A model generated the notes under the pieces. It was not told the DNA's origin and did not search any database. It worked only from the letters and a program-made list of their open reading frames with translations. This document shows positions 1 through 64,000 of a stretch of 64,000 bases of DNA, piece by piece (the first letter of the stretch is position 1; every line of letters starts with the position of its first letter). This DNA comes from Hyphomonas sp. (lineage in GTDB: Bacteria > Pseudomonadota > Alphaproteobacteria > Caulobacterales > Hyphomonadaceae), in assembly GCA_017792365.1 (NCBI GenBank), contig CP051229.1:496001-560000 (forward strand). Direction: 5' to 3'. The translations under genes were made by a program, and so were the position numbers.

Positions 1-186
1 GATCATCACGTCGTAATCCGCCGTCGCCGCCTGTATCAGGCACAGCTGCGGCCAATACGTTGATTCCCTGTGGAATTCCGTATCCAGCGCCAGAAAGTCG
101 CCCTTCGCCAGCTCTACACAGGCTTGCGCAAGGTCCTCACTGGTGGATATCAGCCTCAGGCGCTCGCCGCTGTCTTCCTTCGTCAC
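1..186 (-). CDS. rnd: Ribonuclease D, N-terminal part (runs off the window)
   Basis: The 62 visible residues are the start of RNase D, a 3'-5' exoribonuclease that trims tRNA and other stable RNA 3' ends. Residues 31-38 read FLALDTEF, the DxE (D35, E37) metal-binding motif of the DEDD exonuclease fold, followed by HRESTYWPQLCLIQ as in the family. I chose a GTG start at 186 because the family normally begins only 10-15 residues before this point; an upstream in-frame TTG cannot be excluded. The gene continues beyond base 1. It is divergent from aspS, and the rnd/aspS neighbourhood is common in alphaproteobacteria. Too short for the ORF finder because it is open at the edge. Confidence 0.85.
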   Translation of the reverse strand, partial: MTKEDSGERLRLISTSEDLAQACVELAKGDFLALDTEFHRESTYWPQLCLIQAATADYDVMI

Positions 187-316
187 GCACGTCTCCGATC
201 GGCCGCATCCGGGCCGTTGTATTGACAATCGCGTTGGGGGCATGCGCTTGTCCGCCCCAATGATCAAGCCGGACCCGCCATTTTAGGGCCCGAACCGAAC
301 CAGGAGTCCAGTCCCG
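187..316. promoter_or_regulatory. Divergent promoter region between rnd and aspS
   Basis: The 130 bases between the two divergent starts must hold both promoters. On the + strand a perfect TTGACA lies at 222-227, but the position 17 bases downstream is not TATA-like, so the promoter assignment is tentative. AGGAG at about 301-305 lies 11 bases before the aspS ATG and is a good ribosome binding site. Confidence 0.3.
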
Positions 317-2101
317 ATGCACGCCTATCGCACGCACAATTGCGGACAATTGCGCGCCAGCGACGTCGGGTCCAATGCCCGCCTGTCGGGCTGGGTCCAC
401 CGCAAGCGCGACCACGGCGGCCTCCTGTTCATCGACCTGCGCGACCATTACGGCCTCACGCAATGCGTCGTCACGCCCTCGAACAAGAACTTCGAGCGGC
501 TTGAGCGCCTGCGCGTCGAAAGCGTCGTCACGCTCACCGGCGAAGTCATCGCCCGCTCCGAAGAAACCAAGAACCCCAACCTCCCCACGGGCGACGTCGA
601 ACTGCAGGTCGGCGAGGTCACGGTCCAGTCCGAAGCCGAGGAGCTTCCGCTCCCGGTCTTCGCCGAACCGGAATACCCCGAGGAGATCCGCCTCAAATAC
701 CGCTTCCTCGACCTCCGCCGCGAGACGCTGCACAAGAACATCGTCATGCGCACCAAGATCATCGCGGAAATGCGCCGCGCGATGACCGAGGCGAAGTTCA
801 CCGAATACTCAACGCCGATCCTCACTGCGTCCTCGCCCGAAGGCGCGCGCGACTTCCTCGTCCCCTCGCGCATCCACCCCGGCAAGTTCTACGCGCTGCC
901 CCAGGCCCCGCAGGTCTACAAACAGCTCATCATGGTCTCGGGCTTCGACCGCTACTTCCAGATCGCGCCCTGCTTCCGCGACGAAGACCCGCGCGCCGAC
1001 CGTCTGCCCGGCGAGTTCTACCAGCTCGACCTCGAGATGAGCTACGTCACGCAGGAAGACGTCCTCGCCACGATGGAGCCGGTCATCCGCTCCGTCTTCG
1101 AGACCTTCGCCGAAGGCAAGCCGGTCACACAGGAATTCCGCCGCATCGCCTACGAAGACGCCATCCGCACCTACGGCTCCGACAAGCCCGACCTGCGCAA
1201 CCCGATCGAAATGCAGGACGTGTCCGAACACTTCCGCGGCTCCGGCTTCAAGGTCTTCGCCGGCATGCTGGAGAAAGACCCCGCGGTTCAGGTCTGGGCC
1301 ATCCCGGCGAAAACCGGCGGCTCCCGCGCCTTCTGCGACCGCATGAACTCATGGGCCCAGGGCGAGGGCCAACCCGGTCTCGGCTACATCTTCTGGCGCG
1401 ACGGCGACAACGGCGTTGAAGGCTCCGGCCCCATCGCCAAGAACATCGGCGAGGAACGCACTGAAGCCATCCGCACCCAGCTCGGCCTCGAAAGCGGCGA
1501 CGCCGTCTTCTTCGCAGCGGGCGACCCGAAGAAGTTCGCCTCCTTCGCCGGCGCCGCGCGCACGCGGGCAGGGGAGGAACTCGGCCTCGTCGACAAGGAC
1601 AAGTTCGAACTCTGCTGGATCGTCGACTTCCCGTTCTACGAATGGGACGAAGACAACAAGAAGGTCGAGTTCGGCCACAACCCGTTCTCCATGCCGCAGG
1701 GGGGAATGGACGCGCTCACCAACGAAGAGCCGCTCTCTATCAAGGCCTTTCAGTACGACATGGTCTGCAACGGCTTCGAGATCGCCTCCGGCGGCATCCG
1801 CAATCACATCCCCGAAACGATGGTCAAAGCCTTCGAGATCGCAGGCCTCGATCGCGCCACCGTCGAGGAACGCTTCGGCGGCCTCTACAACGCCTTCAGA
1901 TACGGCGCGCCGCCCCACGGCGGCATGGCCGCCGGCGTCGACCGCATCGTCATGCTCCTCCTCGGCGCCCAGAACCTGCGCGAGATCACCATGTTCCCGA
2001 TGAACCAGCAGGCCCAGGACCTCCTGATGGGCTCCCCCGGCGAAGCCGACGCGGCTCAGCTAAAAGAGCTCCACCTCCGCCACACCGGCCTCGAAAAGTA
2101 G
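317..2101 (+). CDS. aspS: Aspartyl-tRNA synthetase
   Basis: Class II aminoacyl-tRNA synthetase of 594 residues, the usual bacterial AspRS length. It charges tRNA-Asp in the cytoplasm; many alphaproteobacterial enzymes also charge tRNA-Asn (family knowledge, not tested here). The N-terminal OB-fold anticodon domain covers about residues 1-110 ([19 protein letters not shown]). Motif 2 is visible as [11 protein letters not shown] near residue 220. The long bacterial insertion domain lies at about 280-420, and motif 3 is [12 protein letters not shown] near residue 540. The ATG has a good upstream AGGAG. Codons strongly prefer C at the third position, in line with the C-rich + strand in this part of the window. 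Confidence 0.98.
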
Positions 2102-2113
2102 CACGAGGTAAGT

Positions 2114-2158
2114 CCTCCACCGCGCAGCGGGGGAGGTGGCTCGCGGCAAAGCCGCGAG
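2114..2158. repeat. Two tandem hairpins just after aspS
   Basis: An imperfect 10-bp stem (CCTCCACCGC with GCGGGGGAGG, 2114-2136) is followed by a perfect 8-bp stem (CTCGCGGC-AAA-GCCGCGAG, 2140-2158), starting 13 bases after the aspS stop. There is no T-run, so this looks more like a dispersed palindromic repeat that may attenuate or protect the aspS transcript than a classical terminator. Confidence 0.6.
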
Positions 2159-2189
2159 ACGGAGGGGGCATATCGCGCGCCCCACCAAC

Positions 2190-2337
2190 GTCATCCCGGG
2201 TCGCGAAGCGAACCCGGGACCCGGCAACAACCACAATCAACACCCCGGATCGCCAGACCCCGGATCAGCCGTCGCCAGTCCGGGATAACAGAGCGAGCTT
2301 CCCCCAACCGCTCATCCCGGCGAAAGCCGGGATCCAG
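2190..2337. repeat. Palindromic intergenic repeat cluster
   Basis: Several copies of a short inverted-repeat unit fill the gap between aspS and the convergent lipoprotein gene. One starts GTCATCCCGGG at 2190, one ends in CCGGGATAAC at about 2289, and a third (CTCATCCCGG…CCGGGATCCAG) covers 2311-2337. Related units recur at 3.9, 4.15, 7.1, 37.5, 41.8 and 42.3 kb. Confidence 0.7.
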
Positions 2338-2346
2338 ACCGCCCTA

Positions 2347-3792
2347 TCAAGGCGTCGCAAACGCCGGCACATCAAGGCTCAGCGTCTCCGGAACCGCCTC
2401 GCCCCGGAAGAAGCGCACAACCGCGTCCGCCACTCGCGCATCCGCCTCGAAGATGTTGTGCCCGCCGCCATCCACCACCAGCCGCTCGCCATTCGCAAAC
2501 GAGCCAACCAGCGCCGCCGACGCCTCCGGATACGTCCGCCCGTCCAGCGTTCCCGAGATCAGCAACACCGGCGCATCCGAGGAGAAATCGCTCCGGAAAT
2601 CCTCGCCCAGATCGATCTCAGGCCGAATGCCCAGAATGTGCGGCATCGGAAAGTTCAGCGCATCGCCCAGCACAGCCGTCTCAGCTTCCGCGCGCACCAG
2701 CGCCAGCCGCTCCGCGCTGATCCCCGACGCCAGGTCCATCGCCTCCGGCATCCCGCGAAACTGCGCAGCCTGTCCCATGAGCCCCTGATAGAGAAACCCC
2801 GCCGCCATGTCGTACTGCCCATTGGCCAGCGCGAGGTAGAGCAGGGGAATGCGCGCAAACCCCGCCGGATCGGCCACCGACGTCGACGCCAGCAATTGCA
2901 CCGCAAACCCGTCAAACGTCACCGACAGCGTCTCGTCCGAACCGGGAGCGCGCACGCTGGCCACAGCCGGCGTCGCATTCAGCTCGTCGTGCACGCTGCG
3001 CATCAGCCCCGCGAGGTCGGGATAATACGCGCTGGCCTTCGTGTCCGCATCGATCCGCGCCTGCATCCGCGCCAGGTATGCATCCGTCAGGGCGGGGCGC
3101 TTCACCGTCTCGTCCAGCCCCTCGATCCCGGCGAACACCGCGCGCTCCACGATCTCCGGATGCAGCTTCATGATCGCAAGCCCGAGGTGCGAACCGTAGC
3201 TGATCCCCCACAGGTTCAGGCGCTCCACGCCCAGCGCATCGCGCAGGTCGGCGACATCCTGCGCGCTCGCCGCGGTCGTATAGCCGTCAATGCCGACGCC
3301 CTGCTGCGTCCACCAGTCGAAGCACTCGCTGACGCCGGCGCGATAATAGCCAACCAGGCTGTCACGCGTCAGCATCGTCGCCGGCATCGCCGTTTCAGGA
3401 TCGCACGCGGGCACAATGTTCGACATGCCGGTGCCGCGCTGGTCCAGCGCGATGACATCCGCCACCTCGCGCAGCGCCATAAAGATCTCGAACCGCGCGC
3501 CCTCGGCCGTCGCAACGCCAGAACCGCCCGGTCCGCCCGCCAGATAGATGATCGGCGCGCCCGGATTTTCCGCAGTGGATGGAAACCGCACGAAGGTCAG
3601 AGGAATGGTCCGCGAGCCCGGATCCCCCCGCATCTCGGGCACCTCGATCACGCCTTTCTCGGCCTGAACCTGCGTCCCGTTATTCGCCTCAAACACGTAG
3701 GGCTCGACGCTCAGGGGGATGACCGGCGCATCCGGCGGGCCCGACGTGCAGCCAACCAGCGCCAACCCCGAAACCAGCACGGACCGAAACAT
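2347..3792 (-). CDS. Secreted alpha/beta-hydrolase lipoprotein, TAP-like peptidase family
   Basis: A 481-residue serine hydrolase of the tripeptidyl/prolyl aminopeptidase-like group. The N-terminus is a lipoprotein signal with lipobox LVGC (Cys15), so the protein is probably membrane-anchored in the periplasm. The oxyanion region GGPGGSG (86-92) and DQRGTG (117-122) precede the nucleophile elbow GISYG (Ser198). The rest of the triad is likely Asp417 in SGTLDG and His445 in GGGHNIF, inside the TAP-like C-terminal domain. It probably cleaves short peptides, but the substrate is not evident. A perfect inverted repeat 57 bases upstream (3849-3867) suggests dedicated transcriptional control. It converges on aspS. 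Confidence 0.9.
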   Translation of the reverse strand: MFRSVLVSGLALVGCTSGPPDAPVIPLSVEPYVFEANNGTQVQAEKGVIEVPEMRGDPGSRTIPLTFVRFPSTAENPGAPIIYLAGGPGGSGVATAEGARFEIFMALREVADVIALDQRGTGMSNIVPACDPETAMPATMLTRDSLVGYYRAGVSECFDWWTQQGVGIDGYTTAASAQDVADLRDALGVERLNLWGISYGSHLGLAIMKLHPEIVERAVFAGIEGLDETVKRPALTDAYLARMQARIDADTKASAYYPDLAGLMRSVHDELNATPAVASVRAPGSDETLSVTFDGFAVQLLASTSVADPAGFARIPLLYLALANGQYDMAAGFLYQGLMGQAAQFRGMPEAMDLASGISAERLALVRAEAETAVLGDALNFPMPHILGIRPEIDLGEDFRSDFSSDAPVLLISGTLDGRTYPEASAALVGSFANGERLVVDGGGHNIFEADARVADAVVRFFRGEAVPETLSLDVPAFATP

Positions 3793-3848
3793 CGAACAGC
3801 CCCTTCCATCCGCAACCCCGTCAAAACCGACGCTACCGCGCCCCCAAA

Positions 3849-3867
3849 TTTATCGCAATACGATAAA
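3849..3867. promoter_or_regulatory. Perfect inverted repeat, likely operator of the lipoprotein peptidase
   Basis: TTTATCG-CAATA-CGATAAA is a perfect 7-5-7 inverted repeat in an AT-rich patch inside very GC-rich DNA. It lies 57 bases upstream of the start of the peptidase at 3792, where a promoter is expected. The regulator is unknown. Confidence 0.5.
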
Positions 3868-3894
3868 TCCAATGCCACCGGATCCGCCCCAAAC

Positions 3895-3939
3895 GTCATT
3901 CCGGGCAAGGGGCGACAGCCCCGCCGACCCGGAACCCAG
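3895..3939. repeat. Dispersed palindromic repeat, single arm
   Basis: Begins GTCATTCCGGGC and ends CCCGGAACCCAG, with a small internal hairpin (AAGGGGCGACAGCCCC). Nearly identical to the copy at 4152-4196 and to one arm of the full elements at 37454 and 41768. Confidence 0.75.
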
Positions 3940-4079
3940 CCGCATCGTGTCGGGCCCAGTGATACCCACAGACCAATCCGCTCAAGTCTCCCAGACGCTC
4001 GACCCAAGGCGCTCGACCGACGCGACCGCCCCACAACCGACGAACACAAGAAAGCGTCTCAAAGTGACGCGTCCCCAGC

Positions 4080-4116
4080 CCTCATCCTGAGCTCGTCGAA
4101 GGAAGGCTGGGGTCCA
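4080..4116. repeat. Second-family repeat (CTGAGCTCGTCGAAGG type)
   Basis: CCTCATCCTGAGCTCGTCGA followed by AGGAAGGCTGGGGTCCAG. The same core (CTGAGCTTGTCGAAGG) occurs twice, in opposite orientation, at 41468-41567; the CCCCAGC arm resembles the hairpin at 38195. Confidence 0.6.
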
Positions 4117-4151
4117 GCCGCCCAATCAATGACCACCCAGCCACCCCAAAC

Positions 4152-4196
4152 GTCATTCCGGGCAAGGGACGACAGCCTCGCCGACCCGGAACCCAG
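4152..4196. repeat. Dispersed palindromic repeat, single arm
   Basis: Second copy of the 45-base unit seen at 3895-3939, differing at only a few positions. The two copies lie about 257 bases apart in the same orientation, suggesting a local duplication. Confidence 0.75.
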
Positions 4197-4305
4197 CCCA
4201 CCCAGCAACTCAAGTCCCACGCCACACCCCACCCAAACCCTCCAACCCAAGCCCCCACCCCAAAATCTATCCCACACCCCGCAACCCACCCCCATACTCC
4301 CCAGC

Positions 4306-5115
4306 ATGAGCCTGACCGCCACACACGCAGACCTGCTGCTCCCCGCAGCGCCGCAACGCGCCACGATCCCCGACCTCTGGGACCGCGTACGCAGCTTCCT
4401 CGCGGCCATGTTCGAGACCCACGGCGCGCCCCGCCAGCACCTCCACACCCCGCTCGACGGCAAACAGCGCAGCGCGCTCCTGCGCTGGCTGAAACCGGCC
4501 GAGCGCATGACGCGCCAGCTCATCCTCGCCGCCGCGCTCACCCACCTTCTGATGACCGAACACGGCAGGCGCCTGCGCGCGACCGCAAAACCCCTCGCGC
4601 CCCCTTCGACACCCGACAAGCGCCGCGAGCCCAGCATCATCCACACTGGCGTAAACCTCGGCGCCACCATAGCCAGCTACCAGGCCAGCCAGGCGCTCAA
4701 ACGCATGGCAGAAACCACCCAAGCGAACCGCGCGGCCGACAACACGCAACCCTCAGCCCCCCCGCACCCCACACCCGACCCCGACGACCCGTCCACATGG
4801 TGCGCCCCCTTCCGCATCCTGCGCTGGCTCGAACCCCGCGCCACAACCATCCCGCCAGCTCGAAGCACCACCCGGTCGCCGCCCGATCCCAGACGCATCA
4901 TCCGCCGCATCGAGGCGCTCCGCCGCGCGGTCGACGATCCGGCCCCGCGCATCAGGCGTCTGGCCGCCTGGCTCGCCCGCCTGCCAAGAGACATGCTCGG
5001 CCTGCCGCCGCCGCTCCTGCGCCATCGCGGCCGGCCAAACCCGGTCCTGCGCGACGACCTGTTCGCAATCGACGAACTGCTCGAACCCGCCGTGGCGGCG
5101 TTCAACACCAGCTGA
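4306..5115 (+). CDS. Conserved hypothetical protein
   Basis: A 269-residue protein that I do not recognise by name. I place the start at the ATG at 4306. The open frame extends far upstream through repeats, and that extension is not coding. The N-terminal half is helical and Ala/Leu/Arg-rich (RSALLRWLKPAERMTRQLIL near residues 55-75). A Pro/Thr-rich linker covers about 148-165 and a basic, helical C-terminal part follows (RRIEALRRAVDD, RIRRLAAWLARLP near 205-235). There is no signal peptide or membrane segment. Similar short proteins occur in Hyphomonadaceae (recollection, not searched). The opposite-strand frames do not look like proteins. Confidence 0.55.
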   Translation: MSLTATHADLLLPAAPQRATIPDLWDRVRSFLAAMFETHGAPRQHLHTPLDGKQRSALLRWLKPAERMTRQLILAAALTHLLMTEHGRRLRATAKPLAPPSTPDKRREPSIIHTGVNLGATIASYQASQALKRMAETTQANRAADNTQPSAPPHPTPDPDDPSTWCAPFRILRWLEPRATTIPPARSTTRSPPDPRRIIRRIEALRRAVDDPAPRIRRLAAWLARLPRDMLGLPPPLLRHRGRPNPVLRDDLFAIDELLEPAVAAFNTS

Positions 5116-5284
5116 CGCGACGGCGCCGCACTGCAATCAGGAAAAGCCCGCCAACCCGCGCCAGCCGGGCCGTCTCCGCGCGTCCAATTCGCGAATGGCG
5201 GTTGCGTGGGCGCCCCGCTAAGCTAGGTTAATTGCAGAAATGGTCATTACAAGAACCATGCAGTCTGACCTACGGGAGCCTCTC

Positions 5285-6277
5285 ATGAAATCGATCGCCG
5301 CCCTCGGCGTCACCCTCGCCATCGCCATCAGCGCCCCCGCGCGCGCGCAGGACGCAGAAGCCGTCATCAACGAAGTCGCAACCCGCCACGCCGCCTCCGA
5401 CTACAAGGCGCCGCGCACCCCCTACGGCCATCCCGACATCTCGGGCATCTGGAACCAGCACAACCTGGTCATGCTGGAATCGCCGGACGGCGTACCGCTG
5501 GAAATGTCCGAGGAGGACGCCCACGCCTACTGGCTGGAGACAACCGATGCGCTGGCCCAGGGCTACGCCCGCGGCCTCGACCCGGAACTGGGCGACGTCG
5601 CGAAGAACAGTGAAGGCATGCCGATGGTGCGCGGCCAGCGCCGCTCGCGCAGCGTGGTCTATCCCGAAAGCGGCCGCCTGCCTTACACGACGACAGGTCT
5701 TGCAGAACACGAGGCCGGCGCCATCCGCCCCGTGTACGATGGTCCCGAAGTCCGCCCCGGGTGGGAGCGCTGCCTGATCGGCCTCGGCCTGCCGCCGATC
5801 ACCAACGTCGGACTGGCCGGCGAAAACCCGCGCCAGATCTTCCAGACCGAAGACAACGTCGTGATCTACACCGAGTACGGCGCCGAAGCCCGCATCATCC
5901 CGTTCGCCGACGCGCACCAGGAAACCCCGATCCACACCGTGCTGGGCGACGCCATCGCCCGCTGGGAAGGGGAGACGCTGGTCATCGAAACCATCGGCGT
6001 CTCCGAGGTCGAAATGGTCCGCACCATCTCCAACCTCGTCGTCTCCAACAACGCCAGGGTCATCGAACGCTACACCCGCATCGGCGAAAACGAGATGCTC
6101 TACCAGTACGGCGTCGTCGATCCGGAAATCTACTCCGGCCCGTGGCTCGCCGAATACTCGCTCTACCCCAGCGACCAGAACCTCTTCGAGGCGTCCTGCC
6201 ACGAAGGAAACTACGGTCTGCCCAACATCCTGAAGGGCGCGCGCATGCAGGAAATCCGCGCCGCCCGCGGCGAGTAG
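5285..6277 (+). CDS. Secreted protein of unknown function
   Basis: A 330-residue protein. Start chosen at the ATG at 5285, which has GGGAG about 8 bases upstream and gives a clean Sec signal peptide (MKSIAALGVTLAIAIS, cleavage near APARAQ|D). The mature part opens with the YGHPDISGIWNQHN segment found in a broad family of uncharacterised secreted proteins of proteobacteria and Acidobacteria, and has WEGETLVIETIG near residue 225, also typical of that family. No catalytic motif is visible. It is monocistronic by position, separated from the convergent peroxiredoxin by a hairpin terminator. Confidence 0.75.
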   Translation: MKSIAALGVTLAIAISAPARAQDAEAVINEVATRHAASDYKAPRTPYGHPDISGIWNQHNLVMLESPDGVPLEMSEEDAHAYWLETTDALAQGYARGLDPELGDVAKNSEGMPMVRGQRRSRSVVYPESGRLPYTTTGLAEHEAGAIRPVYDGPEVRPGWERCLIGLGLPPITNVGLAGENPRQIFQTEDNVVIYTEYGAEARIIPFADAHQETPIHTVLGDAIARWEGETLVIETIGVSEVEMVRTISNLVVSNNARVIERYTRIGENEMLYQYGVVDPEIYSGPWLAEYSLYPSDQNLFEASCHEGNYGLPNILKGARMQEIRAARGE

Positions 6278-6281
6278 CCAA

Positions 6282-6318
6282 AACAAAAAGGCCTCCTTCG
6301 ACTGACGAAGGAGGCCCA
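6282..6318 (-). terminator. Rho-independent terminator of the peroxiredoxin gene
   Basis: An 11-bp stem, GGCCTCCTTCG-ACTGA-CGAAGGAGGCC, followed on the minus strand by TTTTTGTTTT. The orientation of the T-run assigns it to the peroxiredoxin transcript, but the hairpin also separates that gene from the convergent secreted-protein gene. Confidence 0.85.
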
Positions 6319-6373
6319 CAATCAACCTGCATCCCGCGAGACTTCCATCGCGGGCTGCAGACAGGTCTAACGA

Positions 6374-6892
6374 CTAGACGTGCTCGAGCAGGTTCTGCGG
6401 CGCGCTCTCGCCATAGGGGTCGCTGGCGCAATTGTCTTCATAGCCCGGCTCTTCGAACCACTTGGTCACGACGCCGTCCTCGACCACAGCCGCATAGCGC
6501 CACGAACGCATCCCGAAGCCGACATTGTCCTTGCACACCAGCATGCCCATCTTCCGGGTGAACTCGCCCGAACCATCCGGGATGACTTCAACGTTCTTCA
6601 GGTCCTGGCTCTTCTTCCAGGCGTTCATCACGAAGCTGTCGTTGACCGACATGCAGTAGATCGCATCAACGCCCTTGGCCTTGAACTCGCCGAACAGCTT
6701 CTCGAAGTCCGGCAGCTGGAAGGTCGAGCAGGTCGGCGTGAAGGCACCAGGCAACGAGAACAGGATGACTTTCTTGCCCTTGAAATAGTCGTCCGTGGTC
6801 ATGTCCTGCCAGCGGTAGGGGTTGTCGCCGCCAACGCTCTCGTCCCGAACCCGGGTCCTGAACGTGACATTAGGAAGTTTGCGTCCGATCAT
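6374..6892 (-). CDS. Peroxiredoxin (Prx5/AhpE-like, glutaredoxin-type)
   Basis: A 172-residue thiol peroxidase of the PrxV subfamily, reducing H2O2 and organic peroxides in the cytoplasm. The peroxidatic cysteine is Cys55 in LPGAFTPTCS, the family signature, and the conserved Arg is in the GMRSWRYAAVV segment near residue 130. A second cysteine near the C-terminus (DNCASDPYG, about Cys155) could serve as a resolving residue. No glutaredoxin domain is fused, so glutathione or another thiol presumably reduces it. Transcribed alone, with its own terminator downstream. Confidence 0.95.
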   Translation of the reverse strand: MIGRKLPNVTFRTRVRDESVGGDNPYRWQDMTTDDYFKGKKVILFSLPGAFTPTCSTFQLPDFEKLFGEFKAKGVDAIYCMSVNDSFVMNAWKKSQDLKNVEVIPDGSGEFTRKMGMLVCKDNVGFGMRSWRYAAVVEDGVVTKWFEEPGYEDNCASDPYGESAPQNLLEHV

Positions 6893-7216
6893 GCGGGAGG
6901 TGTCCTTTGCTCGTATCTGGATATGGTCGCGGAATCGCGATCTCGCTCCGGACAGGAGTTAGAAGCATTCTAAGCAGCGTCAACAGCCTAACGCTGCGAC
7001 AGGCCGCCACACATCATTGAAAACGCTGGGAGAAGCCCAAAACGCGCGACGCCGCAGTCAATCGCCCAACAGCCCACCAACCCCCAAAAACGTCATCCCG
7101 GACAGGCGCAGCCTGATCCGGGACCCGGCAACAGGAACAAACGGAAAAGGCTGGGTCCGGATCCCAGGTTCGCAAAGCGTCCCGCGATGACTCCGCTCAA
7201 GGCGCGCCCAACCCCA
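6893..7216. other. 324-base gap: peroxiredoxin promoter region and a repeat
   Basis: Contains the presumed promoter of the peroxiredoxin gene in its left part (a lower-GC stretch at 6900-6990) and a two-armed palindromic repeat at 7092-7191. I see no gene. Confidence 0.6.
7092..7191. repeat. Two-armed palindromic repeat
   Basis: Starts GTCATCCCGGAC and ends CGTCCCGCGATGAC; the inner edges are GATCCGGGACCC and GGGTCCGGATCC. This is the same head-to-head arrangement as the elements at 37454 and 41768, with more divergence. It lies downstream of the biotin-carrier gene and may act as a transcript end. Confidence 0.7.
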
Positions 7217-7432
7217 CTAACGCACAACCAGCGCCGCCATCCCTTCCTCAACCACATCCCCCTCGGCGATCTTGAGGTCCGCCACCACGCCGTCCACCGG
7301 CGCCTCATAGGGGACCTCCATCTTCATCACCTCCATGATGAACAGCGTCTGTCCGGCCGACACCTTGTCGCCCTCAGCGACCATCAGCTTCCAGACCGTG
7401 CCGCCGGTCTCCAGTTCGATCTTCGCCGCCAT
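7217..7432 (-). CDS. Small biotin carboxyl carrier protein
   Basis: A 71-residue single biotinyl/lipoyl domain. The biotinylation site is Lys37 in EVMKME, and the rest (GDKVSAGQTL, APVDGVV, EGDVVEEGMAALVVR) forms the typical half-barrel hammerhead. It lies 14 bases downstream of the carboxyltransferase gene on the same strand, so the two are very likely one operon encoding parts of an acyl-CoA carboxylase. No biotin carboxylase is adjacent; the complex may borrow AccC (17.7-19.0 kb) or a distant paralogue, which is an inference. It is distinct from the longer AccB at 19.0 kb. Confidence 0.92.
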   Translation of the reverse strand: MAAKIELETGGTVWKLMVAEGDKVSAGQTLFIMEVMKMEVPYEAPVDGVVADLKIAEGDVVEEGMAALVVR

Positions 7433-7446
7433 GATCTATCCACCTC

Positions 7447-8998
7447 TCATGGCCGGACGCTAAAGTGCGACGGCCCGCGTAATTGTTCCAGCAACGGCTG
7501 CACCCGGTCGATCCACCGGCACAGCATTGGCCGCGTCTCGCGCGGATCGATCACCTCGTGCACCGCCAGCGCCTCGCCGCGCGGGTAGGGCGACTGGCGC
7601 GCAGCCAGCATCTCTTCCAGCTCACGGCGCTTCGCCTCTGGATCCTCGGCCGCCGCAATTTCGCGATGGAAGGCGACCGCCACGCCGCCCTCGACCGGCA
7701 GCGGCCCGCTCTCGGCAGACGGCCACGCCAGCACGAACCCGTCCGGCCCATAATGCGCCGCCTGCGCCACGCCGAACGAGCGCCGCACCATTACGCTCGC
7801 CCACGGCACATTCGTCATCGCCGCCGTCAAAACCGCAGCGGCCCCATGCCGGATCGTCGCCTCTTTCTCTGCCTGCGATCCAATCATGAAGCCCGGCTCA
7901 TCAACGAAACTGACGATCGGCAGGTGGAACGTCTCGCACATCTCCATGAACCGCCGCGCCTTCTGTGCGCCATCGGCAGTCATCGACCCGGCTAGGTGCT
8001 TCCCGTCATTGGCCCACACGCCAACGACCTGTCCGTTCAGCCGCCCCAGCCCCACGATCTGGCTGCGCCCATACCCGCGCCCCATCTCGAAGAAACTGTC
8101 GACGTCGAGAACCATGGACAGCACCCGCCGCATATCGAACGCGCGCCGCCGCTCCTTCGGCACGATCTCCAGCAACGCCTCATCGCCGCGGTCCACGGTC
8201 GGAATTATCCAGCACCGGCGCCAGCTCCCATACATTCGCCGGCATGTACGACAGGAACCGCCTGATCTCATCCAGCGCCGCCGGCTCGTCCTCGGCCGCG
8301 TTGTCGACCGTTCCGTTCTTGGCGTGCACCTGCCAGCCGCCCAGCTCGTCCTTGGTCTTCTTTTCGCCCATCGCGCGCTCGACCACGGCGGGTCCGGCCG
8401 TCAGGATCTGCGCCGTAGCCTTCGACATGACGGAAAAATGCGACGCCACCAGCCGCGCGGCGGGCAGGCCCGCAACCGCCCCCATCGCCGCCGTCGCCAC
8501 CGGCACGCTCGCCATCGCCTGCGCCACCGACCTGAACCGCGGGCGGTCATACACCGGCGAAGGCAGCGAGGGCCCCCGCTTGCTCGATCCGCCAACGCTG
8601 CCGCCCGATCCCTCATGCAACCGCACCAGCGGCACGCGATACTGGATCGCCAGGTCCTCGGCATAGATGCTCTTGCGCAACCCGGCGGGCGAGGGCGATC
8701 CGCCCTTCAGCGTGAAGTCCTCACCGCCAACCACACAGCGCCGCCCGTCGATCTTCGCAAACCCCAGCACGAAGTTCGCCGGCGAAAACCCGGTGAGCTT
8801 GCCGTCCTCATCATACTCCGGCTCGCCGGCCCCCATGCCGACCTCGTCGAACGAACCCTCGTCCACCAGCTTGTCGATCCGCTCCCGGATCGTTAGCCGC
8901 CCCTTGGCGTGCTGGCGGGCAATGCCGTCCTCGCCGCCCTGCGCCCGCGCCAGCTCACGGCGGCGCATGATCTCGTCGGATTCGTCTTTCCAGCTCAT
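7447..8998 (-). CDS. Acyl-CoA carboxylase carboxyltransferase subunit (reading frame broken near 8205)
   Basis: About 516 residues when the two frames are joined, the normal length for a PccB/AccD-type carboxyltransferase with both crotonase-like halves. The N-terminal half (8998 to about 8205) has ARQHAKGRLTIRERID and the acyl-CoA binding region EGSGGSVGG. The C-terminal half (about 8205 to 7447) has RGYGRSQIVGLGRLNGQVVG and VDEPGFMIGSQAEK. The first frame ends after LAPVLDNSD and the second resumes at VDRGDEALLEIVP, so an indel of one or two bases in a C/G-rich spot explains the break. Both halves are well conserved, so a sequencing or assembly error is likelier than decay. Substrate (propionyl-, methylcrotonyl- or acetyl-CoA) not resolved. 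Confidence 0.88.
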
Positions 8999-9077
8999 GT
9001 CCCGACCATCCCGTCACGCCACAGGAAAGTCAAAGCTGTCAGTTGCTTGTCCCCGCCGCCGCCCCAGATTGCTCCCC

Positions 9078-10253
9078 ATGACGCTCGACATCTCCAATCG
9101 CGACGCCCGCCGCCTCTGGCTCCACGCCAACGGTCTGTCTTCGGCGCCGACCGGCAAGCTCGACGTCATGCAGATCATCCGCGACCTCGGCTTCGTCCAG
9201 CTCGACTCGATCCAGGTCGTCTCCCGCGCCCACCACCACATCATCTGGTCGCGCAACAATAACTACCGCGAACCCATACTCGACAGACTGCTGGCGAAAG
9301 ACCGCGCCGTCTTCGAACACTTCACCCACGACGCCTCGGTCATCCCGATGGAGTTCCGCCCCCACTGGACCCGCCGCTACCGCCAGCTGGAAAAGAAGGT
9401 GAGGCAGTGGGACTGGCACAAGGGCATGCTCGACAGACGAGGCCGCAACCACATCCTCCAGCGGATCGAGGAGGAAGGCCCCCTCTGCACGAACCACTTC
9501 GACACGAAAGTGCAGGGCGAGCGCGCCATGTGGCGCCGCCCCCCGCACAAGCTCGCCCTCGACTACATGTGGTATGCGGGCGACCTCTCCACCTCCCACC
9601 GCCAGAACTTCACCAAGTTCTACGACCTCACGTCGCGCGTCGTACCCGACCACATCCGAAGCGATGAAAGATCTGACGCCGCCCAGGTCGACTGGCTCTG
9701 CGCCGCCGCCCTCGACCGGCTCGGCTTCGCCACGGAAGGCGAGCTCCAGCGTTTCTGGGACGCAGTCAGCCGGCAGGAGGTGAACGGCTGGGTCGAACGC
9801 AACGCCGCCGACCTGCGCCCGGTGCGGTTCGAGACCGCCGCGGGCGAGTGGAAGAAGGCATGGGCGCGCCCGGACATTGAGGCGAAGCTCGCCGACGCCC
9901 CGTCTCCCACAACGCGGCTGCGCATCCTCAACCCGTTCGACCCCGCGATCCGCGACCGCAGGCGACTTATCCAACTCTTCGGCTACGAATATACAATCGA
10001 GATCTTCGTCCCCGCAGCGCGGCGCAGGTGGGGGTACTACGTCTACCCAGTTCTCGAAGGCGACCGGTTCATCGCCCGTATGGAGGTGCAGGCGGACAGG
10101 AAATCAGGCGTACTGACGACCGGACGGCTCTGGGTCGAGCCGGGTGTTCGATGGACCGCCCCAAGGCAGGGAAAGCTGGACGCCGAACTCCAGCGTCTCG
10201 CGCGACTGGCACACGTGCGCCACGCACCAGCGGAGTTGGCGCCGGAGCACTGA
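9078..10253 (+). CDS. YcaQ-like winged-helix protein (DNA crosslink glycosylase family)
   Basis: A 391-residue member of the HTH_42/YcaQ family. The E. coli YcaQ and Streptomyces AlkZ members are DNA glycosylases that unhook alkylated or crosslinked bases. The family signature is near the N-terminus: VQLDSIQVVSRAHHHIIWSR (residues 40-59), whose QxDSI and following His residues match the family. Further conserved blocks are FEHFTHDASVIP (near 78), the LRILNPFDPAIRDR segment near 290, and GYYVYPVLEGDRFIARME near 325. I start at the ATG at 9078; the open frame runs upstream into the carboxyltransferase promoter. It is divergent from the carboxyltransferase. Confidence 0.88.
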   Translation: MTLDISNRDARRLWLHANGLSSAPTGKLDVMQIIRDLGFVQLDSIQVVSRAHHHIIWSRNNNYREPILDRLLAKDRAVFEHFTHDASVIPMEFRPHWTRRYRQLEKKVRQWDWHKGMLDRRGRNHILQRIEEEGPLCTNHFDTKVQGERAMWRRPPHKLALDYMWYAGDLSTSHRQNFTKFYDLTSRVVPDHIRSDERSDAAQVDWLCAAALDRLGFATEGELQRFWDAVSRQEVNGWVERNAADLRPVRFETAAGEWKKAWARPDIEAKLADAPSPTTRLRILNPFDPAIRDRRRLIQLFGYEYTIEIFVPAARRRWGYYVYPVLEGDRFIARMEVQADRKSGVLTTGRLWVEPGVRWTAPRQGKLDAELQRLARLAHVRHAPAELAPEH

Positions 10254-10782
10254 CCAGTTTGTCCGCAGCTTGAGGGCAGGCAGTCGGCGCTAAGGCGGCT
10301 CAGGTCGATGAGGACAGCAAGCGCCGGGGGGCCGCGTCAGGTCGGGCGACAAGACGCGGCGCCCCCGGCAAAGGCCCGTCCCCTGAACCTGAGCCCGGCC
10401 TGCATGTCCCCTGTGCTCGCCGCGTGCTGCGCAGAATCGCACGCCTCGCGCTCGGCGAGCTCCCTGGATTTCCAGATGCGACCTGTCCCTGACCCTTAGG
10501 TAGACATCGGAAAGTACACATTTTTAGCCCATCGACTCGGGGTGTGCACAGTACGATCTTGCAGACGCAGTCTAATCTGTAGCTCATTTGTTGCTGATCT
10601 GGATGGCGGCCGCGATTCTGGGTGCAACGTTGCCGCATACCTTGATGCGAGACCCGCTTCGCGACATTCTTCTCCTCGGACATGACCAGACCAACTAGGT
10701 ACTAGTGGCTCATAGGTCGGGTTCCGGTTCACAGACCGGTCGGGGAAAGGAAACGCGCGGCGCGCGTGTCGGGAAAAACAAC
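10254..10782. other. About 530-base gap with a strong hairpin and an AT-richer promoter region
   Basis: No convincing gene. The left part holds the hairpin at 10323-10369. The right part (about 10490-10720) is clearly lower in GC than its surroundings and probably contains the promoter of the TPR regulator. An open frame on the minus strand (10300-10683) has no protein-like composition. Confidence 0.55.
10323..10369. other. Strong imperfect hairpin downstream of the YcaQ-like gene
   Basis: GCCGGGGGGCCGCGTC pairs with GACGCGGCGCCCCCGGC through 16 base pairs with a single bulged C and a 14-base loop, 70 bases after the stop. No T-run follows, so it may stabilise the transcript end rather than terminate it. 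Confidence 0.5.
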
Positions 10783-13071
10783 ATGTCCCCATCGCTTCCC
10801 CCGATAGACCTTTCGAAGGTGCCAGACTTCCGCATTGGTAAGCTGACGCTCCGGCCCTCGCTACTGACCGTTCGCGCGGGCGAAGACGAACAGGTCATCC
10901 AGCGCCTCCTGATGCAGTTCCTGATCGCGCTCATCCAGGCCGAAGGCGAGGTTGTCTCGCGTCAGGAATTCGGCGTCAGGTGCTGGAACAATCCCGGCGT
11001 CTCGATCGCATCGCTCAACCGCGCCGCCAGCGAAGTCCGCAAGATACTGGATAGTGCAGGCAGCACCGTCGAGATCGTTTCGATCCGCGGCGTCGGCTAC
11101 CGCCTCGCGGACCCGGACCGGGAAATCAGGCTCACGCCGGACTTTCTGCGAAGGTCTGACCTCAGCCCGCAAACGCCCTCGCCCAGATCGTCCGGCCGAA
11201 CCACGTTCGCGGATAGGTTCGGATTCGCCATGCCGCGCTGGGGCGTGCCGCTGATCGCCGCCGTCGTCGTAGCAAGCGTCCTCTCCATCGCCGCCGTATC
11301 CCGCAGCAATGCGAACATCACGCCGGATGCCTACAACTCGATTGCCGTCCTGCCGATTGCTGACAGATCAGGTGCCGGCGACCTTGCCTTCCTTGCCGCC
11401 GGCGCAGCAGAGGCGGTTCGCGAGGGACTGGGTCTTGCCGCAGATGGCGAATTCCGGGTCTCGGCGATGGCCTCCACCCGCTCGGTCGACCACGCCGGCA
11501 TGACGGACCGCGAAGTCGGAGAGGCCCTCGGCGTCGATGCGCTGCTCGACGGCGCGATCATGGAGGCGGACGGACAGCCAGTCCTGGCGCTGACGCTTCT
11601 CGACCCGCGAAACGGCCGCAAGCTGTGGACCCGCGATTATGAAGTGTCGCCCGAGAGCGTCGACGCCGTCGGCCACATCGTTGTGGCTGATATCCTGAAG
11701 ACACTCCGGAGAGATGCGGATCTTCCCCCGCGCTCGCCGGATCCGCAGATCGCCGACGCCGCCACGACTGAGATCCTGCTGCGCGCTAGCACCCTGTTCT
11801 GGCTTGGCGACACCGCATCCATCGCCGAGGCCGATGAGCTCTACCTTCAGGCAATCGAACGATCGCCGGAACATGCGCCGGGCTATGCGGGTCTGGTCTG
11901 GACATCGCTCGCCAGCGGCCATGCGCGCCACCATGCCCGCGCAAGGATTTACCTCGAGCGCGCAATCGAGCTCGCACCGTGGCACCGCGACACGCTCCTC
12001 GCCGAGCAGGCCTTCAACGACCACCTCATGGCAGAAGGCATCAAGGGCGATCTGCTGTCGCGCCCCGACGAGCCGCGCCGCGAAGCGGTCCTCGATTACG
12101 GCGCCCGGCTGCGCACGCTGGTCGTTCAGGCGCGCTACAATGAGGCCGAAGCGCTGGTCGACGAAATTGTCCAGCTCGACCCATTCGGCGTCGACACCAA
12201 CGCCAACATTGCGCGCGTCCTGAACCGGCGCGGCAAGCCGGCCGAAGCGCTCGAACGGCTCGACGCAGCGCTGCGCTACAATCCGACATCGCTCGAACTC
12301 CGCTTCTGGCGCGTCAACGCGCTCACCGAAGCAAACGAAATCTCCGCAGCCGCGACCGAACTCCTCGACATGTACGAACTCGCGCCGGACGACGAGCGCA
12401 CACGTTACTTCCTCTCGGTCGTGCTCGGGTATCTCGGCTTCATGGACGAAGCCATCGCCGTCGCCCCCGGCAAGCTTCAGGAGCTGACGGTCATGTCAGC
12501 CAACGGCCAGCACGCCCGGGTCGAGGCGATGGCTGCGCCGCTCTTGATGTTCGACACGCCGTCAGTCGCCCGCGCGCGCATCTACCTGCTGATGCACGAC
12601 CTTGACGCCGCGCTGCCCTGGCTCGCGCGGCTGCGCAAGAACGAAGACACCTCGAACTTCTACGAACACCCCCACGACTACAAACCGTACCTGTCACGCG
12701 CTCTCAAGGAGGCCGGCCGGCACGAGGAGGCAGCGGCGGTTGACGCCGAAGTGCTGGCTGAAATCAATCGCGAGGTCGCCAACGGCGACGTCAGCAAGGT
12801 GCTCCACCTGCCTTACCGGGCGATGGCGGCGGCAGCGCGCGAGGATATCGATGAGCTTTGCGAGCTGCTCGATGTCGCCGCAGCGTCTGGCTACATTCTA
12901 TTTGGTCTGGACGACGTGATCTTCGACCACCTCCGCGACCATCCCGAGTTCGCGACCCGCTACGACGAGTACCTCAGGCTCCGCCAAGCGCAGCACGACT
13001 TGCTCAAGAACGATGGCCACATCGACCGACTACGGACGCTGATCGCCTCGCGAGGCGCCAGCGCGCTCTAG
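10783..13071 (+). CDS. Membrane-anchored winged-helix regulator with TPR domain
   Basis: A 762-residue CadC-like one-component regulator. Residues 18-108 form an OmpR/PhoB-type winged helix (FRIGKLTLRPS at the start; SIRGVGYRL at the wing). A single membrane segment follows at about 155-172 (VPLIAAVVVASVLSIA). The periplasmic part begins with the TolB-like segment YNSIAVLPIADRSG (184-198) and continues into TPR repeats to the C-terminus (for example ADELYLQAIERSPEHAPGYAGL). Proteins of this layout bind DNA on the cytoplasmic side while the C-terminal part senses a signal. Start chosen at the ATG at 10783; two upstream in-frame starts exist. No obvious target gene lies next to it. Confidence 0.85.
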   Translation: MSPSLPPIDLSKVPDFRIGKLTLRPSLLTVRAGEDEQVIQRLLMQFLIALIQAEGEVVSRQEFGVRCWNNPGVSIASLNRAASEVRKILDSAGSTVEIVSIRGVGYRLADPDREIRLTPDFLRRSDLSPQTPSPRSSGRTTFADRFGFAMPRWGVPLIAAVVVASVLSIAAVSRSNANITPDAYNSIAVLPIADRSGAGDLAFLAAGAAEAVREGLGLAADGEFRVSAMASTRSVDHAGMTDREVGEALGVDALLDGAIMEADGQPVLALTLLDPRNGRKLWTRDYEVSPESVDAVGHIVVADILKTLRRDADLPPRSPDPQIADAATTEILLRASTLFWLGDTASIAEADELYLQAIERSPEHAPGYAGLVWTSLASGHARHHARARIYLERAIELAPWHRDTLLAEQAFNDHLMAEGIKGDLLSRPDEPRREAVLDYGARLRTLVVQARYNEAEALVDEIVQLDPFGVDTNANIARVLNRRGKPAEALERLDAALRYNPTSLELRFWRVNALTEANEISAAATELLDMYELAPDDERTRYFLSVVLGYLGFMDEAIAVAPGKLQELTVMSANGQHARVEAMAAPLLMFDTPSVARARIYLLMHDLDAALPWLARLRKNEDTSNFYEHPHDYKPYLSRALKEAGRHEEAAAVDAEVLAEINREVANGDVSKVLHLPYRAMAAAAREDIDELCELLDVAAASGYILFGLDDVIFDHLRDHPEFATRYDEYLRLRQAQHDLLKNDGHIDRLRTLIASRGASAL

Positions 13072-13093
13072 CCTTGGCGGCTAGGCCAAAAGG

Positions 13094-15520
13094 TCAGGCC
13101 GTCTGAACGATGCTACCGCAAGCATCACAGACCGCCACGCCATCGTCGGGCCTCAAAGTGAAGTGCCCGCAATTGGGGCAAGCATCGCCAAGATAGGCTT
13201 CATCCCGCTGTGGCGTCGTGGGCGCGCCCTCGCTCTCGGACCGGCTCTCGTCCTTCACCTTCCGGCTCTCGAACAGAACGATATTGTCCGGCATCAGCCC
13301 GCGCGAGAAGCCGCGCGAGATCAGCTGCTCGGGACGCGGCGCCGGCGCGCTGCCTTCGCCTTCACCGGACCCCAGCCCATCGGTCGAGAAGTGCTCGACC
13401 TCCGACAGGTCTTCACGGTCGAGATACGAGACCGCCAGCTCACGGAACAGATAGTCGAGGATCGAGGTCGCGCGGCGAATGGAATCGTTGCCCGTCACTT
13501 CGCCCGCCGGCTCGAACCGGGTGAAGACGAAGGCGTCGACATACTCTTCCAGCGGCACGCCATATTGCAGGCCGATGGAAACAGCGATGGCGAAATTGTT
13601 CATCAGCGACCGGAAGGCGGCGCCTTCCTTGTGCATGTCGATGAAAATCTCGCCCAGCTCGCCATCCTCGAACTCGCCGGTGTGCAGGTAGACCTTGTGC
13701 CCACCGACGGTGGCCTTCTGGATGTATCCCTTGCGCCGGTCAGGCAGCCTGCGGCGTTGCGCGACGTAGTATTCGTCAACCTCGCGCACCGGCGTGATCG
13801 GGCGGCGCTCGGAAGCCTCCAGCACCGTCGGCTTGCGCGCCTTGCGCCCGGCATCCTCGATCCGCGCCCGCAGGTCACGATCGATCTGTCCGCCGCCGCC
13901 CTCGATCCGCAGCCCCAGCCCCGACCGCATCGTCGCCTGGATCGCCGGCAGGAAACTCGCAGCGCTCTGCCGCCCGGCCTCGCCAGCGCGCAGCGTCACC
14001 GCGGGCGGCGTCGACAGCAGCGGCGCAACGCTCACCGCCATGGCGATCCGCGCGTCGACGCTGATGTCCTCGTCCCGCTTCAGGACCGACGCGATGGCGG
14101 ACTTCGGGTTCGACGCCGGCCGGCGGCGCCCCTGCACCGCAACACGCGCATCGTCGATCTCCGCAGCCGACACGCCCAGCGCCCGCAGCAGTGCTTCGCC
14201 GTCTGTGTCGAACGCTTCCGGCTCCAGCTTCAGCCGCTCGCGGATGACATCATCGCCGACAACCCAGCGCGAGAACGCAGCCGCGAGGGGCAGGCCGTCC
14301 TTCAGCGCATCCTCGATCCGGTCCATTGCATCGGTCGTCAGCCCGCGCGATTCCAGTCGCGCACGCTCCAGCCCGTCGATCTGGTCCAGCTGCCGCGCCC
14401 CCAGCACACGCATGCGCACGTCCTGCGCCTCGGCCTCGGTCGCGATGCGATCCAGCGCCGCCACCACACAGCTCGACAGCTTCGGCGTCTCGTCATCCTC
14501 CATCATGTAGAGGCTGGCGACCGGCTCGACGCCAAGGCTCTCCGCCGCAAGCCAGTGCAGCGCCGCGCCCGCCGCACGGTCGGTGGTCAGCGCCAGCTCA
14601 GGAGCGCCATCCCCGCCGCCCGACATCTTGGACGGCCAGCGATTGACGGCCTCAAGCAGTTCCACGGCGCCCGCGCGCGCATCCTCGCTCTCATAGGCAT
14701 GGCCCATCGCCATGACCGCCGCGCCAAGGCCGCTCAGCACAACCTGACAACCGTCCGTCACCGCAGCGATGGCGGCAAGATCGGCGGCGAGCACATCCAG
14801 GTCCTCATGCTCGCCCGTCACGTACCGCGTAAGGTCAAGCGCCACCGCAGGGCTGTCGGCATCGCGCGCGTCCGGCTCCACGCGGATCTCCGCCCAGAGA
14901 CGGCTCCGCGCCAGTCGGCTCGCGGCCTCTGCCAGATCCTGCGCATCGGCGCCTTTCCAGTCGTCGATCGACGCCGACACCCCTGCCGGGTCGCCAACGC
15001 CGGACGCCTGGCGGCGAAGGGTCAGCGCCGCCGACCTCGGCCCGCCGGGCGCCGACAGCGCAGCCTCGATCAGGTCCGCATCCGCGCCCGCCCGAAACGC
15101 CGCGATCAGGCTGTCCGTCGAGGGCTGCCCGTTCTCGTCCGTGTCGATCGTCACGGCCTCCAACGCATCCGCCAGCGCCACCATGGCCTGCGCCGCGATC
15201 TCGCGCGCCGTCGATGCGGCGGCCGCCTCTGACACCAGACTGGCGACGCCCTTGGCGGGGCAGGGCTTTGCGACGTTCGCGACCACAGCCCGCAAGTGCG
15301 CAATCGGCGTCACCTTGTGCGACCGGATCGCTTCGCAGACCGTTTCGACCACGTCGGGATCGCAACCGAGGGCGTTCAGCCCGGCAAAGTGGTTCTTCAG
15401 CGCCTTGGCCGTGTGATCGCCCGCTTCCTGCGCCTGCAGCAGAGCCAGACCGGAGTCCAGGACCCGGCCCATGCGGCGCTCAGCGGCCTTGGATTTCGAC
15501 CCGGCTCTGGATTCGGGCAT
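13094..15520 (-). CDS. Degenerate class II ribonucleotide reductase (NrdJ) homologue with TSCPD domain
   Basis: An uninterrupted frame of 808 residues; functional alphaproteobacterial NrdJ proteins are about 1200. The last 220 residues are strongly NrdJ-like: [20 protein letters not shown] near 590, [38 protein letters not shown] (the TSCPD domain), and a zinc ribbon CPNCGHF…CDACGS (Cys781, 784, 798, 801). The rest is diverged and shortened. LDLTRYV near 230 resembles the NrdJ segment after its catalytic Cys motif, but the preceding residues (DADSPAVA) contain no cysteine. [12 protein letters not shown] also looks NrdJ-like. I infer a non-catalytic paralogue, perhaps binding nucleotides or nucleic acid. 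Start chosen at 15520, with GGAG 10 bases upstream. Confidence 0.75.
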
Positions 15521-15720
15521 AGAGCGACTCCACATTGCACAAGCAGCAGGGTGCCGACAGAACTGCGAATCAGCCACATGATGGGCGGTATTCGGCGCGA
15601 TTGCACACAAGAAAATGCCGCACTGGGGCGGCAGGCTGTTCACTGGACCCTAACGGTCACGGGCGCCATATTCCCGCCGCGTCCGGGCTGCAAGAGTCCT
15701 GCGGGATTCGTGGAGAAGAC

Positions 15721-16113
15721 ATGTTCAAGGCAATATTCAGCTGGTGGAACGACGCCACGATCGGCGCCCGCTTCGATATTGGCAGACGTGCGCGGCTCGT
15801 CGGCAAGGACGAGCAGGGCAACGAGTTCTTTGAGGAACGCAAGCCCAGCCAGGAAGGCCGCAAGCGCCGCTACGTGATCTACAATGGGGTCGCCGAGCCG
15901 TCCCGCATCTCTGCCGACTGGCACGGATGGCTGCACTACACCTACCAGCAGCCGCCGACCGAAGCGCCGCTGCCGCGCAAGGTGTGGGAGACCGAGCACA
16001 AGCCGAATCTCACCGGAACTATCCACGCCTACAGGCCCCAGGGTAGTCTCGCCGAAACCGGCCAGCGTGCAAAAACCACTGGAGACTACGAGGCGTGGCG
16101 TCCTGATGCGTGA
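15721..16113 (+). CDS. NDUFA12-family NADH:ubiquinone oxidoreductase accessory subunit
   Basis: A 130-residue member of the NDUFA12 family, an accessory subunit of respiratory complex I in alphaproteobacteria and mitochondria. Recognisable segments are FSWWNDATIGARF (residues 6-18), LVGKDEQGNEFFEER, RRYVIYNG near 49-56 and DWHGWLHYTYQQPP near 65-78, then the LTGTIHAYRPQGS tail. It begins a run with mlaD and a DUF2155 gene that is conserved in alphaproteobacteria; the mlaD start lies 8 bases inside this gene's end, indicating translational coupling. It is divergent from the NrdJ-like gene. Confidence 0.95.
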   Translation: MFKAIFSWWNDATIGARFDIGRRARLVGKDEQGNEFFEERKPSQEGRKRRYVIYNGVAEPSRISADWHGWLHYTYQQPPTEAPLPRKVWETEHKPNLTGTIHAYRPQGSLAETGQRAKTTGDYEAWRPDA

Positions 16114-16579
16114 ATCCCTTTTTGAATCGATCGTTGGCCTGCTCGTGGTCGGCGTCGCAGGCGTCTTCCTGTTTTTCTCGCTCAATCAGCGCAGCGAGGC
16201 TGCGCCACGTGACAGCTACGAGCTGACCGCCAGTTTCGACCGCGTCGACGGTATCGGCGTCGGCAGCGACGTGCGCGTTGCGGGCAAGAAGGTCGGCGTC
16301 GTGTCGTCGATCGACCTGAATCCGACCACCTATCGCGCGATCGTCGGCCTTACGCTCCCCAACACCGTCAGCTACGACGGCGAGCCCGTCGAATTCCGCC
16401 TGCCGGATGACTCGACGGCGCAGATCGTCTCGGACGGCCTGCTGGGCGGCGCCTACGTGAGCATTCTCATCGGCGGCTCATTCGACACCCTCGTTCCGGG
16501 CGATGAGCTGCAATACACCAACTCGCCGATCGATCTCCTGTCCGTGCTCGCAGCTTTCGCGGAAGGCACCGGCGAGTAG
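16106..16579 (+). CDS. mlaD: MlaD-type lipid-transport substrate-binding protein
   Basis: A 157-residue MCE-domain protein. It has one N-terminal membrane helix (residues 9-25, IVGLLVVGVAGVFLFFS) and a periplasmic MCE domain: DRVDGIGVGSDVRVAGKKVG near 47-66, and DSTAQIVSDGLLGGAYVSI near 105-123. MlaD forms the hexameric periplasmic part of the MlaFEDB complex that moves phospholipids between the inner and outer membranes. The permease, ATPase and other partners are not in this window. The start codon lies within the end of the NDUFA12 gene. Confidence 0.92.
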   Translation: MRESLFESIVGLLVVGVAGVFLFFSLNQRSEAAPRDSYELTASFDRVDGIGVGSDVRVAGKKVGVVSSIDLNPTTYRAIVGLTLPNTVSYDGEPVEFRLPDDSTAQIVSDGLLGGAYVSILIGGSFDTLVPGDELQYTNSPIDLLSVLAAFAEGTGE

Positions 16580-16623
16580 GTGCAGGTCCGGCCGGCGCTC
16601 GGGGGCGTAATCTGGAGGCGACT

Positions 16624-17040
16624 TTGAAGCTGCTCCGCACACTTGGGTTAGCTGTATCGGTCCTGGCGGTCACAAGCCCGGCAACCGCGCTGGAACCGCG
16701 CACCGGCGTCGTGCTCCGCGCGCTCGACAAGATCACCGGCAACTCGATCGACCTGGACTCCCGCATCGGGGAAACCATCGAATTCGGTCGCCTTGAGATC
16801 ACCGTCCGCGCCTGCTTCCAGGCGCCGCCTGAAGACACCCCAGAATCGGCTGCTTACCTCGAAGTGGAGTCGACGACCCCGGAAGACCGCGAGCGGCTGC
16901 CAGGTGGTCAGGACAGCGATACGGAAACCGCCTCTGACGCCAATATCTTCTCGGGCTGGATGTTCGCATCCTCACCGGGCCTGAACGCGCTCGATCACCC
17001 GACCTATGATGTCTGGGTGATCAGCTGCAAGACGGCCTGA
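16624..17040 (+). CDS. DUF2155 periplasmic protein
   Basis: A 138-residue secreted protein of the alphaproteobacterial DUF2155 family. The N-terminal signal peptide ([18 protein letters not shown], cleavage near PATA|LE) is followed by the domain: [30 protein letters not shown], then [27 protein letters not shown] across two pieces. Function unknown; it always sits near mlaD, NDUFA12 and aat in related genomes, so a link with the envelope is plausible but inferred. Its last 37 bases overlap the end of the convergent aat gene. Confidence 0.92.
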
Positions 17041-17657
17041 CCGCTCAGCGCCGCGCCGTCCTGCACAAAGTCGGCGTCAACGCTCAAGGCGTCCGCAAGC
17101 ATCACCTTGAACGCGTCCCGCTCAACCTCCTGCACGCCGAACTGCTCAAGGTGGCTGGTCGTGAACTGCGTATCCAGCAACCGGTAGCCGCCACGGATCA
17201 GCCTTGCGACAAGGTGCACCAGCGCCACCTTCGAGGCGTCCCGTTCGCGCGAGAACATGCTCTCTCCGAAGAACGCGCCCTTCAGGCTGACGCCATAGAG
17301 CCCGCCCACCAGCTCGCCATCCAGCCAGCACTCGACACTGTGCGCATGCCCCATGCGATGCAGTGAGCTGTAGAGGTTCAGGATCGGCGCATTGATCCAG
17401 GTCTCGCGCCGCCCGTCCGCCGGCTCCGCGCACGCCTCCATCACTTCGGAGAAGGCGGTGTTGATCCGGATGGAGAAGGTCTCCGCCCGAACCGTCCGCC
17501 GCAACCGGCGCGGCACATGAACTTCATCCAGCGGCAGGATGCCCCGGATATCGGGATCGACGAGAAACAGCCTTGGGTCATCTGCGGCTTCCCCCATCGG
17601 GAACACGCCGCGGGCATAACAGTCCAGCAATTCGAGCGGCCCGAATGAGCGGCTCAC
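17004..17657 (-). CDS. aat: Leucyl/phenylalanyl-tRNA–protein transferase
   Basis: A 217-residue Aat enzyme, the bacterial N-degron transferase that adds Leu or Phe to proteins with N-terminal Lys or Arg, marking them for ClpAP. Family blocks are [12 protein letters not shown] (near 9-20), [67 protein letters not shown] across two pieces, and [15 protein letters not shown]. Its start lies 6 bases after the accC stop, so it is the last gene of an aroQ-accB-accC-aat operon. Its 3' end overlaps the convergent DUF2155 gene by 37 bases. Confidence 0.97.
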
Positions 17658-17663
17658 GACCGG

Positions 17664-19013
17664 CTACTCCTTCCTGGAGCCCGCCAGATAGGACTCCAGC
17701 CAGTGGATGTCATAATCGCCGTTCTGGACATCCGGGTTGTCGACCAGCCTCAGGTGCAGCGGCAGTGTCGTCTCAACGCCGGAAACCACCATCTCCCCAA
17801 GCGCGCGTCGTAAGCGCATCAGCGCTTCATTGCGCGTCTGGCCCAGCACGATCAGCTTGCCGATCAGGCTGTCGTAATGCGGCGGTACGCGATAGCCGGA
17901 ATACACGGCGGAATCGAGCCGCACGCCAAGCCCGCCCGGCGCATGGAAGTCTGTGATCGTCCCCGGGCAGGGGACAAACGTTTCCGGGTTCTCTGCGTTG
18001 ATCCGGCACTCAATCGCATGCCCGGTGAACTTCACGTCCTTCTGGGTGAACGGCAGCTTGCAACCGGCGGCGATCCGGATCTGCTCGCGAACAAGGTCGA
18101 TCCGCGTGATCATCTCGGTGACCGGATGCTCGACCTGCAGCCGCGTGTTCATCTCGATGAAATAGAACTCGCCATCCTCATAGAGGAACTCGATCGTGCC
18201 GACGCCGAGATATCCAAGCTTCTTGATCGCAGTACAGACTGTCTTGCCGATGCTGGCGCGCGTCGAGGCGTTGATCGCAGGCGAGGGCGCTTCCTCGAAC
18301 ACCTTCTGGTGGCGACGCTGCAGCGAGCAGTCGCGCTCGCCGAGGTGCACGACATTGCCATGGCTGTCGGCGATCACCTGAACTTCGATATGGCGCGGCT
18401 TGCCGAGATACTTCTCAAGATAAACCGCATCGTCACCGAACGCAGACTTGGCTTCGGTCCGCGCGGTCTTGAAGGCATTCTCCAGGTCGGCTTCGGTCTT
18501 GGCCACTTTCATGCCGCGTCCGCCGCCTCCGGCCGCAGCCTTCACCAGCACGGGATATCCGATCTCCTTGGCGACCTTGAGCGCTTCCTTGACGCTCCCG
18601 ACGCCGCCATCGGAACCGGGAACGACGGGAATGCCGGCTTCCTTCACGGCTTCCTTCGCAGCGATCTTGTCGCCCATCATCCGGATGTGGTCCGCGGTCG
18701 GACCGATGAATGTGATGTTGTGCGCCTGCACGATGTCCGCGAACTTGGCGTTCTCGGAGAGGAAACCGTACCCGGGGTGGATCGCTTCCGCGCCTGTGAT
18801 GTCCGCCGCCGTGATGATGGCGGGTATGTTCAGGTAGGACTTGGCGCTCGGCGCCGGCCCCACACACACGCTCTCATCGGCCAGCCGCACGTGCATCGCG
18901 TCGGCATCGGCTTCGGAGTGGATTGCAACGGTGGAGATCCCCATCTCCTTGCATGCGCGATGGATGCGCAGCGCGATCTCCCCCCGGTTTGCGATCAGAA
19001 CCTTCTGAAACAT
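17664..19013 (-). CDS. accC: Acetyl-CoA carboxylase, biotin carboxylase subunit
   Basis: A 449-residue biotin carboxylase, catalysing ATP- and bicarbonate-dependent carboxylation of biotin on AccB, the first step of fatty acid synthesis. The N-terminal domain begins FQKVLIANRGEIALRI. The ATP-grasp part has the Gly-rich loop KAAAGGGGRGMKV (near 158-170) and the catalytic segment YFIEMNTRLQVEHPVTE (near 283-299). Length is typical. It lies 10 bases downstream of accB, clearly co-transcribed. Confidence 0.98.
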   Translation of the reverse strand: MFQKVLIANRGEIALRIHRACKEMGISTVAIHSEADADAMHVRLADESVCVGPAPSAKSYLNIPAIITAADITGAEAIHPGYGFLSENAKFADIVQAHNITFIGPTADHIRMMGDKIAAKEAVKEAGIPVVPGSDGGVGSVKEALKVAKEIGYPVLVKAAAGGGGRGMKVAKTEADLENAFKTARTEAKSAFGDDAVYLEKYLGKPRHIEVQVIADSHGNVVHLGERDCSLQRRHQKVFEEAPSPAINASTRASIGKTVCTAIKKLGYLGVGTIEFLYEDGEFYFIEMNTRLQVEHPVTEMITRIDLVREQIRIAAGCKLPFTQKDVKFTGHAIECRINAENPETFVPCPGTITDFHAPGGLGVRLDSAVYSGYRVPPHYDSLIGKLIVLGQTRNEALMRLRRALGEMVVSGVETTLPLHLRLVDNPDVQNGDYDIHWLESYLAGSRKE

Positions 19014-19023
19014 AATCGCCGCG

Positions 19024-19515
19024 CTATTCGATGATCATGAGCGGTTCGCCAAACTCGACCGGTTGCTCGTTGCCGACCAGGATGGATTTGACCACGCCGG
19101 CCTTTGGCGCCGTCACGGGGTTGAACGTCTTCATCGCCTCCACCAGCAGCAGGGTCTGACCCTCGGTCACGCTGTCACCCTCCTTCACGAAGGCTGGCGA
19201 ATCCGGATCGGGCATCAGGTAGGCCGTACCGACCATTGGCGATTTCACCGCGCCCGGATGCGATGCGTTGTTGGCTGGAGCCGCAGCGGCCGGTGCAGGG
19301 GCCGCCGCCGCAGCAGGCACCGCTGCTGGCGGAGCAGCGGCAACCGGCGCTGCCGCGTAATGAGCTGGCGCTGCGTGCACGATGGTCTCGCCCTTGGAGA
19401 CGCGTATCCGCAACTCGCCGTGCTCCACCTCGATTTCGCCGAGATCGCCATCGCGCAGGATCGCCGCAAGCTCACGAATGAGCGCCGTATCCAGCTTGGA
19501 GGATTTTTCCGACAT
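19024..19515 (-). CDS. accB: Acetyl-CoA carboxylase, biotin carboxyl carrier protein
   Basis: A 163-residue BCCP. The C-terminal biotinyl domain carries the biotinylation site Lys129 in LLVEAMKTFN, and the AccB thumb is present (PDSPAFVKEGDSV near 105-117). A flexible Ala/Pro-rich linker covers about 48-82. It carries biotin between AccC and the AccAD carboxyltransferase. Located between aroQ (6 bases upstream) and accC (10 bases downstream) on the minus strand. Confidence 0.98.
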   Translation of the reverse strand: MSEKSSKLDTALIRELAAILRDGDLGEIEVEHGELRIRVSKGETIVHAAPAHYAAAPVAAAPPAAVPAAAAAPAPAAAAPANNASHPGAVKSPMVGTAYLMPDPDSPAFVKEGDSVTEGQTLLLVEAMKTFNPVTAPKAGVVKSILVGNEQPVEFGEPLMIIE

Positions 19516-19521
19516 CCAGGC

Positions 19522-19968
19522 CTAACTCCGTTTGTTCGCCAACTCGATCGCGGCGTCGACCGCCAGGCGGTACCCATACGCGCCAAACCCTGCGATCACC
19601 CCGGACGCCGCCGGCGCCACGAAACTGCGACGCCTGAAACTTTCACGATTGCCCGGGTTGCTGAGGTGCACCTCAACGACCGGAATCGTCAAGGCTTTCA
19701 GGGCGTCATGGATCGCAATCGAGGTATGGGTATAGGCGCCGGCATTGAGGATTAGAGCCGCTCCCTTGGTGCGGGCTTCCTGAATCCAGTCCACCAGCTC
19801 GCCCTCATGGTTAGACTGCCGGAAGACAACCGACGCGCCGCCTTCACTGCACCGGGATTCCACCAGCGCGCGCACGTCGTCCAGCGTGTCGCGACCATAG
19901 ATTTCCGGTTCACGTTCGCCGAGCAGGTTGAGGTTTGGCCCGTTCAGGCAGTAGATGGTCAAACTCAT
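19522..19968 (-). CDS. aroQ: Type II 3-dehydroquinate dehydratase
   Basis: A 148-residue type II dehydroquinase of the shikimate pathway, converting 3-dehydroquinate to 3-dehydroshikimate. The signature [16 protein letters not shown] is at residues 10-25, with the catalytic Tyr24. The other conserved blocks are [25 protein letters not shown] and [18 protein letters not shown] with the catalytic His. First gene of the aroQ-accB-accC-aat operon and divergent from thiS, with 84 bases between the starts. Confidence 0.97.
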
Positions 19969-20052
19969 GACGAGCCCTTACCTAAAGGGAATAGTTCGCT
20001 GCGCGGTCGATCGCGTTTGCGCCAATCCTCGGCGAATTCGAAGGCCGGAGCA

Positions 20053-20253
20053 ATGCAAGTCTATCTGAACGGCCAACCCTCGGAAGCCCCGGAATCGACG
20101 TCATTGGCGGGTTTTCTCGACCACCTTGGTCTGCCGCGCAAGGGCATAGCCGTCGAAAGAAACCGGGAAATCGTGCCCAAGTCGGCATACGACGAGGTTC
20201 GTCTTGCAGCAGGCGACAGACTGGAAATCGTACAATTTGTAGGAGGCGGCTGA
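20053..20253 (+). CDS. thiS: Sulfur carrier protein ThiS
   Basis: A 66-residue ubiquitin-fold protein ending in Gly-Gly (VQFVGGG), the tail that is adenylated and thiocarboxylated to deliver sulfur for the thiazole ring of thiamin. The N-terminus MQVYLNGQP is typical. It overlaps thiG by one base (TGATG), with the thiG ribosome binding site AGGAGG inside its own last codons. No TPP riboswitch motif is visible in the 84 bases upstream. Confidence 0.95.
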
Positions 20254-21047
20254 TGCCCGATCAGGCCGGTAGCGGCAGTTCTGAAAAGCTGGTCGTCGCG
20301 GGAAGGGAATTCACTTCCCGGTTGATCATCGGAACCGGAAAGTATGCGAGCTACGCGCAAAATGCGCAGGCCGCTGAAGCCGCCGGTGCGGAGATGGTCA
20401 CAGTCGCCCTGCGCCGCGTGAATGTCGCCGAAGCTGGATCCGAACGTCTGATCGATCACCTCGATCCGAAGAAATACGTGTACCTGCCAAATACCGCGGG
20501 ATGCTTCACCGCTGAAGATGCCGTCCGGACGTTGAAGCTCGCTCGCGAGGCCGGCGGATGGTCGCTCGTGAAGCTGGAGGTCCTCTCTGACCAGAAGACC
20601 CTCTACCCGGACATGGCCGAAACGCTGAAGGCCGCAAAAGAGCTGATCAGCGATGGCTTCGAAGTGATGGTCTATTGCTCGGACGATCCGGTCTACGCGC
20701 GCAAACTCGAAGACGCTGGCTGCGCAGCGATCATGCCGCTCGGCTCCCTGATCGGATCGGGGCTCGGGATCCAGAACCCGGTCAACATCCGGCTCATCGT
20801 CGAGCAGGCGAAAGTGCCGGTTATCGTCGATGCAGGCGTGGGGACGGCGTCCGATGCGGCCATGGCGATGGAGCTTGGATGCGATGGCGTCCTGATGAAT
20901 ACGGCCATCGCCGAAGCGCGCGATCCTGTCAGGATGGCGAAAGCCATGAAGCACGCTGTCATCGCCGGCAGAGAGGCCTACCTCTCAGGCCGCATGCCGA
21001 AAAAGCGCTACGCGGACCCTTCGTCCCCCCTGGCGGGCCTGATCTAG
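20253..21047 (+). CDS. thiG: Thiazole synthase ThiG
   Basis: A 264-residue TIM-barrel enzyme that makes the thiamin thiazole phosphate from 1-deoxy-D-xylulose 5-phosphate, dehydroglycine and ThiS thiocarboxylate. Family blocks are [13 protein letters not shown] (near 14-26), [36 protein letters not shown] with the Schiff-base Lys near residue 110, [15 protein letters not shown] and [20 protein letters not shown]. Translationally coupled to thiS. The other thiamin genes are not in this window. It ends 9 bases from the convergent DsbA-like gene. Confidence 0.97.
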
Positions 21048-21056
21048 CAAGGCGGC

Positions 21057-21758
21057 CTAGAGCGCCGCGCGCGCTTCTTCCAGGATTTCCTGCATCGTCT
21101 CGCGACGAAAGCCGCTGTGGTAGATGCCGTTCACGAAGAACCCCGGCGTCCCCTCTACACCGGCTAGTTCGGCTTCCTGTCTCACCCGCTGGACCAGTTC
21201 CAGCAGTCGAGGATCCGTGCGGTCCGCCCGGAATTTCTCCATGTCCAGGCCGATCGACGTCGCTGCGCCATTGATGATCTCGTCGGTGATCTCCGGCGCA
21301 TCAGCGCGACATGCATCTCGCGGTACTTGTCCTGACGCTGCGCCGCGATGGCGGCTGCCGTTGCATCAAGCGAAGACTGGGCAAGGATAGGGTATTCCTT
21401 GAACACAACGCGCACGTCGCCACGGCCGTCGTCGACCTGTTCGAACAGCCAGTCATTGGCTTGCCGGCAGAACCCGCAATTGTAGTCGAAGAACTCAACG
21501 ATCGTGATCGGGGCGTCATCCGGCCCCACGGTCGGATCGGCTGGGTTGCCCAGAAGGCTCTCGAAAGTCTGCCGCCGCTCCAGCTGCTGCCACCAGCGCC
21601 GCCTGAAGCACTTCAGGGTTCTCGGTCAGGTATTCCTGAACGATCGCCTCCACCTCCGAACGCGCCATGCGGTCGACGGAATCCGGCGCTCCGCCAGCTG
21701 AGCAGGCAGCCAGCAATACAGTAGACAGGGCGAACCCAGCGATCGTGCCGTTCATCAT
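21057..21758 (-). CDS. DsbA-family thioredoxin-like lipoprotein (frame broken near 21590 and 21300)
   Basis: Three frames join into one protein of about 233 residues. The first begins with a lipoprotein signal (TVLLAACSAGG) and a helical DsbA_N part (VEAIVQEYLTENPEVLQAAL). The second has QLERRQTFESLLGNP, then the active site YNCGFCRQ (a CxxC, preceded by ITIVEFFD). The third ends with GVEGTPGFFVNG, the cis-Pro loop, and the C-terminal helix. Adding one G at about 21299 (MAPEITDEII) repairs the second break; the first lies near 21590. These are likely sequence errors. The protein probably oxidises or isomerises periplasmic disulfides. It follows the M48 protease gene on the same strand. Confidence 0.88.
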
Positions 21759-21842
21759 CGAGTTGTTCCAACCAGCCTTACGTGGGAGCGGATCTTAGCC
21801 GCTGCTCAAGCCGACTTCGATTGCCCGTAGCGAGCAAGCAGG

Positions 21843-23201
21843 TCAACCACGGCGGCCGTTCGCTCTCGGGTCGGTGATCGCAGCGATGTCCGAGGCGCGA
21901 CGGCCATTTGGCGTATTCGGATCCAGTTTCCGCGATGCTCTGCTTGCGAACACGTGTGCGCGGCGCACATCGCCGATCGCGTAAGCCTCTTCTGCGGTGG
22001 CCAGGTCGGCGTCACCCACACGGTTCTGCTTGCCGTAGGCGAGGGCGAGCTGGTTCCAGGCGAAGGCGTTCTCCTTGTCCTGCGCGATCGCATCGATCAG
22101 GAGCCCGACGGCTTCATCCAGTTGCTCCTCAGCCCCGTCCTGTGTCAGCGAACGGGCAAGATTGACCTTCAACAGCGGCTGGTCGGGCGCCAGCTCGACC
22201 GAACGACGATGCGGCCCGATGGACTCTTCGATCTGTCCGCTCTCGAACAGGATCTGTCCCCGCAGCTCATGAAAGTACGGATTCTCGGGCTCGAGCTCGA
22301 TGAGACCGTCAATCTCTCTCAAGGCGGTGCCGATGTCGGGCACGCGATACGCCGATATCGACCGTGCGTAGCGGGCGGGGATCGACAGGTCGGTCGTCGG
22401 GTATTCGCGATAGACCTTGTTCGCGGGTTCGAGAAAGCCGATCAGCTTGGCCTTCATGCGCGCCATCTGGTCCAGCGTACGTTCCGATTGCGGTTCCGCA
22501 GTCGACCGGGCTTGAGCGACGCGCGAACGCAGGGCGCCGATGCGGTCGCTGGATAGGGGGTGAGTGCGGAAGTAGGGGTACCGCCGACCGTCCGACATCA
22601 ATTCCTGATAGCGATACTTCTCGAAGAACTCGATCAGGCCATCTGCGGACTGGCCTGTCGCTTCGAGGTAGGAGACCGCCTTCTGGTCGGCTGCGGCTTC
22701 TTCACTGCGGGTGTGCTTGGCAAACGTCAGATAACCAAACTGTGACGAGCTCCCGATCAGCGCCATGCCGGCATCCGGCGCGCCGGCCGCCATGGCGAGA
22801 ACGCCGAGGCCGATCGACATCATCGACATGTTGCCGGCGGCGCCCATGGCTTCGGTGCGGGTCTGAAGGTGGCCGCAGGCCATGTGGCAGGTCTCGTGAG
22901 CGATCACGCCCTTGAGCTGCTCCGGCGTCTCAGCCGCGATGATCAGGCCCGTATGGATATGAACGTTCTGGCCGCCGCCGACGAACGCATTCAGCGATCC
23001 ATCATTGATGAGATAGATGTCGACATCAGACGCACGCAGGCCAGCGGCCTCGAAAATAGGGTCCGAGTATTCACGCAGGATTGCCTCAATCTCCGCATCG
23101 CGGATGCATGGGCCGGGGCAGGCGGCATAGGCAGCGGGAGCCAGCGCCGCGAACAGCAGCACTGCGAAGACGCTCGATATCCATTTCCGCGCGGCGCTCA
23201 T
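21843..23201 (-). CDS. Periplasmic M48-family metalloprotease with TPR tail (BepA-like)
   Basis: A 452-residue zinc protease of the type that maintains outer membrane protein quality. A signal peptide ends near residue 26 (LFAALAPAAYA). The zinc site is HETCH (His102, Glu103, His106), and the third ligand lies in SEEAAADQ (near 166-173). TPR-like repeats fill the C-terminal half (ALREIDGLIELEPENPYFHE). I start at the ATG at 23201 because GGAGG lies 11 bases upstream and the signal peptide then sits at the N-terminus; the longer frame begins 37 codons earlier. It is placed before the DsbA-like gene, a pairing that fits folding and proteolysis in the periplasm. Confidence 0.92.
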   Translation of the reverse strand: MSAARKWISSVFAVLLFAALAPAAYAACPGPCIRDAEIEAILREYSDPIFEAAGLRASDVDIYLINDGSLNAFVGGGQNVHIHTGLIIAAETPEQLKGVIAHETCHMACGHLQTRTEAMGAAGNMSMMSIGLGVLAMAAGAPDAGMALIGSSSQFGYLTFAKHTRSEEAAADQKAVSYLEATGQSADGLIEFFEKYRYQELMSDGRRYPYFRTHPLSSDRIGALRSRVAQARSTAEPQSERTLDQMARMKAKLIGFLEPANKVYREYPTTDLSIPARYARSISAYRVPDIGTALREIDGLIELEPENPYFHELRGQILFESGQIEESIGPHRRSVELAPDQPLLKVNLARSLTQDGAEEQLDEAVGLLIDAIAQDKENAFAWNQLALAYGKQNRVGDADLATAEEAYAIGDVRRAHVFASRASRKLDPNTPNGRRASDIAAITDPRANGRRG

Positions 23202-23284
23202 CCGGCTGCCTCCGTATTCAGGGCTGCAATACTTGCGGAGCAAGCTACGTCCCCAAGTGGCGGAAACAAGGCCGCGGCGCAGCC

Positions 23285-25871
23285 TCAGCCGGCTTTCCTG
23301 CGGTTCCACCACCCCATCCGAGGTTTCTTGGGTGCGTCATCATCTGGTTGCTGTTCCGCAGCTGCGGAGGGCTGGCCGTGCAGCGGATGCGCTGCAAGGT
23401 CTACCTCGGCGGGCTCTTCCTCAGCCGAGACAGTCTCGGGTTCAGCGCGAGCCTCGGGCTCAGCGGCGGTTTCCTGCTCTGCCGCAGCCTCCGGCTCGAC
23501 CTCTGACGAAGCCTCCGCAGGTGGCTGTGTATCGTCTTCATTGTCCGAAGCTGTGTCGGCATCGTCGGATGCCTGACTGGCATCCGCTTTAGAGGCGACC
23601 TCTTCGTCAGTGCTTTCAGACTGTGCGCGTTCAGCTTGGCCGCCGCGACGACGCCGGCGTGATCGCCGCTTGCGGGACGTATCCGCACCGTTTTCAGCAC
23701 CTGCATCATCGTCGCTGGTGGTATCCGACTGCTCGGCCGCCTGTTCTTCTGGCGCCTGCTCCTGTTCCACCTCAGGCGGCAGGAAAGGGGCCGACGCGAT
23801 CGCATCAAGCATCTCGCCGCCATCGAGCGCGATATCCGGCGTCCGGCTGCGGGCATTCCGACCGCGGCCTGACTTGTCGTTTCGGCCCTTTTCCGAATCG
23901 CCAGTCTCGCTTGTTGCGTCCTGTTCTGCGGCCTCCTCACGAGCTCTGCGGCGGCGACCGCCTCGACGTCCACGGCGTTTGCGACGCGAGCCTTCCTCGG
24001 CCTCGCCGTCGTCAGCTTCTGCGTCGGCCTCGTCTTCCTCTTCCGCGTCGACGTCTTCCGGATCGGGTTCAATCGCGGAGATCATCTTGCCGAAGTCCTT
24101 CGACTTCATCGGCTTGTAGGAGACGGCTTTTCCGCCCGCGAGAGACTCCATCTTGAACTCGCCGACCGAGATTTCGCTGTCGGCCTCGATCCGGACGCTG
24201 ACACCGTAGTCCCTCTCGATCTCGGCGATCGACGACCGCTTTTCGTTCAGAATGTAGATCGCGACATCGGATGGCGCCTGGACCTGAACCGTATCGACCT
24301 TGTCGTCAGAAGCCCGGGCCTCGATCAGGCGAAGCACCTGCAATGCGGCTGACTCAACCGAGCGCACGCGGCCGGTTCCGTCGCAGGCGGCGCAAGGCTC
24401 GCTGGTCAGTTCGAGGACGCCCGCGCGGCGGCGCTGACGCGAAATCTCGAACAGTCCGAACTGACTGATCCGTCCCGTCTGAACGCGGGCCCGGTCGATC
24501 TTCAGGCTCTCCGCCATCCGCTTTTCGACCGCCCGGTTGTTCCGGTTCTCCTCCATGTCGATGAAGTCGATGACGATCAGGCCGGCGAGGTCGCGAAGCC
24601 GCATCTGCCGGCATGCTTCTGATGCCGCCTCGAGATTGGTCTTCAGCGCGGTATTCTCGACGTTGCGCTCCCGCGTGGCCTTGCCGGAGTTGACGTCGAT
24701 CGCCACCAGCGCCTCGGTCTGGTTGATGACGATGTAGCCGCCAGAGGGGAGGCGGACGGTTGGCGAGAAGATCGAGTCCAGCTGATCCTCGACGCCGCTC
24801 GCCACAAACAGGGGCGGACCTTCGGTGTGCTGGACGACCTTGCTGGCATGCGTCGGCATCAGCAGCTTCACGAAGTTCTTCGCCTCGTTGTAGGCGTCTT
24901 CGCCCTCAACGATGATCTGCTGGATGTCCTTGTCGTAGAGATCGCGCACGGCGCGCAGGACCAGATGTCCTTCCTCGTGGATCAGGCATGGAGCAGTAGA
25001 CTCCATGGTTCGCGCCACGATCTGTTTCCAGAGCGAAGTTAGATATTCAAAGTCGCGACGGACCTCGGTCTTGGTGCGCTTGGCGCCCGCTGTGCGAACG
25101 ATCAGGCCGGCGCCACGCGGAATATCGAATTCCGAAGTGATCGCCTTGAGCCGCTTGCGGTCGGCTGCGCTCGTGATCTTCCTCGAAACACCGCCGCTAC
25201 GCGCCGTATTCGGCATCAGCACGCAATAGCGGCCGGCGAGCGACAGATAAGTCGTGAGCGCAGCGCCTTTATTGCCGCGCTCCTCTTTGACCACCTGGAT
25301 CAGTACGACCTGACGGGGGCGGATGACTTCGGATGCGGTACTTGCGCTGGAATATCGACGCCTGACGCCGGAGAACGGCTTCCGTGTCGACGTCCTCATC
25401 CTCTTCAGCGTCGGCCGATGCGGTTGATTCCGGGGCGGTTTCCTGTTCGTCGCCTGCCGGCTCCGCTTCCGAGGAAGCGTCGTCCGCATCGTCCGCATCC
25501 TGGTCGTCATTAGAGGATTCAGCCTCGTCGTTGGACTGCTCTTCTGTGTCGTCTTCAGTGTTCCGTGCGCGCCGCTTTTCTTCCTCGGCGGCGGCCTCGG
25601 CCAGAAGCGCTTCGCGATCGGCCTGCGGGATCTGGTAATAGTCGGGATGGATCTCGCTGAAGGCGAGAAAGCCATGGCGATTGCCGCCATAATCGACGAA
25701 CGCCGCCTGGAGCGAGGGCTCCACGCGTGTAATCTTCGCCAGGTAGATATTTCCTCTCAGCTGCCGCTTGTGGCGCGCCTCGAAGTCGAAATCTTCAATC
25801 TGACCCTTCGAGACCACTGCCACCCGCGTCTCTTCGGGGTGGGTGGAATCGATCAGCATGAGCTTGCTCAT
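23285..25871 (-). CDS. rne: Ribonuclease E (frame broken near 25330)
   Basis: About 862 residues when joined. RNase E is the main endonuclease of the RNA degradosome. The first part has MSKLMLIDSTHPEETRVAVV and the S1 domain (RGNIYLAKITRVEPSLQAAF), interrupted by a roughly 85-residue Asp/Glu-rich insertion. The second frame resumes at EVIRPRQVVLIQVVKEERG and carries the DNase I-like catalytic region (IDVNSGKATRERNVE; LIVIDFIDME) and the zinc-link cysteines CAACDG. The C-terminal third is acidic and Arg-rich low complexity, a scaffold region typical of alphaproteobacteria. A two-base loss near 25330 (RKYRI|QEVI) explains the break. Since rne is normally essential, this is most likely an error in the sequence. 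Confidence 0.92.
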
Positions 25872-26258
25872 GTACGCGAACCTCTTGTTTTTGTTGTCGT
25901 GTGGCGCGCGTCGGCGCGATCCTCACACGACGGATGCTTGAATGCCGGGAATCGTCAGTTCGGTCCGGGGACGCTGCGATCAACTCTCGCGATTGCGCGT
26001 GCATTGAGGGTCCTGACCGGGGACCCGCAAACGCCAAGTCCCTGAAAAACGATGAAATCCTGCTGCTTCGCCTACACCAGAACCATTGCTAAAGGGTGTT
26101 GCAGACGAGCCTTGGTGCGCCGCAGGGGCGAACCGTGACGTCACCTTGCACAAATCCGCCTGCTTTGGAAAGCGGAATGCGTGTCCACCAATGATTAAGC
26201 TTCGACGCTTAAGGATAACGCTCGGTTTTTTCACCCATTTTGCGGCGATACAGCACGG
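25872..26258. promoter_or_regulatory. 387-base divergent control region of rne and the amidase gene
   Basis: The rne start and the amidase start are divergent, and no gene lies between. The rne side probably encodes a long 5' leader, as is common for autoregulated rne, but I cannot see a specific structure. The amidase side contains the inverted repeat at 26195-26212 and is AT-richer. No DnaA-box cluster is visible. Confidence 0.45.
26195..26212. promoter_or_regulatory. Inverted repeat upstream of the amidase gene
   Basis: TTAAGC-TTCGAC-GCTTAA is a perfect 6-6-6 inverted repeat, 47 bases before the amidase start, followed by GGATAACG. It could be an operator. The TTAA half-sites recall CtrA boxes, but the spacing (10 rather than 7) does not match that consensus. 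Confidence 0.35.
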
Positions 26259-27446
26259 ATGAGGCGGGTGCGGGCAAGGATTCTAGGGCTCTTATTTGCC
26301 GCGCTTGCGATAGCGCCGGCCGCCGCAGCTGAAATCACGCGTGTGCTGGACGTTCGCGTCGGTCCTGGCCCCTCCGGCACGCGGCTCGTGATCGACAGCA
26401 ATAAACCGCTGAATTACCGCGTCTTTTCGCTTTCTGCGGGCGCCGAGCGCATCATCATCGACCTACCCAAGCTGAGGTGGAGCGTAGGGGGCCTGACGGC
26501 TGAATCGGGGACGGGTCCAGGAGAGGGCCTGGTTGCCGGCTATCGGTACGCTCACAACGCTGCAGATTCGTCCCGTCTGGTACTCGATCTCGCGAAACCT
26601 GCCGAAGTGGCGCGTCAGTTCGCCCTCGAACCGGAAAAGGCGCAGGACGCCTACCGGCTGGTGCTGGACCTCAAACCGACGAGCATGGAGGCGTTCGTTC
26701 AGTCCTCGCTCAACAATCAGTCTCGTCCGCCGCCCACAACTCATAAGCCCGCAAGGAAGCCGCTGATTGTAATTGACCCCGGGCATGGGGGGAAAGATCC
26801 GGGCGCTTTGGCGAAATCAGGCCGGAAAGAGAAGGATGTCACGCTGGCTGCGGCGCGCGAGCTGCGTGACCAGCTGATGCAGGGGGGACGCTATGAGGTC
26901 GCCCTGACACGCGACGATGACCGCTTCATCGAGCTCGAGGACCGCGTGACCATTGCGCGCGAGCTGGGGGCAAACCTGTTCATCTCGCTCCATGCCGATG
27001 CCGGCGCCAACAGCAATACGCGCGGGTCGTCGGTCTACACGCTGTCCTCGGACGGGGAGAAGCGGGTCGAGACGGAGCGACACAAGCAGGACTGGGTCTT
27101 GTCGGTCGAACGCGACCGGACTCGGCCGGTGGAAGTCAACGAAGTGCTCGCGGACCTTGTGCAGCGGGAAACCAAGAACCAGTCAGCCCGTTTCGCGCAG
27201 ATGCTGGTCCCATCACTCGCGGAAGTGGGGTGGGCGGCGCTGCAGAACCCGCACCGGCAGAGAGGGTTTTATGTCCTGTTGAGCCCTGACGTACCGGCAG
27301 TTCTGCTGGAAATGGGGTTCATGACCAACATTCATGACGAGGCCAATCTTGCCACCGAAAAACAGCGCTCGCGCATGGTCGGGGCCATCCACGCGGCCAT
27401 CGACGAGTTCTTCGAGACGGAAGCCCAGGCGCTGGCGATGCGCTAG
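26259..27446 (+). CDS. N-acetylmuramoyl-L-alanine amidase with AMIN domain (AmiC-type)
   Basis: A 395-residue periplasmic zinc amidase that cuts septal peptidoglycan to let daughter cells separate. It has a signal peptide (1-24), an AMIN domain (about 25-140) for envelope targeting, a linker, and an Amidase_3 domain (168-390). The zinc and catalytic residues are visible: His176 in DPGHGGKD, Glu191 in RKEKDV, His245 in SLHADAG and Glu351 in LLEMGFMTN. Such enzymes are usually activated by EnvC/NlpD-like M23 factors. It is followed in the same direction by mrcA, a conserved alphaproteobacterial pairing. Confidence 0.95.
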   Translation: MRRVRARILGLLFAALAIAPAAAAEITRVLDVRVGPGPSGTRLVIDSNKPLNYRVFSLSAGAERIIIDLPKLRWSVGGLTAESGTGPGEGLVAGYRYAHNAADSSRLVLDLAKPAEVARQFALEPEKAQDAYRLVLDLKPTSMEAFVQSSLNNQSRPPPTTHKPARKPLIVIDPGHGGKDPGALAKSGRKEKDVTLAAARELRDQLMQGGRYEVALTRDDDRFIELEDRVTIARELGANLFISLHADAGANSNTRGSSVYTLSSDGEKRVETERHKQDWVLSVERDRTRPVEVNEVLADLVQRETKNQSARFAQMLVPSLAEVGWAALQNPHRQRGFYVLLSPDVPAVLLEMGFMTNIHDEANLATEKQRSRMVGAIHAAIDEFFETEAQALAMR

Positions 27447-27608
27447 GGGCGGCCGCTCCACATTACATTGCTCTCAGAAACCTCGGCATTTATCGACGCA
27501 GTCAGCAGCTGACGCCATAAAGTCTCCAAATTGGTCGCCGATTCCGATGTTTTGGCTGAATCGGTTAGACTTCGGCCGGGCCGGCGGCGCTTCACGAGTG
27601 GACCACAC

Positions 27609-30212
27609 ATGATGAATTCAGGCGTGATCTCGTTCGACCTGATCAAGAAGATCGTGATTGCCGGCTTCGTGCTCGGCGTCGTCGCGGTGCTCGGGTTCTT
27701 CGTGTGGGTGTTCATGATCACCCAGGACCTTCCGTCCTCGGAAGACCTGGCGAACTACGAGCCCCCGATCACCAGCCGGGTTCACGCAGGCGACGGCAAG
27801 CTCGTCGCCGAATTCGCGAGCCAGCATCGCGTCTACGTTCCCTCGGAGGAACTGCCCGACCGGCTGGTCAACGCCTTCATCTCTGCCGAAGACAGCACGT
27901 TCTTCGAACATTCGGGCGTGAACCTGCTCGCCATGTTGCGGGGCACGGTCTGGAATGCGGTGCGCGGGCGCCGGATGACCGGCGGCTCCACGATCACGCA
28001 ACAGACCGTCAAGAACATGCTGACCGGCAATGAGCGGTCGGCCGAGCGCAAGGTGCGCGAGGCGATCCTCGCCCAGCGGCTCGAGAAGCAGTTCACCAAG
28101 CATGAGATCCTCGAACTCTACATGAACGAGATCTATCTCGGCGGACGCTCGTATGGCGTCGGGGCGGCCGCGCTGAACTATTTCGGCAAGTCGCTCGGGG
28201 ACCTGACCATCGCCGAGAGCGCGATGCTGGCGGCGCTGCCGCAGGCGCCGTCGCGCGTGAACCCGTACAATCGCCCGGAAGCGGCGGTCGAGCGCCGGAA
28301 CTGGGTGATCGAGCGGATGCAGATCAACGGCTTCATCAGCGCCGAGGAGGCTGCTGGCGCGCAGGCTGAGCCGCTGACGACCGTCGCGCGGCTGGACACC
28401 GACGAGAACCAGGCGTCGGCCTATTACGTCGAAGAGCTGCGCCGGAAGATTCTGCGCCTTGGCGAAGAGAAGAAGCTCGAAGGCTTCAGCAACGAGGAGG
28501 AGGCGACCAAGGCCTTCTACGAGGGCGGGCTGTCGATCCGCTCGACGCTGGACACCCAGATGCAGCTGGCCGCGCAGACCGCTCTGCGCGCCGGGCTCGA
28601 AACCTATGACCGCCGCCACGGCTGGCGCGGCCCGATTGGCACGATCGAGGCGGGCGAAGGCTTCGCCGAGCGGCTGGCTGAATTCGCAGAGAGCGACAAC
28701 GGCAAGAACGCTATCGCGGGCGCCGGCAATACGTGGCAGGTCGCGGTCGTCCAGTCTGCGGGCGACAAGGTCAGCCTCGGTCTTGCGGATGGACAGGACG
28801 GCAGCCTCGCCGCCGCGGACGTCAGCTGGGCGGCCAAGCACACGCGGCAGGGCGGCGGCAGCGGCCTCAAGCGCGGAGACGTGATCCTCGTCTCGCGGAT
28901 GCCGACGCCGGATGTTTCGACCCAGAAGTGGGCCGACTATGCCAACAAGAAAGAGCCGACCAGCGGCGCATGGCACCTCCGCCAGATCCCGCAGGTGCAG
29001 GGCGCACTGGTTGCGATGGACCCCCATACGGGCCGGGTTCTCGCGATGGCGGGCGGCTATTCCTTCCGCCGCAGCCAGTTCAACCGCGCCGTGCAGGCGG
29101 AGCGCCAGCCGGGTTCGTCGTTCAAGCCGTTCGTCTATGCGGCGGCGATGGAGAATGGCTGGACGCCGGCCAGCCTCGTGCTCGATGCGCCCTACGTGCT
29201 TTGCGACGACACGCAGGAGGAATGCTACAAGCCGAGCAACTACACCGACCAGTTCTACGGCATGCAGACGCTGCGGTTCGGGATCGAGCAATCCAAGAAC
29301 CCGATGACCGTCCGCCTTGCGCAGGACATGGGTCTTGAGCTGATGTCGGAGATCGGCGAGCGGACAGGCCTTTATGACGACCTGCCGCCCTATAACGCCA
29401 TGGCGCTCGGCGCGGGCGAGACCACGCCGCTGCGCATGGTGACCGGCTACGCAGAGCTGGTGAACGGCGGCAAAAAGGTCGAACCGATCCTGCTTGACCG
29501 CATCCAGAACCGCTACGGCCAGACCGTCTACAAGACCGACGCCCGCATCTGCGCCGGCTGCAATGAGGACTGGAGCCAGGGTCTCCAGCCGCCTGTGCTT
29601 CCGGACGAGCGCGAGCAGATCATGGATCCGGTGATCGCCTATCAGATGGTCTCCATCCTTGAAGGCGTCGTCCAGCGCGGCACGGGACGCAGCATCCAGT
29701 CGGTGGGCGTGCCGATCGCCGCCAAGACCGGAACCACCAACGACTTCATGGACGCCTGGACGGTCGGCTTCGGCCCCGACCTCGTTGCTGGCGTATGGGT
29801 GGGCTTCGACACGCCCCGGAAAATGGGCGAAGGCGAGTCCGGTGGACGGGTCGCCGCGCCGATCTATCGGGACTTCATGACCGCCGCCCTTCAGGACTCC
29901 GCCGGCCTGCCGTTCCGTATTCCGCCGGGCGTGCGCCTTGTGGAAATCGATTCCGAGACTGGCTGCCTGCCATCGGCCACCACGCGCAACATCATACTTG
30001 AGGCGTTCAAGCCGGGGACAGAACCGACCGATCGCTGCGAGTCGCAGAACTCAGTGCAGTTCATGCCCGACTACGACAACATCCTGCCGGGCGACGAGGC
30101 GGTCGCAGCTTCGCCCGGGGAAGGGCAGGCTGGTGCGCCATTCACGCCGCCGCCGTCCCAGCCCCAGCCTCAGTCCGACGGCGAATTGACACTGCGCGAC
30201 GGCATCTTCTAG
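27609..30212 (+). CDS. mrcA: Penicillin-binding protein 1A (bifunctional)
   Basis: An 867-residue class A PBP, polymerising and cross-linking peptidoglycan at the inner membrane. One membrane anchor at 11-36 precedes the GT51 glycosyltransferase domain (EDSTFFEHSGV with catalytic Glu94; GGSTITQQTVKNML; EIYLGGRSYGVGAAA). The transpeptidase domain has the SxxK motif in PGSSFKPF (near 503), SKN near 560 and KTGTTNDFMD near 705. The C-terminal tail is Pro/Gln-rich. I start at the first ATG of an ATGATG pair; the longer frame's N-terminus would place 26 charged residues before the anchor. Confidence 0.97.
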   Translation: MMNSGVISFDLIKKIVIAGFVLGVVAVLGFFVWVFMITQDLPSSEDLANYEPPITSRVHAGDGKLVAEFASQHRVYVPSEELPDRLVNAFISAEDSTFFEHSGVNLLAMLRGTVWNAVRGRRMTGGSTITQQTVKNMLTGNERSAERKVREAILAQRLEKQFTKHEILELYMNEIYLGGRSYGVGAAALNYFGKSLGDLTIAESAMLAALPQAPSRVNPYNRPEAAVERRNWVIERMQINGFISAEEAAGAQAEPLTTVARLDTDENQASAYYVEELRRKILRLGEEKKLEGFSNEEEATKAFYEGGLSIRSTLDTQMQLAAQTALRAGLETYDRRHGWRGPIGTIEAGEGFAERLAEFAESDNGKNAIAGAGNTWQVAVVQSAGDKVSLGLADGQDGSLAAADVSWAAKHTRQGGGSGLKRGDVILVSRMPTPDVSTQKWADYANKKEPTSGAWHLRQIPQVQGALVAMDPHTGRVLAMAGGYSFRRSQFNRAVQAERQPGSSFKPFVYAAAMENGWTPASLVLDAPYVLCDDTQEECYKPSNYTDQFYGMQTLRFGIEQSKNPMTVRLAQDMGLELMSEIGERTGLYDDLPPYNAMALGAGETTPLRMVTGYAELVNGGKKVEPILLDRIQNRYGQTVYKTDARICAGCNEDWSQGLQPPVLPDEREQIMDPVIAYQMVSILEGVVQRGTGRSIQSVGVPIAAKTGTTNDFMDAWTVGFGPDLVAGVWVGFDTPRKMGEGESGGRVAAPIYRDFMTAALQDSAGLPFRIPPGVRLVEIDSETGCLPSATTRNIILEAFKPGTEPTDRCESQNSVQFMPDYDNILPGDEAVAASPGEGQAGAPFTPPPSQPQPQSDGELTLRDGIF

Positions 30213-30268
30213 GGACAACCCAACGAGCGGGCCGCGATTTCGCGCCGCGAACGACGAAGGCACGCGCA

Positions 30269-31392
30269 ATGCAGCCCGAACTTGAATCCATGGTCGCCTC
30301 CATCAAGCAGTCGGTGGAACTGCTGAGGAGGCGTCTTTGACTGGAATGTCGCCGAGAGACGCTTCGCGGAGCTGACCGCGTTATCCGAACAACCTGACTT
30401 CTGGAACGACTCGACCCGGGCCCAGTCGCTGATGCGCGAGCGCAACCGGCTGGAGTCGGCGATGACCGACGTGCGCACGCTGGAGCAGGAGGCCTCCGAC
30501 GCCGTCGAGCTCTGGGAGCTCGCAAACGCTGAAGGCGACGAGGCGACCCTCGGCGAGATCGCGGAGATGCTGCGCGGCGCGGTTGCCCGCGCATCCGAGG
30601 CCGAACTCAAGGCGCTGCTGTCCGGGGAAGTCGACGGCAACGACTGCTATGTCGAGATCCATGCCGGGGCGGGCGGCACCGAGAGCCGTGACTGGGCGTC
30701 GATGCTGGCGGATGTATGCGCGCTGGGCGAACGCCCGCGGCTTCAAGGTCGAGCACATCGAGGAGCATGAGGGCGAGGAAGCCGGCATCAAGTCAGCCAC
30801 GATGATGATGAAGGGCGAAAGCGCCTATGGCTGGCTGAAGAGCGAGTCTGGCGTGCACCGGCTGGTGCGTATCTCGCCGTTCGACTCCAACGCGCGGCGG
30901 CATACGAGCTTCGCCTCGGTCTGGGTCTATCCCGTGATTGACGACACGATCGAGGTCGAGATCGACGAGAAGGACGTGCGCACCGACACTTATCGGGCGT
31001 CCGGCGCGGGCGGCCAGCACATCAACAAGACGGACAGTGCGGTGCGGCTGACGCACGAGCCGACTGGAATCGTTGTGTCCTGCCAGACTGACCGTTCGCA
31101 GCACAAGAACCGCGCTGCGGCCTGGGACATGCTGAGGGCGCGCCTTTATGAGCTGGAGCTCAAGAAGCGCGAGGAGGCCGCTCAGGCGGAGCAGGATTCC
31201 AAGAGCGAGATCGGCTGGGGCCACCAGATCCGCTCTTACGTCCTGCAACCGTATCAGATGGTGAAGGACCTGCGGACAGGCGTGGAGACATCCGACACGG
31301 GCGGCGTGCTCGACGGGGACATCGACAGCTTCCTGTCGGCGGCGCTGTCGCACAAGCTGAGCCCAGGCGAGGCGGTCGCCGACCTCGAATAG
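30269..31392 (+). CDS. prfB: Peptide chain release factor 2 (programmed +1 frameshift, plus a second break near 30710)
   Basis: RF2 recognises UGA and UAA stop codons. The zero-frame start ([20 protein letters not shown]) reaches an in-frame TGA at 30338, the conserved autoregulatory frameshift, and continues in +1 as [14 protein letters not shown] second break at about 30710 is not part of the known mechanism: the frame reads DWASMLA and resumes as [20 protein letters not shown], consistent with a two-base loss. The rest is typical, with the GGQ loop [12 protein letters not shown] near residue 247 and [10 protein letters not shown]. The second break is probably a sequence error. A strong terminator follows the stop codon. 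Confidence 0.94.
30326..30341 (+). promoter_or_regulatory. Programmed +1 frameshift site of prfB
   Basis: A Shine-Dalgarno-like AGGAGG (30326-30331), three bases, then CTT TGA C (30335-30341). Spacing and slippery codon equal those of the E. coli prfB site. When RF2 is scarce, ribosomes slip from CTT onto TTT-like pairing and read GAC instead of stopping at TGA. Confidence 0.95.
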
Positions 31393-31394
31393 AA

Positions 31395-31422
31395 AAAGGC
31401 CGCACCCGGGGGCGCGGCCTTT
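31395..31422. terminator. Terminator between prfB and the bactofilin gene
   Basis: AAAGGCCGC pairs with GCGGCCTTT across a 10-base loop, just after the prfB stop. A-rich and T-rich flanks on both sides suit a bidirectional terminator for these convergent genes. Confidence 0.85.
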
Positions 31423-31446
31423 CCCGAAACTGGTTGTGCAAGCCGG

Positions 31447-31926
31447 CTAGCTGACGATGGTCGGGCCGTTGGCTGCTGCGCTGCTGGACGACGACTGCTG
31501 GCCGCTGCTCAGCGGGTCCTGCGAGTGCTTCACGGCGCCTTCGAACACGGCGTTCGGCTCAATCGCGAGCGAGGCGTGGTAGATATCGCCCTGAACCTTG
31601 GCGCCCGAGCACAGCTGGACCTTGCGGCTGCGGATGGTGCCTTCGACCGTGCCTTTGACGACGACGGTTTCCGCGACAACCTCGCCTTTGACGCCGCCCG
31701 TCTCACCGATCGTCAGTGCAGAAGCGCGGACATCGCCTTCGATCAGGCCGTTGATGTCGAGCTCGCCCTGCGAGGAGATCGAGCCCTTCATCTTCACATC
31801 GGCGCTGATGATCGACGGACCGGCTCGCGAAGGAGCAGCCTGGCGCTTGGCGGGTTCAGGCGACGCCGGGCGCGGCGGGGCCGGCGCGGGCGTCGGTTGA
31901 TCTGGTGTCTTACCCCTCGTGAACAT
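31447..31926 (-). CDS. bacA: Bactofilin (BacA-type polymer-forming cytoskeletal protein)
   Basis: A 159-residue bactofilin. The bactofilin beta-helix covers about residues 38-130 (SIISADVKMKGSISSQGELD, GLIEGDVRASALTIGE, GEVVAETVVVKGTVEGTIRS). It is flanked by a Pro-rich N-terminal tail (8-35) and a Ser-rich C-terminal tail. Bactofilins self-assemble without nucleotide and localise cell-wall enzymes in stalked and budding alphaproteobacteria. The gene overlaps the upstream M23 peptidase gene by 17 bases, so the two are co-transcribed and translationally coupled. This is the arrangement known for bactofilin–M23 pairs that shape cell curvature, stalks or buds. Confidence 0.93.
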   Translation of the reverse strand: MFTRGKTPDQPTPAPAPPRPASPEPAKRQAAPSRAGPSIISADVKMKGSISSQGELDINGLIEGDVRASALTIGETGGVKGEVVAETVVVKGTVEGTIRSRKVQLCSGAKVQGDIYHASLAIEPNAVFEGAVKHSQDPLSSGQQSSSSSAAANGPTIVS

Positions 31927-33127
31927 GCTTGCCTGCCCTCAGGAACTTGATTGGATCGTATGTCTTGCCGCGGAACATCACTTCATAGTGGAGGTGAGGA
32001 CCGGTGCTGCGGCCGGTTGAACCCATCGTACCGACTTTCTCGCCGATGGCTATAGTTTCACCGCGCCGCGCTGTAACGGATTGCAGGTGCCCGTAACGGG
32101 TCACGAAACCAAGGCCGTGGTCGATCTCGACGCAACGTCCATAGCCCGCCTTGGAGCCAGCAAAGATGACCGTGCCTGGCGCTGTGGCGGTGATTGGGGC
32201 GCCGGAATAGGCCGCGATATCGACCCCGTCATGCCACGCCGTGCGGCGGGTGAACGGATCGGACCGGAAGCCGAAGCCTGAGGTCTCACGGTAGGGAATG
32301 CTGAGCGGCGCGCCCAGGGGCAGGGCGTTCATGAGGTCTTCGTAGGCCTGCGCTTCCTGCAGCCGCGCGGCGACCTCGAGGACGCGGCGCTCGAAGCTGT
32401 CGAGCTCTTCTTCGTCGTAGCCTTCGATCTGCAGCCCGCCGACTTCGACCAGCGGGCCGCCCATGCCGGGCTGCTCCAACAGGCGCGACAGCGGAACGCC
32501 CGTGAGGCGAATGACGCCGCGCGCGCTCTCGGCGCGGCTGACAGCTTCGTCTTCGGCAGTGTTCAGGAAGGCGGTCTGCTCAGCGCGCAGGCCATCAAAC
32601 TTGGCGCGGAAGCCGGCGACGTCATTCGAGGCGAGCGTAACGTCACCCGGATGGCTCTGGCGCGGGTCGGCCTCTTCGATCGTCGAGTCAACGAGGAAGT
32701 TGGCGCCGCTCATGGCGACCGCGTTGGCGACGTCCTGACCTTGCAGGTTCGCGAGCAGGAATTTCAGTGTGGTGTGGCGGTCCTGCGCTTCGGTGATGTG
32801 CTGCTCGAATTCCGAGGTGCGCTTTTCCAGCAGGGAGAGAGCGATCGCCTCACCGGCGCGGGCCTGCTTCAGCTCTCGCTCGTAGCGGGCGACCTTGCGG
32901 TCGCTGGCGCCGTTCTGGACGCTGAGCGTCGGTCCACGCAGCAGGACGCTGACGGTCGCGAACAGGCACCAGCCGACCACGATCGTCGCGAGGCCAGCCA
33001 TGCCGGCTTGCCGCCACGGCGACACCGACACGTAGCGAACTGAGCCGCCGCTGCGATGGTAGATTTGTCTTTCAGGGAAGGCCTTATCGAATAGCGCCTT
33101 GATGCGGGATCCGATGTGTGTCGCCAT
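31910..33127 (-). CDS. Membrane-bound M23 endopeptidase partner of the bactofilin
   Basis: A 405-residue LytM-type peptidoglycan endopeptidase resembling LmdC of budding alphaproteobacteria (similarity by layout). A short cytoplasmic N-terminus, one membrane helix at about 42-63 (GMAGLATIVVGWCLFATVSV), a coiled-coil periplasmic stretch (about 75-200), and a C-terminal M23 domain. Zinc-site residues are present: HDGVDIAA (HxxxD) and GPHLHYEV (HxH), so it is predicted to be active. It likely cuts DD-crosslinks where the bactofilin polymer positions it. Its end overlaps the bactofilin start. Confidence 0.93.
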   Translation of the reverse strand: MATHIGSRIKALFDKAFPERQIYHRSGGSVRYVSVSPWRQAGMAGLATIVVGWCLFATVSVLLRGPTLSVQNGASDRKVARYERELKQARAGEAIALSLLEKRTSEFEQHITEAQDRHTTLKFLLANLQGQDVANAVAMSGANFLVDSTIEEADPRQSHPGDVTLASNDVAGFRAKFDGLRAEQTAFLNTAEDEAVSRAESARGVIRLTGVPLSRLLEQPGMGGPLVEVGGLQIEGYDEEELDSFERRVLEVAARLQEAQAYEDLMNALPLGAPLSIPYRETSGFGFRSDPFTRRTAWHDGVDIAAYSGAPITATAPGTVIFAGSKAGYGRCVEIDHGLGFVTRYGHLQSVTARRGETIAIGEKVGTMGSTGRSTGPHLHYEVMFRGKTYDPIKFLRAGKHVHEG

Positions 33128-33319
33128 TTACGCCGCCCGATGATTATCGTTACGCGCCACTGCAACACCGCCCGCCCGCGTGTTGCCCGGCGGCCACATG
33201 CTTACCTCACAATGTTCAGCAAGCGAAGCCCTTTCGGCCGCATTTTTCAGGCATTGTGCACATCAGAATTTAAGCAGCTATGAACGAACGAAAATTTCGC
33301 TGGTCTGGTTAGCGAAGCG
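33128..33319. promoter_or_regulatory. AT-richer region upstream of the M23/bactofilin operon
   Basis: This 192-base gap is distinctly lower in GC and must hold the promoter of the M23–bactofilin pair. It includes an 11-base palindrome CGAAAATTTCG at 33289-33299. No clear -35/-10 pair. Confidence 0.4.
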
Positions 33320-33791
33320 TCAACGCGCGGTCGCCTCAAGCACCTCTTCGGGATGGCCGGCGACCTTTACCTTACGCCAGACGCGTCGAATCATTCCCTC
33401 TTCGTCGATCAGGAAAGTCGAGCGTTCGATTCCCATGAACTTGCGTCCATACATGCTCTTCTCCTTCCAGACGCCAAACGACTGCAAACCTTGCCGTCCT
33501 CATCTGACGCAAGGACCACCTTGAGATCGTGCTTGTCGATGAAGCGCTGATGGGAGGCCGGCTGTCGCGCGAGACGCCCACGATCTCCACCTTGCGGCGC
33601 TTGAACTTGGACTGCAGTTCGCTGAAGCCGACCGCTTCCTTTGTACACCCTGAAGTAGCATCCTTAGGGTAGAAGAAGAGTACGAGACGTCTGCCGGCGA
33701 AATCAGACAGGCTGAGCGTGTCGCCATTCGTGGCGGGCATTTTGAACTTCGGCGCCTTGTCGCCCTCGGAAACGGTTTTAGCCACTGTCAC
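33320..33791 (-). CDS. bcp: Thioredoxin-dependent thiol peroxidase Bcp (frame broken near 33563 and 33483)
   Basis: About 157 residues when three frames are joined. Bcp/PrxQ reduces peroxides using thioredoxin. The N-terminal frame has GDKAPKFKMPATNGDTLSLS and the active site YPKDATSGCTKEA (peroxidatic Cys near 49). The second frame reads PASHQRFIDKHDLKVVLASD and the third SFGVWKEKSMYGRKFMGIER, then EEVLEATAR before TGA at 33320. Each break is repaired by adding one C to a short C run (GVSRDSPASH, and GKVCQSFGV). This is a clear homopolymer indel pattern, so the gene is probably intact in the organism. It is divergent from the AsmA-like gene. Confidence 0.92.
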
Positions 33792-33848
33792 CTCGTGTTT
33801 TCTTAGGGTGAAGTTGAAGGAGTCGTATCCTTCGCAGATTGAGCACGT

Positions 33849-36800
33849 ATGGCCAGCGAAGTCGAACGCAAGCAGGGGGAGGGGAAACGCGCACGGTTTA
33901 CCGTTCGCATGGTGCTGTTCGAAATCATCGCCTTCTTCGTGTTCGCCCTGCTGGCGGCCGCCGCCTTTATCGCCTGGCGGCTATCCCAAGGACCGATCGA
34001 TCTTGAACTGATCCGGCCGCAGGTGGAGCAGGCCCTGTCGAACGCGCGCGGCGGCGATCCCGTGACGATCGATCAGCTGGTTCTCGAATGGTCGAGGGAA
34101 TCCAACCGGGTCGAGGCCGCGGCGCGCGGCCTGACCGCGCTGGAGGAAAGCGGCGATTCTGCCTTCAGGGCAGAGCGGGCTGTCGTCTCGCTCGACGCCG
34201 CATCGCTTCTTGGCGGACGGATCAAGACGACACGCCTCAGACTGGAGCGGGGGTCGGCTTCGGTCGTGCGGTCGGCAGATGGCGTGTGGACGCTCGCTGA
34301 CATTGAACTCCTCCGGGAGCCGCCGAGCGGCGACCTGCTCGAGGCCTTGAGGGCGCTCGACTGGCCCACGCTGGCGACGCCGATCCGCGCCCTGATCTCT
34401 GCGGGGTCGTTCGAGTACGTGGAGCTCGCGGACTTCCGGATCTTTGTCGAAGACGAAAAGGCGTCGACCCGGTGGCAGGCCTATCCGGTCGCCGGCGTGT
34501 GGCGCGCCAACCCGGACGGCGTCAGCCTCGACCTCGACATGCAGCTGGTCGGGCGCTCGGACCCCAACCGTGTTCGCATTCTTCTGAATGCAGATGGCGA
34601 GGTCTCGACCGCGAGCGGGCGGCTTGCGCTGGAGGGAGTCGATCCGCTCGGCCTTGCGACGGTGTTCGGGTATGGCGGCGATGACTTTGAATCAACGCGC
34701 CCGGCGAATGCCGAATTCGAGATTGCCGCTTCCGAAGCGGCCGGGCTGACCAGCGCGCGGTTGAGCCTTTCCGACGTCACCGGGCGCGGCGCCCTGGGCG
34801 GCCTCGTCTGGGATGTTCGTTCGCTGGCGGTGAGCGCCGCATTCGACCCTGAATCCCGCTCGATCCTGATCGACCGTTTTGCCGTCGACTCCGAGCGCAT
34901 GGGCGGCGCGGTGAGCGCGCGCTTTAACATTGGGCGCGTTCTGGACGGAGAGCTGGACGAAGCCATTCCGTTCGAGATCGCCGGCAGCGACTTCTCGCTG
35001 TCGGCCCAGCCGGTGTTCGAGGATGTCTGGCGGTTCGAGGCGGCGGATGTCGCCGGCACGATCGACCTTGCGACGCGGCGGATGGACTTCAACCGGATCA
35101 GCCTGTCGAGCGGCGGCTTCAACGTCGACGGCGCCGCCGAGCTATGGCTTGCGCGGACCGAGGATGGCGGCGACCAGCTTGGCGCCAAAGTCGAGGCGAC
35201 AGCGACCGGCGCGGCGACCAAGGAGACGGTGCTGGCGTTCTGGCCGGTTGGCCTTGGCGCGGATGGGCGCGACTGGGTGAGGGACAACATACTGGCTGGC
35301 GACGTGACGTCTGCGGACTTCGTGATGGACTGGCCGCCCGGCGCCAACGCCTGGGCTTCCTGCCGAACGAGCATCTAACGCTTGAGTTCGATGTCGAGCG
35401 GGCGACGGTGCAGATCATGGATGACCTTCCGCCGGCTCGGAACGTGACGGCGCGCGGCCACATGGAGGGCAACTCCCTCCGGGTGGATGTCACGAGCGGA
35501 TCGATGAGCCGCTGGCGCGTCGACGACGCGGAGGTCGAGCTGCCGCGTTTCCACCCCAAGGGCGCGGAGATGAAGATCGTGGCCTCCGGGCAGGGACCGT
35601 TCCTGGACCTGATGCAGGTGCTGGATCGCTCGGAGCTGAACATCGGCGAGGGGTACGGGCTCCAGATCGAAGGCATGTCCGGCGAGGGCGGCCTTGAGGT
35701 CGAGTTCATCCGGCCGATGCTGCGCGACGTGCCGGACGAGGACTTGCGGTACACGATCAGCGGCGGATTCCAGAACGCATCGGCGCCACAGATACTTGGC
35801 GACTTTGCGCTTACCAATTCCGACGTCCGGGCGGAGGTGACGCAGGACGGCCTGTCGATCTCCGGCGCGGGCCGGCTGGGGCCGGCGCCGGTTGTGTTCG
35901 ACTGGTCCGAGCGGTTCCTCGATGACGAGGACGTGGCGGCGGGCGAAGTGCCGAGCAATCTTGTCGTCTCGGCGCGCGTGACGCCCGACCTGTTGAACGA
36001 GTTCGGCATCGCCGCCCGGAACTTCATGCAGGGCGAGGCTGTCGTGGAGATGCGGGCCGGCGGATCGGGCCGGGACTTCTCAACGATCGTCGCGGATGTC
36101 GACCTGACGCCGGCCTCGCTCGAGATCCTCGAGTTCGGCTGGCGGAAGGAGTATGACGAGCCGGCGCGCGGGACGATCCGGTATGCGAAGAACGCGATGG
36201 GCGTCGGCGTCGCCACCGGCGACATCCGCGCCGACGGGCTGGAACTGCTGGGCGACATGACGTTCACCGCCGCGGGCGAGCTCGATGCGGTCGGCATCGA
36301 GCGGATCTTCTCGCGCGGCAATGTCGACCTGCGCGGCGGACTGAGCCGGCGCAGCGATGGCGGCTTCGTGCTGGACATGCGCGGCCCCATGTTCGACGCG
36401 AGCCCCTGGATGGACACCTTCCTCTCCATGTCCGGCGCCGACGGCGATGCGGCGGAGAGCGAGCAGGCCGATTTGCAGATCCGGCTGGACGCCGACCGCA
36501 TCCGCCTGCGCGAGGAGGCGACCTTGCTGGATGCGACCGTCGATCTCGTGCTCGACGCCGAGGGGCCGCGGCAGGGACGGATCAATGGCCGCATCAGCGA
36601 AGGCAAGGCCGTAGACGTGCGCATCGAGCCGGACGGCGAGAGCCGGCGGATTTCCTTGCGGTCCGATGATGCAGGCTTCGGCGCCAAGGTGCTGCTGAAA
36701 CTGGACAACCTGGTTGGCGGATCGCTCGTGGTCGACGGCGTCTTCACCGATGGCGTCGGCAATGCGGTGATGACCATGACCGACGTGCGCCTGACCGAGG

Positions 36801-37375
36801 CGCCGATGCTGACGCAGATGCTGTCGCTGGCTTCGCTGCGTGGGCTGAGCGATGTGTTGAGCGGGGACGGCATCCTGTTCTCGCGGGTCGAGACGCCGCT
36901 GCGGCTGACCGAGGGGCGTATCGATATCGTCGGCCTGCGGGCGTCGGGTCCGGCGATGGGCCTGACGGCGCGCGGCTGGGTCTCGCCGCAGGACGAGGAG
37001 ATCTCGCTCGACGGCGTCCTGGTGCCGTCGTTCGGCGTGAACTCCGCGCTGGGCGGCCTGCCGATCATCGGCGATCTGTTCGTGTCGCGTCAGGGCGAGG
37101 GCATCTTTGCGCCGACCTATTCGGTGCGTGGCGAGTTCAGCCGGGCGCGCGTGGCGGTGAACCCGATTGCGGCGGTGACGCCCGGCGTGCTGCGCCGGAT
37201 CTTCGAGAACCCCGAACAGCCGCCGCCGCTCGAGCCGCAAGTGTCGGACGACACGCGCGCGGAGCCTCCGCCGGTGGTGCCGAACGATCGCCCGGATGCG
37301 CCGCGCCCGCAGCCGGTTCGTCCAAGCGATCGCCCGGACACGCCGCGTCCGCAGTCGGCGCCTTCAGCCAATTAG
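33849..37375 (+). CDS. Large AsmA/YhdP-like envelope protein, DUF3971 (frame broken near 35343)
   Basis: About 1175 residues when the two frames are joined. One N-terminal membrane helix (about 23-44, VLFEIIAFFVFALLAAAAFI) anchors a long periplasmic beta-rich protein. DUF3971 lies in the first half, and the second half carries the AsmA_2-like end (LTQMLSLASLRGLSDVLSGD; SGPAMGLTARGWV; GLPIIGDLF). Proteins of this group form tube-like bridges that move phospholipid from the inner to the outer membrane. The tail is a Pro-rich imperfect repeat (DRPDAPRPQPVRPSDRPDTP). The break between DWPPGA and RLGFLPNEHLTLEFD needs a one- or two-base indel; both parts look intact. Confidence 0.88.
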
Positions 37376-37453
37376 GCGTGCGGCGGCGCCTCCGCGCAGC
37401 TTTGCTGGCGGAGCGTTGGGGCTGGGGTGTTCGATCTGTTGTCAGATAGCCCC

Positions 37454-37564
37454 GTCATTCCGGACAAGCGGCGCAGCCGCGCCGATCCGGAACCCAGCCG
37501 TGGCAAGTTGCTTCGAGGACTGGGTTCCGGGTCTGCGGCGCTTTACGCCTTCGCCCGGAATGAC
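37454..37564. repeat. Two-armed palindromic repeat (full element)
   Basis: Starts CCCGTCATTCCGGAC, with inner edges CCGGAACCCAG and CTGGGTTCCGGG, and ends CCCGGAATGACGGGG, so the two outer 45-base arms can pair. It lies between the AsmA-like gene and a convergent hypothetical gene, where it could end both transcripts. Confidence 0.8.
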
Positions 37565-37572
37565 GGGGTGGT

Positions 37573-38061
37573 TTAGGGCGGCGCGGAGATGCGCGATGGG
37601 TTGTGGGATGTTGGGGCGGCGCAGGCTGCGTGGCGCGTGAGACGCGGCCCATGGCTGCGGCGTTGGTTGCGGAAATAGAGGTAGGTGAGCTTGCGCGAGA
37701 AGCGGCTCCGGCGGCCGATGGCGCGGCGGTATTGGGCCATGCGTGCTGTACGGCGGCGGTTGAGGATGATGCGGTGGTGGGGGTGGAGCGCGCTTGGCTT
37801 CAGGCGGACGCGGATGTCGAGGCGGCGTCCGGTTGTGACGGCGTAGGCTTCGTGGGTTTCGAGGAGGTCTAGGCGTCCGGCGATTCTCGCGGCGGCTTCG
37901 AAGGTGAGGCGGGCGAGGAGCTGTTCGGCTTCGGCGAAGAGGCGTTCGAGGTCGAAATGGCGGGTGGGGTCGGCGAGGAATTGCAGCATCAATGCGATCA
38001 GCGCCCGGACGCGGTCGAGCGTCGGGTTGTGGTCGTGCTGTGATGTCGGGGCCGTGTTCAT
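37573..38061 (-). CDS. Conserved hypothetical protein
   Basis: A 162-residue protein, unrecognised by name. It has an acidic helical middle (DLERLFAEAEQLLARLTFEA near 42-61), then LDLLETHEAYAVTTGRRLDI near 66-85 and a very basic C-terminal half (LNRRRTARMAQYRRAIGRRS near 100-120). There is no signal peptide or membrane segment. The basic half suggests nucleic acid or membrane-surface binding, but this is a guess. Gene call based on protein-like composition; it is flanked on the 3' side by a repeat element. Confidence 0.5.
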   Translation of the reverse strand: MNTAPTSQHDHNPTLDRVRALIALMLQFLADPTRHFDLERLFAEAEQLLARLTFEAAARIAGRLDLLETHEAYAVTTGRRLDIRVRLKPSALHPHHRIILNRRRTARMAQYRRAIGRRSRFSRKLTYLYFRNQRRSHGPRLTRHAACAAPTSHNPSRISAPP

Positions 38062-38194
38062 GTGGAGGACATGATGCGGCTGGCTTTGGGGTGTTCGACA
38101 GATTTTCGCGAATGGACGGAGCCGTGGGTGTCCGGGCCTGTCTTGTCGAGGACAGATGGTCGGGCTGCGCCCGGCTTTTTCTTGTTGGACTGGA

Positions 38195-38212
38195 CCCCAG
38201 CCTTCGCTGGGG
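38195..38212. repeat. Short hairpin related to the second repeat family
   Basis: CCCCAGC-CTTC-GCTGGGG, a perfect 7-bp stem, in the gap between two minus-strand genes. The CCCCAGC arm matches part of the repeat at 4080-4116. Confidence 0.5.
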
Positions 38213-38251
38213 ACGCGTGACTTTCGTTACGCTTGGGGTTGCGGGGTGGTC

Positions 38252-40102
38252 CTAGCCTGCGGGGGAGGTGGAATTGCCGGGGCCGGCGAGCCGCTTTCGC
38301 AGGATGTCGATCAGCGGCGCGTTCCTTGGCGACAGTGCGCCGCGTGCATCCAATGCCAAGGCGGCGTCTAGGGCGCGTTGGTAGTGAGCAGCGTCACCAC
38401 TTGCCTCGCCAGACTTCAGGTTGGCGGTAACGAGGGCGAGCTGCCAATTTGCGTCGGATGGGTCGCGCGCAGCCAGCGTCTCGGCTGCGCTAAGGCCTTT
38501 TCGGAGAGCCGTCTGCGCAGCGGCTTTGTCGCCTTCTGCCAGGTAGATGCCGCCCATCTCGACATACGCGGCATAAAGCGCGTGGACGTCGCTGGCGTCT
38601 CCCGGGTGGCGCGCTGCGAGGGCTTCTCGGATTTCTGTGCTCTCATTGAACGCCTCAAGTGCCTTGGCATGTTCACCCTGAGCCTTGAGCGCACTGCCCA
38701 ACTTGATAAGTGTCACCGATAGATCCCTCTGGTGAGTGGCGTTTCCGGGATCCTGCTGGGCGAGCGTACGCCGGATTTCGAGACTGTTGCGGTACGGCTC
38801 CAAAGCTTCGGCGCGTTTAGCCTGACTGACGAGAGCGTTGCCGATCCGGTCATAAGAGATCGTCAGGTCGCGACGCCATGCAGCGTTGCCGGGTTCGCTG
38901 GCGACCAGCGCCTTTCTTATGGTGAGCGCTCTCTCGAAGGACGTATGCGCCTCAGCGGGCTTCGCCTCCGAGAGACAGATATCGCCGATCTTGATGTGAC
39001 AGGTGGCGATATCGCTCTGGAGGCGCTTCTGGGTGGGTTCGCGGACGGCGAGATCTTCAGAGACTTTCAGCGCCTCCTGGTAGGCGGCGCGCGCAGCGCC
39101 CAGACGGCCTTCTGCTTCCAGCGTCACGCCGAGGCGCTGATGCGCCGCCGCGAGATCGCGCAGGTACTCGAGCGCTCCGGGGTTGGCGGCCGAAAGTGAG
39201 CGTGCCGCCTCGATAGCATGCTCATACGATTGGGCCGCATCAGCCCGACTACCCTGCGCACGCGAGATATCGCCCAGCCTGAGGAAGGCAGCGGAGCGTT
39301 CTCGTCCGCCGCCGGCGGCCTTGCTTGCGAGCTGCGCCGCTTCGCTCGCCTTTGCCAGGTCGCCAGCGTGCTCGTAGAGGCGGCTGAGGTCGTAGAGCGT
39401 CCAGAAATGGTCAGGGTCGATCGCGCGAGCCTTCTCGTAGGCGCTGACGGCGGCCTTGACGTTTCGCGAAGCTTCCAGCCGACCAAGATCGCGCCAGACC
39501 TGTGCACTGCGCGCCGCGGAAGCCGCATCGCCGTCGGACGTTTCGGTTTTCTGTGCGACGTCTCGAACCGCCTCGGTCGCGCCGTCGAAGTCGCCTTCGA
39601 GAATCCGGTCGCGCGCCGGGGCGAGTGCGGGGTCCCGGGCGAGACTTTCGGCGAACCGGCGGTCGCTCTCGGGACTGGCGATGACCGTGTTGTTGGTCTG
39701 GGCGTCGCGTTCCTGCAGTTTGCGCAGGATTTCCTGGATTTCCGAAATCTGCTGGGCCAGCTGCTGGACGCCGGCCTGCTGCCCTGCGGCGATGTCGTGC
39801 GCGACGCGGTCGAGGTGTCGGTCAGTGGCCGCCGCTGCGGGCATCGCGATTCGCCCGCCGGAAACGGTGGCGGCGCCCCGCTGGACGTCATCGAGGAATG
39901 CCTCTCCGGTGCGCCGGCCTCGGCCCAGCGCGTAGAAACCGGCGACGAGGAGGATTGCGGGCGCGGGAATCGCGAGCGCGACATCCGGCAATGCCGCCAA
40001 TTGGGCCCGGAGCCCTTCGTCGGGCACGAACTGGAGCAGCCAGCGTATGGGACTGGCGCAGACAGCGACGACTGCGCCCAGCGTCTCTGCGATGGAATTC
40101 AC
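38252..40102 (-). CDS. Membrane-anchored TPR protein
   Basis: A 616-residue protein. The N-terminus has one likely membrane segment near 41-57 (VALAIPAPAILLVAGFY), then a linker with a predicted coiled coil (about 95-140, AQQISEIQEILRKLQERDAQ). TPR repeats run from about 185 to 595, and the later ones have a regular period of about 48 residues (…RRDLTISYDRIGNALVSQAK…, …QRDLSVTLIKLGSALKAQGE…). This long-period TPR type is known from signalling proteins with TIR, caspase or NB-ARC domains, but no such effector domain is seen here. It is not clearly in an operon; tyrS lies 71 bases upstream on the same strand. Confidence 0.8.
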   Translation of the reverse strand: MNSIAETLGAVVAVCASPIRWLLQFVPDEGLRAQLAALPDVALAIPAPAILLVAGFYALGRGRRTGEAFLDDVQRGAATVSGGRIAMPAAAATDRHLDRVAHDIAAGQQAGVQQLAQQISEIQEILRKLQERDAQTNNTVIASPESDRRFAESLARDPALAPARDRILEGDFDGATEAVRDVAQKTETSDGDAASAARSAQVWRDLGRLEASRNVKAAVSAYEKARAIDPDHFWTLYDLSRLYEHAGDLAKASEAAQLASKAAGGGRERSAAFLRLGDISRAQGSRADAAQSYEHAIEAARSLSAANPGALEYLRDLAAAHQRLGVTLEAEGRLGAARAAYQEALKVSEDLAVREPTQKRLQSDIATCHIKIGDICLSEAKPAEAHTSFERALTIRKALVASEPGNAAWRRDLTISYDRIGNALVSQAKRAEALEPYRNSLEIRRTLAQQDPGNATHQRDLSVTLIKLGSALKAQGEHAKALEAFNESTEIREALAARHPGDASDVHALYAAYVEMGGIYLAEGDKAAAQTALRKGLSAAETLAARDPSDANWQLALVTANLKSGEASGDAAHYQRALDAALALDARGALSPRNAPLIDILRKRLAGPGNSTSPAG

Positions 40103-40173
40103 GACCCCGATTCTCCTCCCGGCTGCCCTGAGCCTAACGGGTTTGACCGTTCGCTCAATGCCGGGGCGCGGCG

Positions 40174-41445
40174 CTATTCCGGCTTGAGCAGGACGATCTG
40201 CTTTTTGCCCTTCTGGATGCGGAAGGCGCCGAGGTCGGCCATCACGTCGGTGACGGCGTAGAGCTGGCCGACTTCGGGTTTCTCGCCGTTGATCTGGGCG
40301 CCGTTCTGCTGGATCAGCCGCTTGGCTTCGCCAACGGATTTGACGAGGCCGGATTCCTTCAGGAGCGCTTCGGCGGTGCGGTGCTGCTCGTTGCGCTCGC
40401 CTGCGAAGCTGAAGGTGATCGTGGGGAGGTCCGCGGTGGTCGCGCCTTTCTCAAACGTGCTTTCGGCAGTCTGGCGCGCTTCGGCGGCGGCGTCGGCGCC
40501 GTGGAGCAGGGTGGTGGCTTCGTCGGCGAGCCGCTTCTTGGCTTCGTTGATCTCGGCGCCTTCGAGCGCTTCGAGGCGCGCGATCTCATCCAGCGGGACG
40601 TCGGTGAACAGCTTGAGGAAGCGGCCGACATCGGCGTCTTCGGTGTTTCGCCAGAACTGCCAGTAGTCGAACGGCGAGCGCATCTCCGGATTGAGCCAGA
40701 CGGCGCCTTCGGCTGTCTTGCCCATCTTGCCGCCGGATGCGGTGGTGATTAGCGGCGTGGTGAGGCCGAACGCCTGCACGCCGTCTAGCTTGCGGCAGAG
40801 TTCGGTGCCGTTGGTGATGTTGCCCCACTGGTCGGAGCCGCCGAGCTGGATGCGGCAGTTCATGCGGCGCGACAGTTCGAGGAAGTCGTAGGCCTGCAGC
40901 AGCATGTAGTTGAATTCGAGGAAGGTGTAGGGTTCCTCGTTGCGCAGGCGGCGCGCGACGGTCTCCTGCTTGATCATCGTGTTGATCGTGAAGTGCTTGC
41001 CGTAGTCGCGCAGGAAATCGATCCAGCGGATCTCAGACAGCCAGTCGTCATTGTTGATCATGACGGCGTCGGTGGGGCCGTCGCCGAATTTGAGGAAGGG
41101 CGCGAAGTTCTTCTTGATGCCTTCGAGGTTGGCCGCGATGTCCTCGTTCGAGAGGATGGGGCGCGACTTTTCCTTGTCGGTCGGATCGCCGATCTTGGTG
41201 GTGCCGCCGCCCATCAGGACGATCGGCTTGCCTCCGGCCTGCTGCAGGCGGCGCAGGTTCATGATCTGGACAAGCGATCCGACGTGGAGCGACTTCGCCG
41301 TGGCGTCGAACCCGATATAGGCGACCGGCACGCCCGACATGCAGTATTCGTCGAGCGCCTGTGCGTCGGTCATCTGGTAGACGTGGCCGCGCTCGATCAT
41401 CGTGCGGACGAATTCGGATTTCGCGGGGAAGTCTGCGGGGGTCAT
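40174..41445 (-). CDS. tyrS: Tyrosyl-tRNA synthetase
   Basis: A 423-residue class I synthetase that charges tRNA-Tyr. The HIGH-type motif is HVGS in AKSLHVGSLVQIMNL (near 49-63). The tyrosine-binding part includes MNCRIQLGGSDQWGNI (near 198-213), and the KMSKS-type loop is KMGKT (near 248). The C-terminal S4 RNA-binding domain is visible as SVGEAKRLIQQNGAQING (near 374-392). Length and order are typical of bacterial TyrRS. Confidence 0.97.
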   Translation of the reverse strand: MTPADFPAKSEFVRTMIERGHVYQMTDAQALDEYCMSGVPVAYIGFDATAKSLHVGSLVQIMNLRRLQQAGGKPIVLMGGGTTKIGDPTDKEKSRPILSNEDIAANLEGIKKNFAPFLKFGDGPTDAVMINNDDWLSEIRWIDFLRDYGKHFTINTMIKQETVARRLRNEEPYTFLEFNYMLLQAYDFLELSRRMNCRIQLGGSDQWGNITNGTELCRKLDGVQAFGLTTPLITTASGGKMGKTAEGAVWLNPEMRSPFDYWQFWRNTEDADVGRFLKLFTDVPLDEIARLEALEGAEINEAKKRLADEATTLLHGADAAAEARQTAESTFEKGATTADLPTITFSFAGERNEQHRTAEALLKESGLVKSVGEAKRLIQQNGAQINGEKPEVGQLYAVTDVMADLGAFRIQKGKKQIVLLKPE

Positions 41446-41467
41446 GCGTCGGCTCCGGGAGCGGCCT

Positions 41468-41567
41468 CGTCCTTCGACAAGCTCAGGATGAGGCCTTTGA
41501 GAGGCCCGGTTCAGGGCCCTGGCGCCTCCCTTACCGCCTCACCCTGAGCTTGTCGAAGGGTAGGACG
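41468..41567. repeat. Inverted pair of the second repeat family
   Basis: CGTCCTTCGACAAGCTCAGG (41468-) and CCTGAGCTTGTCGAAGGGTA (41541-) are inverted copies about 50 bases apart, capable of a long stem. A single copy is at 4080. Confidence 0.75.
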
Positions 41568-41767
41568 CGGGGAAGCTGGTTGAGGTTTCCGGAGGCTCTT
41601 GTGAGGCAATCGCCGCCGGTTGGGCGGCGATGAGGGTCGCGCCCGCTTAGTTCAGCGTGAAGTAATAATAGGTGGCGGCGACGTGGGTCATGGCCCGCCG
41701 GATAAGCTGAGCCGGGAGGGTGGTCAAGCCGGATCGGGGCGATGGGAAGGGGGTGCGGGCCCGATCG

Positions 41768-41870
41768 GTCATTCCGGGCGGAGCGCGGCGAAGACCCGGA
41801 ACCCAGCCGCCAGAAATCTGCGGGACTGGGTTCCGGGTCTCCGGCGCTTCGCGCCTTCGCCCGGAATGAC
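41768..41870. repeat. Two-armed palindromic repeat (full element)
   Basis: Begins GTCATTCCGGGCGGAGCGCG, centre CCGGAACCCAG…CTGGGTTCCGG, ends GCCTTCGCCCGGAATGAC. This copy and the one at 37454 are the best-preserved full elements and share most of the right arm. Confidence 0.8.
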
Positions 41871-41881
41871 GGGAGAGGGGC

Positions 41882-42259
41882 TCAGGCGGCGTAGGGCGCG
41901 AGCGCTTTCACTATCTGTTGGCGGGTGGTCCACGGCTTCCATGACTTGTGGAGGCGCGAGAGCCAGTGCTGGTTGACGAGGCCGAGCTTGGCGCCGAGGT
42001 CGCGCGGGCGGGGCAGGACGCGCTGGCCGAGGACGTCGACGGCGTGGGCGATCTCTTCCGGGCTGGCGAAGGTGATCGAGCGGCCGCGATGCTCGAGCGT
42101 CCAGACCGGGAAGCCTTTGCCGAGGATGCGCGTCGGCATCGGCGGGGTGAGGTCCTCGCGCTTCGTATCCCACCACCATTTGCCCGGCGGCGGACGGTGG
42201 ACCCAGATCGAGACCGGTGTGCGGAAGTGGTTCTGCTTGTGGCTGAGGGAGACGCGCAT
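41882..42259 (-). CDS. Conserved hypothetical protein
   Basis: A 125-residue cytosolic protein with a clear protein-like, Trp- and Pro-rich sequence: PVSIWVHRPPPGKWWWDTKR (near 15-34), GKGFPVWTLEHRGRSITFAS (near 47-66) and GLVNQHWLSRLHKSWKPWTT (near 92-111). I recognise it as a conserved alphaproteobacterial type without known function. It is the only one of three overlapping frames here with such a sequence. Flanked by repeat elements on both sides. Confidence 0.7.
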   Translation of the reverse strand: MRVSLSHKQNHFRTPVSIWVHRPPPGKWWWDTKREDLTPPMPTRILGKGFPVWTLEHRGRSITFASPEEIAHAVDVLGQRVLPRPRDLGAKLGLVNQHWLSRLHKSWKPWTTRQQIVKALAPYAA

Positions 42260-42289
42260 CCAACGGAGGTAGGGCGGCGGGGCGTCGAT

Positions 42290-42325
42290 GTCATCCCGGA
42301 TCGCGCTGCGCTTGGCCGGGATGAC
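42290..42325. repeat. Short palindromic repeat
   Basis: GTCATCCCGGATCGCGC…GCCGGGATGAC, a minimal 36-base version of the dispersed element, between the hypothetical gene and the VOC gene. Confidence 0.7.
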
Positions 42326-42351
42326 AAATGTGAGCGCGGCTGGCGCCTGAC

Positions 42352-42735
42352 CTACTTCACGAAGTGCATAGCGCAGACCTTGTTGCCGTCCGGGTCGCGC
42401 AGGTAGGCGAGGTAGAAGTTGGAGCCGGCGCGCTGGCCCGGCGGGTCTTCGATGGCGGTGCCGCCGTTGGCGAGGCCGGCTTCGTGCCAGGCGTGGACCT
42501 GTTCCTTGTCCTTGCAGAAGAAGCCGATCGTGCCGCCATTGGCGTGACAGGCGGACTGGCCGTCGATCGGGATCGAGACGCCGAACGTGCCGCGATCCGT
42601 GCGCCAGAAGCAGCGGTGCTTGTCGGCATGCTTGTCTTCATTGCCAGCCGGCACGCCGAGCACGCCGAGGGTGGCGTCGTAGAACTGTTTCGACCGGGCA
42701 ATGTCGTTTGTGCCGAGCATGACGTGGGAGAACAT
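42352..42735 (-). CDS. VOC-family (glyoxalase/dioxygenase-fold) protein
   Basis: A 127-residue single-domain vicinal-oxygen-chelate protein. It has two beta-alpha-beta-beta-beta modules, starting MFSHVMLGTNDIARSKQFYD (residues 1-20) and GTIGFFCKDKEQVHAWHEAG (near 68-88), and ending in the LRDPDGNKVCAMHF segment typical of the glyoxalase/bleomycin-resistance superfamily. Candidate metal ligands are His4 and the final-strand residues. Specific substrate unknown. The next gene upstream on this strand ends 39 bases away. Confidence 0.92.
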   Translation of the reverse strand: MFSHVMLGTNDIARSKQFYDATLGVLGVPAGNEDKHADKHRCFWRTDRGTFGVSIPIDGQSACHANGGTIGFFCKDKEQVHAWHEAGLANGGTAIEDPPGQRAGSNFYLAYLRDPDGNKVCAMHFVK

Positions 42736-42774
42736 GGGGGATTCCTGTTTGATGGTCTGTTGCGGTAGATGGGC

Positions 42775-43455
42775 TTAGTAAATTCGATCAATGAGCGGCT
42801 CGACAATCGCCGTCTGCAGCGTCCATTCGAGTTGCTTGAAGGTCAGGTCAGCACTGAATCGAGCAAAGAAAAGTATTCGAATGAGGCTTGGAGGCGCGCC
42901 GTAGTCCAGCTCGAATGTGATGCCGTCAATTGCTTCGAGAATCATGGTGTGAGGGAAAAGCAGGGCGATGAGGTACAACTGATCGAGATATGCTGCGCGC
43001 GCAGCGTAGAGTTGTACGCCCGTAGCGATCGAATAGCTGTCATACCGCTCGGATCCGTCGATAGGCGTAGCTCTCATTAGCGCTAGATTGCCGGGACCGG
43101 GAACTAGCGGGGCGTTCCAACAGGGCCCATCCCCCGGAGCAAACGCCTCCAAGTGGCCAGAAACGGGTTCTTGATACGACTCAATCACTTCCCATCGCAC
43201 AAGGTCCACAGGCTGGTCGCCGTAACCCCTTCGTCGTTCCTCAGATCCGGTAGGGCTAGAGTACGAAACGACCTTCCCCAAGAACGCGATGCCTGGGCGC
43301 TCGTCGGCGGCTGTGTCCACGGCGGATCCAAGGGCCCATTGCGCGGCCTGCCATGGTGTCAGTTCATCAAATACTCGCATGAGGGAACAAGCGGTTGCGC
43401 TCTGAGCGCCGCCAAGAGCGAATGCGGCAAGAAGTAGAGCGGCCAGCCTGGACAT
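42775..43455 (-). CDS. Secreted protein of unknown function
   Basis: A 226-residue protein with a clear signal peptide (MSRLAALLLAAFALGGAQSA, cleavage near ATA|CS), so the mature protein may begin near a cysteine (Cys23). No domain is recognised. Segments such as VRWEVIESYQEPVSGHLEAF near 85-105 could form beta strands. Its base composition is noticeably lower in GC, with less biased codons than its neighbours, which hints at recent acquisition or weak selection. It is not obviously in an operon. Confidence 0.65.
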   Translation of the reverse strand: MSRLAALLLAAFALGGAQSATACSLMRVFDELTPWQAAQWALGSAVDTAADERPGIAFLGKVVSYSSPTGSEERRRGYGDQPVDLVRWEVIESYQEPVSGHLEAFAPGDGPCWNAPLVPGPGNLALMRATPIDGSERYDSYSIATGVQLYAARAAYLDQLYLIALLFPHTMILEAIDGITFELDYGAPPSLIRILFFARFSADLTFKQLEWTLQTAIVEPLIDRIY

Positions 43456-43485
43456 GATTATCGATCTTACCCATCGATTGAATCG

Positions 43486-44688
43486 TCAGTCTAGGACGGA
43501 TTGTACATCGGACCACACCGCCTCGTCCCGCTTCGCCACAGCATCCAGATCGCCGCACTCCGCGGTTGCATCATCCACCCACTCCCTCAGGCCCGGGCCG
43601 CCGTTGATGATGTCGATGGCGAGGTGGCCTTTGGTGTATTCGTAGGCGAAGTCTTCGCCGCGCCAGAGGTGGTAGTCGGGGTAGAGGGTGCGGATGGCCT
43701 TGAAGGCGAGGGACTGGAGGCGCCAGGGCTTGAAGGCGTCGTGGTTGTAGTAGTCGCCTTCGGTGTGGATCTGGACGCCGTGGCAGAGTTTGCCGACGTG
43801 TTTGTGGAAGGTGGGCTCGAACCAGATCTCGCGCAGGCGGCAGCCTTCGAGCCAGTGGGGGGCGAGGCGTTGCATTTCCTGCATCACCTTCAGAGCGTCG
43901 ATGTCGGGGGCGCCGAAGAGTTCGAGCGGGCGCGTGGTGCCGCGTCCTTCGGACAGCGTCGTGCCTTCGAGCATCACCGTGCCGGCATAGGCGCGGGCCA
44001 TGAAGAGGTTAGGCGCGTTGGGGGATGGGTTGATCCACGTGCGCTCACCCAAGGGCCAGCCGTAGCCGGGCGCGGCTGAGGGATCGTAGCCTTCCATCTC
44101 GATGACCTTGTAGGCGACATCGAGCTTGAAGTGGTCGACGAACCACTGGCCCATCTCGCCGAGGCTAAGGCCGTGGCGCATCGGCATGGGGCCGGCGCCG
44201 ACGAAGCTTTCATATCCGGGCAGCAGGGTGAGACCTTCGACGGGGCGGCCGGCGGGGTTGGGGCGGTCGAGGACCCAGACTTCCTTGCCGAGCCTGGCTG
44301 ACTCTTCGAGCATGTAGAGCAGCGTGGTGATGAAGGTGTAGATGCGGCAGCCGAGGTCCTGCAGGTCGATGAGGACGACGTCGAAGGTGGACATCATCTG
44401 GCCGGTGGGGCGGCGAACGTCGCCGTAGAGCGAGAAGACGGGAATGTTGTGCGCCGGATCGTTGAAGTCCGGGCTCTCGATCATGTTGTCCTGCTTGTCG
44501 CCGCGCATGCCGTGCTGCGGGCCGAAGGCGGCGGTGACGTTGACGCCGGCGGCGATCAGGGCGTCGAGGGAGTGGGTGAGATCTTGCGTGACGGAGGCGG
44601 GGTGCGCGACGAGGGCGACGCGGCGGCCTTTAAGCGGGGCGCGGAGGGTTGGGTCGGCCAGGAGGCGGTCGATGCCAAACTTGATCAT
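43486..44688 (-). CDS. DUF1343 protein (NamZ-type exo-beta-N-acetylmuramidase family)
   Basis: A 400-residue protein. DUF1343 members such as Bacillus NamZ remove N-acetylmuramic acid from the non-reducing end of peptidoglycan fragments. Family segments are FGIDRLLAD at the N-terminus, RRVALVAHPASVT near 22-34, AAFGPQHGMRGDKQDNM near 53-69, VLIDLQDLGCRIYTF near 106-120, WVLDRPNPAGRPVEG near 138-152 and LSEGRGTTRPLELFGAP near 248-264. No signal peptide is visible, unlike some relatives, so it may act in cytoplasmic muropeptide recycling. It is followed on the left by the secreted protein and preceded by a DOMON-like gene. Confidence 0.92.
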   Translation of the reverse strand: MIKFGIDRLLADPTLRAPLKGRRVALVAHPASVTQDLTHSLDALIAAGVNVTAAFGPQHGMRGDKQDNMIESPDFNDPAHNIPVFSLYGDVRRPTGQMMSTFDVVLIDLQDLGCRIYTFITTLLYMLEESARLGKEVWVLDRPNPAGRPVEGLTLLPGYESFVGAGPMPMRHGLSLGEMGQWFVDHFKLDVAYKVIEMEGYDPSAAPGYGWPLGERTWINPSPNAPNLFMARAYAGTVMLEGTTLSEGRGTTRPLELFGAPDIDALKVMQEMQRLAPHWLEGCRLREIWFEPTFHKHVGKLCHGVQIHTEGDYYNHDAFKPWRLQSLAFKAIRTLYPDYHLWRGEDFAYEYTKGHLAIDIINGGPGLREWVDDATAECGDLDAVAKRDEAVWSDVQSVLD

Positions 44689-44701
44689 GTGCGCTCCTGA
44701 A

Positions 44702-45247
44702 TCACCCAGGCGGCAGGTCTAGCACAAAGCTGTCCGGGTGGTGGAAGTCGGGTGTGTCGGCGGGGTGGGTGATGGCCCAGAAGGAGCGGGCGCCGGTGGT
44801 GTCCTCCACGATGGCGGTGAGGGCGGCGCGCAGTGGTGTTTCGGCGGGCGGGGATGGTGGCAGGTCGAGTAGGACGGTGAGGATGAGGCGGTCGGCGGTC
44901 TGCTGGCGGGTGATTGTGGGGGCGGCGATGTCGATTGGGGCCATGCCTTCGCGCCTGCCGGTGAAGCTGTAGGCGGCCCAATGGGTGGAGGGGGAGAAGT
45001 TGAACTCGAAATAGCCGGGACCATGCGGCTGGCGGAGGAAGAGTTCGAAACAGGTCGTCTTCCAGAGTTCGTCAGTGCGTGCAGGCGCAGCCGGAGCGGG
45101 GATGCGCAGCGCCGAGAGGTCGGCGCCGAGATCGTACGTGATCTGGAAACCTCTCGCGGTTCGTTCGATGCGCGCGGAGAGGCTGGTGAGCGTGGATGGC
45201 GGGTGGGCCGGATGAGGCTGGAGGTCTGCGATCATCGGCGGCGTCAC
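44702..45247 (-). CDS. DOMON-like domain protein
   Basis: A 181-residue beta-sandwich protein of the DOMON-like type often found next to DUF1343 genes. Its characteristic segments are LWKTTCFELFLRQPHGPGYF near 63-82 and EFNFSPSTHWAAYSFTGRR near 83-101. No signal peptide. DOMON domains usually bind a sugar or heme, so a link with muropeptide handling is possible given the DUF1343 gene 13 bases downstream on the same strand. Confidence 0.88.
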   Translation of the reverse strand: MTPPMIADLQPHPAHPPSTLTSLSARIERTARGFQITYDLGADLSALRIPAPAAPARTDELWKTTCFELFLRQPHGPGYFEFNFSPSTHWAAYSFTGRREGMAPIDIAAPTITRQQTADRLILTVLLDLPPSPPAETPLRAALTAIVEDTTGARSFWAITHPADTPDFHHPDSFVLDLPPG

Positions 45248-45268
45248 CCTGGCGCGATCCCTCGATCC

Positions 45269-45946
45269 CTACCTCCGCCCCTTGATCTCTGGGGCGGGGG
45301 GGCGCTCTTCGCTGAGGCGGCGTTCCAGGTATTCGACGGACATGGCTTCGAGTTCTTTGAGCTTGTCCTGGAAGAAGTGGTTGGCGCCGGGGATGTTGGC
45401 GCGCTCGATGGTCTCGCCCTTCTGGACGCGTACCTTGGTCAGCGAGCGGTCGATGTCGGCGGGCGGGGCGACGATGTCCTTTTCGCCCGCGATGATTATG
45501 CCCGAGGCGGGGCACGGCGCGAGGAAGGAGAGGTCGTAATGGTTAGCCGGCGGGGCGACGGCGATGAAGCCGTCGATCTCGGGACGGCGCATCAGGAGCT
45601 GGAGGCAGAGATAGGCGCCGAAGGACGAGCCCGCGACCCAGCACTGCGACGGCGATTCATTGAGCGACTCGAGGTGGTCGAGCACGAAGGCGGCGTCGGA
45701 CAGTTCGGCGGGGCCGGCTTCGAACTGGCCCTGCGAACGGCCCACGCCGCGGAAGTTGAAGCGCAGGGTGGAGAAGCCGCGCTTGGTGAACATCTCGAAC
45801 AGCGTGATCGTGATCGGGTCCTGCATCGATCCGCCCGCCTTGGGGTGGGGATGGAGGACGAGCGCGATGGGCGCATTTTCCGCTTCGGCGGGCGTGTAGC
45901 GCGCCTCGATGCGTCCTGCTGGTCCGGAGATGATCAGTTCGGCCAT
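45269..45946 (-). CDS. Alpha/beta hydrolase
   Basis: A 225-residue cytosolic hydrolase of the dienelactone-hydrolase-like group. The HPHPKAGGSM oxyanion segment is at 32-41, the nucleophile elbow GSSFG at 106-110 (Ser108), and the likely Asp157 (GEKDIV) and His190 (GANHFF) complete the triad. Related proteins are frequently annotated only as alpha/beta hydrolase; the substrate is unknown. It precedes the DOMON-like gene, ending 21 bases before it, and is divergent from the suf operon. Confidence 0.92.
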   Translation of the reverse strand: MAELIISGPAGRIEARYTPAEAENAPIALVLHPHPKAGGSMQDPITITLFEMFTKRGFSTLRFNFRGVGRSQGQFEAGPAELSDAAFVLDHLESLNESPSQCWVAGSSFGAYLCLQLLMRRPEIDGFIAVAPPANHYDLSFLAPCPASGIIIAGEKDIVAPPADIDRSLTKVRVQKGETIERANIPGANHFFQDKLKELEAMSVEYLERRLSEERPPAPEIKGRR

Positions 45947-46035
45947 GATTTCCTACCCGGTTTCACCCGCTGCGCGCTGTGTCGCATGACAGGGCCAAAG
46001 GGGCCCGTAAGACGCCATTCCGCCGGGATTTTCAA

Positions 46036-46054
46036 GCATTCTCTCGGGGAATGC
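46036..46054. promoter_or_regulatory. Hairpin or operator upstream of the suf operon
   Basis: GCATTC-TCTCGGG-GAATGC, a perfect 6-bp inverted repeat, about 88 bases upstream of the first suf gene, between divergent genes. It could be an operator for an iron or Fe–S regulator, but I cannot match it to a known box. Confidence 0.35.
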
Positions 46055-46142
46055 AGCAGTTTTACTTCATATGGGAGGCAAACGGCTCGTGTGCAGGTGG
46101 GTTGCACTGTTGAAACCGGCGTTTTTCGCCTAAGTCTGCCGC

Positions 46143-47415
46143 ATGGGAACAAAGCGGACCTATTGTGATTACAACGCCACGGCGCCGCTGCGTCCGGAGG
46201 CCAAGGCGGCGATGCTGGACGCGCTGGAGCGGGAAGGGAATCCGTCTTCGGTGCATGGCGAGGGCCGGGCGGCGCGCTCGATCGTGGAGCGGGCGCGGGA
46301 CAGGGCCGCCGAGGCGATCGGCGCGTGTCGTGATGATGTGACGTTCTGCTCTGGCGGGACCGAGGCGGTGCAGGCGGTGCTGCGCGGGGCGCTGGCGGCG
46401 GATGCAAGTTCGATCCTGCTGTCGTCCGCCATCGAACATGACGCTGTCGCGGCGCTGGTTGATGACCTCAGCGACCGGGCGCGGCGGGCCAAGGACGCGA
46501 TGGCGGCGTGGCTTGAGAACCCTGCGGACACGGGACAGCGCGACATTGCACAGAAGCTGTCGAGCCCGGTTTCGGCGCTGAGCCTGGGGACGTGGCCGGT
46601 GGGCGCGGACGGCAGGGTGGATCTCGATTTCCTGCGGTCGCTGATGGATGGCTGGGCGGAGCACGGCAAAGGCAAGCCGCCGCTGGTGTCGCTGATGCTG
46701 GTGAACAACGAGACGGGCGTGATCCAGCCGGTCGCGGAGGCGGCGGAGATCGTTCATGCGGCGGGCGGGCTGATCCATTGCGACGCGGTTCAGGGGCTGG
46801 GGAAGGTTCCGGTCTCGGTGATCGACCTCGATGTCGACTACCTGTCTGTGTCGAGCCACAAGATTGGCGGGCCGCAGGGCGTGGGCATGTTCTACGTGAA
46901 GCCGGGCGCGCCGTTTGCCGCGACCATGACGGGCGGCGGGCAGGAGCTGTATCGCCGGGCCGGAACGGAAAATGTGGCCGGAATCGCGGCGTTTGGCGCA
47001 GCTTGCGATGCTGCTGTTACCGGGCTGGACTCCTATGAGGCCCTGCGGGGAACTCGTGATGCGATGGAGGCGACGCTGAAGGCGGCGGTTCCCGCGCTGA
47101 AGGTGCATGGCGAGGGCGCCCAGAGGGTCGCGGGTGTGTCATGCTTCGGCGTTGAAGGATGGGCCGCGGAGACCCAGATCATGGGTATGGATCTGGCCGG
47201 TTTCGCCCTCAGCGCCGGGGCGGCGTGTTCGTCCGGCAAGGTGAAGCCCAGCCGCGTGTTGACCGCGATGGGGCTAGGGGATAGCGCGGCGCGATCGGCT
47301 GTGCGGGCCAGCTTTGGCTGGGCCAGCGCGCCAGAGGACTTCCACGCGCTGGCGGATGCGTGGATCGCACTGGTCGCAAGGGCGCGGCCGGAACTTGTAC
47401 GAGAGGAGCTGGCGG

Positions 47416-47429
<14 letters not shown>
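46143..47429 (+). CDS. Cysteine desulfurase (NifS/IscS-like), first gene of the suf operon
   Basis: A 428-residue class V aminotransferase that removes sulfur from cysteine for Fe–S cluster building. The PLP lysine is Lys240 in [10 protein letters not shown], and the catalytic cysteine is Cys362 in [10 protein letters not shown]. The [15 protein letters not shown] segment near 60-74 and [12 protein letters not shown] near 189-200 are typical. It is distinct from the SufS desulfurase at the end of the operon, so the organism carries two desulfurases here, as many alphaproteobacteria do. No Rrf2-type regulator gene precedes it. It overlaps sufB by 14 bases. Confidence 0.95.
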
Positions 47430-48957
<1,528 letters not shown>

Positions 48958-49102
48958 TGCTGGGGCGTGCAGTCCCGCTGGCTTTCTTCTGACGTTACCG
49001 ACATCGCAATCGAAAACGCAGACCACCCGAGGGCTGCTCCGAGTCGAGCTTCTGTGTCACCTTGGCCGATGTCACCGAAGACGGTGCGGGGAAGCCGATT
49101 TT

Positions 49103-49627
49103 ATGAACGCAAGCTTCTGGCGCCAGAACGGCGCTTATCTTCTGATCCTCGGCATTGGCGCGGCCGGCATCATCGGCGCGGCGGCGTCTGGCGTTGAGGG
49201 CGCGAGCGAGGCGGCGCTGGGCGCGACGATTGTCGCGACGGTTGGCTGGGCGGCGTTCGACTACTTTCGTGGATCGCCGGGAGACGAGCCGGATGCGTTT
49301 GAGCGCTCGCTGGGCGAGGCGCGGGAGCATGAGCGGGCGGCCAAGGCCGCGCTGAAATCGCGGCTGATCTGGACATCGGCGACGCGCGAGAACTGTCCGG
49401 CGGCGATGAGCGCGCGGCTGGAGACGGCGATCGGGCTGTTCCCGGAGTTCATCGCGCTGGCGGATGGCCGTATCTGGCTGGCGGGCGAGCGCGACTGGTG
49501 GGGCTGGCCTGATCCGCCGCGCTTTTTCCTTGTCGGCTTCGACGAGGGCGGCGATCTGGCGGCGGCGACGGATTTCGGCAATTGGCCGAAGTGCTGGAAT
49601 CGTCCGGCCGGACTCGCTAGGCAGTAG
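49103..49627 (+). CDS. Unknown membrane protein inside the suf operon
   Basis: A 174-residue protein that I do not recognise. It has two close membrane helices at the N-terminus (about 9-29, AYLLILGIGAAGIIGAAASG; 36-52, GATIVATVGWAAFDYF), then a cytosolic part with a coiled segment (FERSLGEAREHERAAKAALK near 65-84) and a Trp-rich end (WLAGERDWWGWPDPPRFF near 127-144). It sits 145 bases after sufB in the same direction. The context suggests a link with Fe–S assembly, but a chance insertion into the operon is equally possible. Confidence 0.6.
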   Translation: MNASFWRQNGAYLLILGIGAAGIIGAAASGVEGASEAALGATIVATVGWAAFDYFRGSPGDEPDAFERSLGEAREHERAAKAALKSRLIWTSATRENCPAAMSARLETAIGLFPEFIALADGRIWLAGERDWWGWPDPPRFFLVGFDEGGDLAAATDFGNWPKCWNRPAGLARQ

Positions 49628-49668
49628 GAGCGCCGCCTGCTGCGGCAGCTACGGGAAGAGGGTGCGCC

Positions 49669-49926
49669 ATGCCTCCAGTCTGGTTCGAGCAGAAGAAGGA
49701 GAAGTCGGACTTCATCGGCTTCGCCAAGCCGGTCGCCTGGCAGGGGTGGGCGGTTCACCTTGGAACTATCTTCCTGTTCGCGCTGCTGGCGCAGCTGGCG
49801 GGCAGGTGGGCGTTCGTCGACGGCTTCCAGCCGCTGGCGCTGGGCGTCTGGGCGCTGGGCGGCATGTTCATGCTGCTGGGGCTGTATTTCCGCGCTGTGT
49901 CGTATTTTTCTGGCAAGCGTGACTGA
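49669..49926 (+). CDS. Small membrane protein inside the suf operon
   Basis: An 85-residue protein with two membrane helices (about 29-46, HLGTIFLFALLAQLAGRW; 56-76, LALGVWALGGMFMLLGLYF), a short charged N-terminus (FEQKKEKSDF) and a basic C-terminus. No known domain. It lies 41 bases after the previous gene and 2 bases before the next, so it is clearly in the operon. Confidence 0.6.
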   Translation: MPPVWFEQKKEKSDFIGFAKPVAWQGWAVHLGTIFLFALLAQLAGRWAFVDGFQPLALGVWALGGMFMLLGLYFRAVSYFSGKRD

Positions 49927-49928
49927 AT

Positions 49929-50291
49929 GTGACCGAGGAGACCGTCACGCTCTATCGGCCAGTCGGCACCAAGGAACTCGAGCTGATAGAGGCGTCGGGA
50001 TGGAAGGCGTTTCCGCCACGCCTGCCCGAACAGCCAATCTTTTATCCGGTCACCAACGAGGGCTATGCTCGTCAAATCGCCCGTGACTGGAACGTCCGGT
50101 ACAATGACGACCGCAAGGGATATGTGACCCGTTTCGAGGTGCGGAAGGCAATTGCAGACGGATATGAACGGAAGATCGTTGGGGGACGCGAGCACGAAGA
50201 GCTGTGGGTTCCGGCGGAGGCTCTTGATGCGTTCAACGACGCGATCGTGGGCCGGATCGAAGTGATTGCCGAATACTCCGAGGCAATCTGA
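49929..50291 (+). CDS. Conserved small protein of unknown function inside the suf operon
   Basis: A 120-residue soluble protein with a clearly protein-like, conserved-looking sequence: LYRPVGTKELELIEASGWKA (near 8-27), FPPRLPEQPIFYPVTNEGYA (near 28-47), GGREHEELWVPAEALDAFND (near 85-104) and GRIEVIAEY near the end. I recall similar proteins annotated loosely as ADP-ribosylation/crystallin J1-like, but I would not assign a function. It begins 2 bases after the small membrane protein gene. About 100 bases separate it from sufC. Confidence 0.65.
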   Translation: MTEETVTLYRPVGTKELELIEASGWKAFPPRLPEQPIFYPVTNEGYARQIARDWNVRYNDDRKGYVTRFEVRKAIADGYERKIVGGREHEELWVPAEALDAFNDAIVGRIEVIAEYSEAI

Positions 50292-50390
50292 CCCGGTTGA
50301 TGCGCCTTAATTAGCGTAAGAGAACCCCTATCTGGTCATATGATGCTGTTGCCCCTAGAAGGGCGCAAATCCCGTGGAATGACCGGATAC

Positions 50391-51148
50391 ATGCTGAAAC
50401 TCGACAATCTGCAAGCCGCCGTGGCCCCAGAGGACGGCGAGGCCAAGGCGATCATCAAGGGCCTGTCGCTGGAGGTTCCGGCCGGCGAGGTGCACGCCAT
50501 CATGGGGCCGAACGGCTCTGGCAAGTCGACCCTGTCCTACGTGCTGACCGGGCGTCCCGGATATGAGGTGACGGGCGGGACGGCCAACTTCGACGGCGAG
50601 GACGTGCTGGCGCTGGAGCCGGAGGAACGCGCGGCGAAGGGCCTGTTCCTGTCGTTCCAGTATCCTGTGGAGATCCCCGGCGTGCCGGTGATGACCTTCG
50701 TGCGGCGATGAACGCCCAGCGCAAGGCGCGCGCGAGGATGAGGTGTCCGCGCCCGAGTTCCTGAAGAAGGCGCGCGAGGTTGGCGCACAGCTGAAGCTGG
50801 ACGCCGAGATGTTGAAGCGCCTGCTGAATGTGGGCTTCGGGCGGCGAGAAGAAGCGGCTAGAAATCTTCCAGATGCTGATGCTGGAGCCGCGTTTCATGA
50901 TCCTCGACGAGACCGATTCAGGTCTCGACATCGATGCGCTGCGCGTGGTGGCCGATGGCGTGAATGCGCTGCGGGCGCCGGAGCGCGGCATGCTGGTGAT
51001 CACGCACTATCAGCGGCTGCTCGACTACATCAAACCGGATGTCGTCCACATTCTTTCTGGCGGAAAGATCGTGAAGTCCGGCGGGCCGGATCTCGCCCTG
51101 CGGCTGGAGAAGGAAGGCTATGACGGCGTGATCGGCGAGGCTGCGTAG
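50391..51148 (+). CDS. sufC: Fe–S cluster assembly ATPase SufC (frame broken near 50706, 50733 and 50840)
   Basis: About 250 residues when four frame segments are joined. SufC is the ABC-type ATPase of the SufBC2D scaffold. The first part has [10 protein letters not shown] and the Walker [10 protein letters not shown]. After the breaks come MNAQRKAR, then [20 protein letters not shown], then the signature [18 protein letters not shown] and Walker B/Q-loop ([14 protein letters not shown]), with the H-loop [12 protein letters not shown]. The third break loses the two bases of the Ser codon in GFSGGEKK. Three small indels within 140 bases in a normally essential gene strongly suggest sequence error. 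Start chosen at 50391 to match family N-termini. Confidence 0.92.
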
Positions 51149-52022
51149 TGAGCGCGCTCGCCGAACTCCCCAACCGGCGCGTCGAAGGCTGGCGCTGGAG
51201 CGACCTGCGCGCGGCGTTGCCGGGCAGGTCGGCGCCGGATGGCGCCGAGGCGCGCCATGTGCTGGCGGGTCTGGCGGTCGAGGCGGGCAAGTTCGAGCGC
51301 ATCGTGGTCAAGGCAGGCGAGCGCGCATCGCTTATCCAGCGGGTCGGCGAGGGCGAGACCGACATGCGTGCGCTGGAGATCGAGATCGGCGAGGGTGGCC
51401 GCTTTGATCTGGTCACGTTCGCCGGCGGCGATGGCGTGGCGACAGCGCATCGCAAGGTGAGTGTCGCTGGCGCGGGAGAATTTCGCCAGTTCGTGCTGAC
51501 GCCCGGCGCGAAATATTCGCGCGTCGAGACGGAAGTCGATCTTGTTGGCGAAAACGCGCGCGTGCGGATGGATGGCGTGTGCCTGGCGGAAGCCGGAAAG
51601 CATGCCGACCAGACCAGCAGCGTGACGCTGCGTGCCGAGGGCGGCGAAGTGCGCCAGCTGGTGCGGTCGGTCGCGCGGCGCAAGGGGCGCGGCGTGTTTC
51701 AGGGCAAGTTCCTGGTGGAGCGGCCGGCGCAGAAGACCGACGCCCAGATGGAGCACAATGCGCTGCTGCTTGAGGACGGCGCGGAAATCTTCGCCAAGCC
51801 CGAACTGGAAATCTATGCCGACGACGTGCAATGCGCGCACGGCAATACGTGCGGCCAGCTGGATGAGCAGGCTGTCTTCTATGCGCGCCAGCGGGGACTG
51901 CCCGAGGCCGAAGCGCGGGCGATGCTGACGCGGGCCTTCCTCGTCGAGGCGATCCCGGACTGGCTCGACGCTGAATTGCGCGAAGAAGTCGAGGCGCGGA
52001 TCGACCAATGGCTGGGGGCGTC

Positions 52023-52026
<4 letters not shown>
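51148..52026 (+). CDS. sufD: Fe–S cluster assembly protein SufD
   Basis: A 292-residue SufD, shorter than the roughly 420 residues of E. coli SufD but typical of several alphaproteobacterial forms. It starts with GTG, which shares one base with the sufC stop (TAGTG). The beta-helix core includes RMDGVCLAEAGKHADQTSSV (near 138-157), KGRGVFQGKFLVERPAQKTD near 180-199 and the conserved tail ADDVQCAHGNTCGQLDEQAV (near 227-246), then YARQRGLPEAEARAML. It forms the SufBC2D complex with SufB and SufC. Confidence 0.93.
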
Positions 52027-53240
<1,214 letters not shown>

Positions 53241-53250
53241 GATTGGCGTT

Positions 53251-53649
53251 ATGGCTGACGACATGAAATCCCGCGACATGATCGACACCAGCACCGAGGT
53301 TGCTGAGGACAAGGGGACTCCGACCACGATTCCGCAGGAGGAGCTGGACCGGATCACCGACGCCCTGATCGCCGCGTTCAAGACGGTCTACGACCCTGAA
53401 ATCCCTGTCGACATCTACGAGCTGGGGCTGATCTACAAGGTCGACCTGAACGACGACCGGCATGTCGATATCGAGATGACGCTGACGGCGCCCGGATGCC
53501 CGGTGGCCGGCGAGATGCCGGGCTGGGTCGAGGATGCGGCGCGGACGGTGGACGGCGTACAAACCGCCAAGGCGAACCTCGTATTCGATCCCCCGTGGGA
53601 CATCTCCCGCATGTCGGACGAAGCGCGCCTTCAATTGAACATGTTGTAA
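53251..53649 (+). CDS. sufT: SufT/MIP18-family Fe–S maturation protein (DUF59)
   Basis: A 132-residue DUF59/MIP18 protein. The conserved block DPEIPVDIYELGLIY lies near 50-64, followed by VDIEMTLTAPGCPVAGEMPG (near 73-92) with the conserved Cys, and NLVFDPPWDISRMSDEARL near the end. SufT-type proteins help insert clusters into targets. It follows sufS by 10 bases and precedes sufA. Confidence 0.95.
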   Translation: MADDMKSRDMIDTSTEVAEDKGTPTTIPQEELDRITDALIAAFKTVYDPEIPVDIYELGLIYKVDLNDDRHVDIEMTLTAPGCPVAGEMPGWVEDAARTVDGVQTAKANLVFDPPWDISRMSDEARLQLNML

Positions 53650-53678
53650 GGGCTTTTGAGGGAACTCATATCAAGGCC

Positions 53679-54044
53679 ATGGCCAGACGCCCCAGACCCA
53701 AGGTTGTAACCCTGACCGACGCCGCTTCCGAGCGCGTGCGCGAAATCCTGTCCGAGCGGGACAAGGGCTTCCTGCGCGTAGGCGTGAAGAATGGCGGCTG
53801 CGCCGGCATGGAATACACCATGGACTATGTCGAAGCGCCCGAGGCGATGGACGAACGCGTCGAGGACAATGGCGTCGAGATCGTGATCGACGCCAAGGCG
53901 GTCTTGTTCCTGCTGGGCTCGCAGATCGACTACGAGACGACGCCGATGCACTCCAAGTTCGTGTTCGTGAACCCGAACCAGACCGACGCCTGCGGGTGCG
54001 GGGAGAGCGTCACGATCGCGCCGGTGGCTGCCGAGGCCGACTAA
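53679..54044 (+). CDS. sufA: A-type Fe–S carrier protein SufA
   Basis: A 121-residue A-type carrier. The three cysteines that bind the cluster are Cys41 in NGGCAGMEY and Cys105 and Cys107 in ACGCGES. It takes clusters from the SufBCD scaffold to target proteins. Last gene of the operon. I start at the ATG at 53679 in the TCAAGGCCATGG context because it fits the family N-terminus; longer frames run into sufT. Confidence 0.95.
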   Translation: MARRPRPKVVTLTDAASERVREILSERDKGFLRVGVKNGGCAGMEYTMDYVEAPEAMDERVEDNGVEIVIDAKAVLFLLGSQIDYETTPMHSKFVFVNPNQTDACGCGESVTIAPVAAEAD

Positions 54045-54107
54045 GCGCGAACGGCTCTAGCAGCCTTTAAGTCAGATGTTACGTGAACGCTCGGCGCAAG
54101 ATCGCGA

Positions 54108-55172
54108 TTACGCGACTTCAGAGGCCGGGCTGTCCATCTGCGCTTCCGTCGTGACGCGGTTGCGGCCGCGTTCCTTCGACAGGTAGAGGCATTCATCGGC
54201 GCGGGCGATGATCTTGGTTGCCGCTTCCTCGCCATCATACTTGGCGACGCCGAACGAGATGGTGACCGCACCGATCGTCTCGTTCGTCGACCGGCGGACG
54301 AGGCGCTTGGCTTCGATCGCGACGCGGATCTGGTCGACCGTTTTCACGGCCTCCTGCAGCGTGGTGCGCGGCATGATGATCGCGAATTCCTCACCGCCAT
54401 AGCGCGCGACGAGGTGATCGGGCAGGGCGAACTTGGACATGGTGGACGCGACGAACCGGATGACCTGGTCGCCGGTCTGGTGGCCCCAAGTGTCGTTGAA
54501 AGACTTGAAGTGGTCGATATCGCAGAGGGCGAGGCACAGGTCGCTCGACTCGGCGTCGGACTCGTCCTTGCGCAGGCGCAGCGTCTCGTCGAACAGCTTG
54601 CGGTTGGCGATGCCGGTAAGGGCGTCCGTCAGCGCTTCGGCGCGGGCCTGGCGCAGCGAAGTGCGCAGGTTCTCGATTTCCTGCGAGGAGCGCGAGAGCT
54701 TCTGTGACAGGGTCGAGTTCTGCTTCGACATCTCGTGCGTGGCGTTGGTCAGCGCGGAGACAAGCCGCTTGAGGCCATCGCCATCGATCGTCGCCGACTG
54801 CAGCGACTCGCTGGCGACGCTCAGCGTGGCGCCGTAGCGCTCGGTCGTGGTGCTGGCGCGGTTGAGGGCGTCGAGGGCGTCTGCAATCTCGTGGGTGATC
54901 CGCGAGCCGGTTTCCATCACCTGCGTCGACAGCTGGGTGGTGGAGAAGAACTTCTCGTAAATCTCCTCCATGTGCTCGGCGTCGAGCTCGCCGCGCTCCA
55001 TCTGCTTGTCCAGCGCTACGCGCAGGTCCGGCATCGAGTGCGTGATGTAGTTGATCCAGATCTCGTAATTCTGGGGCGAAACGAGCAGGGAATGCTTGCC
55101 GATCTCGTCGATCGTGCGGTGACCAATGACGAGCCCTTCCGGCCCTGCCATTTGACTTGCTGCTACGCTCAT
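54108..55172 (-). CDS. Diguanylate cyclase (GGDEF domain)
   Basis: A 354-residue protein with a C-terminal GGDEF domain (about 180-345) that makes cyclic di-GMP. The active-site motif is RYGGEEFAI near residue 257, so it is likely catalytically active. The DALTGIANRKLFDETLRLR segment opens the domain. The usual RxxD I-site five residues upstream is absent (the sequence is LPDHLVA), so product inhibition through that site is unlikely. The N-terminal part is helical (about 20-175) with predicted coiled coil, and no transmembrane segment is seen, so the protein is probably cytosolic. Confidence 0.95.
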   Translation of the reverse strand: MSVAASQMAGPEGLVIGHRTIDEIGKHSLLVSPQNYEIWINYITHSMPDLRVALDKQMERGELDAEHMEEIYEKFFSTTQLSTQVMETGSRITHEIADALDALNRASTTTERYGATLSVASESLQSATIDGDGLKRLVSALTNATHEMSKQNSTLSQKLSRSSQEIENLRTSLRQARAEALTDALTGIANRKLFDETLRLRKDESDAESSDLCLALCDIDHFKSFNDTWGHQTGDQVIRFVASTMSKFALPDHLVARYGGEEFAIIMPRTTLQEAVKTVDQIRVAIEAKRLVRRSTNETIGAVTISFGVAKYDGEEAATKIIARADECLYLSKERGRNRVTTEAQMDSPASEVA

Positions 55173-55261
55173 ACCGAGCCTTTCACTACTGCCAGATTCG
55201 CTCTCGCAGCGGACAGTGTGCCAAAAGCAGTTACCGAAGGGCTAAGGATAGGCGAAGACGG

Positions 55262-56713
55262 CTAGTCGCTTTCCTCGCGGATCGCGCGCAGCAGGAAGTC
55301 AGGCACGTGATCGCCAAGGCCGGCAGGGGTGCGCTGCTTCTTATCCTGCTGTTTTCCAGCGGGTTTTTCAGCAGGCTTCGCGTCGGGCTTGGGCGACTTG
55401 GAGGGTTTCGCCTCGGCGGCGGGTTTGTCTTCAGCCGCAGGCTTCTGAGCCGCCGCTGGCGCGTCATCGCGCTTGCCGCCGCGTCCGCGACGGCGGCGGT
55501 TTCGGCCGCGGCCTTCCGACGAATCGAACCGGTCACGGCGCGGGGCGGGCCCGCGCGACTTGGCCTCGCCGACGGCTTCCTCGAAGCCTTCCGGGACGAA
55601 GGATTGCACATCCTTGCCGATCCGCTTCTTCACGGCGTCCCACAGGCGATCGTCGCCGGGGGAGACGATGGTGAAGCTCTCGCCGGTCTTGCCCGCGCGG
55701 CCGGTGCGGCCGATGCGGTGGACGTAATCGTCCGAATTGGGCGGCGGGGAATAGTTGTAGACCTGGTTGACGTCCGGGATGTCGAGGCCGCGTGCGGCGA
55801 CGTCGCTCGCGACCAGCAGGCGCAGGTCGCCATTGCGGAAGCGGTCCAGCGTCTGGGTGCGGTAGGATTGCGGCAGGTCGCCGTGGATGGCGGCGGCGTC
55901 GAAGCCGTGCGCGCTGAGCGACTTGGCGACGATATCGACTTCGCGCTTGCGGTTGCAGAAGACGATGCCGTTCTCTTCTTCGCCCCGCGACCGGATGATC
56001 GAGCGCAGCACGGCGCGCTTGATCGTGTCTTCCTTGGACGGTGAGTGGATCACATACTGGGTGATGGTTTCGGCGGTCGTGGCCGGCTTGGCGACCTCGA
56101 TGCGTTGCGGATCGGTCTGGAACTTCTTGGCCAGCCGCGTGATCTCCGGCGGCATGGTGGCGGAGAAAAGGAGCGTCTGGCGGCGCGGCGGCAGCATCGA
56201 GCAGATGCGCTCGATATCGGGGATGAAGCCCATGTCGAGCATGCGGTCGGCTTCATCGATCACCAACATCTGGACGCCGGTGAGGAGCAGCTTGCCGCGC
56301 TCGAAATGGTCCATCAGGCGGCCGGGGGTGGCGATCAGCACGTCGACGCCAGCCGAGAGCTTCTTGTCCTGGTCGCCGAACGAGACGCCGCCGATCAGGA
56401 GCGCCATGTTGAGCTTGTAGTTGACGCCGTACTTGTCGAAGTTTTCGGCGACCTGGGCGGCGAGTTCGCGGGTGGGTTCGAGGATCAGCGAGCGCGGCAT
56501 GCGCGCCTTGGCGCGGCCCTGGCCCAGCTTGTGGATCATCGGCAGGACGAAAGCGGCGGTTTTGCCCGTGCCGGTCTGGGCGATGCCGGTGACATCGCGA
56601 CCGTCAATCACGGTGGGGATCGCCTTTTCCTGGATCGGGGTCGGGGTGGAATAGCCCGCCGTTTTTACCGCATCGAGGATTCGCGCATCGAGACCAAGCT
56701 CGTCGAAGGTCAT
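55262..56713 (-). CDS. rhlE: DEAD-box RNA helicase (RhlE-like)
   Basis: A 483-residue DEAD-box helicase. Start chosen at the ATG at 56713 (MTFDELGLDARILDAV), which matches family N-termini; the longer frame adds 14 residues. Motifs are Q (TPTPIQEKAIP), I (AQTGTGKT), Ia (PTRELAAQ), Ib (TPGRL), II (DEAD in VIDEADRMLD), III (SAT), IV–V (ASDVAARGLDIPDV) and VI (HRIGRTGRAG). The C-terminal tail is basic then Ala/Pro/Lys-rich low complexity (about 400-465), typical of alphaproteobacterial RhlE. It may cooperate with RNase E in RNA degradation. Confidence 0.95.
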   Translation of the reverse strand: MTFDELGLDARILDAVKTAGYSTPTPIQEKAIPTVIDGRDVTGIAQTGTGKTAAFVLPMIHKLGQGRAKARMPRSLILEPTRELAAQVAENFDKYGVNYKLNMALLIGGVSFGDQDKKLSAGVDVLIATPGRLMDHFERGKLLLTGVQMLVIDEADRMLDMGFIPDIERICSMLPPRRQTLLFSATMPPEITRLAKKFQTDPQRIEVAKPATTAETITQYVIHSPSKEDTIKRAVLRSIIRSRGEEENGIVFCNRKREVDIVAKSLSAHGFDAAAIHGDLPQSYRTQTLDRFRNGDLRLLVASDVAARGLDIPDVNQVYNYSPPPNSDDYVHRIGRTGRAGKTGESFTIVSPGDDRLWDAVKKRIGKDVQSFVPEGFEEAVGEAKSRGPAPRRDRFDSSEGRGRNRRRRGRGGKRDDAPAAAQKPAAEDKPAAEAKPSKSPKPDAKPAEKPAGKQQDKKQRTPAGLGDHVPDFLLRAIREESD

Positions 56714-56980
56714 CAAGCCGTCTTCACCGCCCGGAATTCGCGCCTCGGGCCACACAGTTTAAGGAAATTACGCGACACGAGCGGACCAATAGGCGCCGCA
56801 GCGTCCAAGTCAATCCCAAGCGGTCCCTATGGTGACCGGGAAGCCCCGGCCGCAAGCCTTGCGGGCGCCTGGAAGTCTGCCTTGCGCCTTTTACGCAGGG
56901 CCGGCATAAACCGGATCACAACCTGCTGATCGTAGCCTTCTGCCCGGAAACGGATCGGTCAGAGGGGATCAGGGGGCGAG

Positions 56981-57679
56981 TTGGCGACTGGGGCAATCAT
57001 AGGCGGATGGACCCACTGGTCGGCGGTGGCGCGCAATCCCGTCGCGCTGACCGGGCTGGCCGTCGATCTCCTGCCGGTGTGGGGCGTGCTGGTCTGGGGC
57101 TGGGACGCGGTCGCGCTGGTGATGCTGTACTGGCTCGAGAACCTGCTGCTGGGCGCGCGGACACTCGGCCGGATCATCGCTGCAAACATTGCCGCGCACC
57201 AGCTCTGGGGCCTGCTCCTCGGAGCCGGGACGTGCGCGTTCTTCATCGCTCACTACGGCCTTTTCAGCTTCGGGCACGGCGGCATTCTTCTGGAAGTGTT
57301 CGGCGTCTGGCAGGAGCTTGAAGGGCTGGACACGTTTGCGGGCGCGATCGGCGCATTGATCAGCGGCGCCCTGAGCACGGGCGCGAACATGGAATGGGTG
57401 CTGGCGCTGTTCGGCTGCTGGTATGTGTTCGCCTTCATCTACGACGACATCCTGACCGGCGACTGGATGCAGCTGCAGGCCTCGCAGGTGATGTTTGAGC
57501 CGTACGGGCGGCTGGCTGTCTTCCATATTGCGGTGTTTGTCGTCGCAGGCGCGCTGGAATTCCTCGGCGATGCGGGGATCGGCGCGCTGATCCTGGTGGT
57601 GGCGCGCGCGGCGTGGCGCCTGCGCTCGGCCATCCATGAGCCCAAACCGAAGCCTGCGACCGACCCCGTGCCCGCCTAG
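56981..57679 (+). CDS. DUF6498-like integral membrane protein
   Basis: A 232-residue protein with about six hydrophobic helices (for example LTGLAVDLLPVWGVLVWGW near 22-41, WGLLLGAGTCAFFIAHYGLF near 75-94, LALFGCWYVFAFIYDDI near 138-155). YWLENLLLGARTLGRI near 49-65 is the DUF6498-type signature. Function unknown. It uses a TTG start, chosen because AGGGGGCGAG lies just upstream and no ATG or GTG gives the N-terminal helix. It converges on parE, ending 12 bases from it. Confidence 0.8.
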   Translation: MATGAIIGGWTHWSAVARNPVALTGLAVDLLPVWGVLVWGWDAVALVMLYWLENLLLGARTLGRIIAANIAAHQLWGLLLGAGTCAFFIAHYGLFSFGHGGILLEVFGVWQELEGLDTFAGAIGALISGALSTGANMEWVLALFGCWYVFAFIYDDILTGDWMQLQASQVMFEPYGRLAVFHIAVFVVAGALEFLGDAGIGALILVVARAAWRLRSAIHEPKPKPATDPVPA

Positions 57680-57691
57680 GCCGCGCGGGAG

Positions 57692-59683
57692 CTAGACGTC
57701 CAGTTCCTCGACGAACTTGGCGTTGTCCTGGATGTACTTGAATCGCAATTCGGCCTTCTTGCCCATCAGGGTTTCGACCAGTTGCCTCGGCTTGTTGAGA
57801 CCGCCGGGGAGCGAGACGCGCGCCAGCGTGCGCGTGTCGGGATCCATCGTGGTCTCCTTGAGCTGCTTGGGCATCATTTCGCCGAGACCCTTGAAGCGGC
57901 TGACCTCGACTTTCTTGCCCTTGAACTCGGTCGCGAGCAGCTCCTCGCGGTGGGCGTCGTCGCGCGCATAGGCGGACTTGGCGCCGGCCGCGAGGCGGTA
58001 GAGCGGCGGCATGGCGAGGTAGAGCCGGCCCGCTTCGATGAGGCCCGGCGTCTGGCGGTAGAAGAAGGTGATCAGCAGGGCCGCGATGTGGGCGCCGTCG
58101 ACGTCGGCGTCGGTCATGATGATGATGCGGCCATAGCGCAGGTCTTCAAGGCGGAAGCGGTGGCCGATGCCGCAGCCGAGCGCCAGCGAGAGATCGGCCA
58201 GTTCCTTGTTGGCGGACAGCTTGTCATCGCCCGCGCTGGCGACGTTGAGGATCTTGCCGCGCAAGGGGAGGATCGCCTGGTTGCGGCGGTCGCGCGCCTG
58301 CTTGGCGGAGCCTCCGGCCGAGTCGCCCTCGACGATGAAGAGTTCGGTGTCCTTGGCCGATGCGTCGGAACAGTCGGCGAGCTTGCCGGGCAGGCGCAGC
58401 TTGCGGGTGGCGGACTGGCGCGCGACTTCCTTGTCCTTGCGCTTGCGCATCCGCTCTTCGGCCTGGCCGATCGCCCATTCGAGGAGCTGGTTGGCGTCCT
58501 TCGGCGAGGCGGTGAGCCAGTGGTCGAAGCGATCCCGCATCGCATTTTCGGTGAGGCGGAAGGCGTCGGCGGTGGAGAGTTTCTCCTTGGTCTGCCCGAC
58601 GAATTCAGGGTTGCGGATGAAGACCGAAAGCAGGGCGCCCGCCGAGCCGAGCAGGTCGTCGGCGGTGATGATCGAGGCCTTCTTGACGTTGGTCATATCG
58701 CCGTAGGCCCGCAGGCCCTTAGTCAGCGCCGAACGCATGCCGGCTTCGTGCGTGCCGCCTTCGGGCGTCGGGATGGTGTTGCAGTAGGAGCGCGAGAAGC
58801 CGTCGGCATCGGAGCCGAAGCCGTTGGAGCTCCACGTGATGGCCCACTCGACGGCGCCGCCATTGTCCATCTCAACCCGGCCAGTGAACGGCTCCGGCAA
58901 TACGAGGCGGGCCTCGGTCGCGAGTTCCTTCAGCATGTCCGCAAGGCCGTTCGGGTAGGACAGCGTCGCTTCGGCGGGCGTCTTGTCGCCGTCCCGGATC
59001 AGCGAGGGATCGCAGCTCCAGCGGATCTCTGCGGCGCGCGACAGATAGGCTTTCGAGCGCGCCATCGCGTAGAGGCGTGCCGGTTTCCAGTGCGTCTTCT
59101 CGCCGAAGATCTGCGGGTCCGGCTTGAACCGCACCTGCGTGCCGCGGCGGTTGGGGGCGGCGGCGACCTTCTCGAGCTTGGAGGTCGGCTTGCCGCGCGA
59201 ATAGGTCTGCTGGAACAGCTTGCGGTCGCGCGCGATCTGGACTTCGAGGTCTTCGGACAAAGCGTTGACGACCGAGATGCCGACGCCGTGCAGGCCGCCA
59301 GCAGTGGCGTAGGCCTTGTTCGAGAACTTGCCGCCCGAGTGCAGCATCGTGAGGATGACCTCGACGGCGGACTTCTTGGGGTATTTCGGGTGTGCGTCGA
59401 CCGGCATGCCGCGCCCGTCGTCGCGGATCGAGATGTAGCCGTCTGCGGTCAGCTTGACGTCGATATGCTTGGCGTGGCCGGCGACGGCTTCGTCGACCGC
59501 GTTGTCGAGGACTTCGGCGAAGAGGTGGTGGAAGCCCTTGTCCCCCGTATCGCCGATATACATGCCGGGGCGCTTGCGGACGGGTTCGAGGCCTTCAAGG
59601 ACCTCGATGTCCTTGGCGGAATAGCCGTCTTCCCCGCCGCGGGACTTCCCGTCGAACAGACGCGCCTGTGAGGACTTGGCCAT
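57692..59683 (-). CDS. parE: DNA topoisomerase IV subunit B
   Basis: A 663-residue type IIA topoisomerase ATPase subunit that, with ParC, unlinks daughter chromosomes. The GHKL ATPase domain has EVLDNAVDEAVAGHAK (near 57-72) and IRDDGRGMPVDAHP, then GLHGVGISVVNALSED near 128-143. The Toprim domain has EGDSAGGSAKQARDR near 451-465 and MTDADVDGAHI near 525. The length and the sequence ending LRFKYIQDNAKFVEELDV match ParE rather than the longer GyrB. It converges on the DUF6498 gene. Confidence 0.96.
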   Translation of the reverse strand: MAKSSQARLFDGKSRGGEDGYSAKDIEVLEGLEPVRKRPGMYIGDTGDKGFHHLFAEVLDNAVDEAVAGHAKHIDVKLTADGYISIRDDGRGMPVDAHPKYPKKSAVEVILTMLHSGGKFSNKAYATAGGLHGVGISVVNALSEDLEVQIARDRKLFQQTYSRGKPTSKLEKVAAAPNRRGTQVRFKPDPQIFGEKTHWKPARLYAMARSKAYLSRAAEIRWSCDPSLIRDGDKTPAEATLSYPNGLADMLKELATEARLVLPEPFTGRVEMDNGGAVEWAITWSSNGFGSDADGFSRSYCNTIPTPEGGTHEAGMRSALTKGLRAYGDMTNVKKASIITADDLLGSAGALLSVFIRNPEFVGQTKEKLSTADAFRLTENAMRDRFDHWLTASPKDANQLLEWAIGQAEERMRKRKDKEVARQSATRKLRLPGKLADCSDASAKDTELFIVEGDSAGGSAKQARDRRNQAILPLRGKILNVASAGDDKLSANKELADLSLALGCGIGHRFRLEDLRYGRIIIMTDADVDGAHIAALLITFFYRQTPGLIEAGRLYLAMPPLYRLAAGAKSAYARDDAHREELLATEFKGKKVEVSRFKGLGEMMPKQLKETTMDPDTRTLARVSLPGGLNKPRQLVETLMGKKAELRFKYIQDNAKFVEELDV

Positions 59684-59792
59684 GAGGGCTCCGGAACACG
59701 AATCGCGAAACTGAAGATAGGCGAGGGGTTAACCCGCGCGAAGGGCCAGCAACAGCCAGCGCCGGTTAAAAATCCCCGAATTGCGGGCGGAT

Positions 59793-60110
59793 TCAACCGA
59801 GGCGGATCGGATAATCCACGACTATCGCCCGCCCTGAGGTGACTGCCAGTACAGCGTGTTCCGTATCGGCGGGCACGATGGCGGACATTCCCGGACCGCA
59901 GCGTCGGGTCTCGCCCCCGACGGTCACCTGCAATTCGCCTTCGATAATATGCCAGACTTCTTCCTGATCATGGCTGTGACGATGGATGTCGGAACCGGCG
60001 GTGAAATCCCAGTAAGCGAACGTCATCGAAGGTGAGTGAAAGGTCCGTCCATGCCAGCCGGGGCGACGCTCCCATGGTTCGATCTTCGCGGTGTCGACGA
60101 AATTGGTCAT
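59793..60110 (-). CDS. Cupin-domain protein
   Basis: A 105-residue single cupin domain, starting at MTNFVDTAKIEPW; the longer frame adds six residues. The metal-binding motif is visible as GSDIHRHSHDQEEVWHIIEG (near 37-56, three His and one Glu), and the second motif is in GMSAIVPADTEHAVL (near 74-88). Probably a small metal-dependent cupin of unknown substrate. Its stop lies about 110 bases from the parE start on the same strand. Confidence 0.9.
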   Translation of the reverse strand: MTNFVDTAKIEPWERRPGWHGRTFHSPSMTFAYWDFTAGSDIHRHSHDQEEVWHIIEGELQVTVGGETRRCGPGMSAIVPADTEHAVLAVTSGRAIVVDYPIRLG

Positions 60111-60141
60111 CGCGGTGCAGATTAGCACAGGACGGCGCGGC

Positions 60142-60750
60142 CTAGAATATTCCGAGGAACTTGCTCTTGAGGCCGTCGCAGTTGGCGATCTGGCGTTCGT
60201 AGCGATTGGCGGTCGCCGAGACGCGGTCGGCGGTGTTGACGAGCCAGCCTTTCTTGCGCCAGCCGCCGCGCAGGTAGCCGGTCTGCCCTTCGTGGTAGGC
60301 GAGGTAGTGGCCGCGGAAATCGTACTGGCCGAGGCCGGTCATCTGGCCGGTCTTGGCGAAGTACCAGCCGACGAAGTCGACGCTGTCGTCAAAGTCATGC
60401 CGGTCGGCGCCGCCATTGCCGCTTTCGCGCTTGTAGGCGTCGGTGGAGTCCAGCGCCTGCGCGTATCCGTACGCGGACGAGGGACGCTTGCCGGGGATGA
60501 ACAGGAAGCCGCCCTGGCGCGCCGGACGCGCCTTGTGGTCGAAGCTGCTCTCCTGCTTGATGACCGCGAGCTGGAAGCCCATCGGCGCGCCCCAGTCCTT
60601 GGCCGATGCGCGCATGGCGCGGTACCACGACTTGTTCTCCTTCAGGAGCAGGCAGGCGTCGGCGATTTCAGCGCTGGAGGGCTTCGGCGCAGCGAGGCAG
60701 CCGGCCAGCATGCCGATCGCGACGGTGCAGAGGGCGAATGACCTGAGCAT
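60142..60750 (-). CDS. Lytic transglycosylase-like (SLT-type) lipoprotein
   Basis: A 202-residue lipoprotein (lipobox MLAGC, Cys18). The soluble domain resembles an SLT lytic transglycosylase: the catalytic Glu is likely Glu67 in AVIKQESSF, followed by SSAYGYAQALDSTDAYKRES near 90-110 and the FVGWYFAKTGQM segment near 124-136. It would cleave peptidoglycan to leave 1,6-anhydro ends. The N-terminal part also contains the conserved AEIADACLLLKENKSWYRA segment seen in this family. Confidence 0.88.
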   Translation of the reverse strand: MLRSFALCTVAIGMLAGCLAAPKPSSAEIADACLLLKENKSWYRAMRASAKDWGAPMGFQLAVIKQESSFDHKARPARQGGFLFIPGKRPSSAYGYAQALDSTDAYKRESGNGGADRHDFDDSVDFVGWYFAKTGQMTGLGQYDFRGHYLAYHEGQTGYLRGGWRKKGWLVNTADRVSATANRYERQIANCDGLKSKFLGIF

Positions 60751-60816
60751 GGTTTGCTTCTAGCCCGTTATGGTTAAGGACGGGCGAAGCTGTTCAGTGA
60801 AATTGCAGTCACAACG

Positions 60817-60852
60817 GAAAGCGCCGCCGGATGAATGTCCGGCGGCGCTTCC
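60817..60852. terminator. Strong hairpin downstream of glnA
   Basis: AAGCGCCGCCGGA-TGAATG-TCCGGCGGCGCTT is a perfect 13-bp stem between the glnA end and the start of the transglycosylase gene. The following T content on the minus strand is weak, but the stem is strong enough to act as a terminator for glnBA. Confidence 0.7.
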
Positions 60853-60874
60853 TGTTTGGACGAAAAGAGCCCGA

Positions 60875-62278
60875 CTAGGACTTGTAGTACATCTCGAATT
60901 CCACCGGGTGCGGGTGGAGTTCGAAACGCATGACTTCTTCCATCTTGAGGTCGATGTAGGCGTCGATCTGGTCGTCATCCATGACGCCGCCGGCCTTGAG
61001 GAAGTCGCGGTCGCTGTCGAGGTTCATCAGCGCTTCGCGCAGGCTGCCGCAGACCTGCGGGATCGACTTGGCTTCTTCCGGAGGCAGGTCGTAGAGGTCC
61101 TTGTCCATCGCGGCGCCCGGATCGATCTTGTTCAGGATGCCGTCGAGGCCGGCCATCAGGAGCGCGGTGAAGCCGAGATATGGGTTCGCCGTCGGATCCG
61201 GGAAGCGGGTCTCGATGCGCTTGCCTTTCGGCGACGGGGTCCATGGAATACGGACCGAGGCCGAACGGTTGCGTGCCGAGTAGGCCAGCATGACCGGCGC
61301 TTCGTAGCCCGGCACCGTGCGCTTGTAGGAGTTGGTCGACGGGTTCGTCAGGGCGTTGATCGCCTTGGCGTGCTTGATGATGCCGCCGATGTAGAACAGG
61401 CAGTTTTCCGACAGGTCGGCATACTTGTCGCCGGCGAAGGTCGGCTGGCCGTCCTTCCAGATCGACTGGTGAACGTGCATGCCCGAGCCGTTGTCCTTGA
61501 ACATTGGCTTCGGCATGAAGGTCGCCGTCTTGCCGTACGACGCAGCCACGTTGTGCACGATGTACTTGTAGAGCTGCATGTTGTCGGCCATCGCGACCAG
61601 CGTGTTGAACTTCATGCCGAGTTCGTGCTGGGCGGGGGCGACTTCGTGGTGGTGCTTCTCCGGCTCGAGGCCGAGCTCGGTCATCACCGACAGCATTTCC
61701 GAACGCATGTCCTGCAGGCTGTCGATCGGCGGAACCGGGAAGTAGCCGCCTTTCGGGCCCGGACGGTGACCCATGTTGCCGGACTCGTAGATCTTGCCCG
61801 AGTTGGTCGGCAGTTCGGGATCATCGAAGCTGTAGCCCGTATTCTGCGGGTCGGTGGACCAGCGCACGTCGTCGAACACAAAGAACTCGGCTTCCGGACC
61901 GAAGTAGGCGGTGTCGCCGACGCCGGCCGACTTCATGTAGGTCTCGGCCTTCTTCGCGGTCGTGCGCGGGTCACGGTTGTAGGGCGTGTTGTCGTTCGGA
62001 TTGAGGATGTCGCAGATGATCGCCATCGTCGTCTGCTGGAAGAACGGGTCGATCTTGGCGGTCGACGGATCCGGCATGAGGACCATGTCGGACTCGTTGA
62101 TGGCTTTCCAGCCGGCGATCGACGAACCGTCGAACATGGTGCCGTCAGCAAACAGGTCCGCATCGACGAGCGAACGGTCGAAGGTCACGTGTTGCAGCTT
62201 GCCGCGCGGGTCAGTGAAGCGAAGGTCCACATACTGCACGTCTTTGTCTTTGATGGTCTTAAGTACTTCTTCGGACAC
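60875..62278 (-). CDS. glnA: Glutamine synthetase, type I
   Basis: A 467-residue GSI, condensing ammonia and glutamate to glutamine with ATP. Family segments are [18 protein letters not shown] (near 17-34), [14 protein letters not shown] (near 128-141), the ATP region [18 protein letters not shown] (near 262-279) and [20 protein letters not shown]. The adenylylation Tyr lies in DLYDLPPEE near 394, so activity is probably controlled by GlnE together with GlnB. It follows glnB by 65 bases, a standard glnBA operon. Confidence 0.98.
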
Positions 62279-62343
62279 TTCGTGTCTCCCTCGGTTAGCC
62301 CGATCCTGTGATCGTTGGTGCTTAGCTGGAATCGTTGCGCGGT

Positions 62344-63004
<661 letters not shown>

Positions 63005-64000
63005 ATGGTCCATTCGATCCTGACATGCGCCGAAATCCGCGAGGCCGAGCTGCGGGCGGACCTGTCGGGTGCATCCCTGCGCCAGTTGATGCTGAACGCC
63101 GGGACAGCCTGCGCCGACTATGTCGACCAGCGATATCCCGACGCGCGCATCGTCGTTCTGTGCGGACCGGGGAACAATGGCGGCGACGGCTTCGTCGCAG
63201 CTTCGCGGCTGGCGCGCCGGAACCGGCAGGTCGTGGTCTATGAGTTGTCGGGCGGCAGGACGGGCGGGGACCGCGAGTGGGCCAGCAAGGAATGGCCCGG
63301 CGCGCACCAGCCGCTGGAGGCGCTGGAGCTTGAGGACGGCGACGTGGTCCTCGATGCGCTGTTTGGCGCCGGGATCGCGCGTGCGCTCGAAGGCCCGGCG
63401 CGCGCCGCGGTGGAAGCGGTGCTGGCGTCCGGCGCGCCGGTCGTGGCCGTCGACCTGCCGAGCGGCGTCAACGGCGACACGGCGAAATTCGATGGCCCCG
63501 CCATCCGAGCGACCGCGACCGTCACGTTCGGCGCGCTGAAGCCGGCGCACGTGCTGGCGCTGGGCGCGCGCCTGTGCGGCGATGTCGTGGTGGCGTCGAT
63601 CGGCTTCGAGGATCAGCTGGAAGAGGCGAGCAAGGCCCCGGCGCACCTCAACACGCCGGATGCGTGGTCGCAGTCACTGCGCTGGCCGGACGCGGACGCG
63701 CACAAGCACAAGCGTGGACGGCTGGCGGTGGTGACGGGCGGCCCGGCGAACACCGGCGCTGCGCGACTGGCTGCTCAGGCTGGGCTTCGCATCGGCGCGG
63801 GGCTGGCGACGCTGTATTGCCCGCCGGACGCCCTGCAGGTGGCGGCGGCGTCGGTGACGGCGGTGATGTGCAGCCCGTTCGAGAGCGCGGAGGCGCTAGC
63901 GTCCGCCACGGAGCGTGCGGACTGCGTCGTGATCGGTCCGGCGGCGGGCGTGACGCCGGCGACGCGCGAGACGGTCGAGGCGCTGGCGCGCGCTGGGCGG
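63005..64000 (+). CDS. nnr: Bifunctional NAD(P)H-hydrate repair enzyme Nnr (3' end beyond window)
   Basis: The first 332 residues of the protein that repairs hydrated NADH. The N-terminal YjeF epimerase domain is complete (about 1-205): SLRQLMLNAGTA near 24-35, VLCGPGNNGGDGF near 50-62, and VDLPSGVNGDT near 155. The C-terminal dehydratase domain begins with HKHKRGRLAVVTGGPANTGA near 235-255 and continues to the window edge. Start chosen at 63005, with GAGGGA 9 bases upstream; an in-frame ATG lies 36 bases earlier. It is divergent from glnBA. Confidence 0.95.
   Translation, partial: MVHSILTCAEIREAELRADLSGASLRQLMLNAGTACADYVDQRYPDARIVVLCGPGNNGGDGFVAASRLARRNRQVVVYELSGGRTGGDREWASKEWPGAHQPLEALELEDGDVVLDALFGAGIARALEGPARAAVEAVLASGAPVVAVDLPSGVNGDTAKFDGPAIRATATVTFGALKPAHVLALGARLCGDVVVASIGFEDQLEEASKAPAHLNTPDAWSQSLRWPDADAHKHKRGRLAVVTGGPANTGAARLAAQAGLRIGAGLATLYCPPDALQVAAASVTAVMCSPFESAEALASATERADCVVIGPAAGVTPATRETVEALARAGR

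Follow-up and report, generated by a model that had tools for sequence, protein, structure and literature searches.

A former class II ribonucleotide reductase gene at the Hyphomonas nrdJ locus appears to have lost its catalytic parts while keeping its TSCPD domain

What is an uninterrupted gene kept for when its product ends like a class II ribonucleotide reductase (NrdJ) and its catalytic motifs are gone? This question is raised by an 808-residue open frame with an ATG start on the minus strand (13094-15520) of the window, by which we mean the whole 64,000-nucleotide stretch of Hyphomonas sp. DNA that was analyzed (contig CP051229.1, positions 496,001 to 560,000); a likely ribosome-binding site, GGAG, lies 7 nt before the ATG (15528-15531, minus strand). 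Judging from sequence comparisons, we believe that the gene is a former class II nrdJ, the catalytic parts and redox cysteine pair of which have gone while the TSCPD domain and the zinc-ligand cysteines have been kept, and that TSCPD hence very likely has a job independent of catalysis, a reading to which we assign a probability of roughly 0.9.

The initial annotation had described an intact frame with an NrdJ-like C-terminus and a remainder some 400 residues too short, and profile searches agreed with it. The window protein matched the NrdJ profile PRK07562 with 319 bits (E 5.7e-95), below the curated cut-off of 1737 bits, the best stretch placing residues 580-762 on profile positions 960-1145; a full-length NrdJ from the same order, serving as positive control, scored 1921.8 bits over 1237 aa, some 430 aa more than the window protein has. 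The TSCPD domain (residues 589-715; 13376-13756, minus) is the sole Pfam domain above its cut-off (41.3 bits vs. 22.8). The class II N-terminal domain PF08471 was found neither in the protein (P0001) nor in its genome (G000), and the Pfam search of the protein returned no NrdR-type ATP-cone (PF03477). Residues 26-544 (13889-15445, minus) form a shrunken RNR-like scaffold of all-alpha and barrel parts, as predicted by an AlphaFold2 model and VIA-align. Within it, alignment and motif search located a finger-loop remnant (residues 220-234; 14819-14863, minus) from which the radical cysteine and its partner are gone; this is the segment running from DADSPAVA to LDLTRYV, correctly noted beforehand as having no cysteine, which aligns with the NrdJ finger loop and is devoid of NPCSE, the motif we take to hold the radical cysteine of that loop. 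Likewise, neither GGTTRRAAKM nor PTGTIGL, presumably the specificity loop and the phosphate loop, respectively, was recovered from the window protein by motif search. The NrdJ helical insert is kept (residues 392-470; 14111-14347, minus; alignment, dN/dS 0.063), and the model has a low-confidence linker at residues 563-586 (13763-13834, minus). Beyond TSCPD (dN/dS 0.018) lie a short motif, SRGFSRG (residues 735-741; 13298-13318, minus), similar in the full, short and TSCPD-only forms described below, and a zinc ribbon (residues 781-801; 13118-13180, minus), aligned through Cys 781, 784, 798 and 801. The redox-cysteine positions in the alignment are occupied by V795 and T807. The earlier impression of a catalytically dead protein with TSCPD and ribbon preserved is accordingly supported, with the correction that the ribbon has its four zinc cysteines but not its two redox cysteines; a search for the radical cysteine and the cysteine pair recovered neither.

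We compared 116 NrdJ proteins, 37 from a genome search and 79 from a related-locus search, with some rows being the same genome under two identifiers (e.g. G003 and L069); outside this set stand G024 (L023), a short protein with four tail cysteines that did not pass the score filter, and L119, a short form by eye that the frame search did not catch. Cysteines and motifs served to separate short from full forms among these 116 proteins, and frame length was the sole criterion in the genome-wide lists given further below, where stop-to-stop frames in GC-rich genomes can overestimate length. The tail cysteines fell into two states, with 59 proteins having all six, 57 having exactly four (always the same four) and none in between. 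NPCSE was found in 56 of the 59 six-cysteine proteins vs. none of the 57 others, the three exceptions being incomplete frames of 636-665 aa. Similarly, 54 and 53 of the 59 six-cysteine proteins had GGTTRRAAKM and PQPHAC, respectively, those without them being incomplete frames, and none of the 57 four-cysteine proteins had either; APTGTIGL occurred in 59/59 and 1/57 (L078). The redox pair was retained in 0/57 four-cysteine proteins and the zinc-ligand four in 57/57. This assignment of the kept four and the lost two follows S. nassauensis NrdJ, for which PMC5704485 proposes Cys920, 923, 936 and 939 as zinc ligands, variants of three of these showing reduced zinc, and Cys933 and Cys945 as the redox pair. 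A tree built from the insert and TSCPD requires two changes to account for the 57 four-cysteine proteins, one of these changes being L078. This protein, from a Brevundimonas MAG contig and counted within the 57, combines a full NrdJ barrel fragment, the start of which directly follows the NPC of NPCSE, with a four-cysteine tail of Brevundimonas type; an assembly chimera is the probable explanation, an intermediate the alternative.

The initial annotation had called the gene a paralogue, and here the locus gave a different answer. On the plus strand, the gene is flanked by a divergent NDUFA12 homologue (15721-16113), a MlaD-type protein found in the locus of some genomes (16111-16579) and a DUF2155 protein (16624-17040), and these are followed on the minus strand by aat (17004-17657), all four identified by Pfam and synteny, and then by three genes (17664-19968, computed synteny) which we take, from their translations, to be accC, accB and aroQ. 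The resulting gene order, aroQ-accB-accC-aat followed by DUF2155-mlaD-NDUFA12, also marks the place of full-length nrdJ in other Alphaproteobacteria. Within the same taxonomic order, a full nrdJ occupies the position of the window gene in three of six cases (G028, G040 and G032), being divergent from NDUFA12-mlaD-DUF2155 with aat-accC-accB thereafter and aroQ next where the stretch reaches that far; the locus neighbors are absent beside the other three (G027, G035 and G036; full genes L041, L043 and L046 off the locus). Short genes sit at the locus in 13 of 14 stretches of 16-19 kb, the exception being L059. For full-length-type genes, at least one locus gene was present in 20 of 53 stretches (Rhodospirillales, SAR11, SAR116, Hyphomicrobiales and others) and none in the remaining 33, e.g. 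in Rhodobacteraceae, several of these stretches being short. The same locus also holds the full NrdJ of family f157 (4/4, each with NPCSE and six tail cysteines) and the TSCPD-only genes for which flanks were available (3/3). As short and full nrdJ share a locus, the window gene is best read, by position, as the old nrdJ itself, changed in place. A whole-genome search found no second copy and no NrdJ over the PRK07562 cut-off, and this single NrdJ-type gene at the ancestral locus, together with the synteny, rules out the paralogue reading. On its other side, the gene is convergent with a large winged-helix and TPR protein (10705-13071, plus), which appeared in none of the compared locus rows besides the window's own copies.

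The suggestion that a working reductase resides elsewhere in the genome proved well founded. In this 3.4 Mb, one-contig genome, class I NrdA (a 620-aa frame) and NrdB are encoded near 1.945 Mb, and this NrdAB is the working reductase; the PF02867 matches are two stretches of that one NrdA frame, and no class II catalytic partner of the NrdJa kind was found in the genome. Neither NrdA nor NrdB of the window genome matched an ATP-cone. The ATP-cone is found in one frame per genome, of NrdR size (152-193 aa), in 40 of 41 family genomes, and the sole match in the window genome is a 176-aa frame elsewhere. Between nrdA and nrdB lies a 269-aa LpxR-like frame (L061 5629-6438), at 24.9 bits vs. a Pfam cut-off of 26.

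The same annotation had considered the part ahead of TSCPD diverged, which is true of its sequence but not of its predicted structure. An AlphaFold2 model of the window protein, built from 37 sequences (mean pLDDT 78.7, pTM 0.65), remained RNR-like in VIA-align comparisons with 6dqw_B, a class Id alpha subunit (Z 18.5, 316 residues, 4.2 A), and with T. maritima NrdJ 3o0n_B (Z 17.4, 329 residues); it superposed loosely on R. sphaeroides NrdJ, the closest relative by sequence (7b9q, Z 15.3, rmsd 10.4). Foldseek ranked R. sphaeroides NrdJ first for the whole model (7b9p, E 9e-10, TM-score 0.34). The barrel thus modeled appears shrunken and emptied, not cut out. With TSCPD alone, VIA-align yielded weak rows, the best being a lipoyltransferase (Z 5.7) and IscU (Z 4.9), weakly resembling the IscU/SufU and CsdE/SufE folds and the nucleic-acid-binding PUR fold, and Foldseek returned no match at E<=0.001; as modeled, these fold matches name no function and are too weak to point anywhere. 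An IscU likeness of class II tails was reported earlier (PMC9669993).

Across the regions of the frame, dN/dS was 0.02-0.15, in keeping with the earlier statement that the gene is not decaying, and TSCPD and the four zinc cysteines are retained under strong purifying selection. In short proteins, compared as 19 disjoint close pairs, some of them near synonymous saturation so that ratios are rough, dN/dS was 0.152 for the eroded N-terminal and barrel part, 0.063 for the helical insert, 0.153 for residues 471-588, 0.018 for TSCPD, 0.120 for the linker and 0.079 for the ribbon. In full NrdJ (16 pairs, rough), the N-terminal and barrel part had a ratio of 0.102, TSCPD 0.041, the linker 0.260 and the ribbon 0.050, and the TSCPD of TSCPD-only genes gave 0.017 (6 pairs, rough). 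No part of NrdJ is thus more constrained than TSCPD, and loss of the enzyme has not lessened this constraint.

Among Caulobacterales, the records of which include Henriciella, Hyphomonas, Maricaulis, Caulobacter, Brevundimonas and Phenylobacterium, at least 188 of 200 genomes match the window protein, a copy being undetected in 12 among the matches listed. In the window's own family, all 41 genomes match without internal stops, with frames of 752-1056 aa among the matches listed; one member in 520 contigs (G001) matches over residues 51-289 only. By frame length and among the matches listed, NrdJ is full-length in family f5, and both kinds occur in f4. In some Caulobacterales (L031, L032, L033 and L035, i.e. 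G029, G031, G025 and G021), the dead NrdJ is accompanied or replaced by a different, shorter class II reductase, of TIGR02504 type in L033, that carries a cysteine-rich ribbon of its own.

A sample of 240 alphaproteobacterial genomes contained PF08471 in 154 and a match to the window protein in 152, and genomes with the latter but without the former led us to further cases of dead NrdJ or TSCPD-only genes, as exemplified by: 1) family f13 (G220), with a 282-aa protein comprising TSCPD and a four-cysteine ribbon at the nrdJ locus; 2) family f102, of a reduced-genome order, with TSCPD and no ribbon at the nrdJ locus (280 aa in G417, 278 aa in G309); and 3) family f154 (G428), with a 918-aa form having PF08471, barrel remnants and four tail cysteines but no NPCSE. 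G428 carries two near-identical dead copies (L220 and L221), one at a contig end, and none of the window-locus neighbors was found beside its gene; the G310 gene turned out to encode a full NrdJ that is truncated at the end of a contig. Class I NrdA was the only reductase in the f13 and f102 genomes checked (G220, G417 and G309). In f102, the TSCPD-only gene was found in 90 of 94 genomes (frames of 269-307 aa) and was undetected in four, and no tail cysteine is left in any of the 14 loci examined (13 genomes). In the sister family f157, 48 of 53 genomes match, mostly with frames of about 1200 aa and a few shorter ones (908, 810, 343, 315, 171 and 141). Within a 40-genome subset, class I NrdB was present in 20/20 f102 vs. 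0/20 f157 genomes; one f102 genome (G468) has NrdB and no detected TSCPD gene. We call this order SAR11-type because an f157 protein shares 97.9% identity with the full NrdJ of L097 (uncultured Pelagibacteraceae). Lineages in which class I took over thus usually retained TSCPD. Going by taxonomy, three or more separate losses took place, in Caulobacterales, in f102 and in at least one of f13 and f154; because the base of the TSCPD-only tree is weakly supported, their independence rests on taxonomy. With catalysis lost repeatedly and TSCPD kept in several orders, a TSCPD job that needs no NrdJ catalysis is very likely, and this job is probably an important, so far undescribed one. Two complete-looking genomes of family f31 (G238 and G369) have weak matches to the window protein (E about 1e-29) and no PF08471.

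These data also bear on whether the protein has a simpler explanation. That it is a pseudogene caught before disruption, as the missing large parts of the barrel might suggest, is the least probable account, given stop-free matches in 41/41 family genomes and a dN/dS (19 disjoint pairs) of 0.018 in TSCPD and still no higher than 0.15 where the sequence is eroded. We also hold it highly improbable that the protein is a still-working reductase with a shifted active site; its open frame and RNR-like predicted fold would agree with this, but NPCSE, the specificity-loop and phosphate-loop motifs and PF08471 are missing from it and a class I enzyme is present. A class II enzyme's tail is able to serve a different subunit (PMC5704485), and split NrdJa/NrdJb enzymes exist (PMC9669993), so that a detached, NrdJb-like tail donating electrons in trans to another reductase might be considered. 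However, the redox pair is missing in 57/57 four-cysteine proteins, no tail cysteine exists in 14/14 f102 loci (13 genomes), and a class II partner was not found in the window genome; the missing pair and partner rule out such a trans-reductant, which we regard as having next to no chance of being correct.

As to the nature of its job, we tentatively speculate that TSCPD would be a nucleotide-responsive oligomerization or docking module tuning DNA-precursor supply, now acting in trans on a class I enzyme that has no ATP-cone of its own, with the remnant of the barrel carrying it or scaffolding a dimer and the zinc ribbon forming a structural cap. Regulation of the real reductase, which the initial annotation had raised, is in this sense a possibility. 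In S. nassauensis NrdJ, the tail is required for dATP/dGTP-dependent oligomers and effector mixtures hinted at a further nucleotide site (PMC5704485). More broadly, and with equal diffidence, TSCPD could be the core of a dNTP-supply regulator independent of RNR class, residing in NrdJ under class II and in a pseudoenzyme or stand-alone protein under class I, at least three times over and including strongly reduced genomes. That some genomes have no detected copy of the gene (12/200 Caulobacterales among the matches listed, 4/94 f102) counts against a role in dNTP supply, as it is not needed everywhere. A role of TSCPD unrelated to dNTP supply, e.g. with nucleic acid or an outside partner, as a second function fused into NrdJ, is a serious contender, if somewhat short of an even chance. 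The weak likeness to IscU/SufU, CsdE/SufE and PUR folds would fit this role, as would the finding that TSCPD is under tighter constraint than the catalytic barrel in full NrdJ as well (0.041 vs. 0.102), but fold matches this weak indicate no direction and the gene stays at the nrdJ locus. NrdR boxes speak on both sides. NrdR-box-like sites (p<=0.05) lie upstream of 21/70 short nrdJ genes vs. 3/70 control pieces (one being the same site), and of 20/21 nrdA genes, 3/8 full NrdJ genes in Caulobacterales and 37/45 of the training set itself, with a cruder scan giving 14/71 short and 30/51 full genes. Retention of such a site in part of the Caulobacteraceae argues against the unrelated role, whereas absence of the box in most lineages (0/14 genes, i.e. 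13 from f102 and L192) argues for it. With the site at the window gene not significant (p 0.215) and the box missing from the other lineages and from most full Caulobacterales genes, coregulation with nrdAB is not general, and we rejected the NrdR regulon as a general link.

Compared with alphaproteobacterial NrdJ (PRK07562), the window protein shares the locus, the order of parts, a near-identical TSCPD, the four zinc cysteines and a related predicted barrel, but has no class II N-terminal match, no finger, specificity or phosphate motif and no redox pair, and is about 430 aa shorter. The solved chains of R. sphaeroides NrdJ (7b9p/7b9q, 925 aa) stop before the tail. Catalytically dead RNR large subunits are found in herpesviruses, where, as here, an RNR fold is kept for a non-catalytic role, although RNR class, host and retained part differ and, to our knowledge, these subunits have no TSCPD. 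The two domains kept in the window protein correspond to the cysteine-rich class II tail (PMC5704485; described as an IscU-like domain with zinc finger in PMC9669993). In the characterized tail, all six cysteines are needed for electron delivery (PMC5704485), whereas the window protein has the four zinc cysteines only and the TSCPD-only form has none. NrdJb of split enzymes likewise consists of tail domains without an active barrel, but serves a class II catalytic partner, which was not found in the window genome.

Within the literature that our searches covered, no paper featured both NrdJ and TSCPD, the latter appearing only in papers on methanol oxidation and health records; no pseudoenzyme RNR or inactive alphaproteobacterial NrdJ was found, and no TSCPD role was reported outside class II catalysis and oligomerization. 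PMC6538847 gives C. crescentus CCNA_01966 as NrdJ, and PMC5869019 lists it as a ribonucleotide reductase dependent on vitamin B12; the literature search found nothing on essentiality of the Caulobacter gene, a Zymomonas transposon study having no bearing on it. We infer that CCNA_01966 is the short form, because Caulobacter genomes L079 and L082 have the short form at the same locus and a C. vibrioides control genome has neither a class II N-terminal match nor an NrdJ over the cut-off; this N-terminal domain was found in 0/14 control genomes. Thus, throughout the window's family and much of Caulobacter's order, the gene annotated as a vitamin B12-dependent reductase is very probably not one. 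Repeated loss of an enzyme with one domain kept amounts to a natural experiment indicating that TSCPD has a function of its own, one that can be tested in a standard laboratory bacterium.

The one phage family matched by TSCPD is an RNR large-subunit family. In the TSCPD-only proteins of f102, the N-terminus additionally consists of a conserved block, about 55 aa long and unmatched in Pfam (dN/dS 0.075; L193 2644-2808, L194 2909-3073 and others).
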